64,000 bases of DNA. It comes from Syntrophobacterales bacterium (lineage in GTDB: Bacteria > Desulfobacterota > Syntrophobacteria > Syntrophobacterales > Thermodesulforhabdaceae). The translations under genes and the position numbers were made by a program. Positions within the stretch are counted from its first letter, which is position 1; every line of letters begins with the position of its first letter. Shown piece by piece: positions 1 to 64,000 of this stretch. Below the pieces are notes generated by a model. It worked only from the letters and a program-made list of their open reading frames with translations. It ran no database searches and was not told where the DNA came from. Location: NCBI GenBank assembly GCA_026417655.1, contig JAOACS010000028.1, forward strand, positions 1 through 64,000, given 5' to 3'.

Positions 1-982
1 TGACGGTGGTGTCCACAATGCTGACCGCACGACTGGGCGCGCCCAAGCTGTCCAGCTCAAGGGTCGGAGCCAGGGTCTTAAGACCTGTGATGGTGAGGTC
101 CTCAGAACTATTGAAGTTGCGGATGGTCGTCACCCCCGTGGTGCCGGTGAAGTCGAAGGTCGTGCCCCCCACCGCATCAGAGGTGATCTGCACGGTCTCG
201 ATGTTCTTGATTTCGAATCCGGATTCGGTTACAGCAGCGTTACCGGAAGAGGCATAGCGCAGCGTGTCATCACCCACGCCCCCATCGAGCACGTCGCCCG
301 AAGAAAGCGTCGCTTCGGTTGCAATGAAGATATCGTTACCCGCCGTGCCCGTAAACGCGTCCGCGCCGGTCGTGAGCGTGAAAGTCTGCCCTGTAGAGGG
401 TGGATTTACTATTACTTGATCCCCCGGATCGGCTATGGATTTTACATCATTTAAAACCCCTGTCTTGGTAGCTGGGTTTACAGCATCAATGAAATTAAGC
501 TTTGAGGCGATATCATTTGCGTCGGTATTTCCAGAATAGGTCGCTGCAAACTTCGTGCCCGAGGAATCATCATTAGGAATCCCATCCCCGTTCGGGTCAA
601 GAAACTCAACAAACCAGTTGGCATACTGAAGCTTGTTATTAAGAGAGGCATAATCTGGCCCTGAAGAGACACTTAAAATCTTAATAAGTAAATCAGCTAC
701 GGAGTTTACACCCACCTTATCCCCACTCGTTGTATTCCTATGAAAGGCAAAGTTAATAATTCTATCAATTGAAGCATCAAGACTTGGTGAGCCAAAACGA
801 CCTTGAGCTTCTGGAGAATTAATAAATCTAGCTATTAGATCCCTTACCGCTTGACTATCAGGTGCTGCATTATCGGGAAGCTGGCTTGCCCAGTAACGGA
901 GTCCTCCTGGATCCGCAGGCCTTCCATAAAAAGCAATATATAACTTCTGGACAAGATCCCTATTCGTCGTCCAATTAGCCAT
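1..982 (-). CDS. RTX/S-layer-like exported protein with N-terminal DUF4214 (partial)
   Basis: The gene starts with ATG at 980-982 behind a strong AAGGAGG site and stays open for 327 codons to the left edge, so its C-terminus is outside the window. Residues about 8-30 carry the DUF4214 signature (LYIAFYGRPADPGG). The second half reads as acidic, Gly/Asp/Thr-rich sequence (TGTAGNDIF, DGGVGDDTL) typical of RTX/S-layer calcium-binding repeats. There is no Sec signal peptide, which fits type I secretion through a C-terminal signal that would lie outside the window. Base composition changes inside the gene near 395: the distal part is about 59% GC over 360 bases by hand count, against about 42% for 421-780. 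Function in surface coating or adhesion is inferred. Confidence 0.85.
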   Translation of the reverse strand, partial: MANWTTNRDLVQKLYIAFYGRPADPGGLRYWASQLPDNAAPDSQAVRDLIARFINSPEAQGRFGSPSLDASIDRIINFAFHRNTTSGDKVGVNSVADLLIKILSVSSGPDYASLNNKLQYANWFVEFLDPNGDGIPNDDSSGTKFAATYSGNTDANDIASKLNFIDAVNPATKTGVLNDVKSIADPGDQVIVNPPSTGQTFTLTTGADAFTGTAGNDIFIATEATLSSGDVLDGGVGDDTLRYASSGNAAVTESGFEIKNIETVQITSDAVGGTTFDFTGTTGVTTIRNFNSSEDLTITGLKTLAPTLELDSLGAPSRAVSIVDTTV

Positions 983-1094
983 TCTAGAACCTCCTTTTGT
1001 TTTTGATCGTTACATAGACCCCTTAAAGCCCCTTAAAACCTATAAACCTAACTGCCTTTTCTAATCACCCCCTAACCTCCAAGTGTTTTCTCCC

Positions 1095-1123
1095 TAATTA
1101 TTCTTTTCCCTTAGATATGTCAA
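1095..1123 (-). promoter_or_regulatory. Sigma-70-type promoter of the RTX/DUF4214 gene
   Basis: On the minus strand a perfect -35 box TTGACA (1118-1123) is followed after 17 bases by TAATTA (1095-1100). It lies about 110 bases upstream of the start codon at 982, in the only gap between this gene and the protease gene. The RTX gene is therefore probably transcribed separately from the operon upstream. Confidence 0.6.
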
Positions 1124-1214
1124 TATTAAACCTTACTACTAGCACTACTAGCCCCCACGTAAAAACCACCAATTTCAATAGCGAATAAGATCACAATTCA
1201 ACCACGAAATCAAG

Positions 1215-1238
1215 AAAAAAACTATTGACAAAATAGTT
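1215..1238 (-). terminator. Rho-independent terminator overlapping the protease stop codon
   Basis: Read on the minus strand, AACTATT (1232-1238), a 5-base loop and AATAGTT (1220-1226) form a 7-bp stem followed by a T run. The stem includes the last codons and the TAG stop of the protease gene. It would end the three-gene operon just before the separately promoted RTX gene. Confidence 0.6.
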
Positions 1239-4200
1239 CAACCCGAGCTTTTGCCACTGTAACACTTGAAGCCTCCTTCGTAACGGCCTGAAGTATCGCC
1301 TGAGCCCTTCGAATGTCTTCAAGGGTCGCATAACGACAGGAGGGGTTTTCCCTTAGCTTCCTAGTAAAATACTCGGCCACCTCTATCCGGTTGTTTATAA
1401 CCGTCAAATCATCCCCTTGAGCCCCGTTCATAACGTCTAACGTTATAGTCTGAAGAGTCATAAGCCTCCGGTTTAACCGATCAAGATAAAAGGCCTTCCC
1501 CTCCGGATCGGGATTCCTCCCAAACATCTGTTGATAGATGGTATCTATGAGCTGAGAATTCGTCATGCCCCCATAGCGGCTTATAAACTCCTGAGAGGTC
1601 CCAAAGGCCTCAATAATAGCCCTCAAATCACCTCCCGCCTCCTGAAGCCTCCTTGCCCAGTAATCCTGGCCTCCAGGATCCGCTGGACGGCCATAATAGG
1701 CTACATAGGCCTTCTGCACCTCCCGAAGATAGCGAGAATCTACCTCTCCACCTTCGCCAGAATCCCAAACATTTAACTCCACCCTATCTACAAAAAGAGA
1801 TGATGGGAAGCTATCGTCAGTTAAGGTGAAAAACTCTACCACCACTTCCCTTCCTGAAAACTCACTAAGATCAAAGAAGGGACTCTGGATCCACCTTCCC
1901 GTGTCCGTTAGCCAACAAAGATCTGAGGCAGCGATTCGCTTAAGAATAGACCTTCCAGTCCTATCGAGTACCCATACACCACCTAGATCGTAGCCACATT
2001 CGTCCTCCGAGTTTATCCATAGGTAAAACCTTAGTGACGCATCCGATCCGGAGGGTATAAAAACCCTCTGCCTAAGAAGCGCTATCTCATCGTCATAGCC
2101 ACCAAGCCAGGCAACATAACTTCCCTCAATCGGCGGTAGTCCCTCGATTTTACTCAGGTGATAGATAATGGGAAAATCATAAAGACTTAGCTCCTCCCAG
2201 TAGCTGGAACCCTCCTCAAAGCCAGGATTCTTCAATACATTGGTTACCCTAGTGGCCGATGACTGGCGAATAGGAACCCTCATACCACCAACCTCTATAC
2301 TCCCCTCCCGGTAGCCAGAGCCCGTAAACTGACCAACCAGAAACCTTATCATTCCACTACCCGTGCCGGAGCCAGAGGTTACGGTAATCCAATCCACCGA
2401 AGAAGTAGCTCGCCAGTTGCAGCCAGACATGGCCCCAACGTATATAATACCTTCTCCACCATAAGCTGGAAAACGTAAGGTCTCGGGTGTGACGTCCACA
2501 ACACAACCCGAGGTCCACATAGCCCGAATGGTGTATGAAATATTTCCTACATCCCAGTTGCTCACACCTATCCACCACACGCCCGGCAAAGGATTAAGAA
2601 AGGAACACTCCTCCTCCGTTTGCTCTTCACCGCCTGAGACACAATCGAAAAGATTAGAAGTTGGTCTTTCATTCCGGAGCATAAACAGATCAACATCGCC
2701 CGTTAAATTTCTCAAGGTGACAGTAAGCCTAGTTGTTCCAGGAGGTATGGTTACGAAGTAGTAATTCCACGCCGACCCTTCAGAATTACCCGATACAGAG
2801 TCGCTTCTCGATACACCATTTTGAAGTTCCACATTTCCACCTGGGGAAACACCAGTTTGCCTAACCAAAAAGCTTTGATCAGCTATAGTTATCGTGGCCG
2901 TCCTCATTGAAGTGCCAGAATAGCTATCTACCCGATAGGTTACCGTCCCACTTCCAGTTCCCGAAATTCCAGAGACAATATTTACCCAGCTAGCCCCACT
3001 CGAGGCTCTCCAGGAACAGCCACTCCCAGTAAGGACACTGATAGTTCCCGTCCCTCCAGAGGCACTGAAGGTGTTCGATAAGGAATTTAACGAATATGTG
3101 CAGGAAGTAGAGGCGCCTTGATTTACCGAAATACGCTCCCCCGCAACAAGAAGAGTCGTTGAACGGGGGGGACCAGTATTTTGGGACGCCCGATAACGGA
3201 CTGTTCCGCTTCCTGAACCGGTTGCTCCAGATACAATTTGAATCCACCCCTCAGGACTCGACGCAGACCAGTTACAACCGCTCTGGGTCGTAACCGTTAT
3301 GGTTCCCTCGCTAGAAGAGGGAGGAAGTGAAAGGCTTGTGGGAGTTACAGAATAGCTACAGGCTGAAGTCCCCGCTTGATTAACTGTAACCGTCTGTCCT
3401 GCCACGGTAAGGCTTCCAGAACGAGCACTCCCGCCGTTTCTCTCAATAGAGATCTGCACTTGACCATTTCCTATGCCGTTTGGGGTTGAGGTTATGCGGA
3501 TCCAACTGGCGTTCGAGCCCGAAGACCAACTGCAGGAACCTGAACTTGTAGAGATAGAAATAGTGGCAGTGCCCCCCTCCGAATCGATACTGAGAGACTG
3601 GGGAGATACGGAGTAGGTACAGGAGCCCCTAAATTCCGCATAATTCGCCTTGTACCCAACCTTGGAAACACCCCATTTTATACGCATATACCCATTTTCA
3701 CCCCAACCGGATCCCCAGGAGTTTCGAAGGATCCAAACCCCTTGGGAATCGTCCCAGCCCACCAAAACAATCGCATGATTCACCGAGCCTTGACAAACTG
3801 AGCTCTCATCGGTCTCAAAGATCCCTCCTCGATAACTCTGAAAGGCCCTCCCTACACAGACGGCCGCAGCAAGGGGACCATAGTTGTAAAGGGCTTGCTT
3901 TATATCATTTACCGATGGCATCGAAGATGCGGCATTCGCATACCCCCAATTACTTATACTGTAAGGATGACTTGGAATAGCAAAACAGGCTCCATTCGTT
4001 GCGGTATAGGGCATGTCCTGCTCAACAACGGCTCCCGCCTGACTCTGTTCCCTGGCGACCTTATCCTTGTGATAATCGTGAGCGAACCACCCCCCGTCAC
4101 AGCTCCAACCGTCCCTATTACAGGAGACAAGAAACTGCTCGGAAAGATCCGTTGCCGCTCCAGACCTCATCTTGATTAAGCCCTCAAGCACCCCAACAGT

Positions 4201-5046
4201 CGCAAAGGCCCAGCAACTGCCACACTCACCCTGATCCTTTACGGCCGTAAGGCGAGGGCGAAGATCGTAGGAGGACGGAAGAGACTGCCCAAGCGGTGGA
4301 GTCGTCCCAGTGGCCTCCTCCTTGACAAAGGAACCCCCTTCATCTCCCAAAGATAAAGAGGGCTTCTCCGTCGAAGGGGAATCGAGCACAAGGGGGATCA
4401 TTTCGGGGATCTCCCCTGAGGACTTCACAGTAACCATCGCTCCATTATTGCCAAACTCCTCCCAGGGGCGATGGTAGCGAAGAACTATCCTTTTAAGACC
4501 AAAAGTGGAGGTTCTGAAGACAAAGCGACTTTCACCTTCCCCTCCTAAACGAGGCTCCTTCTGCACATAGGGAAAAGCTTCGTAATCCTCAAAGGAAGAA
4601 AGCGTTTCGTCAGCTACCGACCAGGAATAACCAGTCGTTATGTTGGCTCTGAGAAGTACATTAACCTCCTTTCGTTTAGGTGCCCTCCCTTCGAAGATAA
4701 GAGTGGTGGGACGGGAAAGGAGAATCCTTACACCATTTGAAGTGGGAGCCATCAGGAAACGTCTTAGCTCCGATATGGTGCCCTCGCCCTTCACAGTTAC
4801 ACGTAGCCGATCACTACTATCCAACGAAGGCTCCCTTTTAACAAAAAGCCTAGCGCCACTTGCCGAGGCTGCCGAAGAAAGTTTCGGCCTCTCTAGCTCT
4901 ATTCGGGATGCTTCGTCGGAAAATTCATAGACCCAGGATATCCTAGTCCTTTGAGAACCGCTAGATAACAAGATATCGCCCGCCAATCCAAAAGAAACAA
5001 AGCCAAGAAGGAAGATAATAACTATCAAGAAAACCCTTGTCTTCAT
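1222..5046 (-). CDS. Secreted papain-family (C1) cysteine protease with chagasin-like, BACON and DUF4214 domains
   Basis: I start at 5046 (1274 aa): AGGAGG sits 9 bases upstream and a signal peptide follows directly; an ATG 30 bases earlier has no such site. Domain order: signal peptide (1-23); chagasin/I42-like inhibitor domain (about 110-210) with NITTGYSW, LGGEGE and a YHRPWE motif; papain domain (about 257-472) with Gln272, Cys278 (GECGSCWAF), His424 (VNHAI) and Asn442 (RNSWGSGWG). Then come three BACON repeats (about 476-735), a pre-peptidase C-terminal-like beta domain, a fourth BACON repeat, a jelly-roll 'NPGFE' domain and a C-terminal DUF4214 (YYGRPADPGG). All catalytic residues are present, so activity is likely. 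The inhibitor domain may keep the enzyme latent, which is inference. It is the last gene of a three-gene operon. Confidence 0.88.
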   Translation of the reverse strand: MKTRVFLIVIIFLLGFVSFGLAGDILLSSGSQRTRISWVYEFSDEASRIELERPKLSSAASASGARLFVKREPSLDSSDRLRVTVKGEGTISELRRFLMAPTSNGVRILLSRPTTLIFEGRAPKRKEVNVLLRANITTGYSWSVADETLSSFEDYEAFPYVQKEPRLGGEGESRFVFRTSTFGLKRIVLRYHRPWEEFGNNGAMVTVKSSGEIPEMIPLVLDSPSTEKPSLSLGDEGGSFVKEEATGTTPPLGQSLPSSYDLRPRLTAVKDQGECGSCWAFATVGVLEGLIKMRSGAATDLSEQFLVSCNRDGWSCDGGWFAHDYHKDKVAREQSQAGAVVEQDMPYTATNGACFAIPSHPYSISNWGYANAASSMPSVNDIKQALYNYGPLAAAVCVGRAFQSYRGGIFETDESSVCQGSVNHAIVLVGWDDSQGVWILRNSWGSGWGENGYMRIKWGVSKVGYKANYAEFRGSCTYSVSPQSLSIDSEGGTATISISTSSGSCSWSSGSNASWIRITSTPNGIGNGQVQISIERNGGSARSGSLTVAGQTVTVNQAGTSACSYSVTPTSLSLPPSSSEGTITVTTQSGCNWSASSPEGWIQIVSGATGSGSGTVRYRASQNTGPPRSTTLLVAGERISVNQGASTSCTYSLNSLSNTFSASGGTGTISVLTGSGCSWRASSGASWVNIVSGISGTGSGTVTYRVDSYSGTSMRTATITIADQSFLVRQTGVSPGGNVELQNGVSRSDSVSGNSEGSAWNYYFVTIPPGTTRLTVTLRNLTGDVDLFMLRNERPTSNLFDCVSGGEEQTEEECSFLNPLPGVWWIGVSNWDVGNISYTIRAMWTSGCVVDVTPETLRFPAYGGEGIIYVGAMSGCNWRATSSVDWITVTSGSGTGSGMIRFLVGQFTGSGYREGSIEVGGMRVPIRQSSATRVTNVLKNPGFEEGSSYWEELSLYDFPIIYHLSKIEGLPPIEGSYVAWLGGYDDEIALLRQRVFIPSGSDASLRFYLWINSEDECGYDLGGVWVLDRTGRSILKRIAASDLCWLTDTGRWIQSPFFDLSEFSGREVVVEFFTLTDDSFPSSLFVDRVELNVWDSGEGGEVDSRYLREVQKAYVAYYGRPADPGGQDYWARRLQEAGGDLRAIIEAFGTSQEFISRYGGMTNSQLIDTIYQQMFGRNPDPEGKAFYLDRLNRRLMTLQTITLDVMNGAQGDDLTVINNRIEVAEYFTRKLRENPSCRYATLEDIRRAQAILQAVTKEASSVTVAKARVELFCQ

Positions 5047-5103
5047 AAAGTCCATCCTCCTTTCTTTGGCCTCCATATCTACACTATACGCCTTTTTTCC
5101 ATC

Positions 5104-6354
5104 TTAATCCTTCATGCATACTACCGATCTATCAAAGCTAGCCCCTACAGCCTGCTCCATCCCAACGGTTATGCATCCTCTGAATAGGTTTACCCTGTCA
5201 CAGACCTGACCATAGGGACAACAACAACAGGTTTGAGCACACTGCGAGGCCGTCTCACCAGGACATCCCCTAGTCAATACGCAGCAGCTCTGAGCCGATT
5301 GACAATTTCTTTCATCACTTCCGTCTCCACACTCGTCCTTTCCGTTACATACCCTAAATCGGCAAATCTTCTTGCCGTTACCACAGACATAAACTCCCGA
5401 TTCGTCACAGTCACAGGTCCATTCGTCACTTCCATCCCTACAATCCTGCCTTCTATCGCAGACATTGGAGGCACATATCTCCTGGCCATTTTCACAAGAG
5501 ACAACACCTCCCTGGTTGGCACACTTTGCTTCCATGTGGCAAGCATTGTCATACCAATACCCTCCGGCGGATTCACAATCGACCCTAGTCCTACAAAGAA
5601 CTACATTAATGTAACATTCCCTTGAGGAGGTATTACACTGGTTGTCATACCAGAATCCACCGACTCTAGTGCATTCAGCCTCGGTCTTACATAGCCTTAC
5701 ATTGCTCGAGCTACACTGAGGACTAGCGTTACATTTACTATTATACCAATAGCCCCCATTTTGTCCACATTCTGTTGCATTCGTGCAGCCTGCCAAGTTG
5801 CTTCTCCTACAGGCCGGAACCGGATTGGTGCTACAGGTGTTATTTGGCTGCCATGTTCCTCCGGCACTACTACAGGAACTCCTGCTACTGCAGGCCTGAA
5901 GACTGGTCCTAGAACAGGAAGGGCTTTGTCTTACATCTGAAGGCAAGGGGTTTGAAGAGGTAGGGGGATTAGAGGTTGACTCACTCAAGACCCGATCAAT
6001 AGTAACATCCCTAGTATTCTGAACCCCCAAGACCCAAGCCTTATTTACTGGGTCCACGTCCGCTCCTCCTCCGGGTCCAATGGAAGTGGCTACACTATTT
6101 ACCATTCCGCCCGTTGTGCCCAAGACTTGAGAAAAGGTCGATAAATTCTGTCTATGCCGCTCAGCAGGCTCAATAGGGGCATTGGCAGGGTTTTCTATTA
6201 AATCTTCTACAGCCCTTCCACTGGTCTCCCTTATCCTTTGAGCCGTTGTGCCAGCAAGGTATAACCATCCCAAGGTTACACCTACCACTACAGCTACAGC
6301 CAGGGGCACAAGTCCTTGATTACTCTTCAAAATATTTTTGAAAAAGCTTAGCAT
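5104..6354 (-). CDS. Membrane-anchored cysteine-rich protein with two LDL-receptor class A repeats
   Basis: This 416-residue protein has one N-terminal membrane segment (about 15-36) without an obvious cleavage site, then a Ser/Pro/Asn-rich stretch to about 145. Four cysteine repeats follow (about 147-174, 182-208, 214-240, 247-272), each C-x6/7-C-x5-C-x3-GG-x-W-x4/5-C, mostly with GGYWY. Two LDL-receptor class A repeats come next (about 278-314 and 316-351), ending CRDGSDEWTC and CGDGSDERNC with the acidic calcium ligands intact. A Cys-rich tail (CCCCPYGQVC) closes the protein. LDLa repeats bind protein ligands in animals and are uncommon in bacteria. A surface adhesin or ligand-binding role is inferred. 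It lies 19 bases after the DUF4214 gene and 57 bases before the protease gene, in one operon. Confidence 0.8.
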   Translation of the reverse strand: MLSFFKNILKSNQGLVPLAVAVVVGVTLGWLYLAGTTAQRIRETSGRAVEDLIENPANAPIEPAERHRQNLSTFSQVLGTTGGMVNSVATSIGPGGGADVDPVNKAWVLGVQNTRDVTIDRVLSESTSNPPTSSNPLPSDVRQSPSCSRTSLQACSSRSSCSSAGGTWQPNNTCSTNPVPACRRSNLAGCTNATECGQNGGYWYNSKCNASPQCSSSNVRLCKTEAECTRVGGFWYDNQCNTSSRECYINVVLCRTRVDCESAGGYWYDNACHMEAKCANQGGVVSCENGQEICASNVCDRRQDCRDGSDEWTCDCDESGVYVCGNGKKICRFRVCNGKDECGDGSDERNCQSAQSCCVLTRGCPGETASQCAQTCCCCPYGQVCDRVNLFRGCITVGMEQAVGASFDRSVVCMKD

Positions 6355-6373
6355 ATTATTCTCCCTTCGTTGG

Positions 6374-7489
6374 TCACTCTATTTTACAAAGATCCGAACC
6401 AGCCCTAGGAGAAACAAGGGCATAACCGGCCTCTACCTGAAACACCAAATCGTTTTCCAAATAGACTGAGCTGGCCGCTAGGGTAGTGGTTGGATTATAT
6501 CTCATGGCCGTTATGAGTCTTCCGCCAAATTGAATCTGTTGGGTGCAGGTCGGCTCTCCTAACATCCTTATCACGTCCTCTTTGGTTGTGCAGGGGGTAA
6601 AGAGAGAGGGGCTTAAATGAGTAGGGACAAGATTATGAGCATAGGGTCCTACCGTCTTTTCCTCAATAAAGTAACCGTTATCGAATAAAATAGCCTTCAA
6701 GCCACTTGATGAATTATTATAAATCCATGTTTCAACCTTTCTTACCCTACCAGAATACACAGGCCTTCCCAAGGAGTCGGCCTCTTCAGTTGTAAAAACA
6801 ATGGTGAATAAGGAGGGGTTCCCTCTAGAGGCTATAAAGGCCTGTTGATCTCTACTTAGGGCAACCAGCGATTCGGTAACATTCAAGGGACACCTCAGAA
6901 CCCGACAGTAGCGATAGTCGGTAAGAATTTTTCCCGCATTGATGGAACCCTTGGTTGCATTCACAAAGGATATGACCTTCTTTGCCTCTTCTGCCGCCTG
7001 GTTCCCTGAGTAGGTGCAGGAGGGGTTGTTCCTGATCTGTTGAGTAAAATACTTCGCCACCTCAACCTTATTCTCAATGGTGGTCTTGTCCTCGTTCTCA
7101 GCTCCATAGAGGATATTAAGGGCGATTGTCTGAAGGGTCATCTCACCCCTTTGGAGCTTATTAACGTAGAACTGCTTTCCCGCCTCCTCGGCATTCCGAT
7201 TAAAGAGATTAAGATAGATGTTATTTACTAACTCCGGATAACTAAGTCGCCCAAAACGATCCCTAAACTCCTGGGAATTTCCAAACTCCTGCATAATCGA
7301 TGAGAGGGAACCCTCGTTGGCTAGCCTCCTCGACCAGTAATCTAGCCCTCCAGGATCGGCAGGTCTTCCGTAGTATGCAATATAGGCCCTCTGAACCTCC
7401 GAAACACTATCCACCGCTAGGGCTATATTGGTGTTAAAGATTAATAGGACCAAAAAAAAACACCACACCAACCTTCCATTTTCTTTCAT
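6374..7489 (-). CDS. Secreted DUF4214-domain protein of unknown function
   Basis: This 371-residue protein has a signal peptide (residues 1-25, ending NIALA) and a GGAGG site upstream. Residues about 30-165 form a DUF4214 module with AYIAYYGRPADPGG, very like the C-terminal module of the protease encoded two genes downstream. Both copies continue into a matching NPSC..Y segment with another Cys about 40 residues later. The C-terminal half (about 190-371) starts at CPLNVTES and I do not recognise it; it contains several cysteines and looks beta-rich. It is the first gene of the operon and follows a strong promoter. A role in surface attachment or assembly is suggested only by context. Confidence 0.75.
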   Translation of the reverse strand: MKENGRLVWCFFLVLLIFNTNIALAVDSVSEVQRAYIAYYGRPADPGGLDYWSRRLANEGSLSSIMQEFGNSQEFRDRFGRLSYPELVNNIYLNLFNRNAEEAGKQFYVNKLQRGEMTLQTIALNILYGAENEDKTTIENKVEVAKYFTQQIRNNPSCTYSGNQAAEEAKKVISFVNATKGSINAGKILTDYRYCRVLRCPLNVTESLVALSRDQQAFIASRGNPSLFTIVFTTEEADSLGRPVYSGRVRKVETWIYNNSSSGLKAILFDNGYFIEEKTVGPYAHNLVPTHLSPSLFTPCTTKEDVIRMLGEPTCTQQIQFGGRLITAMRYNPTTTLAASSVYLENDLVFQVEAGYALVSPRAGSDLCKIE

Positions 7490-7625
7490 ACTGAGTCCTC
7501 CATGTTTTCCAAAAAAGTATCTCCCTATTTATTAGCTGGGACTAAATCGCTACTTTATTTTAGGTAGCGCGTCATAAAACTCTAGTTAGCGAAAGCGGGG
7601 AGAGGGGAATATATTTAAGGGGAGC

Positions 7626-7666
7626 TAAGACGTCTTAATTTTAACCTACGATATTATAGTCGTCAA
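7626..7666 (-). promoter_or_regulatory. Sigma-70-type promoter with 12-bp palindrome at the start site
   Basis: On the minus strand TTGACG (7661-7666) and TAAAAT (7638-7643) are separated by 17 bases, a good sigma-70 promoter for the DUF4214/LDLa/protease operon. Directly after the -10 box lies a perfect 12-bp palindrome, TAAGACGTCTTA (7626-7637), where a bound protein would block initiation. A further inverted repeat, CGCTAC...GTAGCG (7548-7569), lies in the long 5' leader. The rest of 7490-7776 shows no gene. Confidence 0.6.
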
Positions 7667-7699
7667 AAATATTTTCTACCCATACCCCCCCAGATGGAC

Positions 7700-7728
7700 T
7701 TGATTATTCTCGGCTTGTATGGTTTAAA
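7700..7728 (+). promoter_or_regulatory. Candidate promoter of the dsbC-like gene
   Basis: TTGATT (7700-7705) and TTTAAA (7723-7728) are spaced by 17 bases and lie about 50 bases upstream of the ATG at 7777. The match is moderate and the assignment rests mainly on position. Confidence 0.35.
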
Positions 7729-7776
7729 GCCTTGGTGGTTTGTAAAACATCTAAAACAGTTGAAGGGAGAGAGGTA

Positions 7777-8550
7777 ATGAAAGTCAAAGGACGAAAAGTT
7801 TTTTTCTGTACAGGCCTTACCTTAGGTATTTTCCTTATGGGATCTCTTATGGCTCTAGCCTGCCCTACCGTCCAACAGGTACAAGAAGGCATAAAAAAGG
7901 TATTTAACCAGAGTTTTGAAGTAAAAAAGGTTCAACCCTCCAAGGAGCTTCCAGGGATCTGTGAAGCCCACGTGCTGGTCCAGGAGCGTTATAATATCTT
8001 ATACGTAGACGAAAAGGGTAAATACTTCTTTGCCGGAAACCTAATTGAGATCGCAACAGGGAAAAATCTTACCCAGGAGGCATCCCAGGAACTCAATAAA
8101 CTCACCGTAGATGACGTAAAAAAGCTCACCTCCCTCGTGGCCTTCACGGTCGGGAAGAAGGGGCCTGAGGTCTATTTTATAACGGATCCCCAGTGTCCCT
8201 ATTGTAAAAAGGCCCTCCCAACCTTGAAAAAACTCACCGATGAGGGCAAACTAAAAGTTCACGTTGTCCTCTTTCCCCTTTCTATACACCCCGGGGCGAA
8301 GGAGCAATCTATCTCGATCATTTGCGACAAAAAGGAGCTCCCTGGCCTAGAGAGCGGCTATAAGTCCGAAAACCAATGTGAAGAGGGAAAGAAAAAGGTC
8401 GAAGGAGCAGAGAGCTTTCTGCAGACGAAGGGTATTCGGGGCACCCCATCCTATATCTTTCCCAATGGGAAAGTTAACGTGGGGATGATAGATTCGGAAG
8501 AAAATCTTTTAAAGATGGCCGAAGAAAATCAGCTCGCCAAGGCAAAATAA
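7777..8550 (+). CDS. DsbC/DsbG-like periplasmic thiol:disulfide protein
   Basis: I start at 7777, not at an ATG 45 bases upstream, because GGGAGAGAGG precedes it and a signal peptide (KVFFCTG...LMALA) follows at once. The 257-residue protein has a DsbC-type N-terminal domain (about 30-110) and a thioredoxin fold with CPYC active site (DPQCPYCKK) and a cis-Pro loop (GIRGTPSY). Such proteins isomerise or reduce disulfides in the periplasm. That role fits a genome encoding Cys-rich exported proteins just across the divergent promoter region, though a functional link is inferred. It lies 23 bases upstream of rubrerythrin. DsbC and DsbG cannot be told apart here. Confidence 0.85.
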   Translation: MKVKGRKVFFCTGLTLGIFLMGSLMALACPTVQQVQEGIKKVFNQSFEVKKVQPSKELPGICEAHVLVQERYNILYVDEKGKYFFAGNLIEIATGKNLTQEASQELNKLTVDDVKKLTSLVAFTVGKKGPEVYFITDPQCPYCKKALPTLKKLTDEGKLKVHVVLFPLSIHPGAKEQSISIICDKKELPGLESGYKSENQCEEGKKKVEGAESFLQTKGIRGTPSYIFPNGKVNVGMIDSEENLLKMAEENQLAKAK

Positions 8551-8573
8551 CATAAATAAGGAGGGATTAAGAG

Positions 8574-9089
8574 ATGGGAAAGACAAAGGATAATCTAAAG
8601 GCAGCCTTTGCGGGAGAGTCCCAAGCAACAAGAAAATATCTTGCCTTCGCAGAAAAGGCCCTGGAGGAAGGCTATCCAGGGATCGCTAGGCTATTTAGGG
8701 CGGCCGCAGCGGCCGAAATGGTCCACTCCTTGAAGCACCTTAGGGTAATGAAAGGCATTGGCTCCACAAAGGAAAACCTTGAGGAGGCCATCTCGGGGGA
8801 AACCCATGAGTTCACCACCATGTATCCCCAGATGATAGAGGAGGCTATATCGGAGGGTGAAAAGCAGGCAGAGATTAGCTTTAGATACGCTAATGAGGTG
8901 GAAAAGGTCCATGCGGAGCTATACAAAAAAGCCCTAGCCGATATGGAAAACTTCCCCGAAAGGGATTACTACGTCTGTAAAATTTGCGGCTACACCGCGG
9001 AAGATCACCCACCCGAAAAATGTCCCGTATGTGGTGCTAATCAAAAACAATTTTTCAAAGTAGATCCTAACTTCGGAAGTCTCTACTAG
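8574..9089 (+). CDS. Rubrerythrin
   Basis: This 171-residue protein has a ferritin-like four-helix di-iron domain (about 1-130, with GESQA and the AEMVHSLKHL and NEVEKVHAELY helices that supply Glu and His ligands). A C-terminal rubredoxin-like FeS4 site follows, with two CxxC pairs (CKICG and CPVCG). Rubrerythrin reduces hydrogen peroxide in the cytoplasm of anaerobes using NAD(P)H-derived electrons. A strong AAGGAGG site precedes the ATG. The gene is 23 bases after the dsbC-like gene and 15 before the phosphorylase gene, so cotranscription is likely. It is one of the markers of an anaerobic lifestyle in this window. Confidence 0.95.
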   Translation: MGKTKDNLKAAFAGESQATRKYLAFAEKALEEGYPGIARLFRAAAAAEMVHSLKHLRVMKGIGSTKENLEEAISGETHEFTTMYPQMIEEAISEGEKQAEISFRYANEVEKVHAELYKKALADMENFPERDYYVCKICGYTAEDHPPEKCPVCGANQKQFFKVDPNFGSLY

Positions 9090-9104
9090 TAGGAAAAATC
9101 TATT

Positions 9105-10721
9105 ATGAAAATAGCCTACTTTTGTATGGAAATAGGTATAAGCGAAAACATCCCGTCCTACAGTGGCGGATTGGGCATTTTGGCGGGAGATCACCTGAAG
9201 TCAAGTGCGGACTTGGCCGTCCCAATTGTTGGCATTACCTTGCTCTACAAAAGGGGTTATTTTATCCAACACATTACTCCCAGCGGGGATCAGCTAGAGG
9301 CCTACCCTTACTTCGATCCTCGAGGCTTCATGGAGCCACTCCCCTTCAAAATCTTCCTACAGCTCGATGGAAGAAAAATAGCCGTTGGAGTCTGGAAATA
9401 CGTCTATCAGGGTATGAAATCTAAGGTGCCAATCTATTTTCTTGATACCGACCTTCCAGAAAATCTTTCTCAGGATCGACTCATCACCCAATATCTTTAT
9501 GGGGGAGATCAATACAACCGCATCATGCAGGAGGCAGTCCTCGGAATAGGGGGCTATACCATTCTTAAGAAACTCGAGCCTAACATCACAACCTACCACA
9601 TGAATGAAGGCCATGCTGCCTTTCTAACTCTTGCCCTCCTTAAAGATTTCAACGGTAATGAACATAAGGTCCGTAACCTATGTATCTTCACCACCCATAC
9701 GCCCGTTCCCGCAGGTCACGACAGGTTCTCCTACGATATGGCATGGCAGGTATTGAAGGAGTATCTCCCCCAAAACATCAAACGGCTCGCGGGAGAGGAT
9801 GCTCTAAACATGACAATCCTTGCTCTAAACCTTTCCAGAGCAAGCAATGGCGTAAGTGAGCTCCATGGAGAGGTGTCACGGCAGATGTTTCCAGGCCACG
9901 AAATCGGCCATATCACCAACGGGGTTCACCATCTTACCTGGACGGGACCGGAATTTCAAAGGCTCTTCGACGAACATATCCCCAACTGGAGATCCCAGCC
10001 TCAGACCCTAAGGGAGGCCACCAAAATCCCCGATGAGGCCATCCAGAAGGCGAAGAAGGCGGCAAAGAAGAGGCTCATCTCCTACGTAAATTCCTTAACG
10101 GGTGCTGGTTTTACCGATGAGATGATGACAATATGTTTTGCAAGGCGAGCAGCGGCCTATAAGCGAGCAACCCTTATCTTTACCGACATAGAGTACCTAA
10201 TGAATCTCTCCTACGATCGCGTTCAATATATCTTCGCCGGAAAGGCCCACCCTCAGGATCAGGCCGGAAAGGATCTTATAAAGCAGATCGTTGAAATCTC
10301 TAAACGCTACGAGGATAGGCTACGCCTCGTCTTTATCCCCAACTATAACATTTGGCTCGCCCAATTGATGACCCAGGGAACTGATGTCTGGCTGAATACA
10401 CCAAGACGTCCAAGGGAGGCCTGCGGAACAAGTGGCATGAAGGTCTGCTTCAACGGTGGTATTAACATGAGTGTGCTAGATGGCTGGTGGAGAGAAGCCT
10501 GTAAAGACCGGGTTAACGGATGGGCGATAGGAGACGATGAGGATCAACCCGACGAAGAGGCTGCAATGGACCTCTACCGGGATCTAGACGATATGGTGAC
10601 AACCTATTATGCGGCACCGAAGAAATGGACAAGTATAATGAAGCGCTCCATTGCTGATATTACACCCTTTTTTAATACCCATAGGATGGTGCTCGAATAT
10701 TTGCATAAATACTATCTCTAA
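9105..10721 (+). CDS. Alpha-glucan (glycogen) phosphorylase, short form
   Basis: This GT35-family enzyme releases glucose-1-phosphate from alpha-1,4-glucans. The N-terminus MKIAYFCMEIGI and SGGLGILAGDHLKS are typical of the compact alpha-glucan phosphorylases. The PLP-binding lysine is Lys446 in the conserved ACGTSGMK motif. At 538 residues it is much shorter than the roughly 800-residue animal/E. coli type, but it runs from a normal start to a normal end and looks intact. A glgC gene occurs at 25.6 kb, so glycogen is probably both made and degraded. No RBS stronger than GTAGGAAAAATC is seen before the ATG. Confidence 0.93.
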   Translation: MKIAYFCMEIGISENIPSYSGGLGILAGDHLKSSADLAVPIVGITLLYKRGYFIQHITPSGDQLEAYPYFDPRGFMEPLPFKIFLQLDGRKIAVGVWKYVYQGMKSKVPIYFLDTDLPENLSQDRLITQYLYGGDQYNRIMQEAVLGIGGYTILKKLEPNITTYHMNEGHAAFLTLALLKDFNGNEHKVRNLCIFTTHTPVPAGHDRFSYDMAWQVLKEYLPQNIKRLAGEDALNMTILALNLSRASNGVSELHGEVSRQMFPGHEIGHITNGVHHLTWTGPEFQRLFDEHIPNWRSQPQTLREATKIPDEAIQKAKKAAKKRLISYVNSLTGAGFTDEMMTICFARRAAAYKRATLIFTDIEYLMNLSYDRVQYIFAGKAHPQDQAGKDLIKQIVEISKRYEDRLRLVFIPNYNIWLAQLMTQGTDVWLNTPRRPREACGTSGMKVCFNGGINMSVLDGWWREACKDRVNGWAIGDDEDQPDEEAAMDLYRDLDDMVTTYYAAPKKWTSIMKRSIADITPFFNTHRMVLEYLHKYYL

Positions 10722-10743
10722 AAAACCTTCTAAACCCTCCCTA

Positions 10744-10764
10744 GGGCCGATTTATCCTCGGCCC
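10744..10764. other. Intergenic hairpin
   Basis: GGGCCGA and TCGGCCC form a perfect 7-bp stem with a 7-base loop between the phosphorylase gene and the CDP-alcohol transferase gene. No T run follows on either strand, so this is a weak or factor-dependent terminator, or an mRNA-processing structure. Confidence 0.45.
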
Positions 10765-10789
10765 CTCCATCAAAAAAGGAGAGTATCCC

Positions 10790-11869
10790 ATGCCTTGGCG
10801 ATATGCACTCCTATACCCCGATGATTCAGAAAAGGGCTGGAGATGGTTATCCAGCGCTCCCTTTGGAAGATCGGTCCTCGAAAGGATAAGCCTTCTTCTG
10901 AAGCGCTCCGGTGTAGAAAGGCTCTCTCTAAGGGGATCCAACGGCCTTACCTGGGATGGAGACGAACCCCCTCAGGAGGAACCAATACTTCTTATAAGGG
11001 GTGGTCTCCTTTGGAAACAAGATCTACTCCATTGGTTCGACGAAATGGCGAGATCGAAGGATCCTTCATGCCTTACACTTCCAGAGGGGAAAGCCTTTAT
11101 GGCCTCTTGCCCCTATGGATTGTGGAAGAAACTCTATGCCCCCTCCGAGACCTTCCCGGAAGGGGATTTCCTAAGGATAACTCCTCCCACCCACCTCCTC
11201 CCTGTCCCATACTGGGACGAGGAAGGCCTTTTAGAGCTCGCAGGAAAACCCTCCGATAGACCCCATGTCGTATGGGTAAGAAGAAAACTCCTACCCTTTC
11301 TCAAGTTCTGTTCGAAAAGAGGCATAGACCCTAATGCCATAACCTGGTTGGGCTTCGGTGTCCATATGCTTGGCTGTATTGCGCTCCTTCCAAAATCCTA
11401 CTTCCTGGGTCTTCTAGCCACCACCCTGCTTATCCTTTCCTGGGTTCTGGACTGCGCCGATGGTAGCTTAGCAAGGGTAACAATGAAGGAGTCCCCCTAC
11501 GGTAAAAAACTAGACACCATCCTTGGAAATATTTCAAACTTGACCCTTTTTGGAGCCCTCATTATTCGGGAATACTCGAATAGACCACTTCTCGCCCTTC
11601 TCCTTATGCTAGTGATCCTTTCCGGTATACTTATAGCCTATAATGTCCACGAAAGGGTTTCTGCTACTATCCCTAAAAAACCCCCCTCCAGGATCTCTAG
11701 CCTCCTTACTAAAATTAACCATAGAGACTATGCCATCCTCCTATTCGCCCTTGCCCTCTTCGATGCCCTTAAGGTCTTTATCTGGATTAGCCTTATCGGG
11801 GTCCACGCCTACTGGATAATCGATCTTACGACGAGTAGTCTAAAGGGTCCTAAAGAAGAAGCTTCATGA
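10790..11869 (+). CDS. CDP-alcohol phosphatidyltransferase family membrane protein
   Basis: The 359-residue protein has a poorly recognised N-terminal part (1-160) and a C-terminal membrane domain with about five to six helices. The family motif D-x2-DG-x2-AR-x8-G-x3-D is clear at residues 221-242 (DCADGSLAR and GKKLD). The fourth aspartate expected at 246 is glycine (GGA codon, in TILGN). The closest architecture I know is the inositol-phosphate cytidylyltransferase / DIPP synthase fusion type, in which an N-terminal nucleotidyltransferase precedes this domain. The N-terminal region here is too divergent to confirm that. AAAGGAG lies upstream of the ATG. Its end overlaps the convergent KamA-like gene by 20 bases. 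Confidence 0.75.
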   Translation: MPWRYALLYPDDSEKGWRWLSSAPFGRSVLERISLLLKRSGVERLSLRGSNGLTWDGDEPPQEEPILLIRGGLLWKQDLLHWFDEMARSKDPSCLTLPEGKAFMASCPYGLWKKLYAPSETFPEGDFLRITPPTHLLPVPYWDEEGLLELAGKPSDRPHVVWVRRKLLPFLKFCSKRGIDPNAITWLGFGVHMLGCIALLPKSYFLGLLATTLLILSWVLDCADGSLARVTMKESPYGKKLDTILGNISNLTLFGALIIREYSNRPLLALLLMLVILSGILIAYNVHERVSATIPKKPPSRISSLLTKINHRDYAILLFALALFDALKVFIWISLIGVHAYWIIDLTTSSLKGPKEEAS

Positions 11870-12884
11870 GCCGGTCAAATTCCCCCACCTCTAGGGGATA
11901 TGAAGAAAGGCCTCCCTGGCGATTCCTAAGAAGGACCTCACCATCCCTTAAACTTTCCACAGCCGAGGGAACAAGACCCACCTTCCCCCCACCCCTGGGG
12001 AGATCAACTATAAAATGGGGTATAGCAAGACCCGAAAGGGTATGGCGAAGGCCTTTCATAATCTCTAGCCCCCGACTTAGGGGCGTTCTGAAATGGGCTG
12101 TTCCCCTCATTAAATCCATCTGCAGAAGATAGTATGGGCGAACCCTATGTCTTAACAACTCCAAGAAGAGCCCCCGAAGCGTTTCGGTATCATCGTTTAT
12201 TCCCCGAAGAAGGACCGTTTGGCTCCCTAAGGGGATAGCAGCGGAGGCCATCTCCTCAAGGACCCGACGGGTAGAATCGGAAAGCTCCCTTGGATGATTT
12301 ACATGAATGTTAACGTAAAGGGGTTGATAGCGGGAAAGAAGCAAAATCTTTTCTCTAGTTACCCTCTCTGGATCGGATAGGGGAAGTCTTGTCCCAATGC
12401 GAACTATGGCAACATGTTTAATCGCCCTAAGAGAGTGGAGAACCCTCTCAAGCAGCTCCTCATCAACAAGGAGGGGGTCCCCTCCCGATATAAGAACATC
12501 CCTTATCCCCCTCCTTTGCCTAATGTAATTTAGGGCTCTAGAAATGTTCTCTTCCGTAAGAGAGACCCTACGCTTCCATAGCCTCTTTCTTGTGCAGAAT
12601 CGGCATCTTGCTGCACACCTAGAAGTTATAAGCCAAAGAACCCTATCGGGATAGCGATGAACCAGATGGGGAACCGGCGAAAGGCTCTCCTCCCCAAGAG
12701 GATCTTCGACCCCTCCGTCCTCCTCCAGCTCTAACTCGCTTGGGATAAACTGCCTAGCTATAGGATCATCTAGACTATGAATTAGACGGGCAATATGATC
12801 GGTGATCCGAAAGGGATACTTTCTATGAACCTTCCTTAGGGAGCTATCAGAAAGTACTATCCGAGCTAGCTCCTTCGCCCTCAT
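11850..12884 (-). CDS. KamA/EpmB-family radical SAM aminomutase-like protein
   Basis: This 344-residue protein carries the radical-SAM Fe-S motif C-x3-C-x2-C (CAARCRFC) at about 90-97 and a GGDPLL motif. A C-terminal LPRGGGKVGL supplies the lysine that binds PLP in lysine 2,3-aminomutases. RGTAHF and SRGLEIMKGLR are also family-typical. The length is closer to EpmB (which makes beta-lysine for EF-P) than to catabolic KamA (about 415 aa). No efp, epmA or lysine-degradation genes are nearby, so the substrate is open. It lies 9 bases after the nitroreductase gene and ends the tolC-ybjQ-nitroreductase group. Confidence 0.82.
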   Translation of the reverse strand: MRAKELARIVLSDSSLRKVHRKYPFRITDHIARLIHSLDDPIARQFIPSELELEEDGGVEDPLGEESLSPVPHLVHRYPDRVLWLITSRCAARCRFCTRKRLWKRRVSLTEENISRALNYIRQRRGIRDVLISGGDPLLVDEELLERVLHSLRAIKHVAIVRIGTRLPLSDPERVTREKILLLSRYQPLYVNIHVNHPRELSDSTRRVLEEMASAAIPLGSQTVLLRGINDDTETLRGLFLELLRHRVRPYYLLQMDLMRGTAHFRTPLSRGLEIMKGLRHTLSGLAIPHFIVDLPRGGGKVGLVPSAVESLRDGEVLLRNRQGGLSSYPLEVGEFDRLMKLLL

Positions 12885-12893
12885 CTCCAGTCC

Positions 12894-13508
12894 TTACAGC
12901 ACAGAAAAGACTTCCTCAAAGCTTTTCCGTTCAGGTCTAGGAAGGAGCGTGGCCTCCCTTTGCTTTTTCCCTAAGGCCATCATCATAACGGGAAATTCCC
13001 CTTCCCCTAGCTGGAGAAACTCCCTTACACCCTCGACATCGAACCCATCCATGGGGTGAGTATCCCACCCCTCCGATTCCGCAGCGAGCATAAAGAGCAT
13101 GGCAAAAAGCCCTACATTTCTTGAGGCGAAGGCTACCTCCCTTCCTCCGTATAGGTTTCTAATCACCTCCTTGACCCTATCCACAATCTGCTCGGACATA
13201 TAACCCTTGGAAACCCTATCCCTAAGCACTCTATCCACATCCTCTTCGTAGGCCTTCCCCCTTCCTACAAAGACTAAAATGGCCGACGCCTCCGTCACCT
13301 TCGGCTGATTCATTGCGAGCTCCCTAAGTCGCTCTCTCTTTTCTGGACTTCTCACCACTATAACCCGCCAGGGTTGGAGATTAAAGGAAGAGGGAGATAA
13401 CTTTGCGATCTCGTAAATACTTCTTAGATCATCGTCGGTTATCGCAACCGATGAATCGAAGAAATTTACCGCTCTCCTCTTTTCCGCAATCTCTTTAACG
13501 GTCTTCAT
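12894..13508 (-). CDS. Nitroreductase-family FMN oxidoreductase
   Basis: The 204-residue protein begins with a family-typical N-terminal region (RRAVNFFDSS, then AKLSPSSFNLQPWRVIVV) that forms the FMN-binding loop. It also has the central TH(P)MDGFD region of NADH oxidase / NfnB-like enzymes. Such proteins reduce nitro compounds, quinones or flavins with NAD(P)H. The length is normal and no residue looks lost. It sits between ybjQ (17 bases) and the KamA-like gene (9 bases), so the group is probably one transcript. Substrate unknown. Confidence 0.87.
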   Translation of the reverse strand: MKTVKEIAEKRRAVNFFDSSVAITDDDLRSIYEIAKLSPSSFNLQPWRVIVVRSPEKRERLRELAMNQPKVTEASAILVFVGRGKAYEEDVDRVLRDRVSKGYMSEQIVDRVKEVIRNLYGGREVAFASRNVGLFAMLFMLAAESEGWDTHPMDGFDVEGVREFLQLGEGEFPVMMMALGKKQREATLLPRPERKSFEEVFSVL

Positions 13509-13525
13509 GGTCTGTCCCCTTCTTT

Positions 13526-13846
13526 TTAGCCAAGTTTTACCGCCGTTCCACTCACAGTTACCATAAGCATTCCATTCTTTTCACCAAGCACCTCATAGTC
13601 AATATCTACCCCCACTACAGCATCGGCCCCTAGCTCCCTTGCGGCTTCCATAAGATCCTTAAAAGCGGCCTCCCTCGCCCTTCGAAGCTCCTTTTCATAG
13701 GCTCCCGACCTTCCCCCTATAATATCCCTTATCCCTGCAAATAAATCACGAAAAAGATTTGCCCCCATTACCGCCTCACCGGTGACAATACCAAGGTAGG
13801 CGATAATCCTTTTGCCTTCAACATTTGGTGTTGTCGTGATAATCAT
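13526..13846 (-). CDS. YbjQ/UPF0145 family protein
   Basis: I start at 13846 (106 aa) because GGAGGG lies 5 bases upstream and the protein then begins [14 protein letters not shown], matching the family. An ATG 12 bases earlier overlaps that ribosome site. The body shows [19 protein letters not shown] and [15 protein letters not shown], the two hallmark blocks of this small pentamer-forming family. The biochemical role is not established; it is sometimes annotated as heavy-metal binding. It is between tolC (34 bases) and a nitroreductase gene. Confidence 0.88.
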
Positions 13847-13880
13847 ATTTCCCTCCATCCCATCGTGATCGTCTCTCTCC

Positions 13881-15221
13881 CTAGGGGTTCCCCTGGGGTA
13901 AACCTCTCCCTACAGCCCGCTCTAACTCTGCCTTGGTCGTATAGTAACCGTAGAGGGCATTGTAATAGTTTACCTGAGCCTGCGTAAGATAGGTCTGAGC
14001 ATCCAAAACCTCCGTCGAGGTGGTGATCTGCTGCTGGTATTGAAGGTTGGTTATTCTGTAATTTTCCTTTGCCTGAGAAAGAGCCTTCTCTGCAGTGGTA
14101 ATGTTTCTTCTAGCCACGTTAAGCTTTTCCAGGGCCTCCTTTACCTCGAGCCCAATGGAGTCCCTCAGGCCCTTCATCTTCTCGGCCACGGCAAGCCGCT
14201 CATGAAGGGCCCTTGCGGAATCGGCCCTCGTTTTACCGGACTCAAGGAAAGGCCAGTTTACTTGAAGACCTACACTGGCGTTATGGCTATTTTGGTAGTC
14301 GTTTTCCGTAGCTCTCCAATCCTCACCCTGCTGAAAATACCGGCCAAACACATAGACCTTAGGATAGTAGCCGCTCTTTGCAAGTTTTTCGCCTAACTTG
14401 GCCTGCTCGAGTAAAACATTTAGCACCCTTATCTCGGGCCGATTCGCAAAAGCCTCCTCCATAAGGGATGAGAGATTATAGGAGTCGGTCGTAAGGGTCG
14501 TGACATCCTCCAGCTCGGGCTTTTCGTCTATGGGATGCCGTAGGATTGTGTTAAAGGAGGCTCTCGCTACCGATAGGGCACTTTCGGAGGAGACCTTTTC
14601 CTGTTGCGCCCTTGCATAGGCAACCTCCGATTTGAGAAGATCATTTTGAGGGATTAGGCCTTGTTCATAGAAAAGTTTGGCATCCTCGAGATGAGCCTTT
14701 AGCTGGATCTCCTGCTCCTCGGCAACGCGAAGATACTTTTCCGCAAGAAGAACCCGAAAATAGGCCACCTTGACCATCTTTATCACATCAAGGATAGCCC
14801 TTTCCCGATCGAAGACCTTAGATTTAATCCCTAGTTCAGCAATTCTTCGCTTTGTCTCAAGGGCAAAGCCCGTAAAGAGGGGTTGAGTAAGGGTTATATT
14901 CCAGGAATAGTTGTTCAAGGGTCCCATCCCTACCTCCATTTTATTAAAGATGGCGTAGGGATCCTCCTTTAGACGAACATACTCGTAGGAAAAGGAGATC
15001 TTAGGAAAGAGATCGGCCCTTGCACTCTTTTCCTCCCACATTGCAGCCCTTTCACGCTCCATCGCTTCCTGGACAATGGAGTTATTTCTTATCGCTTCAG
15101 AAACGGCCTCTTCAAGGCTCCATTTTTTTACGGATACCTCCTTCTGAGATTCACCTAGACTACCATCGAGGGACCCAAAAATGAAGACCAGCGCTATAAG
15201 GAACCTCGCAAAGAGCCTCAT
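13881..15221 (-). CDS. TolC-family outer-membrane efflux protein
   Basis: This 446-residue protein has a signal peptide (1-23) and two repeated OEP modules built of long helices with heptad character. Family blocks such as [12 protein letters not shown] and [17 protein letters not shown] are present. TolC proteins form the trimeric outer-membrane channel of RND, ABC or MFS efflux and type I secretion systems. No periplasmic adaptor or inner-membrane pump is encoded nearby. It could therefore serve a pump elsewhere or, speculatively, the RTX-type protein at the left edge. AAAGGAG precedes the ATG. It is divergent from a TetR gene with an operator-like sequence between them, so TetR control is plausible. 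Confidence 0.9.
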
Positions 15222-15301
15222 ACCACCTACTCCTTTTTAATAAGGGTTTTATGTATTAAGAGCATTTCTTTGGCATCTTCTGCGATTTTTATAAAGTGTC
15301 A

Positions 15302-15369
15302 ATGGGAAACCCATAAAAAAAATCCTTGACATTAGGCGGGGCTCCATATAGAAACTGACTGGTCAGTCA
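15302..15369 (+). promoter_or_regulatory. tetR promoter with operator-like palindromes
   Basis: TTGACA (15326-15331) with a -10-like TATAGA/TAGAAA (15347-15354) forms a promoter reading toward tetR. Overlapping its start region, ACTGACTGGTCAGT (15354-15367) is a palindrome with arms ACTGAC/GTCAGT, the kind of sequence bound by TetR repressors. A second palindrome, ATGGG-AAA-CCCAT (15302-15314), adjoins a minus-strand TTGACA (15297-15302) that could be the tolC -35 box. Autoregulation and tolC control are inferred. Confidence 0.55.
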
Positions 15370-15385
15370 TGTAGGATGGTGGCCT

Positions 15386-16288
15386 ATGAAACTTGCAAAA
15401 ACAGACTGCGGCGCAAAGCTACAAAAACTTACCGCTAGCTCCATAGAATCTATGTCCGAAAGGGAACAATACGCCTTTATACTGGACGTCCTCCTCTCCA
15501 TCGTAGAAACTATACCGGACCACCAAAGTTTAGAGGATCTCCTGGAAAAACTCTCAATTAGACTCAATAAACCCCTTGTCCGTATCCTAGAAGAGCTCCT
15601 TATTGAAAGCCTCAAAAATTATAGAGCCCTGGTCCCCCAGCGTAAAACTGAAGGGAGTCTCCTTTACCCCTCCACAAGGGAGCTCATCCTTTCCGCCGCC
15701 CTGGAAATCTTCGCAGAAAAGGGCTATCATGACACTACCGTCGACGATATAGCAAAACGGGCTGGTATAGCTAAAGGCTCCGTCTATAGATATTTCCCAA
15801 GTAAAGAGGCTCTATTTAATGAGCTCCTAGAGTCCCGTATCCAAATCCTCGATAACTCAATACAGCAAATCATTGAGGAAAACGAAAAGGACGTCACTAA
15901 AACGATCGCCCTCTGTGTTGAAAATTACCTAGCCTTCTTCGAGAATAACCGAGGACTTTATCAACTGCTTTTTAGGGAAAAGTCATTGGCAGAGCGGCAA
16001 CAATATTTAAAAAGAGCCTTTAGAAGGCTTTTGCCGGTGAGAAAAAAGATCCTGGAGGCCACTCGAAGAGGTTTTTATAAGCCCATCTCCTTTGAGTTTA
16101 TCTTCTACGGCTTCATGGGATTCATTCACGGGATTATCCAAAGATGGATAGAACATGGATGTAGTTACAGTCTCACAGATGAGGCTCCTACAGTTCTAGA
16201 AGTTCTATTTTATGGAACGGTAATGTCGGAAAATCGAAAAAACTTACATCTTAAGGAGGAAGACTCTAATGGACAAGGTAGCAATTAA
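15386..16288 (+). CDS. TetR/AcrR-family transcriptional regulator with N-terminal extension
   Basis: The TetR DNA-binding domain is at about residues 95-145 ([42 protein letters not shown]). It is followed by a C-terminal ligand/dimer domain with a hydrophobic [11 protein letters not shown] segment. About 90 residues precede the HTH, whereas most TetR proteins have fewer than 20. The extension looks helical and acidic/leucine-rich. The promoter and operator-like palindrome end just before this start, so the long start fits the upstream DNA. The gene overlaps acpP by 20 bases, implying coexpression. By analogy with FabR/FadR-type TetR proteins it might sense acyl chains, which is inference. 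Confidence 0.85.
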
Positions 16289-16520
16289 AAACAAGGTTAT
16301 CGAAATTATCGCCGACAAGCTTGGTATCGAAAAAGAAACTATTACCCCAGAAGCTCACGTTATTGACGATCTCGGAGCCGATTCCCTCGATGTCGTCGAA
16401 ATGGTTATGGCCCTAGAGGAGGTCTTCGACATCGAGATCCCCGACGAAGATGCCGAAAAGATCCGAACAGTTCAGGATATCTTCGACTACATAGATAAAG
16501 TCGTGGCAAACGCAGCCTAA
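16269..16520 (+). CDS. acpP: Acyl carrier protein
   Basis: This 83-residue acidic protein has the phosphopantetheine site Ser39 in [10 protein letters not shown], with the usual helix II continuation ([19 protein letters not shown]). It carries acyl intermediates in fatty-acid and lipid synthesis. An AAGGAGG site inside the end of tetR precedes the ATG. The usual fab neighbours (fabD, fabG, fabF) are absent; instead it is coupled to a TetR gene. It may be a second, specialised carrier, but the sequence is that of an ordinary AcpP. Confidence 0.95.
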
Positions 16521-16537
16521 AAACCTAAAATCGGCGT

Positions 16538-16580
16538 CGTATAGAGATAGAGTCGCCCCTTCCTATACGGCGTCGTTTTT
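16538..16580 (+). terminator. Possible terminator after acpP
   Basis: CGTATAG (16538-16544) and CTATACG (16563-16569) can pair over a long loop. GCGTCGTTTTT follows with five T residues. The stem is short and the loop is 18 bases, so this is a weak candidate between converging genes. Confidence 0.35.
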
Positions 16581-16617
16581 CTGACCTAGATTAGTCAAAT
16601 AATCATCATCTGTTTAA

Positions 16618-17634
16618 CTAGCTCCACTGGCTAAAGCCTCCAGAGGTCTCTAACCCTGAAAGAACAAGGGCCTTCTCAGCTTCAAAGCGACGTAGAACCG
16701 CCTGGCGAACCCTGGGAGAGGAGGAGGAAAATTTGGTCGCTCTAATCTCGTATATTCGCTCCACCATCTCTTCCCTATCAATCCCTTCCCCCGAATTCAT
16801 CACTACATCACTAAGGGCCTTCTTGAAGATAGAGACGGCCCCTCCTACTCCGTGTTGAACCGCCATACTCCATACCATCTCCTGAAGGGCTGGAGGCTCC
16901 CCCTTAATGTCGATCCCCGTCTCATTTTTTATCATTGCGCAGACAGGCTCAAAATATCTCTCCCTTATGAATTCATGTTGAAGTCGAGCAAACTCCTCTG
17001 GTGACTCCTTGGCTATAGCTTTCCACTCATGGGGGAAGGAGCCATCGGTCCCTCCAGTGTTAGGATCTCCTGACGCCTTGAGTCGCTCAGCCCACTCGGG
17101 TTTTCTCTCCTCAAGAAATTTTATAAATTGGGAGACGGAGCCCTGCCGAGAGGAAAGCTGATAGATGCCGTAGGAGGTGCCACCCCTTGAGTCGTAACCT
17201 ATTGTAGCAACCCCCGAAAGAGGGTCTTCCTTGGATTCAAAACGTCGAGAAAGGGCCCCAATCTCCTTTCCATTAAAGGTTGGAGCTAATCCCCTGTTAG
17301 ATCCTTCGGAAACCTCTGAAGAGATGCCCTCCCTTGGGGGAGAATAGTCCTGAGGAAGGGAAGCCCTCCTGTTACTCCCCTCAGTTTCAGCCGCCATAGC
17401 GCCTTGAAGGGAATCGCTTTTAGGCTTAGCCGAAGTGGAGGTAGAATTTATAATCTGCCTAAGGGTAGAAGCAAAGGATAACTGGCTCGGGTGAGAAGAG
17501 ATAGTCGTCCCTCCCAGGGTCTCCATGAAAAAGAGTTCCCTCTGAAGAGTGTTAATCTGCCTTAGCTTAACAATGAGCTGCTCCGGCTTTATATGATAGA
17601 GAGAGGAAATACTCGATCTTTCAACTCCCATCAT
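16618..17634 (-). CDS. Putative lysozyme-superfamily peptidoglycan hydrolase
   Basis: The 338-residue protein has no clear signal peptide. Residues 1-60 are amphipathic, 60-130 are low-complexity Ser/Pro/Glu-rich linker, and the C-terminal 200 residues look like a lysozyme fold. An acidic residue in RRFESKEDP precedes GYDSRGGTSYGIYQLSS, as in phage-type and VgrG-associated muramidases. The later block MVWSMAVQHGVGGA is also typical. It would cleave cell-wall glycan, perhaps in envelope-machine assembly. GGAGGAAAC precedes the ATG. The gene stands 60 bases after the DsrE-like gene on the same strand. Family assignment is by motif only. Confidence 0.55.
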   Translation of the reverse strand: MMGVERSSISSLYHIKPEQLIVKLRQINTLQRELFFMETLGGTTISSHPSQLSFASTLRQIINSTSTSAKPKSDSLQGAMAAETEGSNRRASLPQDYSPPREGISSEVSEGSNRGLAPTFNGKEIGALSRRFESKEDPLSGVATIGYDSRGGTSYGIYQLSSRQGSVSQFIKFLEERKPEWAERLKASGDPNTGGTDGSFPHEWKAIAKESPEEFARLQHEFIRERYFEPVCAMIKNETGIDIKGEPPALQEMVWSMAVQHGVGGAVSIFKKALSDVVMNSGEGIDREEMVERIYEIRATKFSSSSPRVRQAVLRRFEAEKALVLSGLETSGGFSQWS

Positions 17635-17694
17635 GTTTCCTCCTATATTGAGAGCCTTCCGGGAGGGATTTTAAGCATTTATTATGCCAAGGCC

Positions 17695-18060
17695 TTAAAA
17701 TATAAAGACCTTATAGGAGGGATCGGCCATCTTCCCAACAATGACTCCTCCCCCCGCTATCTCTGAGCCCTTTATTATATCCTCTGGACCAATAAGGCGT
17801 TTATCGGCACAGGCCTTACAAAGATAAATAGGACATCCATATTCCACTATTTTATCAATAATATCCTTCATCTTCTCGCCGGTAGGTGCATAAACCCCCT
17901 CCGCCATGCCCAGCTGAGCCCAATAGACGCCATCCTCTATTAGGGCGATCTCAACCCTATTACCCTGTTCCGCAGAAAGCATAGCGAAGTAAAATGCTCG
18001 AGTCGCTAGTCCAGCCTTTTCCATGCCCTTCGAAAGAATGAATAAAAGTTTCTGTTCCAT
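17695..18060 (-). CDS. DsrE/DsrF-like small protein
   Basis: The 121-residue protein has the DsrE/F fold pattern: a beta-strand start (KLLFILSKG), a helix with ATRAFYFAMLSAEQG, and a Cys pair in the YLCKACADKR loop where sulfur-trafficking DsrE-like proteins carry their active cysteine. The C-terminus ends SYKVFIF. Such proteins act in sulfur relay or as small peroxiredoxin-like factors in the cytoplasm. GGAGG precedes the ATG. It is divergent from mfd with about 120 bases between. No dsr genes are in the window, so the sulfur link rests on the fold only. Confidence 0.75.
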   Translation of the reverse strand: MEQKLLFILSKGMEKAGLATRAFYFAMLSAEQGNRVEIALIEDGVYWAQLGMAEGVYAPTGEKMKDIIDKIVEYGCPIYLCKACADKRLIGPEDIIKGSEIAGGGVIVGKMADPSYKVFIF

Positions 18061-18181
18061 AGCCTATAACCTCCTCATAAAATTAACCCGAGGGAGATAA
18101 AAAAATTGTGCCTTCCTCCCATATTGAGATAATAAACGAGCTTTTAAAGGAGACCAACTCCATTTACAGAGAGGTGTCACA

Positions 18182-21100
18182 ATGCTTTCTTCAGATCTTC
18201 ATCTTTCCATCCATAGACAGCCGGTTTCTGGAGAAGGAATCCAAAGGCTTATCTCTCTCCTCTCCGAAGGCAACCAATCGGTATCCGTTCATCGTATAAA
18301 CCGGCCAGCCTTCGCCTACATGGTGGGTTACATCGCCTCGAAGTTCCCCAAAATATCCATTGTCGTAGTGGCTCCTAACGATAATGAAGCCAAAAAGGTT
18401 TATCGAGAGCTCGCCTTCTTCATGGGGGTTGATCACCTTTCTAGAGCTAAAAGGGATCCCTTCGAAGACAAACTTCTTATCTTCCCTTCCCGAGGTTATG
18501 GTAAAAAACCCCTAGAAGATGCCTTCTCTAGTAAAAGCGATCGCCTGCGAGTGTTAACTCGTCTTGTATGGTCTTCGGATCCTACAGTCCTGGTGACATC
18601 GGCTCCAGCCCTATTGGATCGCCTACCCCCTAGATGGGTCATTGAAGAGCATACCCTCCATATTCGAAAGGGTGATCTTATCCCGGAGGACCTTACAGAA
18701 AAGCTTCTAAGCTGGGGATATATGGAGGTGAAGCTTGTCGAGGTAGTGGGAGACTTTAGTGTTCGACGGGATATCGTAGACTGTTTCATCCCTCTCTACC
18801 CCTTCCCTGTTCGCATTGAACTCTGGGGACGGGAAGTAGAATCCCTCCGTCTCTTTAACCCTATTAGCCAGAGATCCTTTAGTGACCTCGATGAAATCCT
18901 CATAGTCCCAAATAGCGAGCTAGTCTTAGACAAGGAGGTAAAAAAACGGCTAGAGCAACGGCTGCTTGAAGATCTTCAACAGGGTCTTCTCGATCCTTCC
19001 TACGTCACAAAATGGATTAAGAGCATAGAGGGGGGAGATCTTGGAGAGTGGGAAAGATTTATCGGCATAGCCTATGAAAGGACGGAACTACTTTACGACT
19101 ACCTTCCCCCAAAGGTTCTCTGGGCATGGCTTGAGACAGATAGAGCCTTCGATGAAATGGTAAATAGATACAAGGAATCACTAAACTCAACGAAACCCAA
19201 GACAGATCAATGGATTCAGCCTGTCGAAAGATGGCTTGAACATCCTGATACCATCATGAATAGACTAAGGAAGGAGTGGGCGCTCTGGTCTGACGACTTT
19301 AGGTCCCTGATTGGTCCCTCCCGTGACGATATACCCGTAATTATTCTGGAGGCCCAGAATCTAATGGGATTTCGGGACGAGATTATTTCAGGGGAGGAGA
19401 AACAACCCTTTTCATTTATGGAAGGACTTGCCAGAAAGATTTCCACCTGGCAGGAAAAAAGCCTTAGAGTAGCAATAGTCTGTAGTTACCCCCATCAGGG
19501 TGAGAGACTACGTAATATGCTGGAACATTACGGAGTCCCAGCAAAGGTGATCCCTGAAGCCTTCTCCTACAGTGATATTGAGGAGTGGGATAGAGGTAGT
19601 CTCCGTCAGGTTCTCATATTTATAGGCAATTTAGAAGAGGGGTTCTATTTACCCCATGAGCATCTTGCTATCCTATCCGAAAGGGAACTCTTTGGAGTAT
19701 CCACATCTCGGAAAGTGAGGCGATCCATAAAGGGGCTCTATCTCAGCTCCTTTCAAGATCTTTCAGAAGGAGACTTTGTTGTCCACCTTCACCATGGGAT
19801 CGGTATCTATCGGGGACTTACCCATGTCAGGGTAGGCGACACAGAAGGCGATTTTCTCGTTATCGAGTATGAAGGGGGTGACCGGCTCTATGTACCGGTG
19901 GATAAACTGCGGCGAGTTCAAAAATACATTGGATCGGAAGAGGGACCCCCACGTATAGATAGGCTCGGTAGTAACCGTTGGGAAACCCTCAAAAAGAAAG
20001 CGAGAGAGTCGGCCGAGCGAGTGGCCGAGGAACTTCTCAAAATATATGCCCTGAGGCAGGTCAAGGAAGGGCATGCCTTTTCTCCGCCCGATGATCTCTA
20101 TCGTGAGTTTGAGGCGACCTTTCCCTTTGAGGAAACGCCCGATCAATTAAGGGCTATAGAGGATGTGCTAAGCGATATGATGCTTCCTAAACCGATGGAT
20201 CGTCTAGTTTGTGGTGATGTAGGCTTTGGAAAAACGGAGGTAGCACTTCGAGCGGCCTTTAAAGCCTTCCTGGATCATAAACAGGTGGCGGTGCTCGTTC
20301 CCACAACGGTCCTTGCGGAACAGCACTACCGAACCTTTTCGGAACGTTTTTCTAGATTTGATGCAAAGGTAGAAATGTTAAGTCGCTTCAGAAGTCCTGC
20401 CCATCAAAGGCGTATTATCGAGGCTCTCAAAGAAGGTAAAATCGATATCGTCATAGGAACTCATCGGCTACTTCAAGATGATGTAAAGTTTGCTAACCTC
20501 GGTTTGCTCATCATAGACGAGGAGCACCGTTTTGGCGTAAAACACAAGGAAAGACTTAAACAACTTAGGGTCTCTGTCGATGTTCTAACCCTTACCGCCA
20601 CCCCTATTCCAAGAACTCTTCACATGGCTCTTTCTGGAGTGCGGGACATGTCCCTGATAGAAACTCCACCAGCAGATCGGAAGGCGATTGAAACATATCT
20701 TATAGAATTTGATGAGACAACAATTCGGGAGGTGATTCTAAGAGAGCTAAACCGGGGAGGTCAAGTCTTCTTCGTCCACAATATGGTTCAGAACATAGGA
20801 GCGGTTGCCGAGAGGATCCGGGAGATGGTTCCCGAAGCGCGAGTGGCCGTAGCCCATGGGCAAATGCCCGAGAGGGAACTCGAAAAGGTGATGCTTAACT
20901 TCGTTCGCCAAGAAATCGATGTGCTGGTTTGCACCACTATCATAGAGTCTGGGCTCGATATCCCAAGTGCTAACACTATCATCATAAACGATGCCCACCG
21001 CCTTGGTCTCGCACAAATGTATCAGATAAGAGGCCGAGTAGGGCGATCCGGCGAGCAGGCCTATGCCTATCTTATCGTTCCAGGAGAACATCTCATTTCC

Positions 21101-21757
21101 GAAGAAGCTAGAAAGCGATTGAGAACCTTGGTCGATTTCAGTAACCTGGGAAGCGGATTTAAGATAGCTCTAAACGACCTACAAATAAGAGGAGGGGGTT
21201 CAATCCTTGGTTCAGCCCAGTCGGGACACATAGAAGCCGTTGGCTACGAGCTCTACTTGGAACTCATCCAAGAAATGATTAAAAAACTCAAAAATGAAGA
21301 TATTGAAGACAAAGAAGACTATGATCCCGAGATAAAGATCTCCGCTTCGGCCTTTATTCCCGAAGGCTATATACCCGACGCCCGTCAGCGTCTTGTTGCC
21401 TACAAAAGGCTTGCATCGGCTACTACTGGAGACGAAATAAATGAGATCATGAAGGAATGGAGAGACCGTTATGGATCCTTACCACCTGAGACAAGGCTTC
21501 TCCTTCTTATGGCAAAGATTCGCCTTCTCATGAGAAAGCTTAGGATCTTGAGGGTTGAGTCATCCCAGGAGGGATGGAAGTTAACCTTCCTAAGCCAGGA
21601 AGAGGCATCCCAGGCAATAGAAATTTTTACCTCGAAAGGCATTGTGGCTTTGACTTCTTCCGATTCAGGTGTTGTAATAGTGCCCGTTAGAGAATCGGAC
21701 GTTTTTGATCGTCTGGTGGTGCTAAAAAAGTATCTCTCTAGGTGTATAGGTTCCTAA
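18182..21757 (+). CDS. mfd: Transcription-repair coupling factor Mfd
   Basis: This 1191-residue protein has the full Mfd layout: N-terminal UvrB-like domains, the RNA-polymerase-interacting Tudor-like domain ([16 protein letters not shown], about 530-560), then a RecG-like translocase. The translocase has Walker [17 protein letters not shown] ([14 protein letters not shown]), [13 protein letters not shown] and a C-terminal helicase half ([11 protein letters not shown]). A TRCF C-terminal domain follows. Mfd displaces stalled RNA polymerase and recruits UvrABC. GAGGTG lies before the ATG. It leads a long same-strand run, 27 bases ahead of the SurA-like gene. Confidence 0.97.
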
Positions 21758-21784
21758 AAAAACCTAATAGGAAAGGCTTGGGAG

Positions 21785-22717
21785 ATGAAGGCTAAATCTT
21801 TTATATCCGTTTTTATAATATGGGGAATTCTACTGGCGGTTACAAAAAATGTTTTTTCAAAAGATATTGATCGCATCGTCGCAGTTGTAAATGATGAGTT
21901 GATTCTGTATAGTGACCTTCGAAGCAAAATAAAGGAAATCAAGGAAAAGCTTAATCCCCCCGTTGCCATTCCGGAAGCAGAGCTCGAGCGCCAAGTTCTT
22001 ATGCAGATGGTCGAAGACAAGCTCATAAGACAGGCGATGAAGAATCTTAAGATAAATGTGGATAATCAGACCGTCGATAGGGCAGTGGAAAGAATTAAAA
22101 GGGACAAGGGGCTTACGGATGATCAATTTATTACAGCTCTACAAAAAGATGGTTTCACCTTGGAAGAATTTAGAAGGCATATTCGCGAAGAGCTAGAACG
22201 GGTTATGCTTATAGAAAAGGTCTTTCAGTCGAAAACGATTATAACCGACGCAGATATTGAAAGCTACATAAAGACTAATCCCGAAGAGGAGATACCAAAG
22301 GTTAGACTCTCTGTCATATTTATCCCAAAGCATGCTGAGATCTCTGGTGAGGAAATCCTTAAGAGACTTAGGGGAGGAGCTGATTTTTACGAACTAGCCA
22401 AAAAATACTCAAAGGGTCCCAATGCTTCCGAAGGCGGAAGGGTGGGCTGGGTTAATTTCCATGATCTCGCCGAGAGGCTTCAGGATGTGGTTGTAAGGCT
22501 CTCGCCGGGCGAAGTTTCTCCAGTTTTATCTTCAAATACCGGGGATTTTATCGTAAAGGTTGAAGAGAAGAGGACTGAGAAGGTAGCCCTTAATGCGTCC
22601 GATCCGAGGGAAAGGGAGAAGATCCGCCGTATGCTGATTCAAAAAGAGGTAGAAAGGAAATTTAGGGAATGGGTCAAGGGACTTAAAGAAAGGGCTTACA
22701 TCCGGATTTCTCTCTAG
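21785..22717 (+). CDS. SurA-like periplasmic peptidyl-prolyl isomerase / chaperone
   Basis: A signal peptide (1-25) is followed by a SurA N-terminal chaperone domain (DRIVAVVNDELILYSDL, about 27-165). One parvulin (rotamase) domain (about 175-270) carries RLSVIFIPKHAE and the GGRVGWVNFHDL block. E. coli SurA has two parvulin domains; many Desulfobacterota versions have one, so 310 residues is normal. It should assist outer-membrane protein folding in the periplasm. It lies 27 bases after mfd and 11 before rodZ, a placement common in this lineage. Confidence 0.88.
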   Translation: MKAKSFISVFIIWGILLAVTKNVFSKDIDRIVAVVNDELILYSDLRSKIKEIKEKLNPPVAIPEAELERQVLMQMVEDKLIRQAMKNLKINVDNQTVDRAVERIKRDKGLTDDQFITALQKDGFTLEEFRRHIREELERVMLIEKVFQSKTIITDADIESYIKTNPEEEIPKVRLSVIFIPKHAEISGEEILKRLRGGADFYELAKKYSKGPNASEGGRVGWVNFHDLAERLQDVVVRLSPGEVSPVLSSNTGDFIVKVEEKRTEKVALNASDPREREKIRRMLIQKEVERKFREWVKGLKERAYIRISL

Positions 22718-22728
22718 GATGATTAAAT

Positions 22729-23634
22729 ATGAGCATAGAGCAAAATTGGGAATCCCCTAAGGAAGTAGGATTATACCTTAAGAGATGTAGAGAGGAAAAG
22801 GAGATATCTCTTCTCGATATTTCTGAAGCAACTAAAATTTCTCCTCAACTCTTAAGAGCCATAGAAGAGGGTCAATGGGAGAAACTCTATTCTTCCTTCT
22901 TTCTAGTAAGCTTTTTGAAGGCCTACTGTAAAGTAGTTGGCATCCCATGCGAAAAGGCGGTAAAATCTGCCGAAAGATTCTTCATTCCTATTGAAAAACG
23001 GAAGACCGAATCTTACCGAAGACTCCTCGCAAGACGAGGTCCCCTCTTACCAAACCGAGGAAAGATTATTTTCTATACGGTCGTTATCGCCATATCGATT
23101 CTTATGCTCTTTGGTGGGGTATTTCTATCCAACTACACCACTAAGCCCTTAGAAAATGTAACAACCAACAGACTAGAAAATCATCCCGACCTTCCACAGG
23201 AAGTCGTGAAGGTCTTTAATATTCCCCAGACGTCCTCTCAATCCGGAGATGGGCTAACGTCGCCTAGGGAAACCTCCAAAGAGGTTACTCGACCTTCCTC
23301 TTTCAACGCTCCAACGTCGGAAAAGGAGCAACAAAATAGGGTTGTGGAGGCGGGAGTTTCTCTAAGTGTTCATCGCCTTATCATAGAGGCCATTGGGGAA
23401 ACGTGGGTTAGAGTCTGGGTAGACGATAGGGGCACCCCTACAAGTAGGCTTATGACCGACGGAGAACGGATTGAGTTTGAAGTAAAGGAAAAGGCTAAGG
23501 TTCAACTTGGCAACGCTGCTGGAGCAAAGATAATATGGGATGACCAGGTGTTTGAACGACTCGGGAGAAAGGGACGGGTAGTTACCCTCTCTTTTCCTAA
23601 GCCTAAAAAGACCTCAAAAAACTATGCTCCATAA
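22729..23634 (+). CDS. rodZ: RodZ-like cytoskeletal protein
   Basis: The 301-residue protein has an N-terminal HTH_25 domain (about 13-80: VGLYLKRCREEKEISL, SEATKISPQLLRAIE), one membrane helix (about 110-133) and a variable linker. A C-terminal DUF4115 beta domain (about 210-295, starting SVHRLIIEAIGETWVRVWVDD) completes it. RodZ links MreB to the inner membrane and sets cell width. It overlaps recO by 11 bases. No mre genes are in the window. Confidence 0.9.
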   Translation: MSIEQNWESPKEVGLYLKRCREEKEISLLDISEATKISPQLLRAIEEGQWEKLYSSFFLVSFLKAYCKVVGIPCEKAVKSAERFFIPIEKRKTESYRRLLARRGPLLPNRGKIIFYTVVIAISILMLFGGVFLSNYTTKPLENVTTNRLENHPDLPQEVVKVFNIPQTSSQSGDGLTSPRETSKEVTRPSSFNAPTSEKEQQNRVVEAGVSLSVHRLIIEAIGETWVRVWVDDRGTPTSRLMTDGERIEFEVKEKAKVQLGNAAGAKIIWDDQVFERLGRKGRVVTLSFPKPKKTSKNYAP

Positions 23635-24391
23635 TGTCCCGGACGGACCAATAGCCATGGTCCTTGCAGTAAAGGAATTAGGAGGGGCGGATCTTCTCGT
23701 TTTCTTCTTAGATCGGACAGGAACATTAAAACGGGGCCTTGCAAAAAATGCTAAAAAAAGTATGAGGCGCTTTATCAATTGCCTAGAGCCTCTTAATTTA
23801 GTCACCCTGACCTATGCCCCTGCCCATTCACAGCTTCTCTTGAAGGAAGCCCAACTGGAGGTAAGTTTCCCCGCCTTAAGAAAGGATCCTTTGATTATGG
23901 GTATAGGAAATCTCATGGCAGAGCTTCTCCTCGCCTTTATCCCCGAAAACGATCCCCACGAAGAAAGCTTCATGCTCACCCTAGAGGCCCTTAAGCAGCT
24001 TAACAACAACCGTCCTCCCCTTCTCATAGCCTCCATCTGGATTCTTCGTCTCATGTTAATTACGGGATACCTTCCCAACTTCAACAAATGCACTATCTGT
24101 AATGCCGATCTCGAACAAAAAAAACGTTGGGTATGGCAGGTAGAACCCCCTCGCTGTGTCTGCGCCGACCATCACCTTAGTGGTGACCTTAAATGGGAAT
24201 GGGATTTAGAGGTGTTAATGTTCCTAAGATCTTTACAAACCTTACCTCTAAGTAGAATATGGCGCCTAGGGCTTTCAACTACTAAGATTGGGGGGCTTTT
24301 TAAAAATATCTCTCGTTGGTGTGAGGCCATCTTGCAAAAAGAGATCAGAAGCTATAAATGGCTTGAGCGAATAATTATCAAACCCCAATAG
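23624..24391 (+). CDS. recO: DNA repair protein RecO
   Basis: The 255-residue protein has the OB-fold N-terminus (AMVLAVKELGGADLLVFFLD, then GLAKNAKKS) and a helical body. A zinc-finger block CTIC...CVCADH at about 157-183 is typical of RecO. RecO loads RecA onto SSB-coated gaps with RecR. The ATG lies inside the end of rodZ with a weak ribosome site; a start 27 codons later would delete the OB fold, so I keep this one. Confidence 0.9.
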   Translation: MLHNVPDGPIAMVLAVKELGGADLLVFFLDRTGTLKRGLAKNAKKSMRRFINCLEPLNLVTLTYAPAHSQLLLKEAQLEVSFPALRKDPLIMGIGNLMAELLLAFIPENDPHEESFMLTLEALKQLNNNRPPLLIASIWILRLMLITGYLPNFNKCTICNADLEQKKRWVWQVEPPRCVCADHHLSGDLKWEWDLEVLMFLRSLQTLPLSRIWRLGLSTTKIGGLFKNISRWCEAILQKEIRSYKWLERIIIKPQ

Positions 24392-24406
24392 ACCTTTAGG
24401 ATACAG

Positions 24407-25093
24407 ATGTTAGAGTGGATTGAAAGCTTAGTTCTAAGTAGCTCCCTTCTTTCACTGGTTGGAGCATTCGGAGGAGGGATCATAGCAAGCTTTACACCCT
24501 GCACCTATCCTATACTGCCTATTGTAGTTTCCTTTCTCGGCTATCAATCTGTAAAAAACAGGGGAAGAAATACCCTTAGGCCAGCCTTAGGCTACTTCCT
24601 AGGGCTTTCTCTCGCCTATGGCCTCCTGGGGACCATCGCTGTCTTTTCTGGTAAAGCCTTTGGGTTTTGGGCAGGAAAAGGGTGGCTCTACATCTTGGTT
24701 GGAAATGTCTGTCTTGTGGCTGGTGTAGTAATGCTTGAATGGGTTAAACTTCCAAGTTTTTTCAACCATTCCCTATCGGTAAGTCCAAACAGATCGGGAG
24801 CCTTCCTTATGGGAATGACCTCCGCTTTCGTTGTAGGTCCCTGCACTACGCCAATTCTAGGAACCGTCATTTCTGTAGCGGCGGCAAGTGATAATATATT
24901 CCAGAGCCTTCTCCTAGTCCTAAGCTTCTCCTTCGGGATTGGAATGCCAATTCTTCTCCTTAGCTCCTTTACCAGGTTGATAACCTTCCTTCCCAAAACC
25001 GGGCCGTGGCTTGTGACAATTCAGAAATTCTGTGGTTTAGTTATGCTTGTCTTTGGAGGATATTTCTTTGTAAAGGCAGGTATGCTTTGGTAG
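24407..25093 (+). CDS. CcdA/DsbD-type thiol-electron transporter
   Basis: The 228-residue protein has about six membrane helices and the two conserved Cys/Pro sites: FTPCTYPILP near residue 31 and VGPCTTPILG near residue 147. These cysteines carry electrons from cytoplasmic thioredoxin across the membrane. The next gene encodes a TlpA-like thioredoxin that is the likely periplasmic acceptor. Together they would reduce cytochrome-c apoproteins or other periplasmic thiols. Confidence 0.9.
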   Translation: MLEWIESLVLSSSLLSLVGAFGGGIIASFTPCTYPILPIVVSFLGYQSVKNRGRNTLRPALGYFLGLSLAYGLLGTIAVFSGKAFGFWAGKGWLYILVGNVCLVAGVVMLEWVKLPSFFNHSLSVSPNRSGAFLMGMTSAFVVGPCTTPILGTVISVAAASDNIFQSLLLVLSFSFGIGMPILLLSSFTRLITFLPKTGPWLVTIQKFCGLVMLVFGGYFFVKAGMLW

Positions 25094-25104
25094 TAGGGCA
25101 AAAG

Positions 25105-25620
25105 ATGACAAGAGAAAAGGTATTGATGTTGACAGTCGGTGTAGTAGTAGGCCTCGTCGCGGTTACATGGCTTAGGACCCCTTCCTTTAAAGAAATAGAT
25201 CTTACTTTGAAAACGCTAAAGAAAGGGGATGCCGCACCAGATTTTTCCCTTACCTCGATATTCGATGGGAAGAGGATAACCCTTTCTGAGTTTCGAAATT
25301 CAAAATATGTTCTCCTCTATTTTTGGGCAAGTTGGTGTCCGACCTGCCTTGAAACCCGTCCCCAGCTTGAGGCTTTTAGAAAAAACACCCCCTCCGATAG
25401 ACTCGAGGTGCTCGCTATAAATATTGGTGACGGAGATTCCATTGATTCAATAAAAAAACTCCAGATGAAATATCCTCTCTCCGTCCCTGTCCTTTTCGAT
25501 GAGGGTAGCAAAGTAAGTAGAAGCTACGGAGTGAGAGGAGTGCCATTCTTTGTTCTTATAGATCCCGAAGGGAAAATAGTTTATCAGGGAAATGAACTAC
25601 CTAAGGATCGTCCAATATAA
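25105..25620 (+). CDS. TlpA/ResA-like membrane-anchored thioredoxin
   Basis: I start at 25105 (171 aa) because the protein then begins MTREKVLMLTVGVVVG, a signal anchor. Earlier in-frame starts lie inside ccdA. The thioredoxin fold carries WCPTC (ASWCPTCLETRP), and GVRGVPFFVLID gives the cis-Pro loop. It is 11 bases after ccdA and should receive electrons from it. The ribosome site (AGGGCAAAAG) is modest, consistent with translational coupling. Confidence 0.88.
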   Translation: MTREKVLMLTVGVVVGLVAVTWLRTPSFKEIDLTLKTLKKGDAAPDFSLTSIFDGKRITLSEFRNSKYVLLYFWASWCPTCLETRPQLEAFRKNTPSDRLEVLAINIGDGDSIDSIKKLQMKYPLSVPVLFDEGSKVSRSYGVRGVPFFVLIDPEGKIVYQGNELPKDRPI

Positions 25621-25643
25621 TTTGATTAGGAGAGGCTAGATTT

Positions 25644-26921
25644 ATGAAGGACGTTATTGCCGTTATAATGGCTGGAGGTCGAGGTGAAAGACTAAGGCCT
25701 CTTACGGAGGATCGTTGTAAACCCGCTGTACCCTTTGGTGGCATTTATCGGCTTATCGATCTTCCCCTGAGCAATTGTGTTAACTCCGGAATATATAAAA
25801 TACTAGTTTTTCCACAGTATAAATCCCAGTCTTTGGTAGAACACCTAGAAGATGGCTGGAGTCATCTATTTGCCCGTCCCTTTGGCCATTACATGAGAAT
25901 AGTAGCTCCCCAGCAACAACTCGGGGAAAGATGGTATATGGGAACGGCCGATTCTGTCCGTCAAAATATCTGGCTGATTCAGAGGGAACGTCCAGAGCAC
26001 GTGCTTATTCTTTCGGGTGATCATGTCTACAAAATGGATTATGCCTCATTTAGGACATATCATGATGAGAAGAAGGCCGATATCACCATAGGCCTTTTCG
26101 AGGTCCCAAGGGAATCTGGCCGTGAGTTTGGTATTGCACAGGTAGATGAGGATTTTCGCATTATAGATTTCGAAGAAAAACCCTCCGATCCTAAACCTAT
26201 CCCCGACGATCCCGAATACGCTCTGGCCTCCATGGGAGTGTATATCTTTAAGTTCTCCGTTTTGGAAAAACTTCTTCTAGAGTCGGACGCCGAAGATTTC
26301 GGAAAGCACATTATCCCAGAAGCTATTAAACGCTTTAGAGTTTACGCCTACCCCTATCGGAGGATGAACATTATAAGGGATTACGTCTATCAGGTGGATC
26401 CTGCTGACGGAACCCGAAGACTAGTTCTTTCCAATAAAACCAGAGATTCTGTCTACTGGCGTGACGTAGGGACCCTTGATGCCTACTGGAATGCCAATAT
26501 GGATCTTACAGGTATAGACCCCTTTTTCAACCTCTACGGCCATCTCTGGCCTATAAGGACATTTTATAAGCCCTACCCGCCTGTAAAGTTCGTCTTCAGC
26601 GAGCGCCATCAATTTCCTCAAAGGCTCGGTGCAGCCTTCGACTCTATAGTGTCCCCAGGTTGCATCATAAGTGGAGGCATCGTGAGGTCATCGGTTCTTG
26701 GATACAATGTCTTCGTCCATAGTTACGCAGAAGTCGATGAATCCGTTATCCTTGATAACGTAGAAGTGGGGCGCCACTGTCGTATTAAAAAGGCCATTAT
26801 AGACAAAGATAATAAAATCCCTCCCGGAACTCATATAGGAATCAACCCATCAGAAGACCGGGAGAGGTTCTACGTGACCCATAGGGGGATCGTTGTGGTT
26901 CCTAGAGGATACTTCTGTTAA
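25644..26921 (+). CDS. glgC: Glucose-1-phosphate adenylyltransferase
   Basis: The 425-residue enzyme makes ADP-glucose for glycogen synthesis. The nucleotide-binding motif AGGRGERLRPLTEDRCKPAVPFGG and the substrate block FEEKP are present, as is the C-terminal left-handed beta-helix (SVLGYNVFVHSYAEVDES, VILDNVEVG). It is intact at the usual length. No glgA or glgB is in the window. It is 23 bases after the thioredoxin gene. With the phosphorylase at 9.1 kb it indicates glycogen storage. Confidence 0.95.
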   Translation: MKDVIAVIMAGGRGERLRPLTEDRCKPAVPFGGIYRLIDLPLSNCVNSGIYKILVFPQYKSQSLVEHLEDGWSHLFARPFGHYMRIVAPQQQLGERWYMGTADSVRQNIWLIQRERPEHVLILSGDHVYKMDYASFRTYHDEKKADITIGLFEVPRESGREFGIAQVDEDFRIIDFEEKPSDPKPIPDDPEYALASMGVYIFKFSVLEKLLLESDAEDFGKHIIPEAIKRFRVYAYPYRRMNIIRDYVYQVDPADGTRRLVLSNKTRDSVYWRDVGTLDAYWNANMDLTGIDPFFNLYGHLWPIRTFYKPYPPVKFVFSERHQFPQRLGAAFDSIVSPGCIISGGIVRSSVLGYNVFVHSYAEVDESVILDNVEVGRHCRIKKAIIDKDNKIPPGTHIGINPSEDRERFYVTHRGIVVVPRGYFC

Positions 26922-26961
26922 GGCTGCTGGGGCTAAAGGAAAAGGGAGGGCTTTTAGAAGG

Positions 26962-27369
26962 ATGCCTCTTATTCGCTGGGATGATAGCTACAGTGTCGGG
27001 ATCGACGAGATAGACCTTCAGCACAAGCATCTTTTAGATATGACTAACGAACTCTATGATGCCATGCGTCAAAAAAAAGGGAAGACGGTGATGTCCCAGA
27101 TTCTCGATAGAATGATCGAATATGGGAATGTCCATTTTGCTACAGAGGAAAGGTATTTTATCAAATTTTTCTACTCCGAAACCGAAGCCCATAGAAACGA
27201 ACATAGAGAATTTAAGAAGAAGGTGTTGGAACTAAAAGCCCGCTTCGAAGCGGATGAGATCGGAATTGCCGGAGAGCTTATAGACTTTCTAACCACATGG
27301 TTAAAGACCCACATAAAAGGTTCGGATAAAAAATATAGTGCCTTTTTAAAGAAAAAGGGGATTATTTAG
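26962..27369 (+). CDS. Bacteriohemerythrin
   Basis: I start at 26962 (135 aa) because it removes an overlap with glgC and gives the family-typical N-terminus MPLIRWDDSYSVGIDEID. GGGAGGG lies upstream. Iron ligands are visible: His in QHKHLLDMTNEL, HFATEE, HRNEHREF and HIKGSDKKY. This di-iron protein binds oxygen reversibly and is used by anaerobes and microaerophiles for O2 buffering or sensing. It is a stand-alone domain without a chemoreceptor fusion. Confidence 0.93.
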   Translation: MPLIRWDDSYSVGIDEIDLQHKHLLDMTNELYDAMRQKKGKTVMSQILDRMIEYGNVHFATEERYFIKFFYSETEAHRNEHREFKKKVLELKARFEADEIGIAGELIDFLTTWLKTHIKGSDKKYSAFLKKKGII

Positions 27370-27407
27370 AAGACGGTAAACCTTTTTCAGCCACTAGGAG
27401 ATAGAAG

Positions 27408-27707
27408 ATGTTCGTTGCAAGCAGGTTAATTGAAGGAATCGCCTTGGTTTTGCAAATAGCCCTCAATGTATATTTCTGGATCGTCATTATTAGAGCGATT
27501 CTATCGTGGGTAAATCCCGATCCCTACAATCCTATAGTGAGGGCCCTCTATGGTATGACCGATCCCGTCCTTAATATCATAAGACGAAGACTTCCCGTGG
27601 TCTTTGGAGCTGTAGATCTTTCACCGCTTCTCCTTATTCTGTTCATATACTTTCTCGAGATATTCTTGGTTGGGACCTTGCTAGATTTCGCCAGACAATT
27701 AAGGTGA
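27408..27707 (+). CDS. YggT-family membrane protein
   Basis: The 99-residue protein has two hydrophobic segments: about 8-30, and about 65-90 before LDFARQL. The signature VNPDPYNPIVRALYGMTDPVLNIIRR lies between them. YggT proteins are linked to osmotic or ion homeostasis and, in some bacteria, to positioning of photosynthetic or division complexes; the precise activity is unknown. It lies in the housekeeping run, 21 bases before the Trm112-like gene. Confidence 0.9.
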   Translation: MFVASRLIEGIALVLQIALNVYFWIVIIRAILSWVNPDPYNPIVRALYGMTDPVLNIIRRRLPVVFGAVDLSPLLLILFIYFLEIFLVGTLLDFARQLR

Positions 27708-27728
27708 TTCAGTTTAGGGGAGGGTTAA

Positions 27729-27905
27729 ATGAGTGTTTCAAAGGATCTTATGGAGATTCTCGCATGCCCTAAGTGTAGAAACCCCGTTGAATTGGATGAG
27801 GAGGGGCAAAGGATAATCTGTAAAACCTGTAGGGTCTTCTACCAGATAGTGGATGGGATCCCTGTTATGCTTATAGAAAAGGCAAAGCCTATTGATGACT
27901 TCTGA
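27729..27905 (+). CDS. Trm112-like zinc-binding small protein (UPF0434)
   Basis: This small 58-residue gene fills the gap between yggT and the heptose kinase gene. It starts with ATG behind GGGGAGGG and reads MSVSKDLMEILACPKCRNPV, then CKTCRVFYQIVDGIPVML. Two CxxC pairs form a zinc ribbon, and the end matches YcaR/Trm112-like proteins. Such proteins often sit next to lipid A / LPS-core genes, and here the stop codon overlaps the heptose kinase start. In eukaryotes and archaea Trm112 activates methyltransferases; the bacterial role is not settled. Confidence 0.9.
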   Translation: MSVSKDLMEILACPKCRNPVELDEEGQRIICKTCRVFYQIVDGIPVMLIEKAKPIDDF

Positions 27906-28899
27906 ACCCAAGAAACTTATCGAAGCTATAGATAAATTCCCGTCAGCCCGTATTCTTGTTGTTGGTGATATAATGCTTGATGTCTTCCTGTGGGGAGAGG
28001 TTCACCGTATTTCTCCCGAAGCCCCCGTCCCCATTGTAGATATAAAAAGGGAGACCTACCACCTGGGGGGAGCTGGTAATGTGGCTCATAACATCTCCGC
28101 TTTAGGTGGAAAGGTTTCCCTTTGTGGCCGTATAAGCGATGATGCTCCAGGCAAGAAAATTCTAGGACTCCTTGAGGAAAAGCGAATCAACGGAGAAGGC
28201 ATTGTAATATGCCCAGAATGCCCCACAACGGTAAAAACTAGGATTATAGCTCATAGCCAGCAGGTTGTTCGCTTCGATAAGGAGATTAAAACACCTTTAG
28301 ACGATAGAGCATGGCTTAAGATAAGTAATTTCATTGAATCCTTTAGGGAGTATGACGTAATTGTTGTTTCGGATTACGCAAAGGGAGTGGTCATAGAGCC
28401 TTTAATGGAACAACTTAAAAGCCTATCGAAGCCGATAGGAAAGCCCCTCATTGTCGATCCAAAAGTCTCCAATAAGCGACTTTATCATGGTGTTACCCTG
28501 CTTACCCCAAACTACTCTGAAGCTATCCAAATGGCAGGCTATCACAATCTAAATCCAGAAAAGGATCTTAACTCTATAGCCTCCATCCTCCTTGAAGAGT
28601 TAAAGTGTCGCTTTCTCCTCATCACTAGGGGGGCCGAGGGTATGAGTCTCTTCGAGGAGGGTAGGAACCCTATTCATATTCCTGCCTGCGCCCGAAAGGT
28701 CTTCGATGTTACTGGAGCGGGGGATACTGTTGTAGCTGTCCTCGCCCTTGGTGTGGCCGCCGGACTACCCATCAAGGAGGCAGTTTATTTAGCAAATTTA
28801 GCCGCAGGGTTTGTCGTTGGCGAAGTTGGAACCGCCGTTATAACTCCTGAGCAACTAAAGGACCTACTAAAAGAAGAAAGGATAAAGCTTAATCCATGA
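27895..28899 (+). CDS. D-glycero-beta-D-manno-heptose-7-phosphate kinase (RfaE1/HldE kinase domain)
   Basis: The 334-residue PfkB-family sugar kinase starts at ATG 27895; a TTG one codon upstream is possible. RISPEAPVPIVD and GGAGNVAHNISALGG at the N-terminus and GAGDTVVAVLALG near the C-terminus are diagnostic of the HldE/RfaE kinase domain. It phosphorylates heptose-7-phosphate for LPS inner core. The adenylyltransferase half of HldE is absent, so this is the split (RfaE1) form. It indicates a heptose-containing outer membrane. Confidence 0.9.
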   Translation: MTSEPKKLIEAIDKFPSARILVVGDIMLDVFLWGEVHRISPEAPVPIVDIKRETYHLGGAGNVAHNISALGGKVSLCGRISDDAPGKKILGLLEEKRINGEGIVICPECPTTVKTRIIAHSQQVVRFDKEIKTPLDDRAWLKISNFIESFREYDVIVVSDYAKGVVIEPLMEQLKSLSKPIGKPLIVDPKVSNKRLYHGVTLLTPNYSEAIQMAGYHNLNPEKDLNSIASILLEELKCRFLLITRGAEGMSLFEEGRNPIHIPACARKVFDVTGAGDTVVAVLALGVAAGLPIKEAVYLANLAAGFVVGEVGTAVITPEQLKDLLKEERIKLNP

Positions 28900-29429
28900 G
28901 TGTTCCCAAACCTCCTTTACCTGCAAAACTCTTCGTTGGACTACTCTTTTCGGACGCTAAAAAATGCCGTGAAGCTATAATGAGGCTCCATGAGCATTTT
29001 GGCTCTATCGATATGGTGACTCAACCAAGACCTTTTACCGAAAGTAGCTATTACGATAAAGAAATGGGGAAACCAATCTTTAGATCTTTCTTGAGCTTCG
29101 AAAGGCTCGTAAGTCCCCAGACCCTTCCGGAGATAAAACTCTTTACCAACGATCTTGAAACATCCCTCGCTGTAGAAGGATCTAGAAAGGTAAATATAGA
29201 TCCAGGTATCCTTTCAGAAGAGCGCTTGGTTCTCGCTACTGGGAAAAATTATACCCATAGAATTTATATAAGAGACGGCATTTACGCGGATCTTACACTC
29301 ATTTACCGCCGGGGGGGCTATCAACCTCTCGATTGGACATACCCTGACTATAGGGATCCCCTTTTACTCCATTTTCTAAAAGTTCTTAGACTTAAGCTTG
29401 TAGCCTTAAGAAAACACTCTATCCCTTAA
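28896..29429 (+). CDS. DUF4416 protein
   Basis: The 177-residue protein opens PLPAKLFVGLLFSD and contains FTESSYYDKEMG, NIDPGIL, LVLATGKNYTHRIY and a GGYQPLDWTYPDY end, the characteristic blocks of DUF4416. The function is unknown. It overlaps the heptose kinase gene by ATGA and precedes yicC, an order I associate with Desulfobacterota and related phyla. No membrane segment or signal is seen. Confidence 0.88.
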   Translation: MSVPKPPLPAKLFVGLLFSDAKKCREAIMRLHEHFGSIDMVTQPRPFTESSYYDKEMGKPIFRSFLSFERLVSPQTLPEIKLFTNDLETSLAVEGSRKVNIDPGILSEERLVLATGKNYTHRIYIRDGIYADLTLIYRRGGYQPLDWTYPDYRDPLLLHFLKVLRLKLVALRKHSIP

Positions 29430-29487
29430 GTAACACAAATAACAAAGACTGGGTCCATATATCTTAGCCTAACGATCGGAGCAAACG

Positions 29488-30387
29488 ATGTTAACGAGTA
29501 TGACCGGTATGATCCGACACAGCATTAATGAAGAGGGATACCTTGTTACCTGCGAAATCAGGTCCCTAAACAGTAAGCACCTCGATGTAAATGTAAGAAT
29601 TCCTAAAGCCGTAAGTATCTGTGAAGAGTCAATTCGATCCCTTGTTAAATCGAAACTTCGAAGGGGAAGAATAGATCTTTACATCAATATTGAGTCGCCA
29701 AAAGGGCTTAGGTCTCTTCCTAAATTGGATCATTACGCCTTCCGCACCTATTGGAATGAACTCACCTTGCTCTCCAAGGTGATTCCAAATCTCGGTAGCC
29801 CTACACTTCAGGATGTCCTTTCAATACCTTACGTCTTTGATACCTCCCCGGCAGAGAAGGAGGAAGAGAAGGAAGAGTGGCTCTGTAGGCTAATGACGAA
29901 GGTCTGCGAAGAGGGACTAGAGAACCTTCTAGAGATGAAGCGCCACGAGGGTATGGCCCTCGAGGCCATATGCGAAGGCCATCTTAGGATAATCGAAAAA
30001 CTCCTCGAAGAGATCGATTTGAGAAGGGAGAATGTGGTCATAACCATTAGAGAGCGTATGAAGGAAAGGGTTAACAAACTTCTCTCAGACCTATCCATAA
30101 GGGTTGATGATCACCTAATTTTACAGGAGATAGCGATTCTTGCAGATAGGATGGATATTTCTGAAGAACTTTCTCGACTTAGGGCTCATGTGGCTCACTT
30201 TAGATCCATTGCTTTCTCCGATAAGGAGCTAGCCGATGGAAGACAGTTGGACTTTATAGTTCAAGAAATGCATAGGGAAGCCAATACGATGGGATCTAAA
30301 GCCTCTGATCTTATAATCTCTGAAATTGTTGTAGCCTTGAAAACAGAAATTGCAAAATTACGAGAACAGGTTCAAAATATTGAGTGA
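29488..30387 (+). CDS. yicC: YicC-family endoribonuclease
   Basis: The 299-residue protein begins MLTSMTGMIRHS and has an EIRSLNSKHLDV block. The C-terminal DUF1732 part carries DRMDISEELSRLRAH and LDFIVQEMHREANTMGSKA. YicC-family proteins have been described as stress-related RNases. Complete length. It is followed by remA and gmk, a common syntenic triplet. Confidence 0.93.
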   Translation: MLTSMTGMIRHSINEEGYLVTCEIRSLNSKHLDVNVRIPKAVSICEESIRSLVKSKLRRGRIDLYINIESPKGLRSLPKLDHYAFRTYWNELTLLSKVIPNLGSPTLQDVLSIPYVFDTSPAEKEEEKEEWLCRLMTKVCEEGLENLLEMKRHEGMALEAICEGHLRIIEKLLEEIDLRRENVVITIRERMKERVNKLLSDLSIRVDDHLILQEIAILADRMDISEELSRLRAHVAHFRSIAFSDKELADGRQLDFIVQEMHREANTMGSKASDLIISEIVVALKTEIAKLREQVQNIE

Positions 30388-30442
30388 AAAACGCTACTAT
30401 GGGGCTTTAATTTCAGTATTTAGGGTTTAAACTGGAGGTATT

Positions 30443-30760
30443 ATGGATATTAAGTTACTTAATATAGGCTTTGGCAATACCGTCGTAGCAAACCGAATCA
30501 TTGCTATCGTTTCTCCCGCCTCTGCACCTATGAAAAGACTTAAGGAGGACGCAAAAAAAGACAATCGACTCATTGACGCCACAATGGGAAGAAAGACCCG
30601 AGCGATTATCATAACCGACAGTAACCACGTTATACTCTGCGGAGTTCAGGCCGAGACGATAGCCCAAAGGCTCATGGCAGAGCATGATGTAAAGGAATTT
30701 AACTTAATCGCCTCTACGTCAATAGGTAAGAAACATCCTGAACCGGATTATGAGGAATGA
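30443..30760 (+). CDS. RemA/DUF370-like DNA-binding protein
   Basis: The 105-residue protein has the DUF370 blocks [42 protein letters not shown] and [16 protein letters not shown]. In Bacillus RemA is an oligomeric activator of matrix genes; in Gram-negatives the role is unknown. GGAGG precedes the ATG, and the stop overlaps gmk by ATGA. The C-terminal tail (about 90-105) is longer than Bacillus RemA. Confidence 0.88.
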
Positions 30761-31383
30761 TTAGAAATCTGGGAACATTATTCATCATTTCAGCTCCATC
30801 AGGCACAGGCAAAACCACCCTCCTTAGGGAGATTAGGCTTAAGGTGCCGAAAATCCGTTTCTCCGTCTCATTCACAACCCGTAAGCCCCGGGAGGGAGAA
30901 GAGGATGGAAGGGACTATTTTTTTATATCCCGTGAAGAGTTCCTAAAGGGTATCAGAGAAGATCGCTTCGCCGAATGGGCCTACGTCCATGATAACTACT
31001 ATGGGACAGATGGGTATATGATAGACAACTGGCTTTCTGAAGGCTTTGATGTATTGCTCGACATTGATGTTCAGGGAGCTCGAACAATTAAATGCAGGTA
31101 CCCCTTTGCCGTCACTATCTTCATCCTTCCACCTTCGTGGGAAGAATTGGAAAGGAGGTTAAGGCTTAGGGGGACGGATCCAGAGGATGGGATAAAAAAG
31201 AGGCTAATTAACGCTAAGCGGGAAATAGCAGAAGCTCTATGGTATGACTATCTCATAGTTAACGAGGAGATATCCCAAGCTGTCAGTGAAATTACGACTA
31301 TTATAATGTCCTTTAGGTATCGCACAAAGAATCGCCTAAACTTTATAAGGCCCCTTATTGAGCCAGAAATATTAGGAGCTTAG
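30757..31383 (+). CDS. gmk: Guanylate kinase
   Basis: The 208-residue enzyme converts GMP to GDP. Walker A is [13 protein letters not shown]; the GMP-binding part has [19 protein letters not shown], and the lid has [17 protein letters not shown]. The start overlaps remA by four bases (ATGA). Full length, no unusual features. Confidence 0.97.
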
Positions 31384-31386
31384 ACT

Positions 31387-32103
31387 GTGTGGATTTCTGG
31401 AGTTCACGTGCTGGAGGAGATGTTACGGAATAGGCCAGATCTAATTATTGAGATACTCTACTGCCGTAAGGATATTTCTAATCTTATCGAAAGGGCTATA
31501 TCACATGGGATTTCCGTAAAGGATACGAGCCGTGAGACGCTCAATCGCATTATGGGCTACCGTCAGCATCAAGGGGTTGCCATTAAAATTAAGCATTTCC
31601 TTTATGGAGACTTTAGTGAAATAATTGAGGAACCCGTAAAAAACCTTTCTCCTATTGTGCTCTTAGACGGTCTTGAAGATCCTCAAAATTTTGGATCTAT
31701 CTTAAGGAGTGCTGCCTTTTTTGGTGTTAGGGTAGTAGTTATCCCAGAGCACAGATCCGTATCAGTTACTGATGCTGTGATCCGTGTTTCAGCAGGGGCT
31801 GCCTCTATGGTTTCAATTGTAAGGGTTCCAAATCTAGTAGGGGCTATACGGGTTCTTTCTGAAAGGGGTTTTAATATTGTGGGGCTTGATGCCCATGCGG
31901 AAAGATCTATCTACGACTCATCACTTCTTCACCCTCTAGCACTGGTTGTAGGAAACGAACATAAGGGCATGAGGAGGCTTGTAAGGGAGCATTGCCGTCA
32001 AATTGTAAAAATCCCCCCCTTAGGCGAGATGGATTCTCTCAACGCTGCCGTAGCCACGGCGGTCGCTTTGGCAGAGGTCTCTCGTCAAAACACCCCTACT
32101 TAG
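31387..32103 (+). CDS. rlmB: 23S rRNA 2'-O-methyltransferase RlmB-like (SpoU family)
   Basis: The 238-residue protein starts at GTG. It has an N-terminal substrate-binding domain (VHVLEEMLRNRP) and a SpoU knot methyltransferase with motif 1 LEDPQNFGSILRSA, motif 2 VVGNEHKGMRRLV and motif 3 PPLGEMDSLNAAVATAVAL. It probably modifies a guanosine of 23S rRNA. It overlaps the converging yggS gene by 4 bases and ends the plus-strand run. Confidence 0.92.
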   Translation: MWISGVHVLEEMLRNRPDLIIEILYCRKDISNLIERAISHGISVKDTSRETLNRIMGYRQHQGVAIKIKHFLYGDFSEIIEEPVKNLSPIVLLDGLEDPQNFGSILRSAAFFGVRVVVIPEHRSVSVTDAVIRVSAGAASMVSIVRVPNLVGAIRVLSERGFNIVGLDAHAERSIYDSSLLHPLALVVGNEHKGMRRLVREHCRQIVKIPPLGEMDSLNAAVATAVALAEVSRQNTPT

Positions 32104-32801
32104 CCCACCCTCTTCCTCTCTCCAAAGAGAGCTGTGCCAATTCTTACCATTGTTGCTCCCTCTTCGATAGCTACCTCGAAATCATGGCTCATACCCATCG
32201 ATAGCTCCGTAAGTCTCTCCGGAAATTTCGATCGAAGCCTTAGTCTTTCGAGAAGCTCTCTCGCTTTCCTAAAGAAGGGGCGTACCCTTTCAGGATCTTC
32301 AAAAAAAGGCGGAATAACCATAAGCCCCTTTACCAAAAGTCCATCTAGAGCTGATAGTTCATCGTAGAACCCTTCGAGTTCATCGGGAGAAACTCCACTT
32401 TTGGATGGTTCACCTCCTATGTTTACCTCTATCATCACAGGAAGAGGCTCGGTTCTCAAACTTAGAGATGCCCTATCGAGTTTCTTGGCAAGCTCCATGC
32501 GATCAACCGTTTGTATCCAGTCGAAGAGCTGAACGGCTGCTTTAGCCTTATTTGTCTGAAGATGGCCTATGAAATGCCAGAAGATATCGAGATCAGAAAG
32601 AAGTGCCTTCTTCTCCCGAGCTTCCTGAACATAATTTTCCCCAATATGCCTAAGTCCACATAAGACAGCCTGACGTATCCTATCGGCGGGCATGGTCTTT
32701 CCAACACCAATTAGGGTTACCGAAGAGGGATCCCGGTTTACTCTTCTACAGACGCCTTTAATCCGATTAAGTATTAACTGAAGATTTTCCGAAATTTCCA
32801 T
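32100..32801 (-). CDS. YggS/PLPBP-family PLP homeostasis protein
   Basis: The 233-residue protein has a single TIM-barrel domain like alanine racemase. The PLP lysine is in LIGVGKTMPADRI; other family blocks are GENYVQEAREK, WHFIGHLQTNKAK, EVNIGGEPSKSG and LSMGMSHDFEVAIEEGATMVRIGTALFG. It buffers PLP and affects amino-acid pools. GGAGG precedes the ATG. The gene stands alone on the minus strand, with a 211-base divergent gap to the NUDIX gene. Confidence 0.93.
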   Translation of the reverse strand: MEISENLQLILNRIKGVCRRVNRDPSSVTLIGVGKTMPADRIRQAVLCGLRHIGENYVQEAREKKALLSDLDIFWHFIGHLQTNKAKAAVQLFDWIQTVDRMELAKKLDRASLSLRTEPLPVMIEVNIGGEPSKSGVSPDELEGFYDELSALDGLLVKGLMVIPPFFEDPERVRPFFRKARELLERLRLRSKFPERLTELSMGMSHDFEVAIEEGATMVRIGTALFGERKRVG

Positions 32802-32934
32802 TACACATTCCTCCTATACCCAGTTTTCTTCTGCCATATTTTTTTTAACGCCGAAAGCCTTTTATCTACCCCATTTCGAAGGCAATTCCAGAGCCTATTC
32901 CCAAAACTATCGTCTTCCTCTTTATGGGCAAAGG

Positions 32935-32962
32935 TTGTTTACAATAAGGTTTTGAATATAGT
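32935..32962 (+). promoter_or_regulatory. Candidate promoter of the NUDIX/Gre-like pair
   Basis: TTGTTT (32935-32940) and TATAGT (32957-32962) are spaced by 16 bases, about 50 bases before the ATG at 33013. The -10 box is good and the -35 moderate. The rest of 32802-33012 shows no gene or clear structure. Confidence 0.4.
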
Positions 32963-33012
32963 AAAAGGGAACCCCTGATAAAGCCTAATGAGATTGAGGA
33001 GTTCGGAAAATA

Positions 33013-33534
33013 ATGGAAAAAAAACTTTACACCCTTGGGCTCTTAAATACACGCCATTTCACAGCCTACCTTGATGAAGTAACCTTGCGAACTGGTAAGA
33101 CATCACGAAGACTCAAAATAGATCATCCCGAAGCCGTTGCTATTGTCCCCTTTGTAGATCCGCAGCATATACTTATGGTTAGACAGTGGAGATATGCTGT
33201 AGAAACGGAGACTCTCGAAATCCCTGCCGGAAAAGTTGACCCAGGCGAGACCATAGAAGAGGCTATACAACGGGAGCTTATGGAAGAGACGGGATACCGA
33301 GCAACCACTATAAAACCTCTTATCTCGTATTTCCCCGCTATCGCCTATTCCAATGAGATAATACATATCTTTTCCGCCGAGATCCTTATCGCCTCACATA
33401 GGAGATTTGATGAGGATGAAATATCCGCCGTCGAAGTAGTTTCCATAAAGGATGCGATGAAAATGGTAAAAAATGGGCTAATACGGGATGGAAAAACTAT
33501 CATTGGTATCTTATGTATAAATCTAGCTATTTAG
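33013..33534 (+). CDS. NUDIX hydrolase, ADP-ribose pyrophosphatase type
   Basis: The 173-residue protein carries a complete NUDIX box (GKVDPGETIEEAIQRELMEETG) preceded by ETLEIPAG, typical of ADP-ribose pyrophosphatases. It would split ADP-ribose into AMP and ribose-5-phosphate. That links it to the sirtuin (34.1 kb) and macrodomain (60.9 kb) genes as part of ADP-ribose turnover. Start by ATG with a GAGG site about 14 bases upstream. Confidence 0.9.
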   Translation: MEKKLYTLGLLNTRHFTAYLDEVTLRTGKTSRRLKIDHPEAVAIVPFVDPQHILMVRQWRYAVETETLEIPAGKVDPGETIEEAIQRELMEETGYRATTIKPLISYFPAIAYSNEIIHIFSAEILIASHRRFDEDEISAVEVVSIKDAMKMVKNGLIRDGKTIIGILCINLAI

Positions 33535-33571
33535 TAGGATCTTTATTAAAGGGTGGGAGTGGGTAAAAACC

Positions 33572-34051
33572 ATGAATGATTATCATTTAATCATATCACG
33601 TAGAGAACACATAAGACTACTGGATAAACTGACATACCTTCACTATGTAGTAAAACCAAGAATTATAGAAGAGGTTCAGAATGCGCGAATTTGGTGCCAT
33701 CGGAGGGATAACTCAGAATATTTCGATGCTAAACTTAGACTCTCTAGGCTCTACGCTAACATAGAAGAAATAGAAGTAAGAATTACCCAAAGTGAAATAC
33801 TTGTAGGCTGTAGATCCTATTCTGACAGGATCCTAGTAGGGGCTACAGTGACGGTTCAGAATCTAGAAAATAATGAGATCTCCCGTTACGTATTGGTAGG
33901 GCCCCACGAGTCGGATGTTCACAACGGATATCTTTCGATAGCCTCTCCCCTGGGAAGCGCTCTTTTGGGCCATAAAACCGGCGATGAAATTATATTTGAA
34001 GCCCCTTCAGGTATTAAAACCTACCGCGTTATATCCGTTGAATGGAAATAA
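33572..34051 (+). CDS. GreA/GreB-like transcription elongation factor
   Basis: The 159-residue protein has an N-terminal helical hairpin (about 1-75) and a C-terminal FKBP-like Gre domain (GATVTVQNLENNEISRYVLVG, then PLGSALLGHKTGDEIIFEAPSG). The coiled-coil tip sequence RRDNSEYFDAK keeps Asp and Glu where GreA has its catalytic acidic pair. It probably stimulates RNA cleavage by stalled RNA polymerase. Identity is low for a canonical GreA, so it may be a paralogue. Confidence 0.82.
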   Translation: MNDYHLIISRREHIRLLDKLTYLHYVVKPRIIEEVQNARIWCHRRDNSEYFDAKLRLSRLYANIEEIEVRITQSEILVGCRSYSDRILVGATVTVQNLENNEISRYVLVGPHESDVHNGYLSIASPLGSALLGHKTGDEIIFEAPSGIKTYRVISVEWK

Positions 34052-34053
34052 CG

Positions 34054-34806
34054 CTATCCCCTAAGCCTATTGATCCAATGAACTATCTTACTTAAAGCAC
34101 TCCCAGCATTTTCTCGCAGGCTAATATCCCCATACCCAGTAAGGGGTGTCTCTTCAGGATTGATCTCTATTAAACTACCACCCTTCTTTTTAACCACAAG
34201 AGGAAGACTAGCTGCAGGATAGACCAAGGCCGAAGTTCCTACCACAATCATAACATCACTCATAGCCGCCTCGGCAAAGGATCTTTCAAGCACATCGCTA
34301 GGAATAGCTTCACCAAACCAGACCACACCAGGTCTTAGAAGGGCTCCACAACCACAGGTGGGAAGGGGCGGAATGATGGGAGGGCTAGCTAGATCGAAAC
34401 ATTTACCACAGCCAACACATCGGACAACTTTAATAGATCCATGTATATGGACTACATTACCACTTCCTGCCCTTTCATGAAGATCGTCAACGTTTTGGGT
34501 GATAAGACACTTAAGAAGTCCCATCTCCTCAAGTTCCCGTAAAGCATAATGGGCAGGGTTTGGATTGGCCGACCAAACCCGTTCCATTCTCCAGGCATAC
34601 CACCTCCATACTACCTCAGGATCCCTTCTAAAGGCCTCGGGAGTAGCAAGATCTTCAGGTCTATAACGATTCCACAATCCATCCTTCCCTCGAAAGGTTG
34701 GGATTCCACTTTCGGCCGAGATTCCAGAACCGGTAAGAGCTGTTAAATAACGGGCCTTTAAAATATATTCTGCCGCCTGGGAAATCGCTTCGTCGGAGTT
34801 TTTCAT
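34054..34806 (-). CDS. Sirtuin-family NAD-dependent protein deacylase
   Basis: The 250-residue protein has GSGISAESGIPTFRG, TQNVDDLH, the catalytic His in HIHGSIKVVRC, zinc cysteines CVGC and CGCG, and VVGTSALVYPA. It removes acyl groups from lysines, consuming NAD and producing nicotinamide and O-acyl-ADP-ribose. Nicotinamidase and macrodomain genes lie in the same window at 60-61 kb. It is the last gene of a long minus-strand run and converges with the Gre-like gene at 3 bases. Confidence 0.93.
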   Translation of the reverse strand: MKNSDEAISQAAEYILKARYLTALTGSGISAESGIPTFRGKDGLWNRYRPEDLATPEAFRRDPEVVWRWYAWRMERVWSANPNPAHYALRELEEMGLLKCLITQNVDDLHERAGSGNVVHIHGSIKVVRCVGCGKCFDLASPPIIPPLPTCGCGALLRPGVVWFGEAIPSDVLERSFAEAAMSDVMIVVGTSALVYPAASLPLVVKKKGGSLIEINPEETPLTGYGDISLRENAGSALSKIVHWINRLRG

Positions 34807-34819
34807 CGAACCATCTCAG

Positions 34820-35368
34820 CTAATGCCTTCCCTCTAGAATCCATTTGCCTTCTCTGTTAACAAGGTCAAAACATTTCGTTCCTCTCTTTGTCGGACAACA
34901 ACTGGGGTCTTCTGGACCATGAAAAAGTATCTTTAGGCACACCCTCCTAGGGGCAGGGATTTGAATCTCCTTTATAAGGACTCTATCACCCAAAAAGAGG
35001 GGATCTATTTGAATAGGCTCCTTACCTCCAGCTATCAGACCTGTCAGATTAATCCATCCAGCGGATCCACCAGTGGAAGCGTAGAGCACCACTAGGGCGT
35101 CCTTCATACCGTCCCCATTAAGATCTGAAAACTTTACTCTCTCTAGCTCAACATAGATGTAATTCTCATCTTCAAGAGGATTCGTTCCAGGATCATATAC
35201 TCCATTCTTAAGTTGCACCCTTTGGATATCCGAAAGCACGATAACATCATAACCCGCATTGGCAACAACCTGTTCATTAATTACAGCCCCTGTAGCGCCA
35301 TAGAGTAAACCACAGTAAAAGGTATAGATCGTAAAAAATATAGTGGCTAAGCTACATCTAACTTCCAT
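34820..35368 (-). CDS. Secreted protein of unknown function with a calcium-loop motif
   Basis: I do not recognise the family. The 182-residue protein has an N-terminal hydrophobic signal (about 7-25). A DLNGDGMKDALVVLY segment near residue 80 resembles calcium-binding loops of FG-GAP/integrin-like repeats. A Cys-rich end follows (CLKILFHGPEDPSCC, then KCFDL). Its start lies within the end of the alpha/beta hydrolase gene (22-base overlap). The role is unknown; export to the periplasm or surface is likely. Confidence 0.6.
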   Translation of the reverse strand: MEVRCSLATIFFTIYTFYCGLLYGATGAVINEQVVANAGYDVIVLSDIQRVQLKNGVYDPGTNPLEDENYIYVELERVKFSDLNGDGMKDALVVLYASTGGSAGWINLTGLIAGGKEPIQIDPLFLGDRVLIKEIQIPAPRRVCLKILFHGPEDPSCCPTKRGTKCFDLVNREGKWILEGRH

Positions 35369-36003
35369 AGCTTCACCCTATCTCTTACGAGCCCCTCAAT
35401 CTGAGGAAGAGTTCTCCAAAAAAAGTGGTTCTCTCCCTCTATGACAATAAGGGAATTAGGAGAAGCCATACTTTCCCCAAGCCACAATTGGAGACTCCTC
35501 TGAGAACAAAATTCATCCCTAGAGCCAACCACTATTAGGCTAGGGATCGACATGGGCAACTTCAGCCCTTCGAAATCCATAACGTCCAGAGGCGGAGCGA
35601 TCAAAACAAGCCCTTTGAAGGATTCTCGCGAATAACCTCTTAGGAGAATCCAGCTCCCAAAGGAATACCCTGCTCCATAAAGGGTTATTATCCCTCTAGA
35701 TCTCATAAATCGACAGGCAGAGATGAGATCCTCCACCTCACCTCGTCCATCGTCGTAACTCCCTTCACTGGCTCCAACTCCGCGGAAGTTAAATCTAAGC
35801 GTGCTCATCCCCAAATCGGAAAAGGCCCTCTGAATTGCTACTACCACGCCATTTTCCATATCTCCTCCATAAAGAGGATGGGGATGGCAAATAACAACCC
35901 CTCTAGCACCATCCTCCTGTCTTGATGATGCAGAGAAAAAACGGCCCTCAAGCCTTATAATCCTCCCCGAATCATTAACCTGAATCCAAAGGGTCTCTTC
36001 CAT
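35347..36003 (-). CDS. Alpha/beta hydrolase
   Basis: The 218-residue protein has the fold's oxyanion-hole block CHPHPLYGG and FNFRGVGASEG. The nucleophile elbow is GYSFGSW (Ser), and a late acid/His pair is plausible in VVGSRDEFC and GENHFFWR. It matches the bacterial family of small cytoplasmic hydrolases related to dienelactone hydrolases. Substrate unknown. It follows thiD by 8 bases. Confidence 0.85.
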   Translation of the reverse strand: MEETLWIQVNDSGRIIRLEGRFFSASSRQEDGARGVVICHPHPLYGGDMENGVVVAIQRAFSDLGMSTLRFNFRGVGASEGSYDDGRGEVEDLISACRFMRSRGIITLYGAGYSFGSWILLRGYSRESFKGLVLIAPPLDVMDFEGLKLPMSIPSLIVVGSRDEFCSQRSLQLWLGESMASPNSLIVIEGENHFFWRTLPQIEGLVRDRVKLWKLDVA

Positions 36004-36011
36004 TATTTGAT

Positions 36012-36827
36012 TTATCTCTCCCAGACGCTACAGTTGTAAAAATGATGAAGAGGTCTATGGCCCAATCCTATACTAAGCCCCTCCGCCATGGCACCAAGGA
36101 CATATTGCTTCGCCTTCCCTACAGCCTCTTCTACATCCATACCCTTCGCGAGAAAAGAAGCAAGAGCCGCCGAAAAGGTGCAGCCCGTCCCATGGGTATT
36201 CTTAGAGGTGATACGATCACTTTCGTAGGTTTTAAACCTCTTGCCATCGTATAGGACATCTACAACCTTTTCACCCCGCCCATGACCTCCCTTGAGAACG
36301 ACATACCTAGGGCCAAGCTTGTAAATACCTTTGGCAGCTTCCTTCATCTCATCGAGAGAGTCAATAACTATTCCACCAAGTATAGCCTGAGCTTCTGGAA
36401 TGTTAGGAGTTACAACATAGGCAAGGGGCAAAAGATCGGCAACTAAGCTTTGCACCGCATCGGATTGAAGCAAAAGATCTCCACTCTTAGCGACCATGAC
36501 AGGATCAACAACTAGTTTTTCAATCTTCCACTTTCTGATAGATTCAACCACCGCAAAAATTATCTCCCTTCTGTCGAGCATCCCAGTTTTTACGGCATCT
36601 GTTCCAATATCCTCCATGATGGCATCGATCTGAGCCGTCACAAAGTATGGATCAACGGAGAAGATACCCTTTACAGAAAGGGTATTTTGCGCCGTAAGAG
36701 CTGTAACAACGGTCGTTGCATAAACTCCAAGGGCAGAACAGGTCTTCAAATCGGCCTGGATCCCTGCTCCCCCTCCCGAGTCAGATCCTGCAATAGTCAT
36801 AACCCTAGGGATACGCCTAAGACTCAT
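36012..36827 (-). CDS. thiD: Hydroxymethylpyrimidine (phosphate) kinase
   Basis: I start at 36827 (271 aa; AGGA upstream), which clears the thiL stop. A start 27 bases earlier would overlap thi[40 protein letters not shown] and [14 protein letters not shown] are diagnostic. It phosphorylates HMP to HMP-PP in thiamine synthesis. The thi genes run thiE-thiL-thiD. Confidence 0.95.
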
Positions 36828-36832
36828 ACTTA

Positions 36833-37894
36833 TCAATTCCTGAAATGATCCCAACCACCCCTGGGTATAAAATCTGAGGCGGGAAAGATCCTTCCTTTAT
36901 CATCTAATATAAAGACCTTGCCCGATCCTTCTACAAAACGCCCAACGGAAGTTATTCCAACACTGGAAGCCTGCTTCCCTTGATAATACCTTAGGAGGTC
37001 ATCTACCAATTCTTCAGGCACCGTAAACAACAGCTCATAATCTTCTCCGCCGGAAAGAGCCCAATACAGGGAGTCATACCCCATAAGACCTGCCACCTCC
37101 ACACATACGGGATCAATGGGAATGTTGAAAAGCTCTATAATAGCATCGAGCCGATTTTCCCTTGCCAAATGTCCAAGATCCTGTATAAATCCGTCGCTTA
37201 TATCTATCATCGCCGTAACACAACCTGATCCAGCCAGGATGGATCCCTCGAAAACCCTAGAAAGGGGACGAAAGAAAGACTCTTGAGCTCGCTTAAAAAC
37301 GATTTCATCGCATCTTTTCGCCTTCGCCTGATCACCAATCACTAGTTCAAGCCCCGCTCTAGCCTTCCCTAAGGTCCCCGTCACGAAGATAATATCACCG
37401 GGTGAAGCGCCTCTACGCTTTATGAGCTGCCCCTTTGAAACCGTCCCCATAAGAAATAGATCAATGACAATTTCTTCCCTTGTTCTAGAGCAATTTCCCC
37501 CAACGAGACTCGCTCCCATCCGTATTAAAGCATCCCCTATACCTGAATAGAAATCCTCAAGAAACTTTAAAGGCGTCCTCGAGGGAAGATTGAGCCCTAC
37601 GAGAGCCCATTTTGGTCTTCCTCCCATCGCTGCAATATCACTTGCGTTCACCTCAACAACCCTAAGACCAAGGTCATAGGGCGGTATAAGCTCTAGGGGA
37701 AAATGGACGTTTCCTATTTGAGCATCACAGGTGGCAAGAAGGTATTCCGGTCCCCCTAAGTCTATAACGGCCACATCGTCCCCAATTCCCACCACAACAT
37801 CGGAACCATACCTATCGCCAAAACGAGAACGGAGCATCTCGATAAAACCGAATTCGCCTTTATCAGCAAGGGTTATATCTTTTTTTGTTTCCAT
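36833..37894 (-). CDS. thiL: Thiamine-monophosphate kinase
   Basis: The 353-residue enzyme phosphorylates TMP to thiamine pyrophosphate. [33 protein letters not shown] and [16 protein letters not shown] are the expected nucleotide and Mg sites. The start lies within the end of thiE (22-base overlap), with no strong own ribosome site, suggesting coupling. Confidence 0.95.
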
Positions 37895-38508
37895 AGGGTT
37901 ATGAACCTTTTGGAGACCTTTTGAGGATCTTCTGAACCAAGGATCGCAGAAACAACACAGATCCCCCTTATCCCCGTTTTTGCAAGAAGCTCAAGATGTT
38001 GTTCCTTAATTCCTCCTATGGCGACAGAAGGAAGTCTACTGAGAGATGCGAGGCGGGCTACCCCTTCTATACCAAGTGGAGTTTTGTGATCCGGCTTTGT
38101 CGATGTAGGAAAAACCGGTGCAAAGGAGACGTAATCAATAACGTCAAGGAGTTCATGAGCGAGAGAAAGTTCTCTTTCATTATGCACAGTGAGCCCTATG
38201 ATCTTTCCCGGTCCCAGGATACGGCGGGCAATAGGAGGAGGCATATCATCCTGCCCAAGATGAACTCCATCGGCATCTACAGCCATGACTACATCCAATC
38301 TATCATTAACAAGAAAGGGCACATTAAAGGAACGACAAAGATCTCGAAGAGCCATAGCCTCTTCAACCATAGCCCCAGTAGAAGCCATCTTCTCTCGATA
38401 CTGTAAAACCGTTACCCCGCCCTTCAAGGCCTCCTCAACCGCCTTTAAAAGACTAATCCCCTTTAGGGCCTTTTTATCCGTTACAAGATAAAGACTCCAA
38501 TCTATCAT
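37873..38508 (-). CDS. thiE: Thiamine-phosphate synthase
   Basis: The 211-residue TIM-barrel enzyme joins HMP-PP and thiazole phosphate. YLVTD, VLQYREK, LVNDRLDVVMAVDADGVHLGQDD, VSFAPVFPT and AIGGI are conserved. Its start overlaps the PilU-like gene by ATGA, leaving no room for a TPP riboswitch. No thiC, thiG or thiS is in the window. Confidence 0.95.
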   Translation of the reverse strand: MIDWSLYLVTDKKALKGISLLKAVEEALKGGVTVLQYREKMASTGAMVEEAMALRDLCRSFNVPFLVNDRLDVVMAVDADGVHLGQDDMPPPIARRILGPGKIIGLTVHNERELSLAHELLDVIDYVSFAPVFPTSTKPDHKTPLGIEGVARLASLSRLPSVAIGGIKEQHLELLAKTGIRGICVVSAILGSEDPQKVSKRFITLWKQKKI

Positions 38509-39677
38509 CGGACTATCCGTTTCGAATAATCGACGTCAATCTTTAGGCCCTCTATGTCCGTTGTCTTTTCACCACGGGCAGCCTTTATATTGTCTATGCC
38601 ACGCTTTACAACAGCCCTTTGGGAAGCATAGGTGATAGCGGTCTCTTCGGTTATTAACCCCTTTTCATAAAGATCTAGTATCCACATGTCAAAGGTGGTC
38701 CACCCAAAGGGTTTTTTCTGCTCCATCATTTCGTAGAAGGTTCTACCCTCAGATTCGCCGTGAATGATAGTCTCCCTCACCCTAAGGTCCGAACCCATAA
38801 TCTCAAAGGCTGCTATCCGTCCCCCTCCAACCTTTGGAAGTAACCGTTGGGAGATGATCCAGCGCAGAGATTCGGCAAGGCGGATGCGAACGAGGCGCTC
38901 CTCTCCAAGCTCAAACATGCCAATGAGGCGATTTACTGTGTGGGCAACATCAATGGTATGAAGGGTTGTAAAAACAAGATGACCCGTTTCACAGGCGGTT
39001 AGAGCGATCTCTGCCGTTTCTCTGTCTCTCATCTCCCCCACAAGAATCACCTTAGGCGCTTGACGAAGGGCAGCCCTTAGACCATTTGCATAGGTGTCAA
39101 AGTCAACCCCTAGCTCCCTTTGGTTAAAAGTAGCCCTAATGGGTTTATGGACAAATTCTACGGGATCTTCAAGGGTAACTACATGAACCGGGAAATTAAT
39201 ATTAATCTCATGCAGAATGGCAGCAAGAGTTGTCGATTTACCGCTTCCTGTGGCACCTGTCACAATCACAATGCCGTTCTTTTCACGGGCTACCTCCTTT
39301 AGAACTGGCGGAAGTTCCATCTCTTCCATGGAGGGGACTCTGGTGGGTAGCTGCCTCATGACTATAGAGATATTCCCCTGTTGAGAGAATATATTTACTC
39401 GGAACCTAGCCCTTCCTGGAACATAGTAGGAAAGGTCAGTATAACCATAACGGAGGAGATGACTAATCAGACGACGATTCCCTCCCATAAGGGCTAAAGC
39501 GATCTGCTCGGTATGATACGGGATGAGCTCCCTGATACCAAACTCAAAAAGGACTGGTCTAAGCACCCCATGAACTTCCGCCTGGGGAGGATGACCAACG
39601 GTAAAGTTTATATCCGAAAGGTGTGGATATTCATCCAAAATCTTAGAAAGTAAAAAATCTAAGTCTTCCTTCTTCAT
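38505..39677 (-). CDS. PilT/PilU-type pilus retraction ATPase (second copy)
   Basis: I start at 39677 (390 aa; GGGAG upstream). A start 24 bases earlier overlaps pilT. The N-terminal PAS-like domain is followed by Walker A (VTGATGSGKSTTLAA), the Asp and His boxes (VTLEDPVEFVHKP, TACETGHLVFTTLHT) and a C-terminal end unlike PilT's AIRxLIRE motif, closer to PilU. It would power or assist type IV pilus retraction with the neighbouring PilT. No pilB, pilC or pilin gene is in the window. Confidence 0.87.
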   Translation of the reverse strand: MKKEDLDFLLSKILDEYPHLSDINFTVGHPPQAEVHGVLRPVLFEFGIRELIPYHTEQIALALMGGNRRLISHLLRYGYTDLSYYVPGRARFRVNIFSQQGNISIVMRQLPTRVPSMEEMELPPVLKEVAREKNGIVIVTGATGSGKSTTLAAILHEININFPVHVVTLEDPVEFVHKPIRATFNQRELGVDFDTYANGLRAALRQAPKVILVGEMRDRETAEIALTACETGHLVFTTLHTIDVAHTVNRLIGMFELGEERLVRIRLAESLRWIISQRLLPKVGGGRIAAFEIMGSDLRVRETIIHGESEGRTFYEMMEQKKPFGWTTFDMWILDLYEKGLITEETAITYASQRAVVKRGIDNIKAARGEKTTDIEGLKIDVDYSKRIVR

Positions 39678-39693
39678 AACTCTCCCACACTTT

Positions 39694-40779
39694 CTATACA
39701 ACTTCCGTAAAATCTATGGGAGCATCGGTAAGGAAGGGACGGAAGATCTCCTTATTAGAACACTTCATATAGGCCTCCTGAGGAGAAACACGTCCCGCCT
39801 GAAGATGCTCCATTATGGAATCGTCCAGACTCTGCATCCCATATTTCTTACCGGTTTGGATGGCCGAGAGGAGATGTTGGGTCTTCTTTTCCCGAATCAT
39901 AGCCCTTACACCATGAGTCGCTATGAGAATTTCGAGTGCAGCAACACGACCAGGCTTGTCCGTCCTTTTTAGTAACGTCTGAGATATAACGGCTCGAAGA
40001 GCATCGGCAAGCATGTGCCGTATCTGCTCTTGCTCATCTGTGGGAAACACTTCTATGATTCTGTTTACCGTCTTAGAGGCATATTCGGTATGAAGTGTAG
40101 AGAAGACAAGGTGTCCCGTCGCCGCAGCCTCTATGGCAAGCCTCATAGTTTCAAGGTCTCTCATTTCACCTACAAGTATGATGTCCGGGTCCTCACGAAG
40201 TGCGGCACGAAGGGCTTTAGCAAAGGATTGTGTATGAGTCCCAACTTCCCTATGGTTCACAATACAGTTTTTACTCTTGTGGACAAACTCTATGGGATCC
40301 TCAATAGTGATAATATGATCCTTTCGTTGCCTATTAGCCTCATCGATAATCGCCGCCAAAGTGGTTGATTTGCCGCTTCCCGTAGGACCCGTTACCAATA
40401 CAAGTCCTCGAGGAAGAAGAGCGAGCCGCTTTAGGATGGTTGGAAGCCCCAGTTGATCAATAGTTTTGATCTCTTGGGGTATTTCTCTAAAAACCGCTCC
40501 AATACCGTTTTTCTGCATGAAGTAATTAGCTCTGTAACGACCAAGTCCCGGGATTTCGTAGGCAAAATCTACATCGCCTGTTTCTTCAAACTCCTTTATT
40601 TTCTCCTCAGGCGTAATCTCGTAGAGCATGGTTCTAAGATCATCGTTGTCAAGGACTTTGTATTTCACCCGTTCGAGATCGCCATGGATGCGAAGAACCG
40701 GTTGCTGGCCTGCAACCATGTGAAGATCTGAAGCCCCATAGTCATGCATAAGCTTAAAGAAGGCATCAATCTTTGCCAT
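39694..40779 (-). CDS. pilT: Type IV pilus retraction ATPase PilT
   Basis: The 361-residue hexameric ATPase has GASDLHMVAGQQPVLRIHG, Walker A VTGPTGSGKSTTLAA, the Asp box TIEDPIEFVH and the His box ATGHLVFSTLHT. The retraction motif is GVRAMIREKKTQHL (AIRxLIRE type). It depolymerises pili for twitching motility. A GAGGG site precedes the ATG. It is in a minus-strand run with the PilU-like and thiamine genes. Confidence 0.95.
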   Translation of the reverse strand: MAKIDAFFKLMHDYGASDLHMVAGQQPVLRIHGDLERVKYKVLDNDDLRTMLYEITPEEKIKEFEETGDVDFAYEIPGLGRYRANYFMQKNGIGAVFREIPQEIKTIDQLGLPTILKRLALLPRGLVLVTGPTGSGKSTTLAAIIDEANRQRKDHIITIEDPIEFVHKSKNCIVNHREVGTHTQSFAKALRAALREDPDIILVGEMRDLETMRLAIEAAATGHLVFSTLHTEYASKTVNRIIEVFPTDEQEQIRHMLADALRAVISQTLLKRTDKPGRVAALEILIATHGVRAMIREKKTQHLLSAIQTGKKYGMQSLDDSIMEHLQAGRVSPQEAYMKCSNKEIFRPFLTDAPIDFTEVV

Positions 40780-40809
40780 ATTCTATACCCTCAAAGAGGT
40801 TTAGGCTAC

Positions 40810-41484
40810 CTACCAGGCAAAATAGAAAATCTCCTCCGGAAGCTGAATACAGGTAAGTTTTCGTCCATAGCCAGCTCCCGTGTCAATACCGATTTTGTCT
40901 TCCATGACAAGGGGTTCATAAAAGGGGGTATGACCAAATACAACTCTTTTCCCAAGTTCAATTCGAGAAAAGATAAATTCATGCCTAATCCATAGAAGAT
41001 CCTCTTCGGTCTGTTCATCTAAAGATAGATTGGGTCGAAGCCCTCCATGGACAAAGACATACTGATCAATCTCCACTAAGCAAGGAAGTGATCGGAAAAA
41101 ATCGACATGGCTAAAAGGAACATAGACTCTATAATGCCCCTCTAGATCTTCTTCATATCCATAACTTTCAAGTGTAGATTTTCCTCCGTTTAAAAGGAAA
41201 AGAAGTGTATCAGATCTCCTAAGAAAGTCTAAAAACATCTGTTCGTGATTTCCCCGAAGACATATTACTCGTTCGCTTCGGCGCCATAGATCCATAACGG
41301 TTTCGACAACAAACTTTGACGCAGGACCTCGATCGATATAATCTCCCAGAAAGATTAAAATATCCTGACTCAAATCGTAGGGAATTTCGGCCAGTAATTT
41401 CTTAAGCTTTTTCACATGGCCGTGGATATCTCCTATGGCAAAGATGTGTCTATAGGGAATTTTTAACGTTCTAGAAAGAGCCAC
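40810..41484 (-). CDS. Serine/threonine protein phosphatase-like metallophosphoesterase
   Basis: The 224-residue protein begins at GTG with GGAG upstream. It has the bimetal motifs GDIHGH, GDYIDRGP, RGNHE and a late FGHTPF. This matches bacterial PrpE/PP1-type and ApaH-like enzymes, which remove phosphate from proteins or cleave Ap4A. Substrate cannot be fixed from sequence. It overlaps the PflX-like gene by 22 bases. Confidence 0.88.
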   Translation of the reverse strand: MALSRTLKIPYRHIFAIGDIHGHVKKLKKLLAEIPYDLSQDILIFLGDYIDRGPASKFVVETVMDLWRRSERVICLRGNHEQMFLDFLRRSDTLLFLLNGGKSTLESYGYEEDLEGHYRVYVPFSHVDFFRSLPCLVEIDQYVFVHGGLRPNLSLDEQTEEDLLWIRHEFIFSRIELGKRVVFGHTPFYEPLVMEDKIGIDTGAGYGRKLTCIQLPEEIFYFAW

Positions 41485-42419
41485 TTCAAAAAACTCCGCC
41501 GATCATCAATTCTAGAAAGCCCCAGTTCCTGAGCTATCTTTAAGGCTGCTAAGTATTCTTCGTGCCTAAGCATTCTAAGGAGATTCCTATCCACCTCGTC
41601 CCAGTCCCTCTCCTCAAAGAGCTCTCCCATAGGACGATATTGGTTCATAATGTTTACGTAGGTGTTTGGAGAAATCTCTTGAGCGATAAACCTAAGTATT
41701 TTTCTCGTATCCTCAACAAAACCAGGCATTACAAGATGCCTCACCAAAAGCCCCCGCTTAGCGAGGCCATCCTCGATAATAAGGTCTCCCACCTGTTTGT
41801 GCATCTCCTTTAAGGCGGCCCTTGCACGCTCAGGATAATCCTCCGCATCGCACCACTTTTTGGCAAGAAGGGGATCCCAAAACTTAAAGTCGGGCATATA
41901 GATATCCACTATTCCCTCTAAAAGCTTAAGAGCCGATACCCTATCGTAACCGCTTGAATTATAGACAAGGGGAACTTCAAGCCCCTTGCCTATGGCATAG
42001 GGAAGACTTTCGAGGATCTGAGGTACAATATGACTTGGAGTCACAAAATTTATGTTGTGACATCCCATACGCTGAAGTTCCATCATAATCTCGGCAAGCT
42101 GAACAGGGAATACCACATAGCCGTGGTTTGTATGACTTATATCGTAATTCTGACAGAAGATACACCCCAGATTGCAACCTGCAAAGAATATTGTCCCTGA
42201 GCCCTTCCGACCTACGAGAGGAGATTCTTCCCCAAAATGGGGACCATAACTCGCTACCACCGCATATCTTCCGATGAGACACCTACCAGCCTCGTTCTGG
42301 AGCCTATTGACCTTACACATTCGGGGGCATAGGGTACACTTACCCATCCAGGAAAGGGCCCTCTTAATCCTTTCCTGTAACTCCCCCTTTTCATAGGAGA
42401 TTCGATAGGAGGCGATCAT
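41463..42419 (-). CDS. PflX-like radical SAM protein (COG1313 type)
   Basis: The 318-residue protein has an N-terminal cysteine motif CTLCPRMC, then the radical-SAM cluster site C-x3-C-x2-C in AGCNLGCIFCQNYDIS, followed by HTNHGYVV and IYMPDFKFW. It resembles pyruvate-formate-lyase activating enzyme homologues of unknown substrate. It is cytoplasmic. It lies 4 bases after the UPF0173 gene. Confidence 0.87.
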   Translation of the reverse strand: MIASYRISYEKGELQERIKRALSWMGKCTLCPRMCKVNRLQNEAGRCLIGRYAVVASYGPHFGEESPLVGRKGSGTIFFAGCNLGCIFCQNYDISHTNHGYVVFPVQLAEIMMELQRMGCHNINFVTPSHIVPQILESLPYAIGKGLEVPLVYNSSGYDRVSALKLLEGIVDIYMPDFKFWDPLLAKKWCDAEDYPERARAALKEMHKQVGDLIIEDGLAKRGLLVRHLVMPGFVEDTRKILRFIAQEISPNTYVNIMNQYRPMGELFEERDWDEVDRNLLRMLRHEEYLAALKIAQELGLSRIDDRRSFLKWLFLER

Positions 42420-42423
42420 AAGA

Positions 42424-43059
42424 CTATCCCGCTTTATTTAAAATAACAACAGGTACTTCCCCTTCCAGGGCCTTTGCAAAGTTTTGGGCATCCCTTAAGG
42501 ACCCAACAATAGCCCCATAATGCATCGGAACAGCAATCTTAGGCTTTATAGCTCGAGCCGCTTCAACGGCCTCTTCAGCCGTCATAACATATGTTCCCGA
42601 CACGGGGAGAAAGGCCACATCGACTTTGAGATTTTTCATCTCAGGAATGAAATCCGTATCTCCCGCATGGTAATAGCGAACCCCATCCATTTCAACAACG
42701 AAGGAAAGCATTCCAGCAGAGGCAGGATGGAATTGTTTATTCACATTGTAGGCCGGATATACCTCGACAGTAACACCCTTTACCGTTAGCTTATCACCAG
42801 GCTTAACGGTTCTTACATCGCCAGAGAGCTTTTTTGCCGACATCTTATCCGTGATTATGATGGTATCAGGTTTTTTAATCTTTTCAACATCCTGGGGAGA
42901 GCAGTGATCGAAGTGTTCGTGACTTATTAGAATTATATCAGCCTTTGGAGCCGACCCAGGAAGTTCGTAAGGATCAAAGAATACCCTTTGGGATCCCTTT
43001 ATGCATATAGCATCATGACCAAACCATACCACATTTTTTACCAATTCCTCAGGCTTCAT
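42424..43059 (-). CDS. Metallo-beta-lactamase fold hydrolase, UPF0173-like
   Basis: The 211-residue protein has the metal motif SHEHFDHC, then YHAGDTDF and PMHYG, the pattern of UPF0173/UlaG-like metal-dependent hydrolases. Substrate unknown. TGGAGG precedes the ATG. It leads the minus-strand run down to the sirtuin gene. The 103-base gap to the helicase gene is AT-rich and likely holds divergent promoters. Confidence 0.88.
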   Translation of the reverse strand: MKPEELVKNVVWFGHDAICIKGSQRVFFDPYELPGSAPKADIILISHEHFDHCSPQDVEKIKKPDTIIITDKMSAKKLSGDVRTVKPGDKLTVKGVTVEVYPAYNVNKQFHPASAGMLSFVVEMDGVRYYHAGDTDFIPEMKNLKVDVAFLPVSGTYVMTAEEAVEAARAIKPKIAVPMHYGAIVGSLRDAQNFAKALEGEVPVVILNKAG

Positions 43060-43162
43060 GACTTGCCTCCATGCTGTTTTTGATCATATTGTATTTTTTG
43101 ATGGTTTTTCAGAATAAAGAGACTATACGAATTCTCGCTAAGTATAAACTCAGGGATCCAAA

Positions 43163-46123
43163 ATGGCAATTCAACAGTTTATAAAACGTCTAAAAAACCC
43201 TAGAGAAGAGAGATGGGATATTCTTCACCACGCAGTCCTTGATCCCAAAGACCCAGTCATAGCTCCCATTGAAACCGCAGTCTCCGAAGGCCTCTCGAAG
43301 TTAATACAACAAAAAGCCCTAACCGGGAGTGGAGTAAACCTTGTTAGAATGCATTCCTTTAGAGGCCTTTATACCCACCAGGCGTTGGCTCTAAAGGCCA
43401 TCCGATCAGGGAAACATGTTGTTGTCTCGACCCCCATGGCGAGTGGAAAATCTCTCATATACTACCTAGCCTTCTCTGAAGCTCTCATTGAGAACCCTAA
43501 CTCAAAGGCCCTCTTTGTATTCCCCATAAAGGCTTTAAGTAGAGATCAGCTCGATGCAGCATCCACTTTCTTCTCATCTATTTTCCCCGATGTTAAAGTA
43601 GCAGTCTATGATGGAGATACATCACCAAAGGAACGAATATCCATAAGAGACTCCTGTCCCTCTATCATCATAACTAACCCAGATATGTTGCACTGTGCCC
43701 TTCTTCCTTACCACACTAAATGGCAAAGACTGTGGGAAGATCTTTGCTTAGTGGTGCTAGACGAGATCCACACTTATCGGGGTGTGCTAGGAAGTCATGT
43801 GGCTCAAATCCTGAGAAGACTCTGGAGAGTCCAGAATTTTTACAAAAGCTCCCAGGTTAATAAAGGCGATCTAAAGTTTGTTTTACTTTCGGCAACAATA
43901 GGAAATCCTCTAGAGCTCTCATCCCAACTGACAGGTATTCCAGAGGAAGAGATGATCCTTGTAGATACCTCATCGGCGCCTTTACCACCTCGCCACTTTC
44001 TATTTTTAAAAAGCGATTTCCCCCTATCTCTTACGGCCTCATGGATTCTCGCGGAAGCCGTTTCTGAAAATCTTAAAACAATTGTCTTTACCCGATCAAG
44101 GCGGATGACCGAACTTATCTTCTTGACTATGAAACAGCGATTCCCCCATCTGGCTAAACACATAAGCTCCTATCGGGCTGGCCTCCTACCCTCAGATCGA
44201 CGTGAGATAGAACAGAGGTTTTCACAAAAGAATGGACTAAGAGGTATCATCAGCACAAGTGCAATGGAACTCGGCGTTGACATCGGGAATTTAGATGTTT
44301 GTGTGCTAGTTGGATATCCCGGAACAATTATGAGTACATGGCAAAGGGCAGGACGCGTAGGAAGAGCTGGTCAAGAATCGGCAATAGTTTTAATCCCCCA
44401 GGCCGATGCCCTAGATCAATACATTATAACCCATCCGGAACACCTTCTCTTCGGAAAAACTGAAGTGGCCGTAGCCGATGCGAAAAATCCCCATATACTA
44501 TCGGATCATCTCCTGTGTGCCGCAGCAGAATATCCAATTCAGCCAAGGGAGCTCGAAAGGAATCCCCACTGGACTGAACATCTAAGTTCCCTAAAGGCTG
44601 TAGGAAAGGTATTCTACAGTAAAGATGGGACATGGGTTGCAACCAGTTCCTATCCCCACCGTTTTGTAGATATACGTCAAACCGGAAGGGGATTTACCAT
44701 ATTTCTCAAAGATCTCGAGAAGGATAGACTTCTACCTATCGGTTTTATTGACGGAGTTAGAGCCTTCAGGGAGTGTCACCCTGGGGCTATCTATCTTCAT
44801 CTCGGGGAAACATACGAAGTTACGGAATTTGACCTTCTTCGACGTCGAATAGTCGTTTCCCCCTTTTCAGGGGAATACTTTACAATGGCAAGCTCTATAA
44901 AAGAGACAAGAATCCTTGAAGTCCTTAAATACAAAAGGATCCACAATTTCAACCTTAGACTCGGTAGACTCAGAATTAAGGAACAGATAACCGGCTATGA
45001 AAAAAAGTCCGTAAAAAGTCTTGAGATAATTGGTCAAGAGCCCCTCGATCTCCCTCCTCAACATTACGAAACCCTAGGGTTCTGGATTGAGATTGATCCT
45101 TCGATTCAAGAAATGGTTAGAAAGCTAGAGCTCCACTTTATGGGGGGAATCCACGCCTTGGAACACGCCATCATAAGTATGTTCCCCCTCCTTATTCTCT
45201 GCGACCGTGGTGATATAGGGGGTATCGCCTATCCACTCCATCCGGAAGTTGGAAGGAGCGCCATCTTCATTTACGATGGTTATGAAGGTGGGATAGGTAT
45301 TTGCGAAAAGGCCTTTGATATGATAGAACCTCTCCTCGACAAGGTAAGACAACTTCTTGAATCCTGTAGCTGCCTTAAGGGCTGCCCAAGCTGTATCCAC
45401 TCTCCAAGATGTGGTTCCGGGAATAAACCGCTAGATAAGGAAGCGGCAAAGAAGATCGCTCAAACTCTCCTCCAACCAGTTTCCCTGACCTCCATTAACC
45501 CAGTGATTTTGGTGGAAGACAAGGAGGTTACCAAGGAAAAATCCGAAGAAACTGAAACTCGTATCGCCTTTATGAATCTAGAAACCCAGTTTTTAGCCCA
45601 TGAAGTTGGAGGCTGGCATAATACCCACCTCATGAAGGTCTCTGTGGCCGTGGTCTATGACGAGTTAAAAGACGGTTTTATTATTTACCCCGAAGATGAG
45701 ATGGAAAGACTTATTAGACAGCTTACCGAATACGATCTAATTGTGGGCTTTAATATATTAGATTTTGACTATAGGGTGCTCTCCTATTACACCGATGTCG
45801 ACCTACGAAAGCACCTTCCCACGTTGGACATCCTGAAAGATGTCTACCTTAGCATTGGACGTCGAATAAGTCTTGAACACCTCGCCTCTGTGAATATAAA
45901 GGAGCAAAAAACAGCCAACGGGATTCAAGCTGTCCAATGGTTCCGGGAGGGTAGATGGGATGATCTCGTCGACTACTGTCGAAGGAATGTTATGATAACA
46001 AGAAAGCTCTTTTACAAGGGTCTTTCCGAAGGGGGACTTTACTACTGTGATAGGGACGGAAGTATAAAATTTGCTCCTCTTCATTGGTCCTTGGGAAAAT
46101 CACTCAAAAGGGGAAGCCTATGA
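43163..46123 (+). CDS. DEAD/DEAH helicase with DUF1998 zinc domain and degenerate exonuclease-like domain
   Basis: The 986-residue protein has superfamily-2 helicase motifs (MASGKSLIYY, VVLDEIHTYRG, LSATIGNP, QRAGRVGRAG). A four-cysteine DUF1998/MZB-type site follows (CSCLKGCPSCIHSPRC, about 735-750). The C-terminal RNase H-fold part (about 800-970) keeps Asp869 in motif II (GFNILDFD). Motif I has Asn805 (MNLETQ instead of D-x-E) and motif III has Asn942 (YCRRNV instead of x-D-V). Helicase function in DNA repair is likely, but the nuclease is probably inactive. Its stop overlaps the oxidoreductase start (ATGA). Confidence 0.88.
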   Translation: MAIQQFIKRLKNPREERWDILHHAVLDPKDPVIAPIETAVSEGLSKLIQQKALTGSGVNLVRMHSFRGLYTHQALALKAIRSGKHVVVSTPMASGKSLIYYLAFSEALIENPNSKALFVFPIKALSRDQLDAASTFFSSIFPDVKVAVYDGDTSPKERISIRDSCPSIIITNPDMLHCALLPYHTKWQRLWEDLCLVVLDEIHTYRGVLGSHVAQILRRLWRVQNFYKSSQVNKGDLKFVLLSATIGNPLELSSQLTGIPEEEMILVDTSSAPLPPRHFLFLKSDFPLSLTASWILAEAVSENLKTIVFTRSRRMTELIFLTMKQRFPHLAKHISSYRAGLLPSDRREIEQRFSQKNGLRGIISTSAMELGVDIGNLDVCVLVGYPGTIMSTWQRAGRVGRAGQESAIVLIPQADALDQYIITHPEHLLFGKTEVAVADAKNPHILSDHLLCAAAEYPIQPRELERNPHWTEHLSSLKAVGKVFYSKDGTWVATSSYPHRFVDIRQTGRGFTIFLKDLEKDRLLPIGFIDGVRAFRECHPGAIYLHLGETYEVTEFDLLRRRIVVSPFSGEYFTMASSIKETRILEVLKYKRIHNFNLRLGRLRIKEQITGYEKKSVKSLEIIGQEPLDLPPQHYETLGFWIEIDPSIQEMVRKLELHFMGGIHALEHAIISMFPLLILCDRGDIGGIAYPLHPEVGRSAIFIYDGYEGGIGICEKAFDMIEPLLDKVRQLLESCSCLKGCPSCIHSPRCGSGNKPLDKEAAKKIAQTLLQPVSLTSINPVILVEDKEVTKEKSEETETRIAFMNLETQFLAHEVGGWHNTHLMKVSVAVVYDELKDGFIIYPEDEMERLIRQLTEYDLIVGFNILDFDYRVLSYYTDVDLRKHLPTLDILKDVYLSIGRRISLEHLASVNIKEQKTANGIQAVQWFREGRWDDLVDYCRRNVMITRKLFYKGLSEGGLYYCDRDGSIKFAPLHWSLGKSLKRGSL

Positions 46124-48222
46124 GAGAAGAACAAAATTTTGAAGAGATACGCACCCACTGCAGCCGTATGGATCACGGAGGATGTGGACTAATAGTAAGG
46201 TTGAAAAAGGGGGAGATTGTAGGCATTAGAGGAAACCCGGAGGCACCTCTTAGTAGGGGCTACATCTGCCCCAAGGGGATCGCATCCATAGAAAAACTTC
46301 AACATCCTAAGCGATTGCGGTTTCCCATGAGGAGAATCGATAAACGAGGTGCAAATCGGTGGAAACAAATAAGCTGGGAAGAGGCATTAAAAATCATCTC
46401 CGACAAATTTCTCGAGATAAAGGATCGCTATGGAGCAAGATCGGTTTGTTTCTGCCAGGGTATGCCCAAGGGACTTGAACATTTTGTCTTGATACGGCTT
46501 GCTAATCTCTTTGGTTCACCAAATGTTGTAGCTGTCCAGGACGTATGCCATGCGCCCCGGGAAATTACAGGTCTTCACCTATGCGGTTTTTACCCCGTTG
46601 TGGATTTTCGCCATAAAAGCCGCCTGATAGTTCTTTGGGGAAGCAATCCGATGGCGACAAACGAAGAAGGGGCTACAGGAAAGCTTTTGCTCGAGCAACT
46701 TAGAGAGGGCACCCCCCTTGTGACCGTAGATCCTCGAAAGACAGATATGTCCAAGCGTTCTAAAATCCATCTTCAACTCCGCCCAGGCTCGGACACAGCT
46801 CTAGCTTTAGGTATTTACCGTGTCATTGTCGAGGAAAAACTCTATGACGAAGATTTTGTAAAACAATGGGTAAAGGGCTTTGAAGCGTTTTCAGATCATG
46901 TCAAATCCTATTCTTTAGAGGAGATCTCCAGTATTACTTGGGTTCCTTCAGAGCAAATTATCGAAACAGCGAGGCTCTACGCTACATCTAAACCTGCAGC
47001 GATCCACTGGGGAAATGCTATAGAACAGAACCGTAACAATTTCGATACCGTAAGAAGCCTTATTGCTCTGATGGCCATATGTGGCAACCTGGATATTCCT
47101 GGAGGAAATATTCAACCCCTTGATCCTCCCATAACGCCACTTGGAAAATTTGTCAGAGCATCAAAGATCCCAGAAAAACCAAAAGAGATGATCCATGCTC
47201 ACTTCGGCACTATCCCGAAACTCATGACAGTTCCACCTGCCTTCTTCCGAAGAGCCGTGCTCGAAGGTAAGCCCTATGAAGTGCGAGCCGTCTATATGCA
47301 ATGCACAAATCCACTCATAACCTGGGCAGATAGCGAATTAACCGAGAAGACCTTAAAATCCCTTGATTTCCTCGTGGTGTCCGACGTCTTTTTAACGCCC
47401 ACGGCTCTCTACGCCGATATAGTCCTTCCTGCTGCAACCCAGTTTGAATTTAACGACATCGGCCATTACGGCCTTGGACACGGTTACATACTGGCTCGCC
47501 CCAAAGTAGTGGATCCACCTCTAGAATGTTGGCCGGACATGAAGATCCTAAACGAACTTGGAAAACTTATAACCGATCCATCGGAATGGTATGACAACTA
47601 CGAAGAACTTCTAGAAGAAGTTCTCAAGCCAACTGGGCTCACCTATCGAGAGTTTGCCGAAAGGGGATACCTTGCAGGGGAGGATAAATTTCTTAAGTAC
47701 CGAAACGATGGTTTCAAAACTCCAAGCGGAAAAGTTGAACTCGTAATGCCTCAGGCCTCTAAATGGGGAGCTAAGCCTCTTCCAGATGCTAGAGATCTTC
47801 CTGATACACTCGATGCCTCATTCCCCCTTCTATTGACAAGTGCAAAGGATAAATTCTACCTCCATTCATCCTACCGATGGATTTCGGGGCTTCGGAAATT
47901 AAGTGACCGCCCCTATGTAAAAATCAACCCCGAAACCGCAAGTCGCTACGGGATACAGGATGGTGATGAAGTTATTGTGGAAACCCGAAATGGGAAAAGG
48001 ATTATTCAGACTGCGGAGCTTACCGACTCGGTTCATCCCCTAGTCGTCGTGGCATCTTACGGATGGTGGTTTCCTGAGCTCGAAGCCGAAAGAGAATATG
48101 GATGGAAGATCGCGAACTACAACATGCTCACTTCCGCTCTAGAGCCGGGACAAACCTTTGGAACGTGCAATATGAGGGGTATTGCCTGTAGAATAGCCCC
48201 TCTTAAAAAACATGGGGTATAA
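46120..48222 (+). CDS. Molybdopterin oxidoreductase (DMSO-reductase family) with Asp in the Fe-S site
   Basis: I start at 46120 (700 aa; AGGGGAAG upstream; ATGA overlap with the helicase). It has the bis-MGD domains and a C-terminal molydopterin-binding domain (YGIQDGDEVIVETRNGKR). The Fe-S site reads C14-x3-D18-x3-C22 with Cys50 (ICPKG), so the second cysteine ligand is Asp. Cys in DVCHAPREITG is the likely Mo ligand. There is no Tat signal and no adjacent Fe-S or cytochrome subunit, so it is probably a cytoplasmic single-subunit enzyme. Substrate unknown; the motif recalls the formate dehydrogenase / acetylene hydratase side of the family. Confidence 0.9.
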   Translation: MREEQNFEEIRTHCSRMDHGGCGLIVRLKKGEIVGIRGNPEAPLSRGYICPKGIASIEKLQHPKRLRFPMRRIDKRGANRWKQISWEEALKIISDKFLEIKDRYGARSVCFCQGMPKGLEHFVLIRLANLFGSPNVVAVQDVCHAPREITGLHLCGFYPVVDFRHKSRLIVLWGSNPMATNEEGATGKLLLEQLREGTPLVTVDPRKTDMSKRSKIHLQLRPGSDTALALGIYRVIVEEKLYDEDFVKQWVKGFEAFSDHVKSYSLEEISSITWVPSEQIIETARLYATSKPAAIHWGNAIEQNRNNFDTVRSLIALMAICGNLDIPGGNIQPLDPPITPLGKFVRASKIPEKPKEMIHAHFGTIPKLMTVPPAFFRRAVLEGKPYEVRAVYMQCTNPLITWADSELTEKTLKSLDFLVVSDVFLTPTALYADIVLPAATQFEFNDIGHYGLGHGYILARPKVVDPPLECWPDMKILNELGKLITDPSEWYDNYEELLEEVLKPTGLTYREFAERGYLAGEDKFLKYRNDGFKTPSGKVELVMPQASKWGAKPLPDARDLPDTLDASFPLLLTSAKDKFYLHSSYRWISGLRKLSDRPYVKINPETASRYGIQDGDEVIVETRNGKRIIQTAELTDSVHPLVVVASYGWWFPELEAEREYGWKIANYNMLTSALEPGQTFGTCNMRGIACRIAPLKKHGV

Positions 48223-48229
48223 TCCCTCT

Positions 48230-49024
48230 ATGGGTAAGATATTTAAGATTATCTCAGGGTTCGTATTGGCATGGGCAGGGTGTATTCCCTGCTATGGGGA
48301 TGGTGTTTATCTAGAGGATAGGGGAGGTCGGCTTAAGGGGTTTGTAACAAAGGTCGCAAAGGATTATAACAATTTTTACTCAAAAGATAGGTTGGTTAGG
48401 ACTGGCATAGTTTTTAGTCTGGGAGCCCTTATGGCCAATACACCCTGCGATGAAGAAATCCAGAGCCTTTACCAAACCAAGATAAGAAGTTCTATGACAG
48501 ATGCCTTTTCGAAAAAGGCGAGACTCCTTGGAGAGTGGAAATATCTTATGCCTAGCTCTGCCCTCCTAGCAAGTCTGTCTCTATTTGATGATAGGAGTTA
48601 TTTAGGCAACCTGGGCGCTAAAACATTGAGATCCTATCTAGTCGGGGGCCTTCCAGTCTTTGTCATGCAGCGTGTCACCGGAGCAAGTAGGCCCGGCCAA
48701 GATAAGCATGGATCTTCGTGGGATCTTTTTGGGGACTCTAACGGTGTTAGTGGACACGCCTTCTTTGGGGCTGTTCCCTTTCTTGTATTGGCTAAGACTC
48801 AGGAGGCTTCCCTCGCAAAGTATGCCTTCTACGGAGGATCCTTGGCAGCAGCCTTTTCAAGGTTAAATGATAGCTATCATTATTTTTCCCAAATACTTCT
48901 TGGTTGGTATTTAGCCTACGAAGCGACCGATGCGGTCTTTGAGACAAAAGGAGTCAATAGAACGCTTATCTTCCCTGTGATTGGCCTTAATAAATACGGC
49001 CTCTACTTTGTCACCCATTGGTAG
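48230..49024 (+). CDS. PAP2-superfamily phosphatase-like exported protein
   Basis: I start at 48230 (264 aa), which gives a clean signal peptide (FKIISGFVLAWAGCIPCYG) and avoids overlap with the oxidoreductase. PAP2-like motifs are at ASRPGQD, SGHAF and SRLNDSYHYFSQ. Two motif residues differ from the classical set: the motif 1 Lys is Gln, and the Asp of S-R-x5-H-x3-D is Gln. It may be a periplasmic or outer-membrane lipid phosphatase of a variant class, or inactive. Confidence 0.72.
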   Translation: MGKIFKIISGFVLAWAGCIPCYGDGVYLEDRGGRLKGFVTKVAKDYNNFYSKDRLVRTGIVFSLGALMANTPCDEEIQSLYQTKIRSSMTDAFSKKARLLGEWKYLMPSSALLASLSLFDDRSYLGNLGAKTLRSYLVGGLPVFVMQRVTGASRPGQDKHGSSWDLFGDSNGVSGHAFFGAVPFLVLAKTQEASLAKYAFYGGSLAAAFSRLNDSYHYFSQILLGWYLAYEATDAVFETKGVNRTLIFPVIGLNKYGLYFVTHW

Positions 49025-49048
49025 AAGTTTCCATATAGGTTTATATAA

Positions 49049-50194
49049 ATGGAGAGGCAACATAGTCGAGGTAGAGTTTATTCCTTCCTGAAAAAAGCCC
49101 TAGAAGAAAAACTTTTCACAGCCGTTGCCATGATAGTGTCGCTTGAGGATCGGATCCTTTTTGAAGCCTATCTTGGGAAGGAAGAGGAAAAAGGAGATAT
49201 TATAACTAATTGTCACCTCTTCGACCTTGCTTCCCTTACAAAGCCAATTGTGACCGCAACAGGCTTTATGAAGTTATGTTCCGATGGCATCTTGGATCTA
49301 AGTGATCCTTTACATTACTTTTTTCCTCGAAGATGGATCCATCCAAAATTAAGGGATTTACCGATTTGGGCTATCTTAAGTCATGCCGGTGGGTGGAAAG
49401 ATTACGAACCCTTCTACCGTGAATTGGCCAAGATAGAAGATCCTTTACCGCTCAAGGATTCCTCGAAAAACAAGAAGGAGTATCTATTAAAGCTACTTCT
49501 AGAAACTCCTCCAATTTTTGAGCCCCTAAGGGGATCAAGATATAGCGATCTTGGATACATTCTTTTGGGTTTTATTTTAGAAGACCTTACAGGAATGGCC
49601 TTAGATAGTTTCTGGGAAGATTTATCGAGATCCCTACCAATAAGCCTTCTCTATCTCCCAACAAGGGAGCCTAAGCCTAGTTTAAATGACGTCCCAAAGG
49701 GCTCACCTCAAAAGATCGTATCTACAGGTTGGTGCTCCTGGCGGAGAAGGTGGCTAAAGGGAGAAGTCCATGACGAAAACTGTTTTGCTATGGGAGGAGT
49801 TGCAGGCCATGCTGGTCTATTCGGAACGGCGGAAGCTGTAAGAAGCTGGCTTGTTGAACTATTTATGGCATGGAAAAACAAGAGATCCTCACTTTTCATA
49901 AGGCAAGGAGTGGTGAGACGATTTTGGGAACGCTGTAAAGAGGTCCCAAATTCTACATGGGCGCTAGGCTTCGATACTCCTTCTCCTAAGGACTCGACGA
50001 CAGGAAAATTATTTTCGCCAAAAAGTATTGGACATCTAGGTTTTACGGGCACATCATTTTGGCTTGATCTAAGCGATGGATTCTCCGTTATACTTCTGTC
50101 GAATAGAGTCTACTATCCTGGAACGAAGGAAAGAATGAAGCACTTTAGGACAGAGATCCACAACTTGGCAAGGATAGAATACGGAGACGGGTGA
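49049..50194 (+). CDS. Serine beta-lactamase-like hydrolase/esterase
   Basis: The 381-residue protein has the SxxK motif in DLASLTKPIVTA, a Tyr motif YSDLGY and HAGLFGTAEAV, as in class-C beta-lactamase-related esterases and amidases. It has no clear signal peptide at this start and probably acts in the cytoplasm. True antibiotic hydrolysis is not implied. It stands 25 bases after the PAP2-like gene. The 221-base gap that follows holds the sigma-54 promoter. Confidence 0.85.
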   Translation: MERQHSRGRVYSFLKKALEEKLFTAVAMIVSLEDRILFEAYLGKEEEKGDIITNCHLFDLASLTKPIVTATGFMKLCSDGILDLSDPLHYFFPRRWIHPKLRDLPIWAILSHAGGWKDYEPFYRELAKIEDPLPLKDSSKNKKEYLLKLLLETPPIFEPLRGSRYSDLGYILLGFILEDLTGMALDSFWEDLSRSLPISLLYLPTREPKPSLNDVPKGSPQKIVSTGWCSWRRRWLKGEVHDENCFAMGGVAGHAGLFGTAEAVRSWLVELFMAWKNKRSSLFIRQGVVRRFWERCKEVPNSTWALGFDTPSPKDSTTGKLFSPKSIGHLGFTGTSFWLDLSDGFSVILLSNRVYYPGTKERMKHFRTEIHNLARIEYGDG

Positions 50195-50248
50195 AGTTTC
50201 CTAGATTATAGTTTTTAAGGGATTACCCACCAAAGAGAAACAAAACTG

Positions 50249-50263
50249 TTCACTGGAAGTGAA
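50249..50263. promoter_or_regulatory. Inverted repeat upstream of the amtB promoter
   Basis: TTCACT-GGA-AGTGAA is a perfect 6-bp-arm palindrome about 75 bases upstream of the sigma-54 -24 box, in the zone where an enhancer-binding activator would bind. It does not match the enterobacterial NtrC site closely, so the binding protein is unknown. Confidence 0.45.
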
Positions 50264-50336
50264 ACCTTCCCTTAACCTTACAAAATTGTGCATCCCTCAA
50301 GAATCCCCTATTGCTGATTTCTAGATCTATTCCAAA

Positions 50337-50353
50337 ATGGCACACTTTTTGCC
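50337..50353 (+). promoter_or_regulatory. Sigma-54 promoter of amtB-glnK
   Basis: The sequence TGGCACACTTTTTGC has the -24 GG (50339-50340) and -12 GC (50351-50352) separated by exactly 10 bases, with the TGGCAC and TTGC hexamer context of sigma-54 promoters. It lies about 63 bases upstream of the amtB ATG. Nitrogen-controlled transcription is expected from this family of operons. Confidence 0.85.
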
Positions 50354-50415
50354 CTAGTCTGTTAATGCCTTATTGAACTTATAGTTAATAAATTTTACAC
50401 AGACAGGGGGGCCTT

Positions 50416-52058
<1,643 letters not shown>

Positions 52059-52074
52059 AATGGAGAGGGGTTAC

Positions 52075-52746
52075 ATGGGTAAGGTATTGATTATACAACA
52101 TCTTCCCAATGAAGGAGCTGGAACTATAGAGTGGTTTTTACAACAAAACAGTTTCCCTTTCCTTGTTCACAATGTTTATGAAACAAAGGATGAACTTGGA
52201 CATCCTGAACTGTTTTCCCATCTTGTTGTGATGGGAGGGTTTATGGGTGTTTATGAAGCCGACCAATACCCATTCTTGACAAAAGAGATGAAGTTTATGG
52301 AGGAGTTTGCAAAGATTGGAGGCAAAATATTGGGGGTTTGCCTCGGGGCTCAAATGCTTGCCCACGTCTTTGGAGCAAGGGTCTATAAGGGTGACAAGGG
52401 TAAGGAAGTAGGCTGGTATATTATTCACCCTACGGAAGCAGGTTTGAAGGATCCACTTTTTGGAAAGCTTTTTGAAGGCGAAGAGGATCTATATGCTTTT
52501 CAATGGCACGGCGATACCTTCGATCTTCCAGAGGGGGCAACACTTCTTGCATCAACCGATACCTATCCTAATCAGGCTTTTTGCGTAGACTCCAAGTTAT
52601 ATGGCCTTCAGTTCCACATTGAAGTATCTCAAGAAATGGTAAAGGAATGGTTCCCGGAAAATCCCGAATGGCACACCCCTCCTTTTGGTTGGGAAAAATT
52701 ACTGAAAAGAGCTTTTAGTTTCTACAAGACGTTCTTCCTAACATAG
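52075..52746 (+). CDS. Class I glutamine amidotransferase-like protein
   Basis: I start at 52075 (223 aa; GGAGAGGGG upstream). The catalytic Cys is in GVCLGAQMLA and the His in GLQFHIEVS. The core resembles the GuaA-type glutaminase domain but no synthetase half is encoded. It follows glnK by 16 bases and lies in the sigma-54-driven unit, so it should take part in glutamine or ammonia use. The acceptor is unknown. Confidence 0.85.
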   Translation: MGKVLIIQHLPNEGAGTIEWFLQQNSFPFLVHNVYETKDELGHPELFSHLVVMGGFMGVYEADQYPFLTKEMKFMEEFAKIGGKILGVCLGAQMLAHVFGARVYKGDKGKEVGWYIIHPTEAGLKDPLFGKLFEGEEDLYAFQWHGDTFDLPEGATLLASTDTYPNQAFCVDSKLYGLQFHIEVSQEMVKEWFPENPEWHTPPFGWEKLLKRAFSFYKTFFLT

Positions 52747-52768
52747 GTCTCTACAAACCCCTTACACA

Positions 52769-52806
52769 AAAAGAGTGGGGCCCAATATCTGCTGCCCTAC
52801 TCTTTT
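52769..52806 (+). terminator. Terminator of the amtB-glnK-GATase unit
   Basis: AAAAGAGTGGGGC (52769-52781) and GCCCTACTCTTTT (52794-52806) form a 13-bp stem with one G-T wobble and a 12-base loop. The A-rich and T-rich ends serve as the A and U tracts. It marks the end of the nitrogen operon and separates it from the chemoreceptor gene. Confidence 0.7.
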
Positions 52807-52941
52807 CACCAGACCTCAAATAGGTGTTTCTTCAAAAATTTACCCAGACTCTTGTCTATTCAAAAGGTAGGTGATAAAAGAATCCTTTGTATTAATCCTT
52901 CCTAGAATAGATCCCGAAACATTGCTAGAAGGAGAATCTCC

Positions 52942-54738
52942 ATGAACCTAAGACATCTCATCGGTTTGATAGCTCTTGTACCCATATGTGCCTTTATAAT
53001 AAGTGGTCTGTGGGTAATCTACAATGTAAAGGGAGAATACGATATCGCCAAAATACAAATTATTAATATGAACCTAATGGATAAAGCCTCTAGGCTCATC
53101 TCATTCTTACAGAGAGAAAGAGAGACGAGTTTAATGTTCTTAAATGGGAGTATTCCCTCCGATGAATTAAAATCGGTAAGATCCGCAACCGATGAAAGGC
53201 TTAAACATTTTATCTTAGCCCTCTCAAAGGCAAAAATCGACTCAGAGGAAGCCATAAAAGGTGCCTTAGAGATCCCTAAGCTCCTAGAGTCTCTTCGATC
53301 GGATGTAGATAGTAAGAAAGACGCGAAAACACTATTTTCCCGCTATACCAATCTGGTTGACCGTCTCCTGGTCGTTGAAAATGCTGTATCTAGAGGAAAG
53401 ACCACAGGCGGTGTTGGAAAGACCATGGTAAGCCTACAAATCTTAGAACTTATAAAGGAAAATGCAGGAAAACTTCGAGGCTTTGTATCTAATCTCATCA
53501 CAAGAGGTAAAGCCATCTCCGATGAGGAGTTTAACCAACTCGTCATCTGGTTTGGAAATATTGAATCCTTAGTCCGTTCACCACTTCTTACGCTTCCTGG
53601 GGAAGTCCTATCGAAGTTTCAAACCGTTGTGTCGGGAGGCACCTTCTCAGCGGCAGAAGCCCTATCGAGGAGATTATTTAAGGAGGTCCAAAGTAGCACT
53701 TTCTCCGTGGACTCAAAGGAGTTTTTAAAAGTCTGGACCGATCTTATTGTCGAAATGGATGAAATCATCCAGATGGCATCTAAAAATGCCACCTCCAATT
53801 CCGATCGAATCGCCAAAAAGGCGTCAAATACTTTTTTTGCCTTTTCAGGAGTTGGTCTACTTGTAAGCGTATGTATTATTCTATTTTCCCTATGGGCGTA
53901 TCGACATGTAACCAAAAGCCTTCAGACGAATTTAAAGGAATTGATCGAAATATCTAGGGAGATCCGAAGTGGTTCAGCTCAACTATCGATCGCAAGTTCC
54001 AATCTCGCCGATGGAGCTTCCAGACAGGCTGCCGCCATTGAAGAAAGCAGTGCTGCATCGGAAGAGATGTCCTCTCAAATTCTTCTTACCACGGAAAACC
54101 TTAAACAACTCGACAAACTCTCAGTCATTACAGCAGAGGGCATGAGGGCAAGTCATAAGGCCTTAAAACAAACTGCAGAAGCTCTTAAACATGTTGTAGC
54201 TAACAGCGAATCGGTCATGAGAATAATAAAACATATAGACGAGATAGCCTTTCAGACAAATCTTCTTGCCCTAAATGCAGCCGTGGAAGCAGCTAGAGCA
54301 GGTGAAGCCGGAGCTGGTTTTGCCGTCGTGGCAGAGGAGGTTCGCAGTCTCGCCATGAGAGCCGGTGAGGCTTCCAAAGAAACCCAACAGGTCATAAAGA
54401 CGATTGTCGAAGCTGTAGAACAGGTTAATAACCTTACACAAGAAAGTCTTAGATTGTTCTATCAGATGGGTGAAAATGCTAAAAAGGTTACGGACTTGAT
54501 AAGAGAAATCAGAGATGCGGCCGAAGGGCAAAGTAAAGGTATAGAACAGCTAAACCATGGCATAAATGAACTAAATCAGGTTGTTCAAGACAATGCTTCT
54601 CAAGCGGAAGAGCTTGCCGCAGTCTCTAAGGAATTAAATACCCAGAGCGGACTACTTTCTTCTCATGTAGTTGAAATAGCTAACTTTTGCGGTATCTCTA
54701 TAGATAAGACAGAGGAACACTCTAGCCCAAAGGACTAA
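52942..54738 (+). CDS. Methyl-accepting chemotaxis protein with a NIT-like sensor domain
   Basis: The 598-residue protein has two membrane segments (about 6-26 and 297-319). Between them lies a helical periplasmic domain of about 260 residues whose start (RLISFLQRERETSLMFLNG) resembles the NIT nitrate/nitrite-sensing domain. No clear HAMP motif follows. The cytoplasmic signalling hairpin has IAFQTNLLALNAAVEAARAG and FAVVAEEVRSLAMRAGEAS at the tip. It would direct motility toward or away from a ligand sensed outside. Placement after the ammonium operon is suggestive only. GAAGGAG precedes the ATG. The preceding gap (52807-52941) has no clear promoter. Confidence 0.87.
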   Translation: MNLRHLIGLIALVPICAFIISGLWVIYNVKGEYDIAKIQIINMNLMDKASRLISFLQRERETSLMFLNGSIPSDELKSVRSATDERLKHFILALSKAKIDSEEAIKGALEIPKLLESLRSDVDSKKDAKTLFSRYTNLVDRLLVVENAVSRGKTTGGVGKTMVSLQILELIKENAGKLRGFVSNLITRGKAISDEEFNQLVIWFGNIESLVRSPLLTLPGEVLSKFQTVVSGGTFSAAEALSRRLFKEVQSSTFSVDSKEFLKVWTDLIVEMDEIIQMASKNATSNSDRIAKKASNTFFAFSGVGLLVSVCIILFSLWAYRHVTKSLQTNLKELIEISREIRSGSAQLSIASSNLADGASRQAAAIEESSAASEEMSSQILLTTENLKQLDKLSVITAEGMRASHKALKQTAEALKHVVANSESVMRIIKHIDEIAFQTNLLALNAAVEAARAGEAGAGFAVVAEEVRSLAMRAGEASKETQQVIKTIVEAVEQVNNLTQESLRLFYQMGENAKKVTDLIREIRDAAEGQSKGIEQLNHGINELNQVVQDNASQAEELAAVSKELNTQSGLLSSHVVEIANFCGISIDKTEEHSSPKD

Positions 54739-54778
54739 AGGTCCTAATAATAGAGGGAAAGAGGGATCGCCAGAAGAA

Positions 54779-56098
54779 TTAATCGATCCTAAAAAATTCT
54801 TCGCTAAAATCCTCCCTTCCCTCATATTTTTTCAAAAACCTTGAGACGTAACCTTCAGGATGTTCCAATAGAGCTCCATCCAAATGGATGCCTACTTCCC
54901 TAAAGGCTTTAACCACTTCATCAGGTTTAGGGGGACATCCCTTTACAAAAATAGGATGGCTAATAGTCGAGTTGTTTCTGTGTAGCCTACTCATACATTT
55001 TCCAAGAAGAATTGTATGTTTTTTAGTGCCCGACGGTTTCATAACCTTTCCCGTAAGGACCTCTACTTCATCCCAAGGTGTTCCGGCCCAGGCTTTCGCA
55101 ATAGCGGTAAGAATTGCGCCATTTAAAAAGGAGCAGTAGGTGCATAAAGTTTCATCATACTTCCAATAGGAAAGGCCTCGAATGCCCATCCTGTCCATAA
55201 CAGCAGGAAGGGAATTGTCCCTATTATAATCAAAGGAATATTTATGAAAACTAATAAGGTTATTTAGATCCTCTCCCACAACTTGAACATCTGATAAGTC
55301 AATAGGTCGCCCTAGAACTTTAGAAGCATGGACAAGATGGGGTACATCGGAAGGTGGATAACCAAGAATTGTAGAACCAACCTTATCGGCAGAAAAGACA
55401 TCATGGGAGACAATTATTAAATTAGTTCGCCTCGCCGTCCCATCAAAGCCAGGACCTCGTTCATTGCTAAAGATTCCATCTATCACAGTCCATATTGGCG
55501 GAAGACCAATAAACAGTCTTCCAACGTAAAAATGGAGATCCCCTTTACCATTCTTCGAATGGCACCTTTTCCTGGAAGGGATATCGATAAGTCCTTTAAG
55601 ATTTTTGATGCCAAGGCTTACAACCGTTTGAGCGTGAGTCTTTAGCACGGGAATATCAACGATAAGATCGCTTTCGAGAGCTTCGACACTAAAGTTTAGA
55701 CTTATACCATCGGCTATCTGAACCCTTTTGAAGGGACCCTCAAATAGATCAATAGTTTCAATACCATACCGCCTTTTAAGATGGTAATAACCAAGAGTCT
55801 GGAAAGCCTCTTTAGTAATTCCATCCCTTAGCAAACCGCCATAAACAATGCCCTCTCCAATCTTAATGTGCTCAAAGCCCCCTTCCTTCAGTATCCTAAC
55901 TACGTCCTCGACTATACGAGAAGTGGTTATCACTCCCCATTTAGGGAAAACTCCCCCAGGCACCCAGGTTACAATGTTAGGTTTTATAAAAACTCGAGAT
56001 CCTGGACTGATCTTCGGAAGCCCTCCCGCTCGTTCTACTGCAATCCTAAGGGATTCATAGGGCCTTTCATATCGAGAAATTCCTACAGTAAATGCCAT
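54779..56098 (-). CDS. DUF362-family protein
   Basis: I start at 56098 (439 aa) because AGGAGG lies 9 bases upstream and the protein then begins MAFTVGISRYERPYESLRIAV. IKPNIVTWVPGG, DIPVLKTHAQTVVSLGIKNLKG and FIGLPPIWTVIDGI are family blocks. DUF362 proteins are of unknown function, often in anaerobes, sometimes with ferredoxin domains; none is seen here. A CTYCSFLNGA segment may bind metal. It is divergent from the sigma-54 activator gene. Confidence 0.85.
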   Translation of the reverse strand: MAFTVGISRYERPYESLRIAVERAGGLPKISPGSRVFIKPNIVTWVPGGVFPKWGVITTSRIVEDVVRILKEGGFEHIKIGEGIVYGGLLRDGITKEAFQTLGYYHLKRRYGIETIDLFEGPFKRVQIADGISLNFSVEALESDLIVDIPVLKTHAQTVVSLGIKNLKGLIDIPSRKRCHSKNGKGDLHFYVGRLFIGLPPIWTVIDGIFSNERGPGFDGTARRTNLIIVSHDVFSADKVGSTILGYPPSDVPHLVHASKVLGRPIDLSDVQVVGEDLNNLISFHKYSFDYNRDNSLPAVMDRMGIRGLSYWKYDETLCTYCSFLNGAILTAIAKAWAGTPWDEVEVLTGKVMKPSGTKKHTILLGKCMSRLHRNNSTISHPIFVKGCPPKPDEVVKAFREVGIHLDGALLEHPEGYVSRFLKKYEGREDFSEEFFRID

Positions 56099-56269
56099 CT
56101 TCCTTTTCCTCCTATTCTCCTGAGAGTGTGAAAGAACCTTTTTATCATCTTCTGGCAACACTGTCGATTTTACTTCTTGATCTTTTGAAAAATATGGTAA
56201 TCCTCAGCCTGGTTTAAACAAGCTCTCGGAGTTAGCGAAGCTTTAATAAAAGGATGGACAGGTCAATAT

Positions 56270-57712
56270 ATGAAATCAGCCCTAGTAATTACTAAACAGG
56301 ACGAGGTTTTTAAAAGCCTTCGTCAAAATCTTGGACAAAACTGGCATCTAGAAAAGGCATCAGTTGAAACACTCAATATAAATAAATCCCTTTCCCAGTT
56401 TGGGATCATCTTCTTAGATCTAGAGATCTTTAAGCAAGGAAAGAACATTGCTTCATCAAAAATCGGGGAAGAGGTCAAACACATTAAGGAGAAGATAGGA
56501 AACATACCTCTTGTGGCGATGGTATCTAGCGAAAGGCTCTCCGAAGCTACAAAGGCCTTAAAGAATGGAGCCAATCTCTATATCACTTACCCTATTGAGC
56601 CAACCAAATTTAAACATCTTATAGACTCTCTCAAGGTTATAACGGAAGAGGGGATTTCAAAATCCCCTGGAGAACACTTCTGGAAGGTCACCGTTTCACA
56701 CCTTGTGCGCACCGAAAGCCCCCTTATGCGAAAAGTCTTTGATGACATCAAAAGGGTTGCTCCAACCGACGCAACAGTTCTTCTCACGGGTGAGACAGGA
56801 ACAGGAAAAAACATGCTCGCAAAACTTATCCACGAACACAGTCACCGAGCTGACAAACCCTTTATCCCGGTCCACTGCGGAGCAATCCCAGAAGGCCTTA
56901 TAGAAAGCGAGTTCTTTGGCCACGAAAAGGGTGCCTTCACCGGAGCTGTGAGAAGAAAGCTTGGAAAGTTCGAAATAGCCAACGGTGGAACCATATTTCT
57001 TGATGAAATAGGAACCATCACTCTGCCTGTTCAAATCAAGCTCCTTCAGGTCCTCCAAGAAGGAATATTCTATCGTGTAGGGGGGGATAACCCCCTTCAG
57101 ACGGATGTAAGAGTTATTGCAGCCGCAAACGTGAATTTGAAAGCCTTAGTCGATCAGGGATGCTTCAGACAGGATCTTTTTTACCGCCTAAATGTCTTTC
57201 CTATTTTCGTTCCACCTCTTAGGGAAAGAAAGGAAGATATTCCTCTTCTTGTTGAAATCATTCTTGAAAAGCTCAATAGAAGGCATCATAGAAATATTAG
57301 GGCTGTTGCCCCCGAAGTTATGGAAGCCTTCACACGTTATAATTGGCCTGGAAACATACGGGAACTTGAAAACGTAATGGAAAGAGCCTATATTATTGAA
57401 TCAAATGACATTTTAACCCCCTCTAACTTCCCCTCTGAGATTATAGTCTCCGCTAAAAAATGCCATGAACACTTCATGGATGCCTTTTCTCTATTGAGCT
57501 CAGAAAAGGGCACATTCCCCAATATCTCTGAATTTCGCCGAATTATCGTCGATCATGCAGAGCGGATTTACCTTACAAAACTACTTCGGGCCAACAATGG
57601 GCATATCAACGCATCGGCAAAATCTGCAGGCATTACGACAAGGCAACTAAGAAAGCTCATGGTAAAACATGGTCTGAGGAGGGAGCAATTTAAAAAAGGT
57701 CCTATGTGCTAA
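56270..57712 (+). CDS. NtrC-family sigma-54 activator with atypical receiver
   Basis: The 480-residue protein has a receiver-like domain (1-125), an AAA+ domain (about 147-385) with Walker [15 protein letters not shown] ([12 protein letters not shown]) and DEIGTI, and a Fis-type HTH ([19 protein letters not shown]). The receiver keeps a central Asp (IIFLDLE) but lacks the N-terminal acidic pair, and its usual K-P is Y-P (ITYPIEP). Phosphorylation control is therefore doubtful. It could drive the amtB promoter at 50.3 kb, which is inference. No histidine kinase is adjacent. Confidence 0.9.
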
Positions 57713-57760
57713 AGATCCTGCTAAGGTTGAAAATAAAACCTAGGTTACTTTTTTAGGCTT

Positions 57761-57782
57761 GGGTCGAGCATGAGCTCGACCC
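57761..57782. terminator. Perfect hairpin between convergent genes
   Basis: GGGTCGAGC and GCTCGACCC form a 9-bp GC-rich stem with loop ATGA, located between the converging sigma-54 activator and binding-protein genes. No T run follows on either strand, so termination would depend on the stem alone. A bidirectional terminator is the simplest reading. Confidence 0.5.
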
Positions 57783-57794
57783 TATTGGAAGATT

Positions 57795-58958
57795 CTACTT
57801 TGCGATAGTCCAGTTACCCTTTACCACCTGAACCATTATTAGATCTTTTTTGCTTAAGCCGTTATGGTCTGTAGGTGAAAAATTAAAGATACCAAGCTGG
57901 CCAATGAAGTTTTGCTTCTTTTCAAGATAGTCCCTAATCTTGGCTCTATTGGGTCCAACGTGAGACAAGGCATCAATTGCAAGGTAGAGAGCATCCCAGG
58001 CATGGCCACCAAAGGACGATACCGGTTCATTGAACTTGCTTTCGTATTCCTTCGTATAGGTCATAATGACCTTTTTCTGAGGATGATCCTCAGGTAAAAC
58101 TGGACCTATAACCACGGGAGGAAGGGGCACGTAAAGACCTTCGGCATCTTCTCCAAGCATTTCAAGATTTTTCTTATTTCCAAAGCCATGACTTTGGAAG
58201 AAAAGCGTCCCTGCCATACCAAGTTGACGCCATGTTTTGGTAGCCAAAATTTGCGTAGGACCAATAGACCAGTTAATTATGGCATCGGGTTTTACCCCTT
58301 TAATCTTAGTAAACTGAGCTGTAAGATCGGTATCCTTTGGCCCGTAACGTTCATCGGCAACTATTTCTATACCGTAATGGGGAGCATATCTTAGAAGTTC
58401 TTCGCGTCCGCTTGCACCATAGCTTGTAGAATCTGTAAGAATAGCGACCTTCTTTACACCCTTTTCTCGCATAAACTCGTAAATCTTCTCTACCACATGA
58501 CTATCTGACGGCGCTACTTTAAAAATCCAACGTTTTTCTTCGGGTGGAGTGACTATTTTGTAACTGGAGGCACAGGAAATAAGTGGAACCTGTTCCTTTT
58601 CCGCAATAGGTGCTACTGCTAGGCTTTCTCCACTTCTTGTCGGCCCAATTATTACTGAAACCTCATCCTTAGAGATAAGGCGCTTAGCTGCCAAAATAGC
58701 TTTCGTCGAATCGCTTTCGTCATCATAGATGATGAGTTCTAGTTTATTACCATTGATACCCCCTTTGGCATTTATGGCATCCCGAATCATTTCGGCAGTC
58801 TTTTTCTCGGGCTCTCCAAGAAAGGATGCTACACCGGTTACGGAAAAGATCGCTCCAACCTTGTATGGCTCACCTTTGCTAAAGGAATCCTTAATTCCAA
58901 CAGACCAAACAATCAACGTAGTAAAAAGTGCCATTATAACCCATGCCCTTCCTCTCAT
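57795..58958 (-). CDS. Branched-chain amino-acid-type ABC substrate-binding protein
   Basis: I start at 58958 (387 aa; AGGAGGAGAAAG upstream), giving a signal peptide (VIMALFTTLIVWSVG). GAIFSVTGVASFLGEPEKKTAEM, IIGPTRSGESLAVAPIAE and NFSPTDHNGLSKKDL match the LivJ/LivK family. It binds amino acids or related acids in the periplasm. No permease or ATPase genes are nearby, so the partner transporter is elsewhere. It is 63 bases after the NAPRT gene. Confidence 0.9.
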   Translation of the reverse strand: MRGRAWVIMALFTTLIVWSVGIKDSFSKGEPYKVGAIFSVTGVASFLGEPEKKTAEMIRDAINAKGGINGNKLELIIYDDESDSTKAILAAKRLISKDEVSVIIGPTRSGESLAVAPIAEKEQVPLISCASSYKIVTPPEEKRWIFKVAPSDSHVVEKIYEFMREKGVKKVAILTDSTSYGASGREELLRYAPHYGIEIVADERYGPKDTDLTAQFTKIKGVKPDAIINWSIGPTQILATKTWRQLGMAGTLFFQSHGFGNKKNLEMLGEDAEGLYVPLPPVVIGPVLPEDHPQKKVIMTYTKEYESKFNEPVSSFGGHAWDALYLAIDALSHVGPNRAKIRDYLEKKQNFIGQLGIFNFSPTDHNGLSKKDLIMVQVVKGNWTIAK

Positions 58959-59021
58959 CTTTCTCCTCCTAAAATTTTTGTTTGCACCCAACCCCACACC
59001 GCTACTCGGAAGAATCTCAGA

Positions 59022-60380
59022 TCAACTCTGGCTTCTCTTCGCCTGAGCCGTTCGCTCCTCCAGTTCAAGAAGTGGCCTTCCTATGACGACATTATAGGAT
59101 CTTGTCGGTTCCAGCTCTTTAAGATCTTCGGGAAGTCGGCTGTATTGTTCCTGAAAGTATCTCCTAGCAACCTTAAGTCCTCCCAGGTCTCTTACAATAC
59201 GTCCACCACGGACCACCTCAATAAGAAGAGGTTCCCCCCTTTCAGAGCTATCCCAGGATGTAGTGAGAACATCGTAATCCATCAGGCCATTTTTGTCATA
59301 GTACCGAAAAACCTGTTTTGGCGAAACAAGAGAGCGCTTTCCAGGTGATAGTTTCAGGACCGGTTTCCCTTCATATTCCACAAGTTTATAGGCAAGATCT
59401 AGATAGGGAGCATCTGCCGATACCCCCATCTTAGTCCCTATACCCACCACGTCAATATAGGCACCACTCGCTAACAGCTCATGTAGACGATATTCATCAA
59501 GACTTCCACTCGCCATAATGGCCACGTCATCAAACCCATGGGACCGCAAAATGTCCTTTACTTGATGGCTAAGCTCCACAAGATCGCCACTGTCGAGCCT
59601 TACCCCCTTTAGCTTTATTCCCCTTTCCTTAAGCCATCTTGCCACCTCTACCGCTTTATGGGCTGCCCTTATGGTATCGTATGTGTCCAGAAGGAGTACG
59701 GTAGTTTCAGGAAAGGTCTTGGCATAAGCCATGAAGGCATCCATTTCATGTTCAAAACTCATAACGAAGGAATGAGCCATCGTTCCAAAGACGGGAATGT
59801 CATAAAGCTTTCCTGCCATGAGATTGCTTGTCCCAAGGAACCCTACAAGATAACTGGATCTTGCAACCTTAACGGCAGCATCAACCCCGTGAGTCCGACG
59901 AAGGGAAAAATCGACCAGTCCTCGTCCCTTAGCCACCTCTACACACCTAGAGGCCTTCGAGGCGATGAGAATTTCTATATGAAAGATGTTCATCAAAAGG
60001 GACTCGAGCAACTGACCCTCTATAATTGGTGCAGTAATTTCTATAATTGGCTCGTAGGGGAAAAAAATTGTTCCCTCAGGAAGGGCCCTTACAGTTCCAG
60101 AAAAGCGAAGTCTCCTTAAAAATTCGAGAAAATCTTCCGAGAATCTACCAAGAGATCTAAGGTAGTCTATAGCCTCAGGGGAAAACCTAAAATTTTCCAA
60201 CACATTGAGAAAACTTTCCAACCCGGCCGCTACAAAATATCCTCTAACCGAAGGGCAGTCACGAATGTAGAGACTAAAGGTCGCTTCCCCCCCTTTTCCC
60301 TCTCTGAAATAACTTGCCGCCATTGTAATCTCATAAAGATCAGTGAGAAGTACAGGCTCGTACTGGTGCCAATGGATCAT
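59022..60380 (-). CDS. Nicotinate phosphoribosyltransferase
   Basis: The 452-residue enzyme makes nicotinate mononucleotide from nicotinate and PRPP. LLTDLYEITMAASYF at the start, THGVDAAVKVARSSYLVGF and KGVRLDSGDLVELSHQVK are diagnostic. It follows the nicotinamidase gene with a four-base overlap, so nicotinamide from sirtuin or other NAD-consuming reactions can be recycled through nicotinate. Intact. Confidence 0.95.
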   Translation of the reverse strand: MIHWHQYEPVLLTDLYEITMAASYFREGKGGEATFSLYIRDCPSVRGYFVAAGLESFLNVLENFRFSPEAIDYLRSLGRFSEDFLEFLRRLRFSGTVRALPEGTIFFPYEPIIEITAPIIEGQLLESLLMNIFHIEILIASKASRCVEVAKGRGLVDFSLRRTHGVDAAVKVARSSYLVGFLGTSNLMAGKLYDIPVFGTMAHSFVMSFEHEMDAFMAYAKTFPETTVLLLDTYDTIRAAHKAVEVARWLKERGIKLKGVRLDSGDLVELSHQVKDILRSHGFDDVAIMASGSLDEYRLHELLASGAYIDVVGIGTKMGVSADAPYLDLAYKLVEYEGKPVLKLSPGKRSLVSPKQVFRYYDKNGLMDYDVLTTSWDSSERGEPLLIEVVRGGRIVRDLGGLKVARRYFQEQYSRLPEDLKELEPTRSYNVVIGRPLLELEERTAQAKRSQS

Positions 60381-60910
60381 AGCGAAAGCTCCACCAGTAT
60401 TTTTACACCATAAGTCTTCTCCATCCGTTTCAAAGCAAAGGAGTGCATCTCAGGGTCGAAATCGGCAACACACATGGTAGGAACCACTACGACATAGTCC
60501 CGATTTCTCAAGTCAGCCACTGTATCCATAACACAAATAGAGGTGCAGACCCCAACGACCCATACTTCAGCTGGATCGTAAGCCCTCAAAACTTCGTCAA
60601 GATTTGTATTAAAAAAAGCACTAAAGCGGGTTTTAGGGATCACGGGATCGCCTGGTTCAGGCTTTAGTTCATCAATTACTGCGCTACCCCAGGTCCCCTT
60701 TATAGCATGAGGAGGGAAGCGTTCAAATTCTTTATCCTCCGGATCATGGGCATCCTGAATATATATAACCGGAAATCCATTAGAACGAAACCACCGAATA
60801 AGTTTAGCCGTGGGTTCAATAATATTTCGAGCCTCCTCACCACAGTAGAGGACCCCTTTGGGGTGGAGAAAATCATTTAGCATATCTACAACGATAAGAA
60901 GTCTTTTCAA
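60377..60910 (-). CDS. Nicotinamidase (isochorismatase family)
   Basis: The 177-residue protein has Asp in VVDMLNDFL, the metal site DAHDPEDKEFERFPPHA, Lys in IKGTWGS and the catalytic Cys in VCTSICVMDT. It hydrolyses nicotinamide to nicotinate. Location upstream of and overlapping the NAPRT gene supports this substrate over other isochorismatase substrates. It lies 18 bases after the macrodomain gene. Confidence 0.93.
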   Translation of the reverse strand: MKRLLIVVDMLNDFLHPKGVLYCGEEARNIIEPTAKLIRWFRSNGFPVIYIQDAHDPEDKEFERFPPHAIKGTWGSAVIDELKPEPGDPVIPKTRFSAFFNTNLDEVLRAYDPAEVWVVGVCTSICVMDTVADLRNRDYVVVVPTMCVADFDPEMHSFALKRMEKTYGVKILVELSL

Positions 60911-60928
60911 GGATAGGTCCCTCCGCTC

Positions 60929-61459
60929 TTATATAATAACTTCAAGGGCCTTTTTGAAGATCTCTAGATCTTCCTGAGAATACAGACAAAAGACCACCTC
61001 TTTAACTGTAGTCTCCTGAGTCTCAAGAAACTCTAAAACAGTTTTTAGCATGATAGAAGCACACCGATCCTTAGGAAAACCAAAAACCCCCGTGCTTATA
61101 GCCGGAAAGGTTATACTTAGGCAGCCTTTTTCCCCAGCCCTTAGGAGACTATTCCACGTCGCATTTCTTAGCTTTTCATCTTCGTTACCCTCACCGTATC
61201 GAGGACCTACAGCGTGGATAACATACTTTGCCTTGAGATTTCCAGCTCCAGTGACTACCGCTTCTCCAACGTTAATCCTCCCAATCCTATTGCATTCTTC
61301 TTGAATACTCGGTCCACCCTTTTTTCTTATCGCCCCTGCAACACCACTTCCAAGAATAAGGTCCTCATTAGCAGCATTTACAATCGCATCGGTTGAAAGT
61401 TCCGTAATATCGCCCTGGGTGAGTATGATTTTTTTGCCACCCTTTACCATCCTCTCCAT
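60929..61459 (-). CDS. Macrodomain protein (ADP-ribose-related)
   Basis: The 176-residue protein is a single macrodomain: GDITELSTDAIVNAANEDLILGSGVAGAI, then KYVIHAVGPRY and FPAISTGVFGFPKDRCA. It resembles enzymes that remove O-acetyl-ADP-ribose or ADP-ribose from proteins. GGGGGAGGG lies before the ATG. The gene opens the NAD-salvage cluster and is 20 bases after aconitase. Sirtuin at 34 kb could supply its substrate. Confidence 0.93.
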   Translation of the reverse strand: MERMVKGGKKIILTQGDITELSTDAIVNAANEDLILGSGVAGAIRKKGGPSIQEECNRIGRINVGEAVVTGAGNLKAKYVIHAVGPRYGEGNEDEKLRNATWNSLLRAGEKGCLSITFPAISTGVFGFPKDRCASIMLKTVLEFLETQETTVKEVVFCLYSQEDLEIFKKALEVII

Positions 61460-61479
61460 GACAGCCCTCCCCCATGGGT

Positions 61480-64000
61480 TCAGGTTTTTGAGACCCTGAA
61501 AGACCTTAACACTTTGGGAAGTATTCCTCCATGGAGAACATATTCTACTTCGACACTCGTATCAAGACGGCACACGAGGGAAAACTCAATTTTTCTCCCT
61601 GAAGATGGATGCAAAGCCTCGACAGAGAGAATAGCTCCTGGGAGCTCAGATTGAGGGTTACCCCTTTGCATCGCCTTAGTAAACCCCCTTATGAAGAAGA
61701 TCTCTTCTCCCGTGATGCCTAAACCTTCGGCCGATTCACCAGGAAGAAACTGTAAGGGGATTACTCCCATCCCAATAAGGTTACTTCTGTGAATTCGTTC
61801 AAAACTTTCTGCAATAACAGCCCTAACACCAAGAAGAGCTGTTCCCTTCGCAGCCCAGTCCCGACTGCTTCCCGTGCCATATTCTTTTCCCCCTATTATA
61901 ATGAGAGGCACATTACTTTTACGATAGCGCTCCGAAGCCTCCCACACCGTCATAACTTCTCCGGTTGGGAAATAGACAGTCCATCCACCTGTTCTTTCAG
62001 GGGTCAACCTGTTCTTTAGGCGAAGGTTAGCAAAGGTTCCACGAATCATGACCTCGTGATTGCCCCGCCTCGCTCCATAAGAGTTGAAATCATGAGGTGA
62101 GACCCCCAAGTTTTTTAGATAAACTCCGGCAGGGCTATCCTCAGGTATAGACCCTGCCGGCGAAATATGATCCGTAGTTACAGAGTCTCCAAGAAGGAGA
62201 AGCACCCTAGCTTCCTCAATATCCCCAACTCCAGGGGGTTCTAAAGGCACATTTTCAAGAAAAGAGGGTCTTCTGAGATAGGTTGATTTACTATCCCAGG
62301 GAAAGAGAAGGGAAGATCCATCTGTTCCACCTGCTTCCAGAGAAAGATTTTCCCACAGGTCATCGCCATGGAAAAGATTTTCCCGAAAGATTTCATAATA
62401 CTTCGGATTATTCGACTTTTCAAGAGCCTTAAGTACCTCATCCTTTGATGGCATCAAGTCTTTTAGAAAAACCTCCTTGCCATCCAGGGATAGCCCAATT
62501 GGTTCTCTGGACCAGTCTATGTCAATCCGGCCAGCGAGCGCAAAGGCCACAACCAAAGCCGGTGAGGCGAGAAAGTTTGCTCGCACAGCGGAGTGAATAC
62601 GCCCCTCAAAATTTCTGTTAGCACTGATAACAGCTGCCACAACTAGGTTATTTTCCTTAATGGCCCTCATGACAGATTCTGGAAGAGGACCGCTATTCCC
62701 TATACAGGTAGCACATCCATACCCAACTACGTTAAAACCAAGAGCTTCAAGATCCTCCATTAAACCGAGTTCAGACAGGTAATAATAAACCGATCTAGAG
62801 CCAGGAGCGAAACTGGTTTTTACCCATGGTTTGGGCTTAAGTCCTAGATTGCGTGCATTTCTAGCAAGAAGAGCTGCTGTTATGAGAAGCTCAGGGTTTG
62901 ATGTATTAGTACAACTCGTAATGGAGGCAATAACAACAGAACCATGGCCAATAGTCGATGAATCATTTAGAGAAACGGTAGTATTTATTTCACCTTCAGG
63001 GATCCCATAACCACCCTCCGCTCTTGGTTTTGTAAGCATTTTAGAAAACACTTTGGGAAGATCATCGAGGACAACTCTATCCTGAGGCCTCCTTGGTCCA
63101 GCAACGGATGGAACAGCCCTGGAAAGGTCTATCTCTATGATACGCTCAAACAATATGTTTTCTGGAAACCCTAGATCCTCATCTTCACCATAATGTCCAA
63201 AAATCCCTTGGAGGCGGAAATATTTTTCAATAAGCTTTACAAGCGATGGAGAGCGCCCCGTCTCTAGGAAAAACCCAAGAGTCTTCTCATCGACGGGAAA
63301 GTAACCCATAGTCGCACCGTATTCGGGAGCCATATTGGCTATGGTTGCTCGATCTTGAAAACTGAGCTCTTTAGAAGCCGGCCCAAAAAACTCAACAATT
63401 CTTCCAACGACTCCATGCCTTCTGAGCTCTTCCGTAATAAGGAGCGCCACATCGGTGGCCGAGGATCCCTTCGGAAGGGTACCAAAAAGATAAACTCCTA
63501 CAACCGTAGGAGCAGGGAAGTAATAGGGCTGTCCCACCATCACGGCTTCAGCTTCAATACCACCTATGCCCCAGCCTAGGATCCCAAGGCTATTTACCAT
63601 TGTGGTGTGTGAATCGGTTCCAAAGACCGTGTCGGGAAAAACAACTGCATCTTGAGAGTTCCCGAAAAGGTCTGTCACAACAATCGTTGCGAGGTGTTCG
63701 ATATTGATCTGATGTATAATGCCTTTGCCAGGAGGAACTACAAAAAAGTTAGAAAAGGCGGACTGAGCCCACTTTAAAAATCTATATCTTTCACCATTTC
63801 TCTCAAATTCACGAAGAAGGTTATATCGAAGAGCCTCATCGCATCCCCAGGAATCTACCTGCAGGGAATGATCAATCACAAGATGAACGGGAATCATAGG
63901 ATTTATACGTGATGGCTCTTCCTTCCACTGGACCATTACGTCCCGCATAGCGGCAAGATCTACAACAACGGGAATTCCGGTAAAATCCTGAAGAAGAAGT
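61480..64000 (-). CDS. acnA: Aconitate hydratase A (partial, 5' end outside)
   Basis: The gene is open through the right edge: codons before the internal ATG at 63946-63948 read LLLQDFTGIPVVVDLAAM, the expected continuation of AcnA, so the start lies outside the window. The 4Fe-4S cysteines are in SCTNTSNPEL and GYGCATCIGNSGP. The swivel domain has GSSRDWAAKG. The enzyme interconverts citrate and isocitrate in the TCA cycle. It leads into the macrodomain and NAD-salvage genes. Confidence 0.95.
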   Translation of the reverse strand, partial: LLLQDFTGIPVVVDLAAMRDVMVQWKEEPSRINPMIPVHLVIDHSLQVDSWGCDEALRYNLLREFERNGERYRFLKWAQSAFSNFFVVPPGKGIIHQINIEHLATIVVTDLFGNSQDAVVFPDTVFGTDSHTTMVNSLGILGWGIGGIEAEAVMVGQPYYFPAPTVVGVYLFGTLPKGSSATDVALLITEELRRHGVVGRIVEFFGPASKELSFQDRATIANMAPEYGATMGYFPVDEKTLGFFLETGRSPSLVKLIEKYFRLQGIFGHYGEDEDLGFPENILFERIIEIDLSRAVPSVAGPRRPQDRVVLDDLPKVFSKMLTKPRAEGGYGIPEGEINTTVSLNDSSTIGHGSVVIASITSCTNTSNPELLITAALLARNARNLGLKPKPWVKTSFAPGSRSVYYYLSELGLMEDLEALGFNVVGYGCATCIGNSGPLPESVMRAIKENNLVVAAVISANRNFEGRIHSAVRANFLASPALVVAFALAGRIDIDWSREPIGLSLDGKEVFLKDLMPSKDEVLKALEKSNNPKYYEIFRENLFHGDDLWENLSLEAGGTDGSSLLFPWDSKSTYLRRPSFLENVPLEPPGVGDIEEARVLLLLGDSVTTDHISPAGSIPEDSPAGVYLKNLGVSPHDFNSYGARRGNHEVMIRGTFANLRLKNRLTPERTGGWTVYFPTGEVMTVWEASERYRKSNVPLIIIGGKEYGTGSSRDWAAKGTALLGVRAVIAESFERIHRSNLIGMGVIPLQFLPGESAEGLGITGEEIFFIRGFTKAMQRGNPQSELPGAILSVEALHPSSGRKIEFSLVCRLDTSVEVEYVLHGGILPKVLRSFRVSKT

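Follow-up and report, generated by a model that had tools for sequence, protein, structure and literature searches.

A cysteine-rich bacterial protein with two LDLa repeats of shifted cysteine spacing, a CCCC tail and DUF4214-encoding neighbours

A 416-amino acid protein of a Syntrophobacterales bacterium has two LDL-receptor class A (LDLa) repeats, in both of which the third cysteine comes late, followed by a ten-cysteine tail with a CCCC run, and this LDLa-CCCC combination recurs, again in association with DUF4214, in a distant bacterium, an uncultured Thiocystis represented by a metagenome-assembled genome (MAG). Of the other bacterial proteins retrieved, one alone has the unusual LDLa cysteine spacing, the Thiocystis one (L036 in what follows). 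Quite possibly the protein is an envelope-tethered, disulfide-rich and calcium-dependent means of capturing a ligand or substrate, and belongs to an accessory cluster of DUF4214 surface proteins. The window, meaning the whole stretch of 64,000 nucleotides that was analysed, has the following relevant features:

2..982, minus strand: DUF4214 protein truncated at the end of the contig, with RTX/S-layer-like repeats (profile; RTX-like GTAGNDIF read from the sequence)
1222..5076, minus strand: downstream gene, up to 1284 aa, with chagasin-like I42, papain C1, BACON, PPC and DUF4214 domains (Pfam)
5104..6354, minus strand: the 416-aa protein, comprising a transmembrane or signal segment, linker, four GGxW repeats, two LDLa repeats and CCCC tail (sequence)
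5143..5286, minus strand: ten-cysteine tail, CCVxTxGCPGETAxxCxxTCCCCPxGQVCDxxNxxxGCI, conserved in L036 (sequence alignment, profile)
5302..5409, minus strand: LDLa repeat 2, residues 316-351, with two of the ligand positions occupied by N and E and the third cysteine shifted (PF00057, 27.8 bits)
5413..5523, minus strand: LDLa repeat 1, residues 278-314, complete D/D/D/E ligand set, third cysteine shifted (profile, shuffles, model)
5539..5616, minus strand: four-cysteine GGxWY repeat 4, residues 247-272 (29.6 bits, profile from other genomes)
5635..5715, minus strand: four-cysteine GGxWY repeat 3, residues 214-240 (44.4 bits, same profile)
5731..5811, minus strand: four-cysteine GGxWY repeat 2, residues 182-208 (23.2 bits, same profile)
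5833..5916, minus strand: four-cysteine GGxW repeat 1, residues 147-174, variant GGTWQ (16.1 bits, same profile)
5917..6252, minus strand: cysteine-free linker, residues 35-146 (sequence)
6253..6312, minus strand: one hydrophobic segment, residues 15-34, preceded by an N-terminus that contains Lys (hydropathy)
6374..7489, minus strand: upstream gene for a DUF4214 protein of 371 aa, 19 bp from the LDLa gene (PF13946, E 3e-17)

The open reading frame at 5104-6354(-) was confirmed; it starts with ATG, and a purine-rich AAGGGAG can be read upstream. Every one of its 39 cysteines lies between residues 147 and 413, with 16 in the GGxW repeats, 12 in the LDLa repeats, 10 in the tail and one more, the last being residue 413; as the total is odd, one cysteine must remain unpaired or bind elsewhere. 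The membrane anchor of the original prediction survives as one hydrophobic stretch of 20 residues (15-34), at which no lipobox is present and which could be either a signal anchor or a cleaved signal peptide. A type IV pilin-like (class III signal) N-terminus was considered and rejected: G14 is followed by LVPLA with no E5, and the N-terminus gave no Pfam pilin match. The Pfam scan of the full protein returned LDLa and a sub-cut-off match to DUF2613, and neither EGF nor YWTD propeller domains, so that the architecture of the LDLR/LRP family (LDLa arrays with EGF and a YWTD propeller) is not that of this bacterial protein. PF13946 (DUF4214) is absent from the LDLa frame itself, being carried by its neighbours only, and NCBIfam and PHROGs searches gave nothing significant.

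That the two repeats are LDLa, as had been proposed from the sequence, is borne out by several approaches. PF00057 matches two stretches, the whole protein scoring E 6.7e-5 and 23.5 bits, just below the cut-off of 24.1; in a genome-level search one stretch reached 27.8 bits, above that cut-off, and was the sole PF00057 match in the source genome. With a prokaryotic profile built from 36 other prokaryotic units, those of the window being left out, residues 282-316 scored 21.9 bits and residues 316-351 scored 16.8, while the best single-domain score among 5000 composition shuffles of the cysteine-rich region was 12.6. A search of PDB chains likewise gave significant matches, the best being to animal LRP2 and VLDLR units, a ranking that is biased because LDLa in the PDB is mostly animal. 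The AlphaFold model of the LDLa-tail region (mean pLDDT 63.7) has LDLa blocks mostly at 74-81 and a tail mostly below 60; its structural matches are LDLa modules, the best at about Z 5, and against LDLR module 5 (1ajj) it aligns at Z 4.9 with an rmsd of 2.3 A over 37 residues. The LDLa fold is thus supported by the model, which barely informs the fold of the tail.

Both repeats were originally credited with full sets of calcium ligands. This holds for LDLa1, which has D after C4, D before C5, and the D and E of SDE, but not for LDLa2, where N after C4 and E before C5 replace two Asp residues; D precedes C5 in 33 of 37 other prokaryotic LDLa units, and E does so in none of the 37. Like LDLR module 5, LRP2 and VLDLR units, with which there are significant profile and model matches, each repeat has six cysteines, and LDLa1 has the D-x3-DCxDGSDE calcium core; the differences lie in the ligand positions of LDLa2 and in a third cysteine that comes two residues later. 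The spacing is C2-x6-C3-x4-C4 in both repeats, instead of the canonical x3-5 and x6. Does the shift alter the fold? It could mean a disulfide topology other than the canonical one (C1-C3, C2-C5, C4-C6), yet moving a residue by two positions along a strand would leave its side chain facing the same way, and the usual C1-C3 bond may still form.

LDLa repeats had been described as mainly animal. That needs qualifying: a single alignment scan, seeded with window-like motifs (the two window units, the same in swapped order and an artificial blend) and so not a measure of frequency, found 43 prokaryotic loci, of which 24 are archaeal (MGII/Poseidoniales or Euryarchaeota), 7 from Myxococcota, 4 from Deltaproteobacteria, 6 from Gammaproteobacteria, 1 from Bacteroidales and 1 from an unnamed bacterium, taxonomy being by record title. 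Within the phylum PF00057 exceeds its cut-off in one of 395 genomes. LDLa repeats in prokaryotes are rare, not unknown. The proteins of MGII archaea, Myxococcota, Endozoicomonas and others resemble the window protein in having LDLa-type DGSDE units, often in tandem; they differ in that 36 of 37 regex-defined units have the canonical C2-C3-C4 spacing, the single exception being L036, and apart from L036 none of the proteins of the 43 loci has the CCCC tail. One candidate from the PF00057 search of the phylum, L003, was below the cut-off and was taken as chance, its frame of 73 aa matching 19 positions of the profile. Many LDLa-like units are present per MGII protein, and those of several loci (L022, L023, L024, L025, L030 and other archaeal loci) have the pattern F-x-C-x-DGS-x-x-I-x4-VNDG-x-x-DC-x-DGSDE, without C3 and C4. 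In a PDB search two MGII units also matched the glucosidase II beta subunit (E about 1e-4), a protein that has similar units.

The literature search on prokaryotic LDLa brought up one paper, on coral Endozoicomonas, in which LDLR-like genes had already been reported and were interpreted as close to host genes (PMC9743535). Acquisition from an animal of a host-interaction module, one that would imitate receptors or ligands of the host or bind to them, as has been suggested for Endozoicomonas, would fit that precedent and the best PDB matches, those to animal LRP2 and VLDLR units. For the window protein we consider it very improbable. The PDB ranking has the bias mentioned; the nearest units found are those of the Thiocystis MAG, which share the odd register of the cysteines and are followed by a tail that turned up nowhere else; the flanking genes are bacterial and the G+C content of the gene is 0.48 as against 0.46 for the window; and there is no evidence of an animal host or of a recent transfer from an animal. 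Animal transfer is accordingly not favoured, the eukaryotic side of the comparison consisting of PDB chains.

The tail, overlooked in the original prediction, has its ten cysteines in residues 357-394 and reads CCVLTRGCPGETASQCAQTCCCCPYGQVC...GC. Its counterpart in L036, a 965-aa frame (L036, about 3420 to 6314) from NZ_CAIPNF010000111.1, follows an LDLa unit with an equally shifted third cysteine that reaches the PF00057 cut-off; identity with the window protein is 55% over 91 aa and takes in GCPGETA, TCCCCP and GQVCD. Both window repeats score highest against the L036 unit. The Thiocystis protein differs in having one LDLa unit instead of two, in that no GGxW repeats were found in it, and in combining DUF4214 (Pfam E 3.7e-16), a phospholipase A2-like CITHDACYD stretch and a PKD-like region in one polypeptide. 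The CITHDACYD stretch, between DUF4214 and LDLa, resembles phospholipase A2 active sites by eye, with no Pfam match to that family. These two proteins are the only ones found here to have the LDLa-CCCC unit. A profile of it matched the source genome alone among 395 genomes of the phylum; 210 genomes of the Thiocystis order and 369 of the class gave the Thiocystis genome and weak matches only, and viral contigs gave none. Two of the weak matches were rejected, L067 as a chance frame outside any LDLa context and L092 for an internal stop. Plasmids and phages had no match to LDLa or to the tail, and relatives of the whole protein were found in none of 58 other genomes of the phylum, nor was any confirmed in genome or viral collections.

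The LDLa gene stands on the same strand as the upstream DUF4214 gene, 19 bp away, and the two probably form an operon; no terminator-like site was detected on that strand within 800-8000. The true start of the downstream gene is likely near 5046. As a side observation, PPC, DUF4214 and several BACON domains share its single frame at 1222-5076(-) with a papain C1 protease and a chagasin-like I42 inhibitor domain. DUF4214 has been described as a likely surface-anchoring domain (PMC12780176). In the source genome it has eight matches, on three contigs (C11, C15 and C25), in six open frames, three of which are in this cluster. There is no DUF4214 match in the same-genus genome G001 and no homologue of the LDLa protein in the four nearest relatives (G001-G004), and the cluster around the LDLa gene therefore looks accessory. 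The same relatives bear on the proposal that the protein needs the DsbC-like factor encoded nearby. This is weakened, since dsbC is present in all four, at 58-82% identity, with none giving a homologue of the LDLa protein; the other window genes tested had no match around dsbC in the fetched stretches of these genomes. The gene is not specific to this cluster, and DsbC seems to be a periplasmic factor of general use, not a dedicated partner.

The neighbouring protease gene, adjacent and on the same strand, brings to mind a regulator of the papain-type enzyme, whether inhibitor, chaperone or maturation factor. We regard this as improbable, given that the protease gene already has a chagasin-type I42 domain and that L036, which has the LDLa-CCCC unit, shows no papain domain. 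Capture of a ligand or substrate, the reading preferred here, would work as follows. The N-terminal hydrophobic segment would lie in or across the inner membrane, and the cysteine-rich C-terminal half would be a string of small modules locked by disulfides and situated outside the cytoplasm. Of these modules, the four GGxW units may be spacers or binding modules and the two LDLa units with the CCCC tail would be the probable binding head. One calcium ion would be folded into LDLa1 and perhaps, more weakly, another into LDLa2. In animal LDLa units the acidic calcium site holds Lys or Arg side chains of the partner, and the acidic site here could grip those of a protein partner in the same way. 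The gene is probably co-transcribed with the DUF4214 gene and with that for the DUF4214/papain-type protease, and for this reason the likeliest partner would be one of the cluster's DUF4214 surface proteins or else a substrate protein that is handed to the protease. The calcium-dependent adhesin or receptor originally proposed is plausible because LDLa1 keeps all its ligand side chains and because of the DUF4214 setting. In this picture the frame, its modules, the cysteine pattern, the LDLa-CCCC unit shared with L036 and the order of the genes are observed, whereas export, disulfides, calcium binding, the partner and the role are inferred. A surface role in a diderm cell requires an outer-membrane route, and as none was identified the protein may act in the periplasm.

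A bolder version, which we put forward as rather unlikely, is that the LDLa repeats with shifted C3 are a subtype specific to prokaryotes. Together with a new CCCC domain to which it is fused, this subtype would be the head by which DUF4214 surface enzymes dock in the presence of calcium, as part of the same chain in Thiocystis and as a separate subunit beside a papain-type protease in the source genome. If true, a receptor-type ligand-binding module best known from animals would be at work in bacteria in the docking of surface enzymes, and would have a cysteine register and a companion domain of its own. It would offer a lead to the function of DUF4214 clusters, and would be a concrete case for the question of whether prokaryotic LDLa is old and independent or was exchanged with eukaryotes.

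Could the cysteines instead be free, those of CCCC especially, and bind a metal or cluster in a metal-binding or redox protein? The CCCC run and the count of 39 invite the thought. It seems distinctly improbable, as a hydrophobic segment at the N-terminus implies that the protein is exported into an oxidising compartment, 28 of the 39 cysteines are in two repeat types of fixed cysteine spacing, and LDLa is a known disulfide module.

The GGxW repeats, predicted as four C-x6/7-C-x5-C-x3-GGxWY units, are indeed four, but GGxWY is present in three of them only, copy 1 having GGTWQ. Copies 1-3 have C-x7-C-x5-C-x3-GG-x-W and copy 4 has C-x6-C-x5-C-x3-GG-x-W, with a fourth cysteine 11-12 residues past the third in each; the best score of the GGxWY profile among 5000 composition shuffles was 13.5 bits. 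A profile search found the repeat in other bacteria, at E <= 0.001 in 9 of 395 genomes of the phylum, and none was found in plasmids. The AlphaFold model of the four repeats has a mean pLDDT of 89.3, each unit consisting of short helices and then a hairpin, and Foldseek found nothing like it in the PDB with E up to 10; BFVD had no match with E up to 0.001, nor did VIA-align 2 or profile searches give a PDB match. The absence of a structural match is no proof of a new fold. It leaves an unnamed four-cysteine repeat that is confidently modelled and to which these searches brought up no counterpart in the PDB.

These repeats bring up a purely structural role, a protease-resistant envelope spacer or stalk that has no specific ligand and in which LDLa units are stable blocks locked by calcium. 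In other long secreted proteins GGxW occurs singly or serially beside PKD, Cohesin and Ig-like domains, and the confident model of the four units (mean pLDDT 89) would suit a stalk. Even so we think such a role unlikely, as conservation of LDLa-CCCC between distant bacteria, at 55% over 91 aa and extending to the non-cysteine residues of GCPGET and GQVCD, exceeds what a passive spacer would need.

The proteins of L008, L009, L010 and L016 have the same unnamed repeat, with the motif C-x7-C-x5-C-x3-GGxWY-x3-C, and differ from the window protein in having PKD, Cohesin or CARDB domains and no LDLa beside it. That at 439-3099(-) of L008 has one GGxWY unit with PKD and Cohesin domains, and terminal dockerin-like repeats can be read by eye. 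A similar unnamed domain, GYxLxDGTxxxNAYE, stands at the end of the GGxW proteins of L012, L014 and L020, which come from different genomes.

Follow-up and report, generated by a model that had tools for sequence, protein, structure and literature searches.

A gene on contig JAOACS010000028.1 of a Syntrophobacterales bacterium encodes a molybdoenzyme whose cluster loop holds an aspartate, Asp18, where relatives hold a cysteine. The question is whether this Asp ligates the FS0 cluster, and in what kind of enzyme. Coordinates are those of the window, the whole 64,000-nucleotide stretch of DNA that was analysed, and every feature of the gene lies on the + strand.

A molybdoenzyme gene with Asp in its cluster loop

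The reading frame runs from an ATG at 46120 to a stop ending at 48222 (46120..48222); at its start it shares 4 nt with the end of the upstream ORF. The frame, Pfam matches and fold match mark the 700-residue product as a Mo/W-bisPGD protein that is acetylene-hydratase-like and belongs to a clade with a putative Asp ligand at FS0. Three Pfam domains, Molybdop_Fe4S4, Molybdopterin and Molydop_binding, score above their gathering cut-offs, giving the domain set of the DMSO reductase (MopB) superfamily, and the predicted model has the fold of that superfamily. Among the best 25 of 27 NCBIfam matches, no family scores over its own cut-off. The top match, Fdh-alpha, reaches 323.5 bits against a curated cut-off of 666.25, a score too low for assignment to formate dehydrogenase alpha.

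The cluster region reads IRTHC14-SRM-D18-HGG-C22...YIC50PK, for a full motif of C14-x3-D18-x3-C22-x27-C50. The cluster loop, C14-S-R-M-D18-H-G-G-C22 (C-x3-D-x3-C), occupies 46159..46185 and is common to 52 clade members. Within it lie the codons for C14 (46159-46161), Met17 (46168..46170), Asp18 (GAT, 46171..46173) and C22 (46183-46185). The codon for C50, the fourth ligand, lies at 46267-46269 and, together with the codon for Lys52, within 46267..46275. Lys52 is presumably the conserved lysine between cluster and pterin in this enzyme family.

Distribution of the Asp motif

Protein searches for relatives covered 40 related genomes, 55 genomes of the class and 297 genomes of the phylum; a DNA pattern was run on 395 phylum genomes, and named genomes supplied further relatives. 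These sets overlap. Dropping partial genes, duplicate genes and matches that start past the motif (L033, L046, L001, L002 and L015 are among the rows left out) gave 98 full-length relatives. Two rows outside the 98, the N-terminal piece of L046 and the partial L009, both read C-x-R-M-D-H-G-G-C.

The motif C-x3-D-H-G-G-C is carried by every one of the 52 relatives with at least 44.1% identity to the 700-residue protein and is missing from all 46 at or below 42.1%. Because the motif itself defined the two groups, counting Asp inside the Asp group would be circular. What does not depend on that labelling is that identity and the tree divide the 98 relatives as the motif does. The motif C-x2/3-C-x3-C is present in 45 of the 46 Cys-type relatives, placing Cys at ligand 2, and the other one, L156, also has Cys there. 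Cys homologues thus exist, at 42% identity and below. L156 (G173:C13:20514-22661) lacks the first cluster Cys and reads WSAGPGCHGGC, another apparent ligand change in the family. A second Cys-type relative, L158 (G559:C10:46915-48954), has a 2Fe-2S-like N-terminal stretch, EGCSVGECGSC (by eye), ahead of its motif in the same open frame.

Of the 52 Asp-type sequences, 33 came from motif-blind protein searches and 19 from regions around DNA-pattern hits, and the lowest pairwise identity among them is 42%. The phylum-wide protein search yielded 49 places at 45% identity or more: 45 are also on the DNA-pattern list, and the remaining four read CSYMDHGGC (3) or CGRQDHGGC (1). The DNA pattern C-x-R-[hydrophobic]-D-H-G-G-C occurs at 58 places in 56 of 395 phylum genomes, with 0 for the reversed control in the table; loci were assigned to 30 of these places, each of which encodes a relative of at least 46% identity. 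The Asp-motif clade is common in the source phylum, and the named close relatives L007 and L009 are from Desulfobacterales, which makes Desulfobacterota the probable phylum.

In the sampled genomes of three other phyla, which are samples and not a census, the Asp clade was not found. In the phylum of G435, a looser pattern hit 4 of 299 genomes and its reversed control 2; no molybdoenzyme frame contains any of the 4 hits, and at one of these loci, L162, a molybdoenzyme gene with a Cys-type motif follows downstream of the hit, beyond stops. Of 3 genomes sampled from the phylum of G434, 0 matched. Among 151 genomes in the phylum of G433, 1 has a relative at E <= 1e-125, and that one is Cys-type.

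The source genome itself encodes five other Mo-bisPGD proteins. Motifs were read for four of them (L001, L003, L005, from its open frame, and L006; L002 is not among them), and all four have Cys at ligand 2. Both L001 (G000:C11:56872-58146) and L002 (G000:C25:15052-16320) contain one in-frame TGA directly before HSSTVAGL, an arrangement that resembles selenocysteine formate dehydrogenases.

The 52 Asp-type sequences form one clade in FastTree with SH-like support of 0.999 on all columns, and remain monophyletic at 0.999 when residues 10-24 and gappy columns are removed. An IQ-TREE run that ended before support values also groups them together, so that branch support figures are from FastTree alone. 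Given this monophyly, the change from C-x2-C to C-x3-D looks like a single event on the clade stem.

In the MAFFT alignment, column 18 is D in 52/52 clade members versus C in 27/27 nearer Cys relatives. The Asp is encoded by GAT in 28 of the clade members and by GAC in 24. The residues C14, C22, C50 and K52 are invariant in all 52, C50 and K52 also in all 27 sisters, and 27 residues separate C22 from the fourth Cys throughout the clade. Position 17 is M in 38, F in 12, L in 1 and Q in 1, and position 13 is H in 46, Y in 5 and F in 1. All 52 have His19, but among the 27 nearer Cys relatives 19 have it too, as C-H-G-G-C (16/27) or C-H-G-V-C (3/27). Because His19 coexists there with a ligand-2 Cys, it is not the replacement ligand, and the counts at both positions speak against His13 or His19 as a substitute.

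A sequence-only reading of this DNA had described C14-x3-D18-x3-C22...C50 and had taken Cys to be the family norm at position 18 and Asp the mark of a subfamily, for which it called for a phylogeny. The motif is read as claimed, with its codons located; Cys is the norm at ligand 2 in the other relatives; and in the phylogeny Asp is a fixed trait of one clade.

Fold and metal site

The AlphaFold2 model, built with 40 Asp-type sequences, has a mean pLDDT of 91.7 overall and 71 over residues 11-20. Its closest solved fold is acetylene hydratase of Syntrophotalea (Pelobacter) acetylenica (PDB 2E7Z; Z 43.6, 680 residues, 2.1 A, 27% identity), which is also the best sequence match; polysulfide reductase follows at Z 37.7. 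Acetylene hydratase carries Cys141 on its metal, and the aligned, conserved residue here is Cys143, the predicted Mo/W ligand. Acetylene hydratase is monomeric, as is predicted for the 700-residue protein. The likeness does not extend to FS0, held in acetylene hydratase by Cys9/12/16/46 with C-x2-C spacing, whereas the clade's C-x3-D-x3-C lacks the four-Cys set. The identity is 27% over 680 aligned residues, and nothing points to acetylene as the substrate. By its cluster ligands, the protein is not an acetylene hydratase.

The pair Cys143-His144 (46546..46551) aligns with the Sec-His (U-H) pair at the metal of FdhH, giving a Cys/Sec-His pair. FdhH differs in its all-Cys FS0 (C-P-Y-C-A-S-G-C, versus C-x3-D-x3-C here), and the stretch that holds its catalytic Arg333 has no conserved counterpart in the 700-residue protein. 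The residue C143 is conserved in the Asp and Cys groups and H144 in the Asp clade only. Five residues, His144, E148, S175, E182 and E183, show at least 97% conservation within the clade and occur in none of the 29 sister proteins used for comparison; 76% of those sisters have Tyr at position 144. These clade-specific residues suggest that the cluster change was accompanied by an altered metal pocket.

Gene neighbourhood and location

Forty-five neighbourhoods were parsed to mechanical ORFs, and the focal gene was located in 42 of them (37 Asp-type; missed in L111, L112 and L113). Any one gene family holds a constant position beside the gene in at most 4 of these 42 loci, and an operon-based assignment of function was rejected on this count. 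Two broad families, signalling-protein-like and ABC ATPase-like by eye, recur in 9 and 7 loci at scattered places. A small His-rich gene (115-161 aa as parsed) lies directly upstream of a Phe-type Asp gene in L098, L102, L103 and L104, and the one of these four proteins examined has no Pfam match.

At 43163-49024, genes for an MrfA-type helicase, the molybdoenzyme and a PAP2 phosphatase overlap by a few bases, suggesting that they may be co-transcribed. Of the helicase and PAP2 neighbours only the helicase recurs, with one congener (L078).

In the whole stop-to-stop frames, a median of 22 residues precedes the first Cys (30 or fewer in 31/52; more than 30 in 21/52; more than 60 in 7/52). The 21 longer frames may include an N-terminal extension in individual clade members. 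No credible twin-arginine motif was seen in the N-terminal frames of the 52. Short N-termini of this kind, taken with the lack of conserved neighbours, fit a single-subunit enzyme that is probably cytoplasmic. The product looks like a stand-alone enzyme whose substrate is not assignable from sequence or context, in agreement with the sequence-only reading, which had proposed a single-subunit enzyme of this description.

Is Asp18 a cluster ligand?

The assignment of Asp18 depends on the end of the loop from which it is counted: from C22 it meets Cys12 of acetylene hydratase, and from C14 it meets Asp13. The alignments disagree as well. MAFFT puts Asp18 over the ligand-2 Cys, whereas HMMER alignments to FdhH and HDCR FdhF place the gap after Asp and Met17 over the Cys. 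Ligands 2 and 3 are x3 apart in 45 of the 46 Cys-type relatives, in acetylene hydratase (Cys12/16) and in nitrite oxidoreductase (NXR). With this spacing kept, the residue four before C22 would be at the ligand-2 position, and Asp18 most likely stands there.

A structure with an Asp at this position exists for Kuenenia NXR, reportedly from Chicano et al. 2021; PDB 7b04, which we take to be the structure of that paper, is annotated as nitrite oxidoreductase subunit A. According to the available sections of the structure paper, FS0 of NXR-A is ligated by C67, D71, C75 and C115, with Asp on iron (PMC8387239). By the ligands named there, the C-x3-D-x3-C spacing is identical to that of the 700-residue protein. 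The same sections place Asn70, the residue preceding Asp71, opposite Mo (PMC8387239), and Met17 (or Phe17) may by analogy face the metal in the Asp clade. NXR itself was rejected as an identity on several grounds: a Cys, not an Asp, on the metal (Cys143 here, where the available sections give Asp275 on Mo; PMC8387239); no conserved partner gene (NXR has partner subunits B and C in the same sections, whereas this gene has no conserved neighbour and is adjoined by helicase and PAP2); and a far weaker profile match, 9e-27 for 7b04 versus 1e-124 for 2e7z.

As an example of Asp ligation, the sequence-only reading had named Pyrococcus ferredoxin, whose fold is unrelated to that of the molybdoenzyme; the cluster of altered potential, or [3Fe-4S] cluster, that it proposed stays a hypothesis. 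This is a weaker analogy than NXR: a precedent for Asp ligation does exist, but Kuenenia NXR-A, of the same superfamily and with the same spacing in the sections available, is the closer one (PMC8387239). For the ferredoxin, an excerpt of PMC4070099 describes a natural Asp ligand on a [4Fe-4S] cluster; it adds that in PsaC a stable [4Fe-4S] cluster had a lower potential after one Cys-to-Asp change, while other substitutions led to [3Fe-4S]. Within the superfamily, the excerpted NXR paper gives FS0 of NAR and EbDH as 3Cys/1His, with His at the Cys67 position, and states that such ligation affects potential (PMC8387239). NarG and ethylbenzene dehydrogenase likewise have one non-Cys FS0 ligand, but it is His, at ligand 1 and not ligand 2. 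They are also multi-subunit and, as given in part of PMC10100899, have Asp on Mo, where the 700-residue protein has Cys143.

Taken as a whole, the best explanation, which we consider probable, is that Asp18 ligates a [4Fe-4S] FS0 as part of one loop remodelling in a stand-alone Mo/W-bisPGD enzyme. FS0 would be held by C14, C22, C50 and Asp18, with ligands 1 and 2 one residue further apart; Asp ligation would tune the cluster; and the additional residue would put position 17, mostly Met or Phe, close to the metal. The Asp ligand and the extra residue would then be two aspects of a single change to the loop that lies between cluster and active site. In this proposal we infer the Asp-Fe bond and the type and potential of the cluster, as we do the location and substrate of the enzyme. 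The x3 spacing, the HGG common to 16/27 Cys relatives and the NXR structure favour ligation by Asp18. In the tree, the Cys sister group closest to the clade is without HGG, which weakens the HGG argument, and the model confidence of the loop, a mean of 71, stands against ligation.

A carboxylate in this loop can also have a non-ligand role. In acetylene hydratase, catalytic Asp13 comes directly after ligand Cys12 and forms a hydrogen bond to the water on tungsten, according to the part of PMC12096430 available; the residue directly after ligand 2 here is His19 (MAFFT) or Asp18 (HMMER). One possibility would be that Asp18 is the counterpart of Asp13, a second-shell acid/base over a metal-bound water, with Met17 in the ligand position and three Cys holding a [3Fe-4S] or an open-site [4Fe-4S] cluster. 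Counting from the first Cys, which brings M17 to Cys12, the HMMER gap after Asp in the FdhH alignment and the closeness of the acetylene hydratase fold are consistent with this role. It would, however, break the x3 spacing kept by the Cys-type relatives, and it has against it the HGG of C-H-G-G-C relatives and NXR, where, in the sections available, an Asp at identical spacing sits on iron; we regard it as unlikely.

Alternatively, Asp18 may stand at the ligand position but remain unbound; the native cluster would then be [3Fe-4S], or a labile one that switches between [3Fe-4S] and [4Fe-4S]. A parallel would be arsenite oxidase, in which one ligand of a [3Fe-4S] cluster is replaced. In the excerpt of PMC4070099, iron in the Asp-ligated cluster of Pyrococcus ferredoxin is labile and PsaC substitution can yield [3Fe-4S]. 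Against this, the natural Asp-ligated FS0 of NXR is described as [4Fe-4S] in the available sections of PMC8387239, and the strict conservation of Asp, with no Ser, Gly or Ala in its place, points to a role in binding, making an unbound Asp quite improbable. That the cluster is missing, or survives solely as a structural relic, draws on the DorA/TorA branch, which functions independently of FS0 in the part of PMC12636705 available, but is very improbable with C14, C22, C50 and K52 invariant in 52/52. Ligation by Asp18 is the reading that we retain, and most probably the Asp-clade enzyme combines a fold like that of acetylene hydratase with a cluster site like that of NXR.

Implications

Asp-ligated FS0 as a kind is already known: the available sections of PMC8387239 report it for NXRs and, by sequence, some nitrate reductases, and their authors argue for cluster tuning. 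In the open-licence literature, we found no description of the Asp clade, its setting or the function of its sister clades, and no match to the C-x3-D motif. Part of PMC10100899 mentions Cys-coordinating lineages that seem to be novel and have AH-like best hits, and the available portions of PMC13101534 and PMC10609526 contain nothing on Asp ligands.

The tree was built without NXR; the Asp-ligated FS0 proposed here would be a second, apparently independent case, and convergence with NXR is the simplest reading. A more speculative extension, to which we give little credence, is that in this second origin labile Asp-bound iron would act in the chemistry, binding water or substrate beside the metal, and not in electron transfer alone, which would make a new bisPGD class.

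With its place on another branch, another metal ligand and no conserved partner gene, the clade would offer an independent case in which to ask whether Asp serves redox tuning or cluster chemistry. It also defines a clade of uncharacterised bacterial enzymes, with predicted Mo or W at the metal site, that is common in the phylum and easily recognised by its loop motif, C-x-R-[M/F]-D-H-G-G-C.
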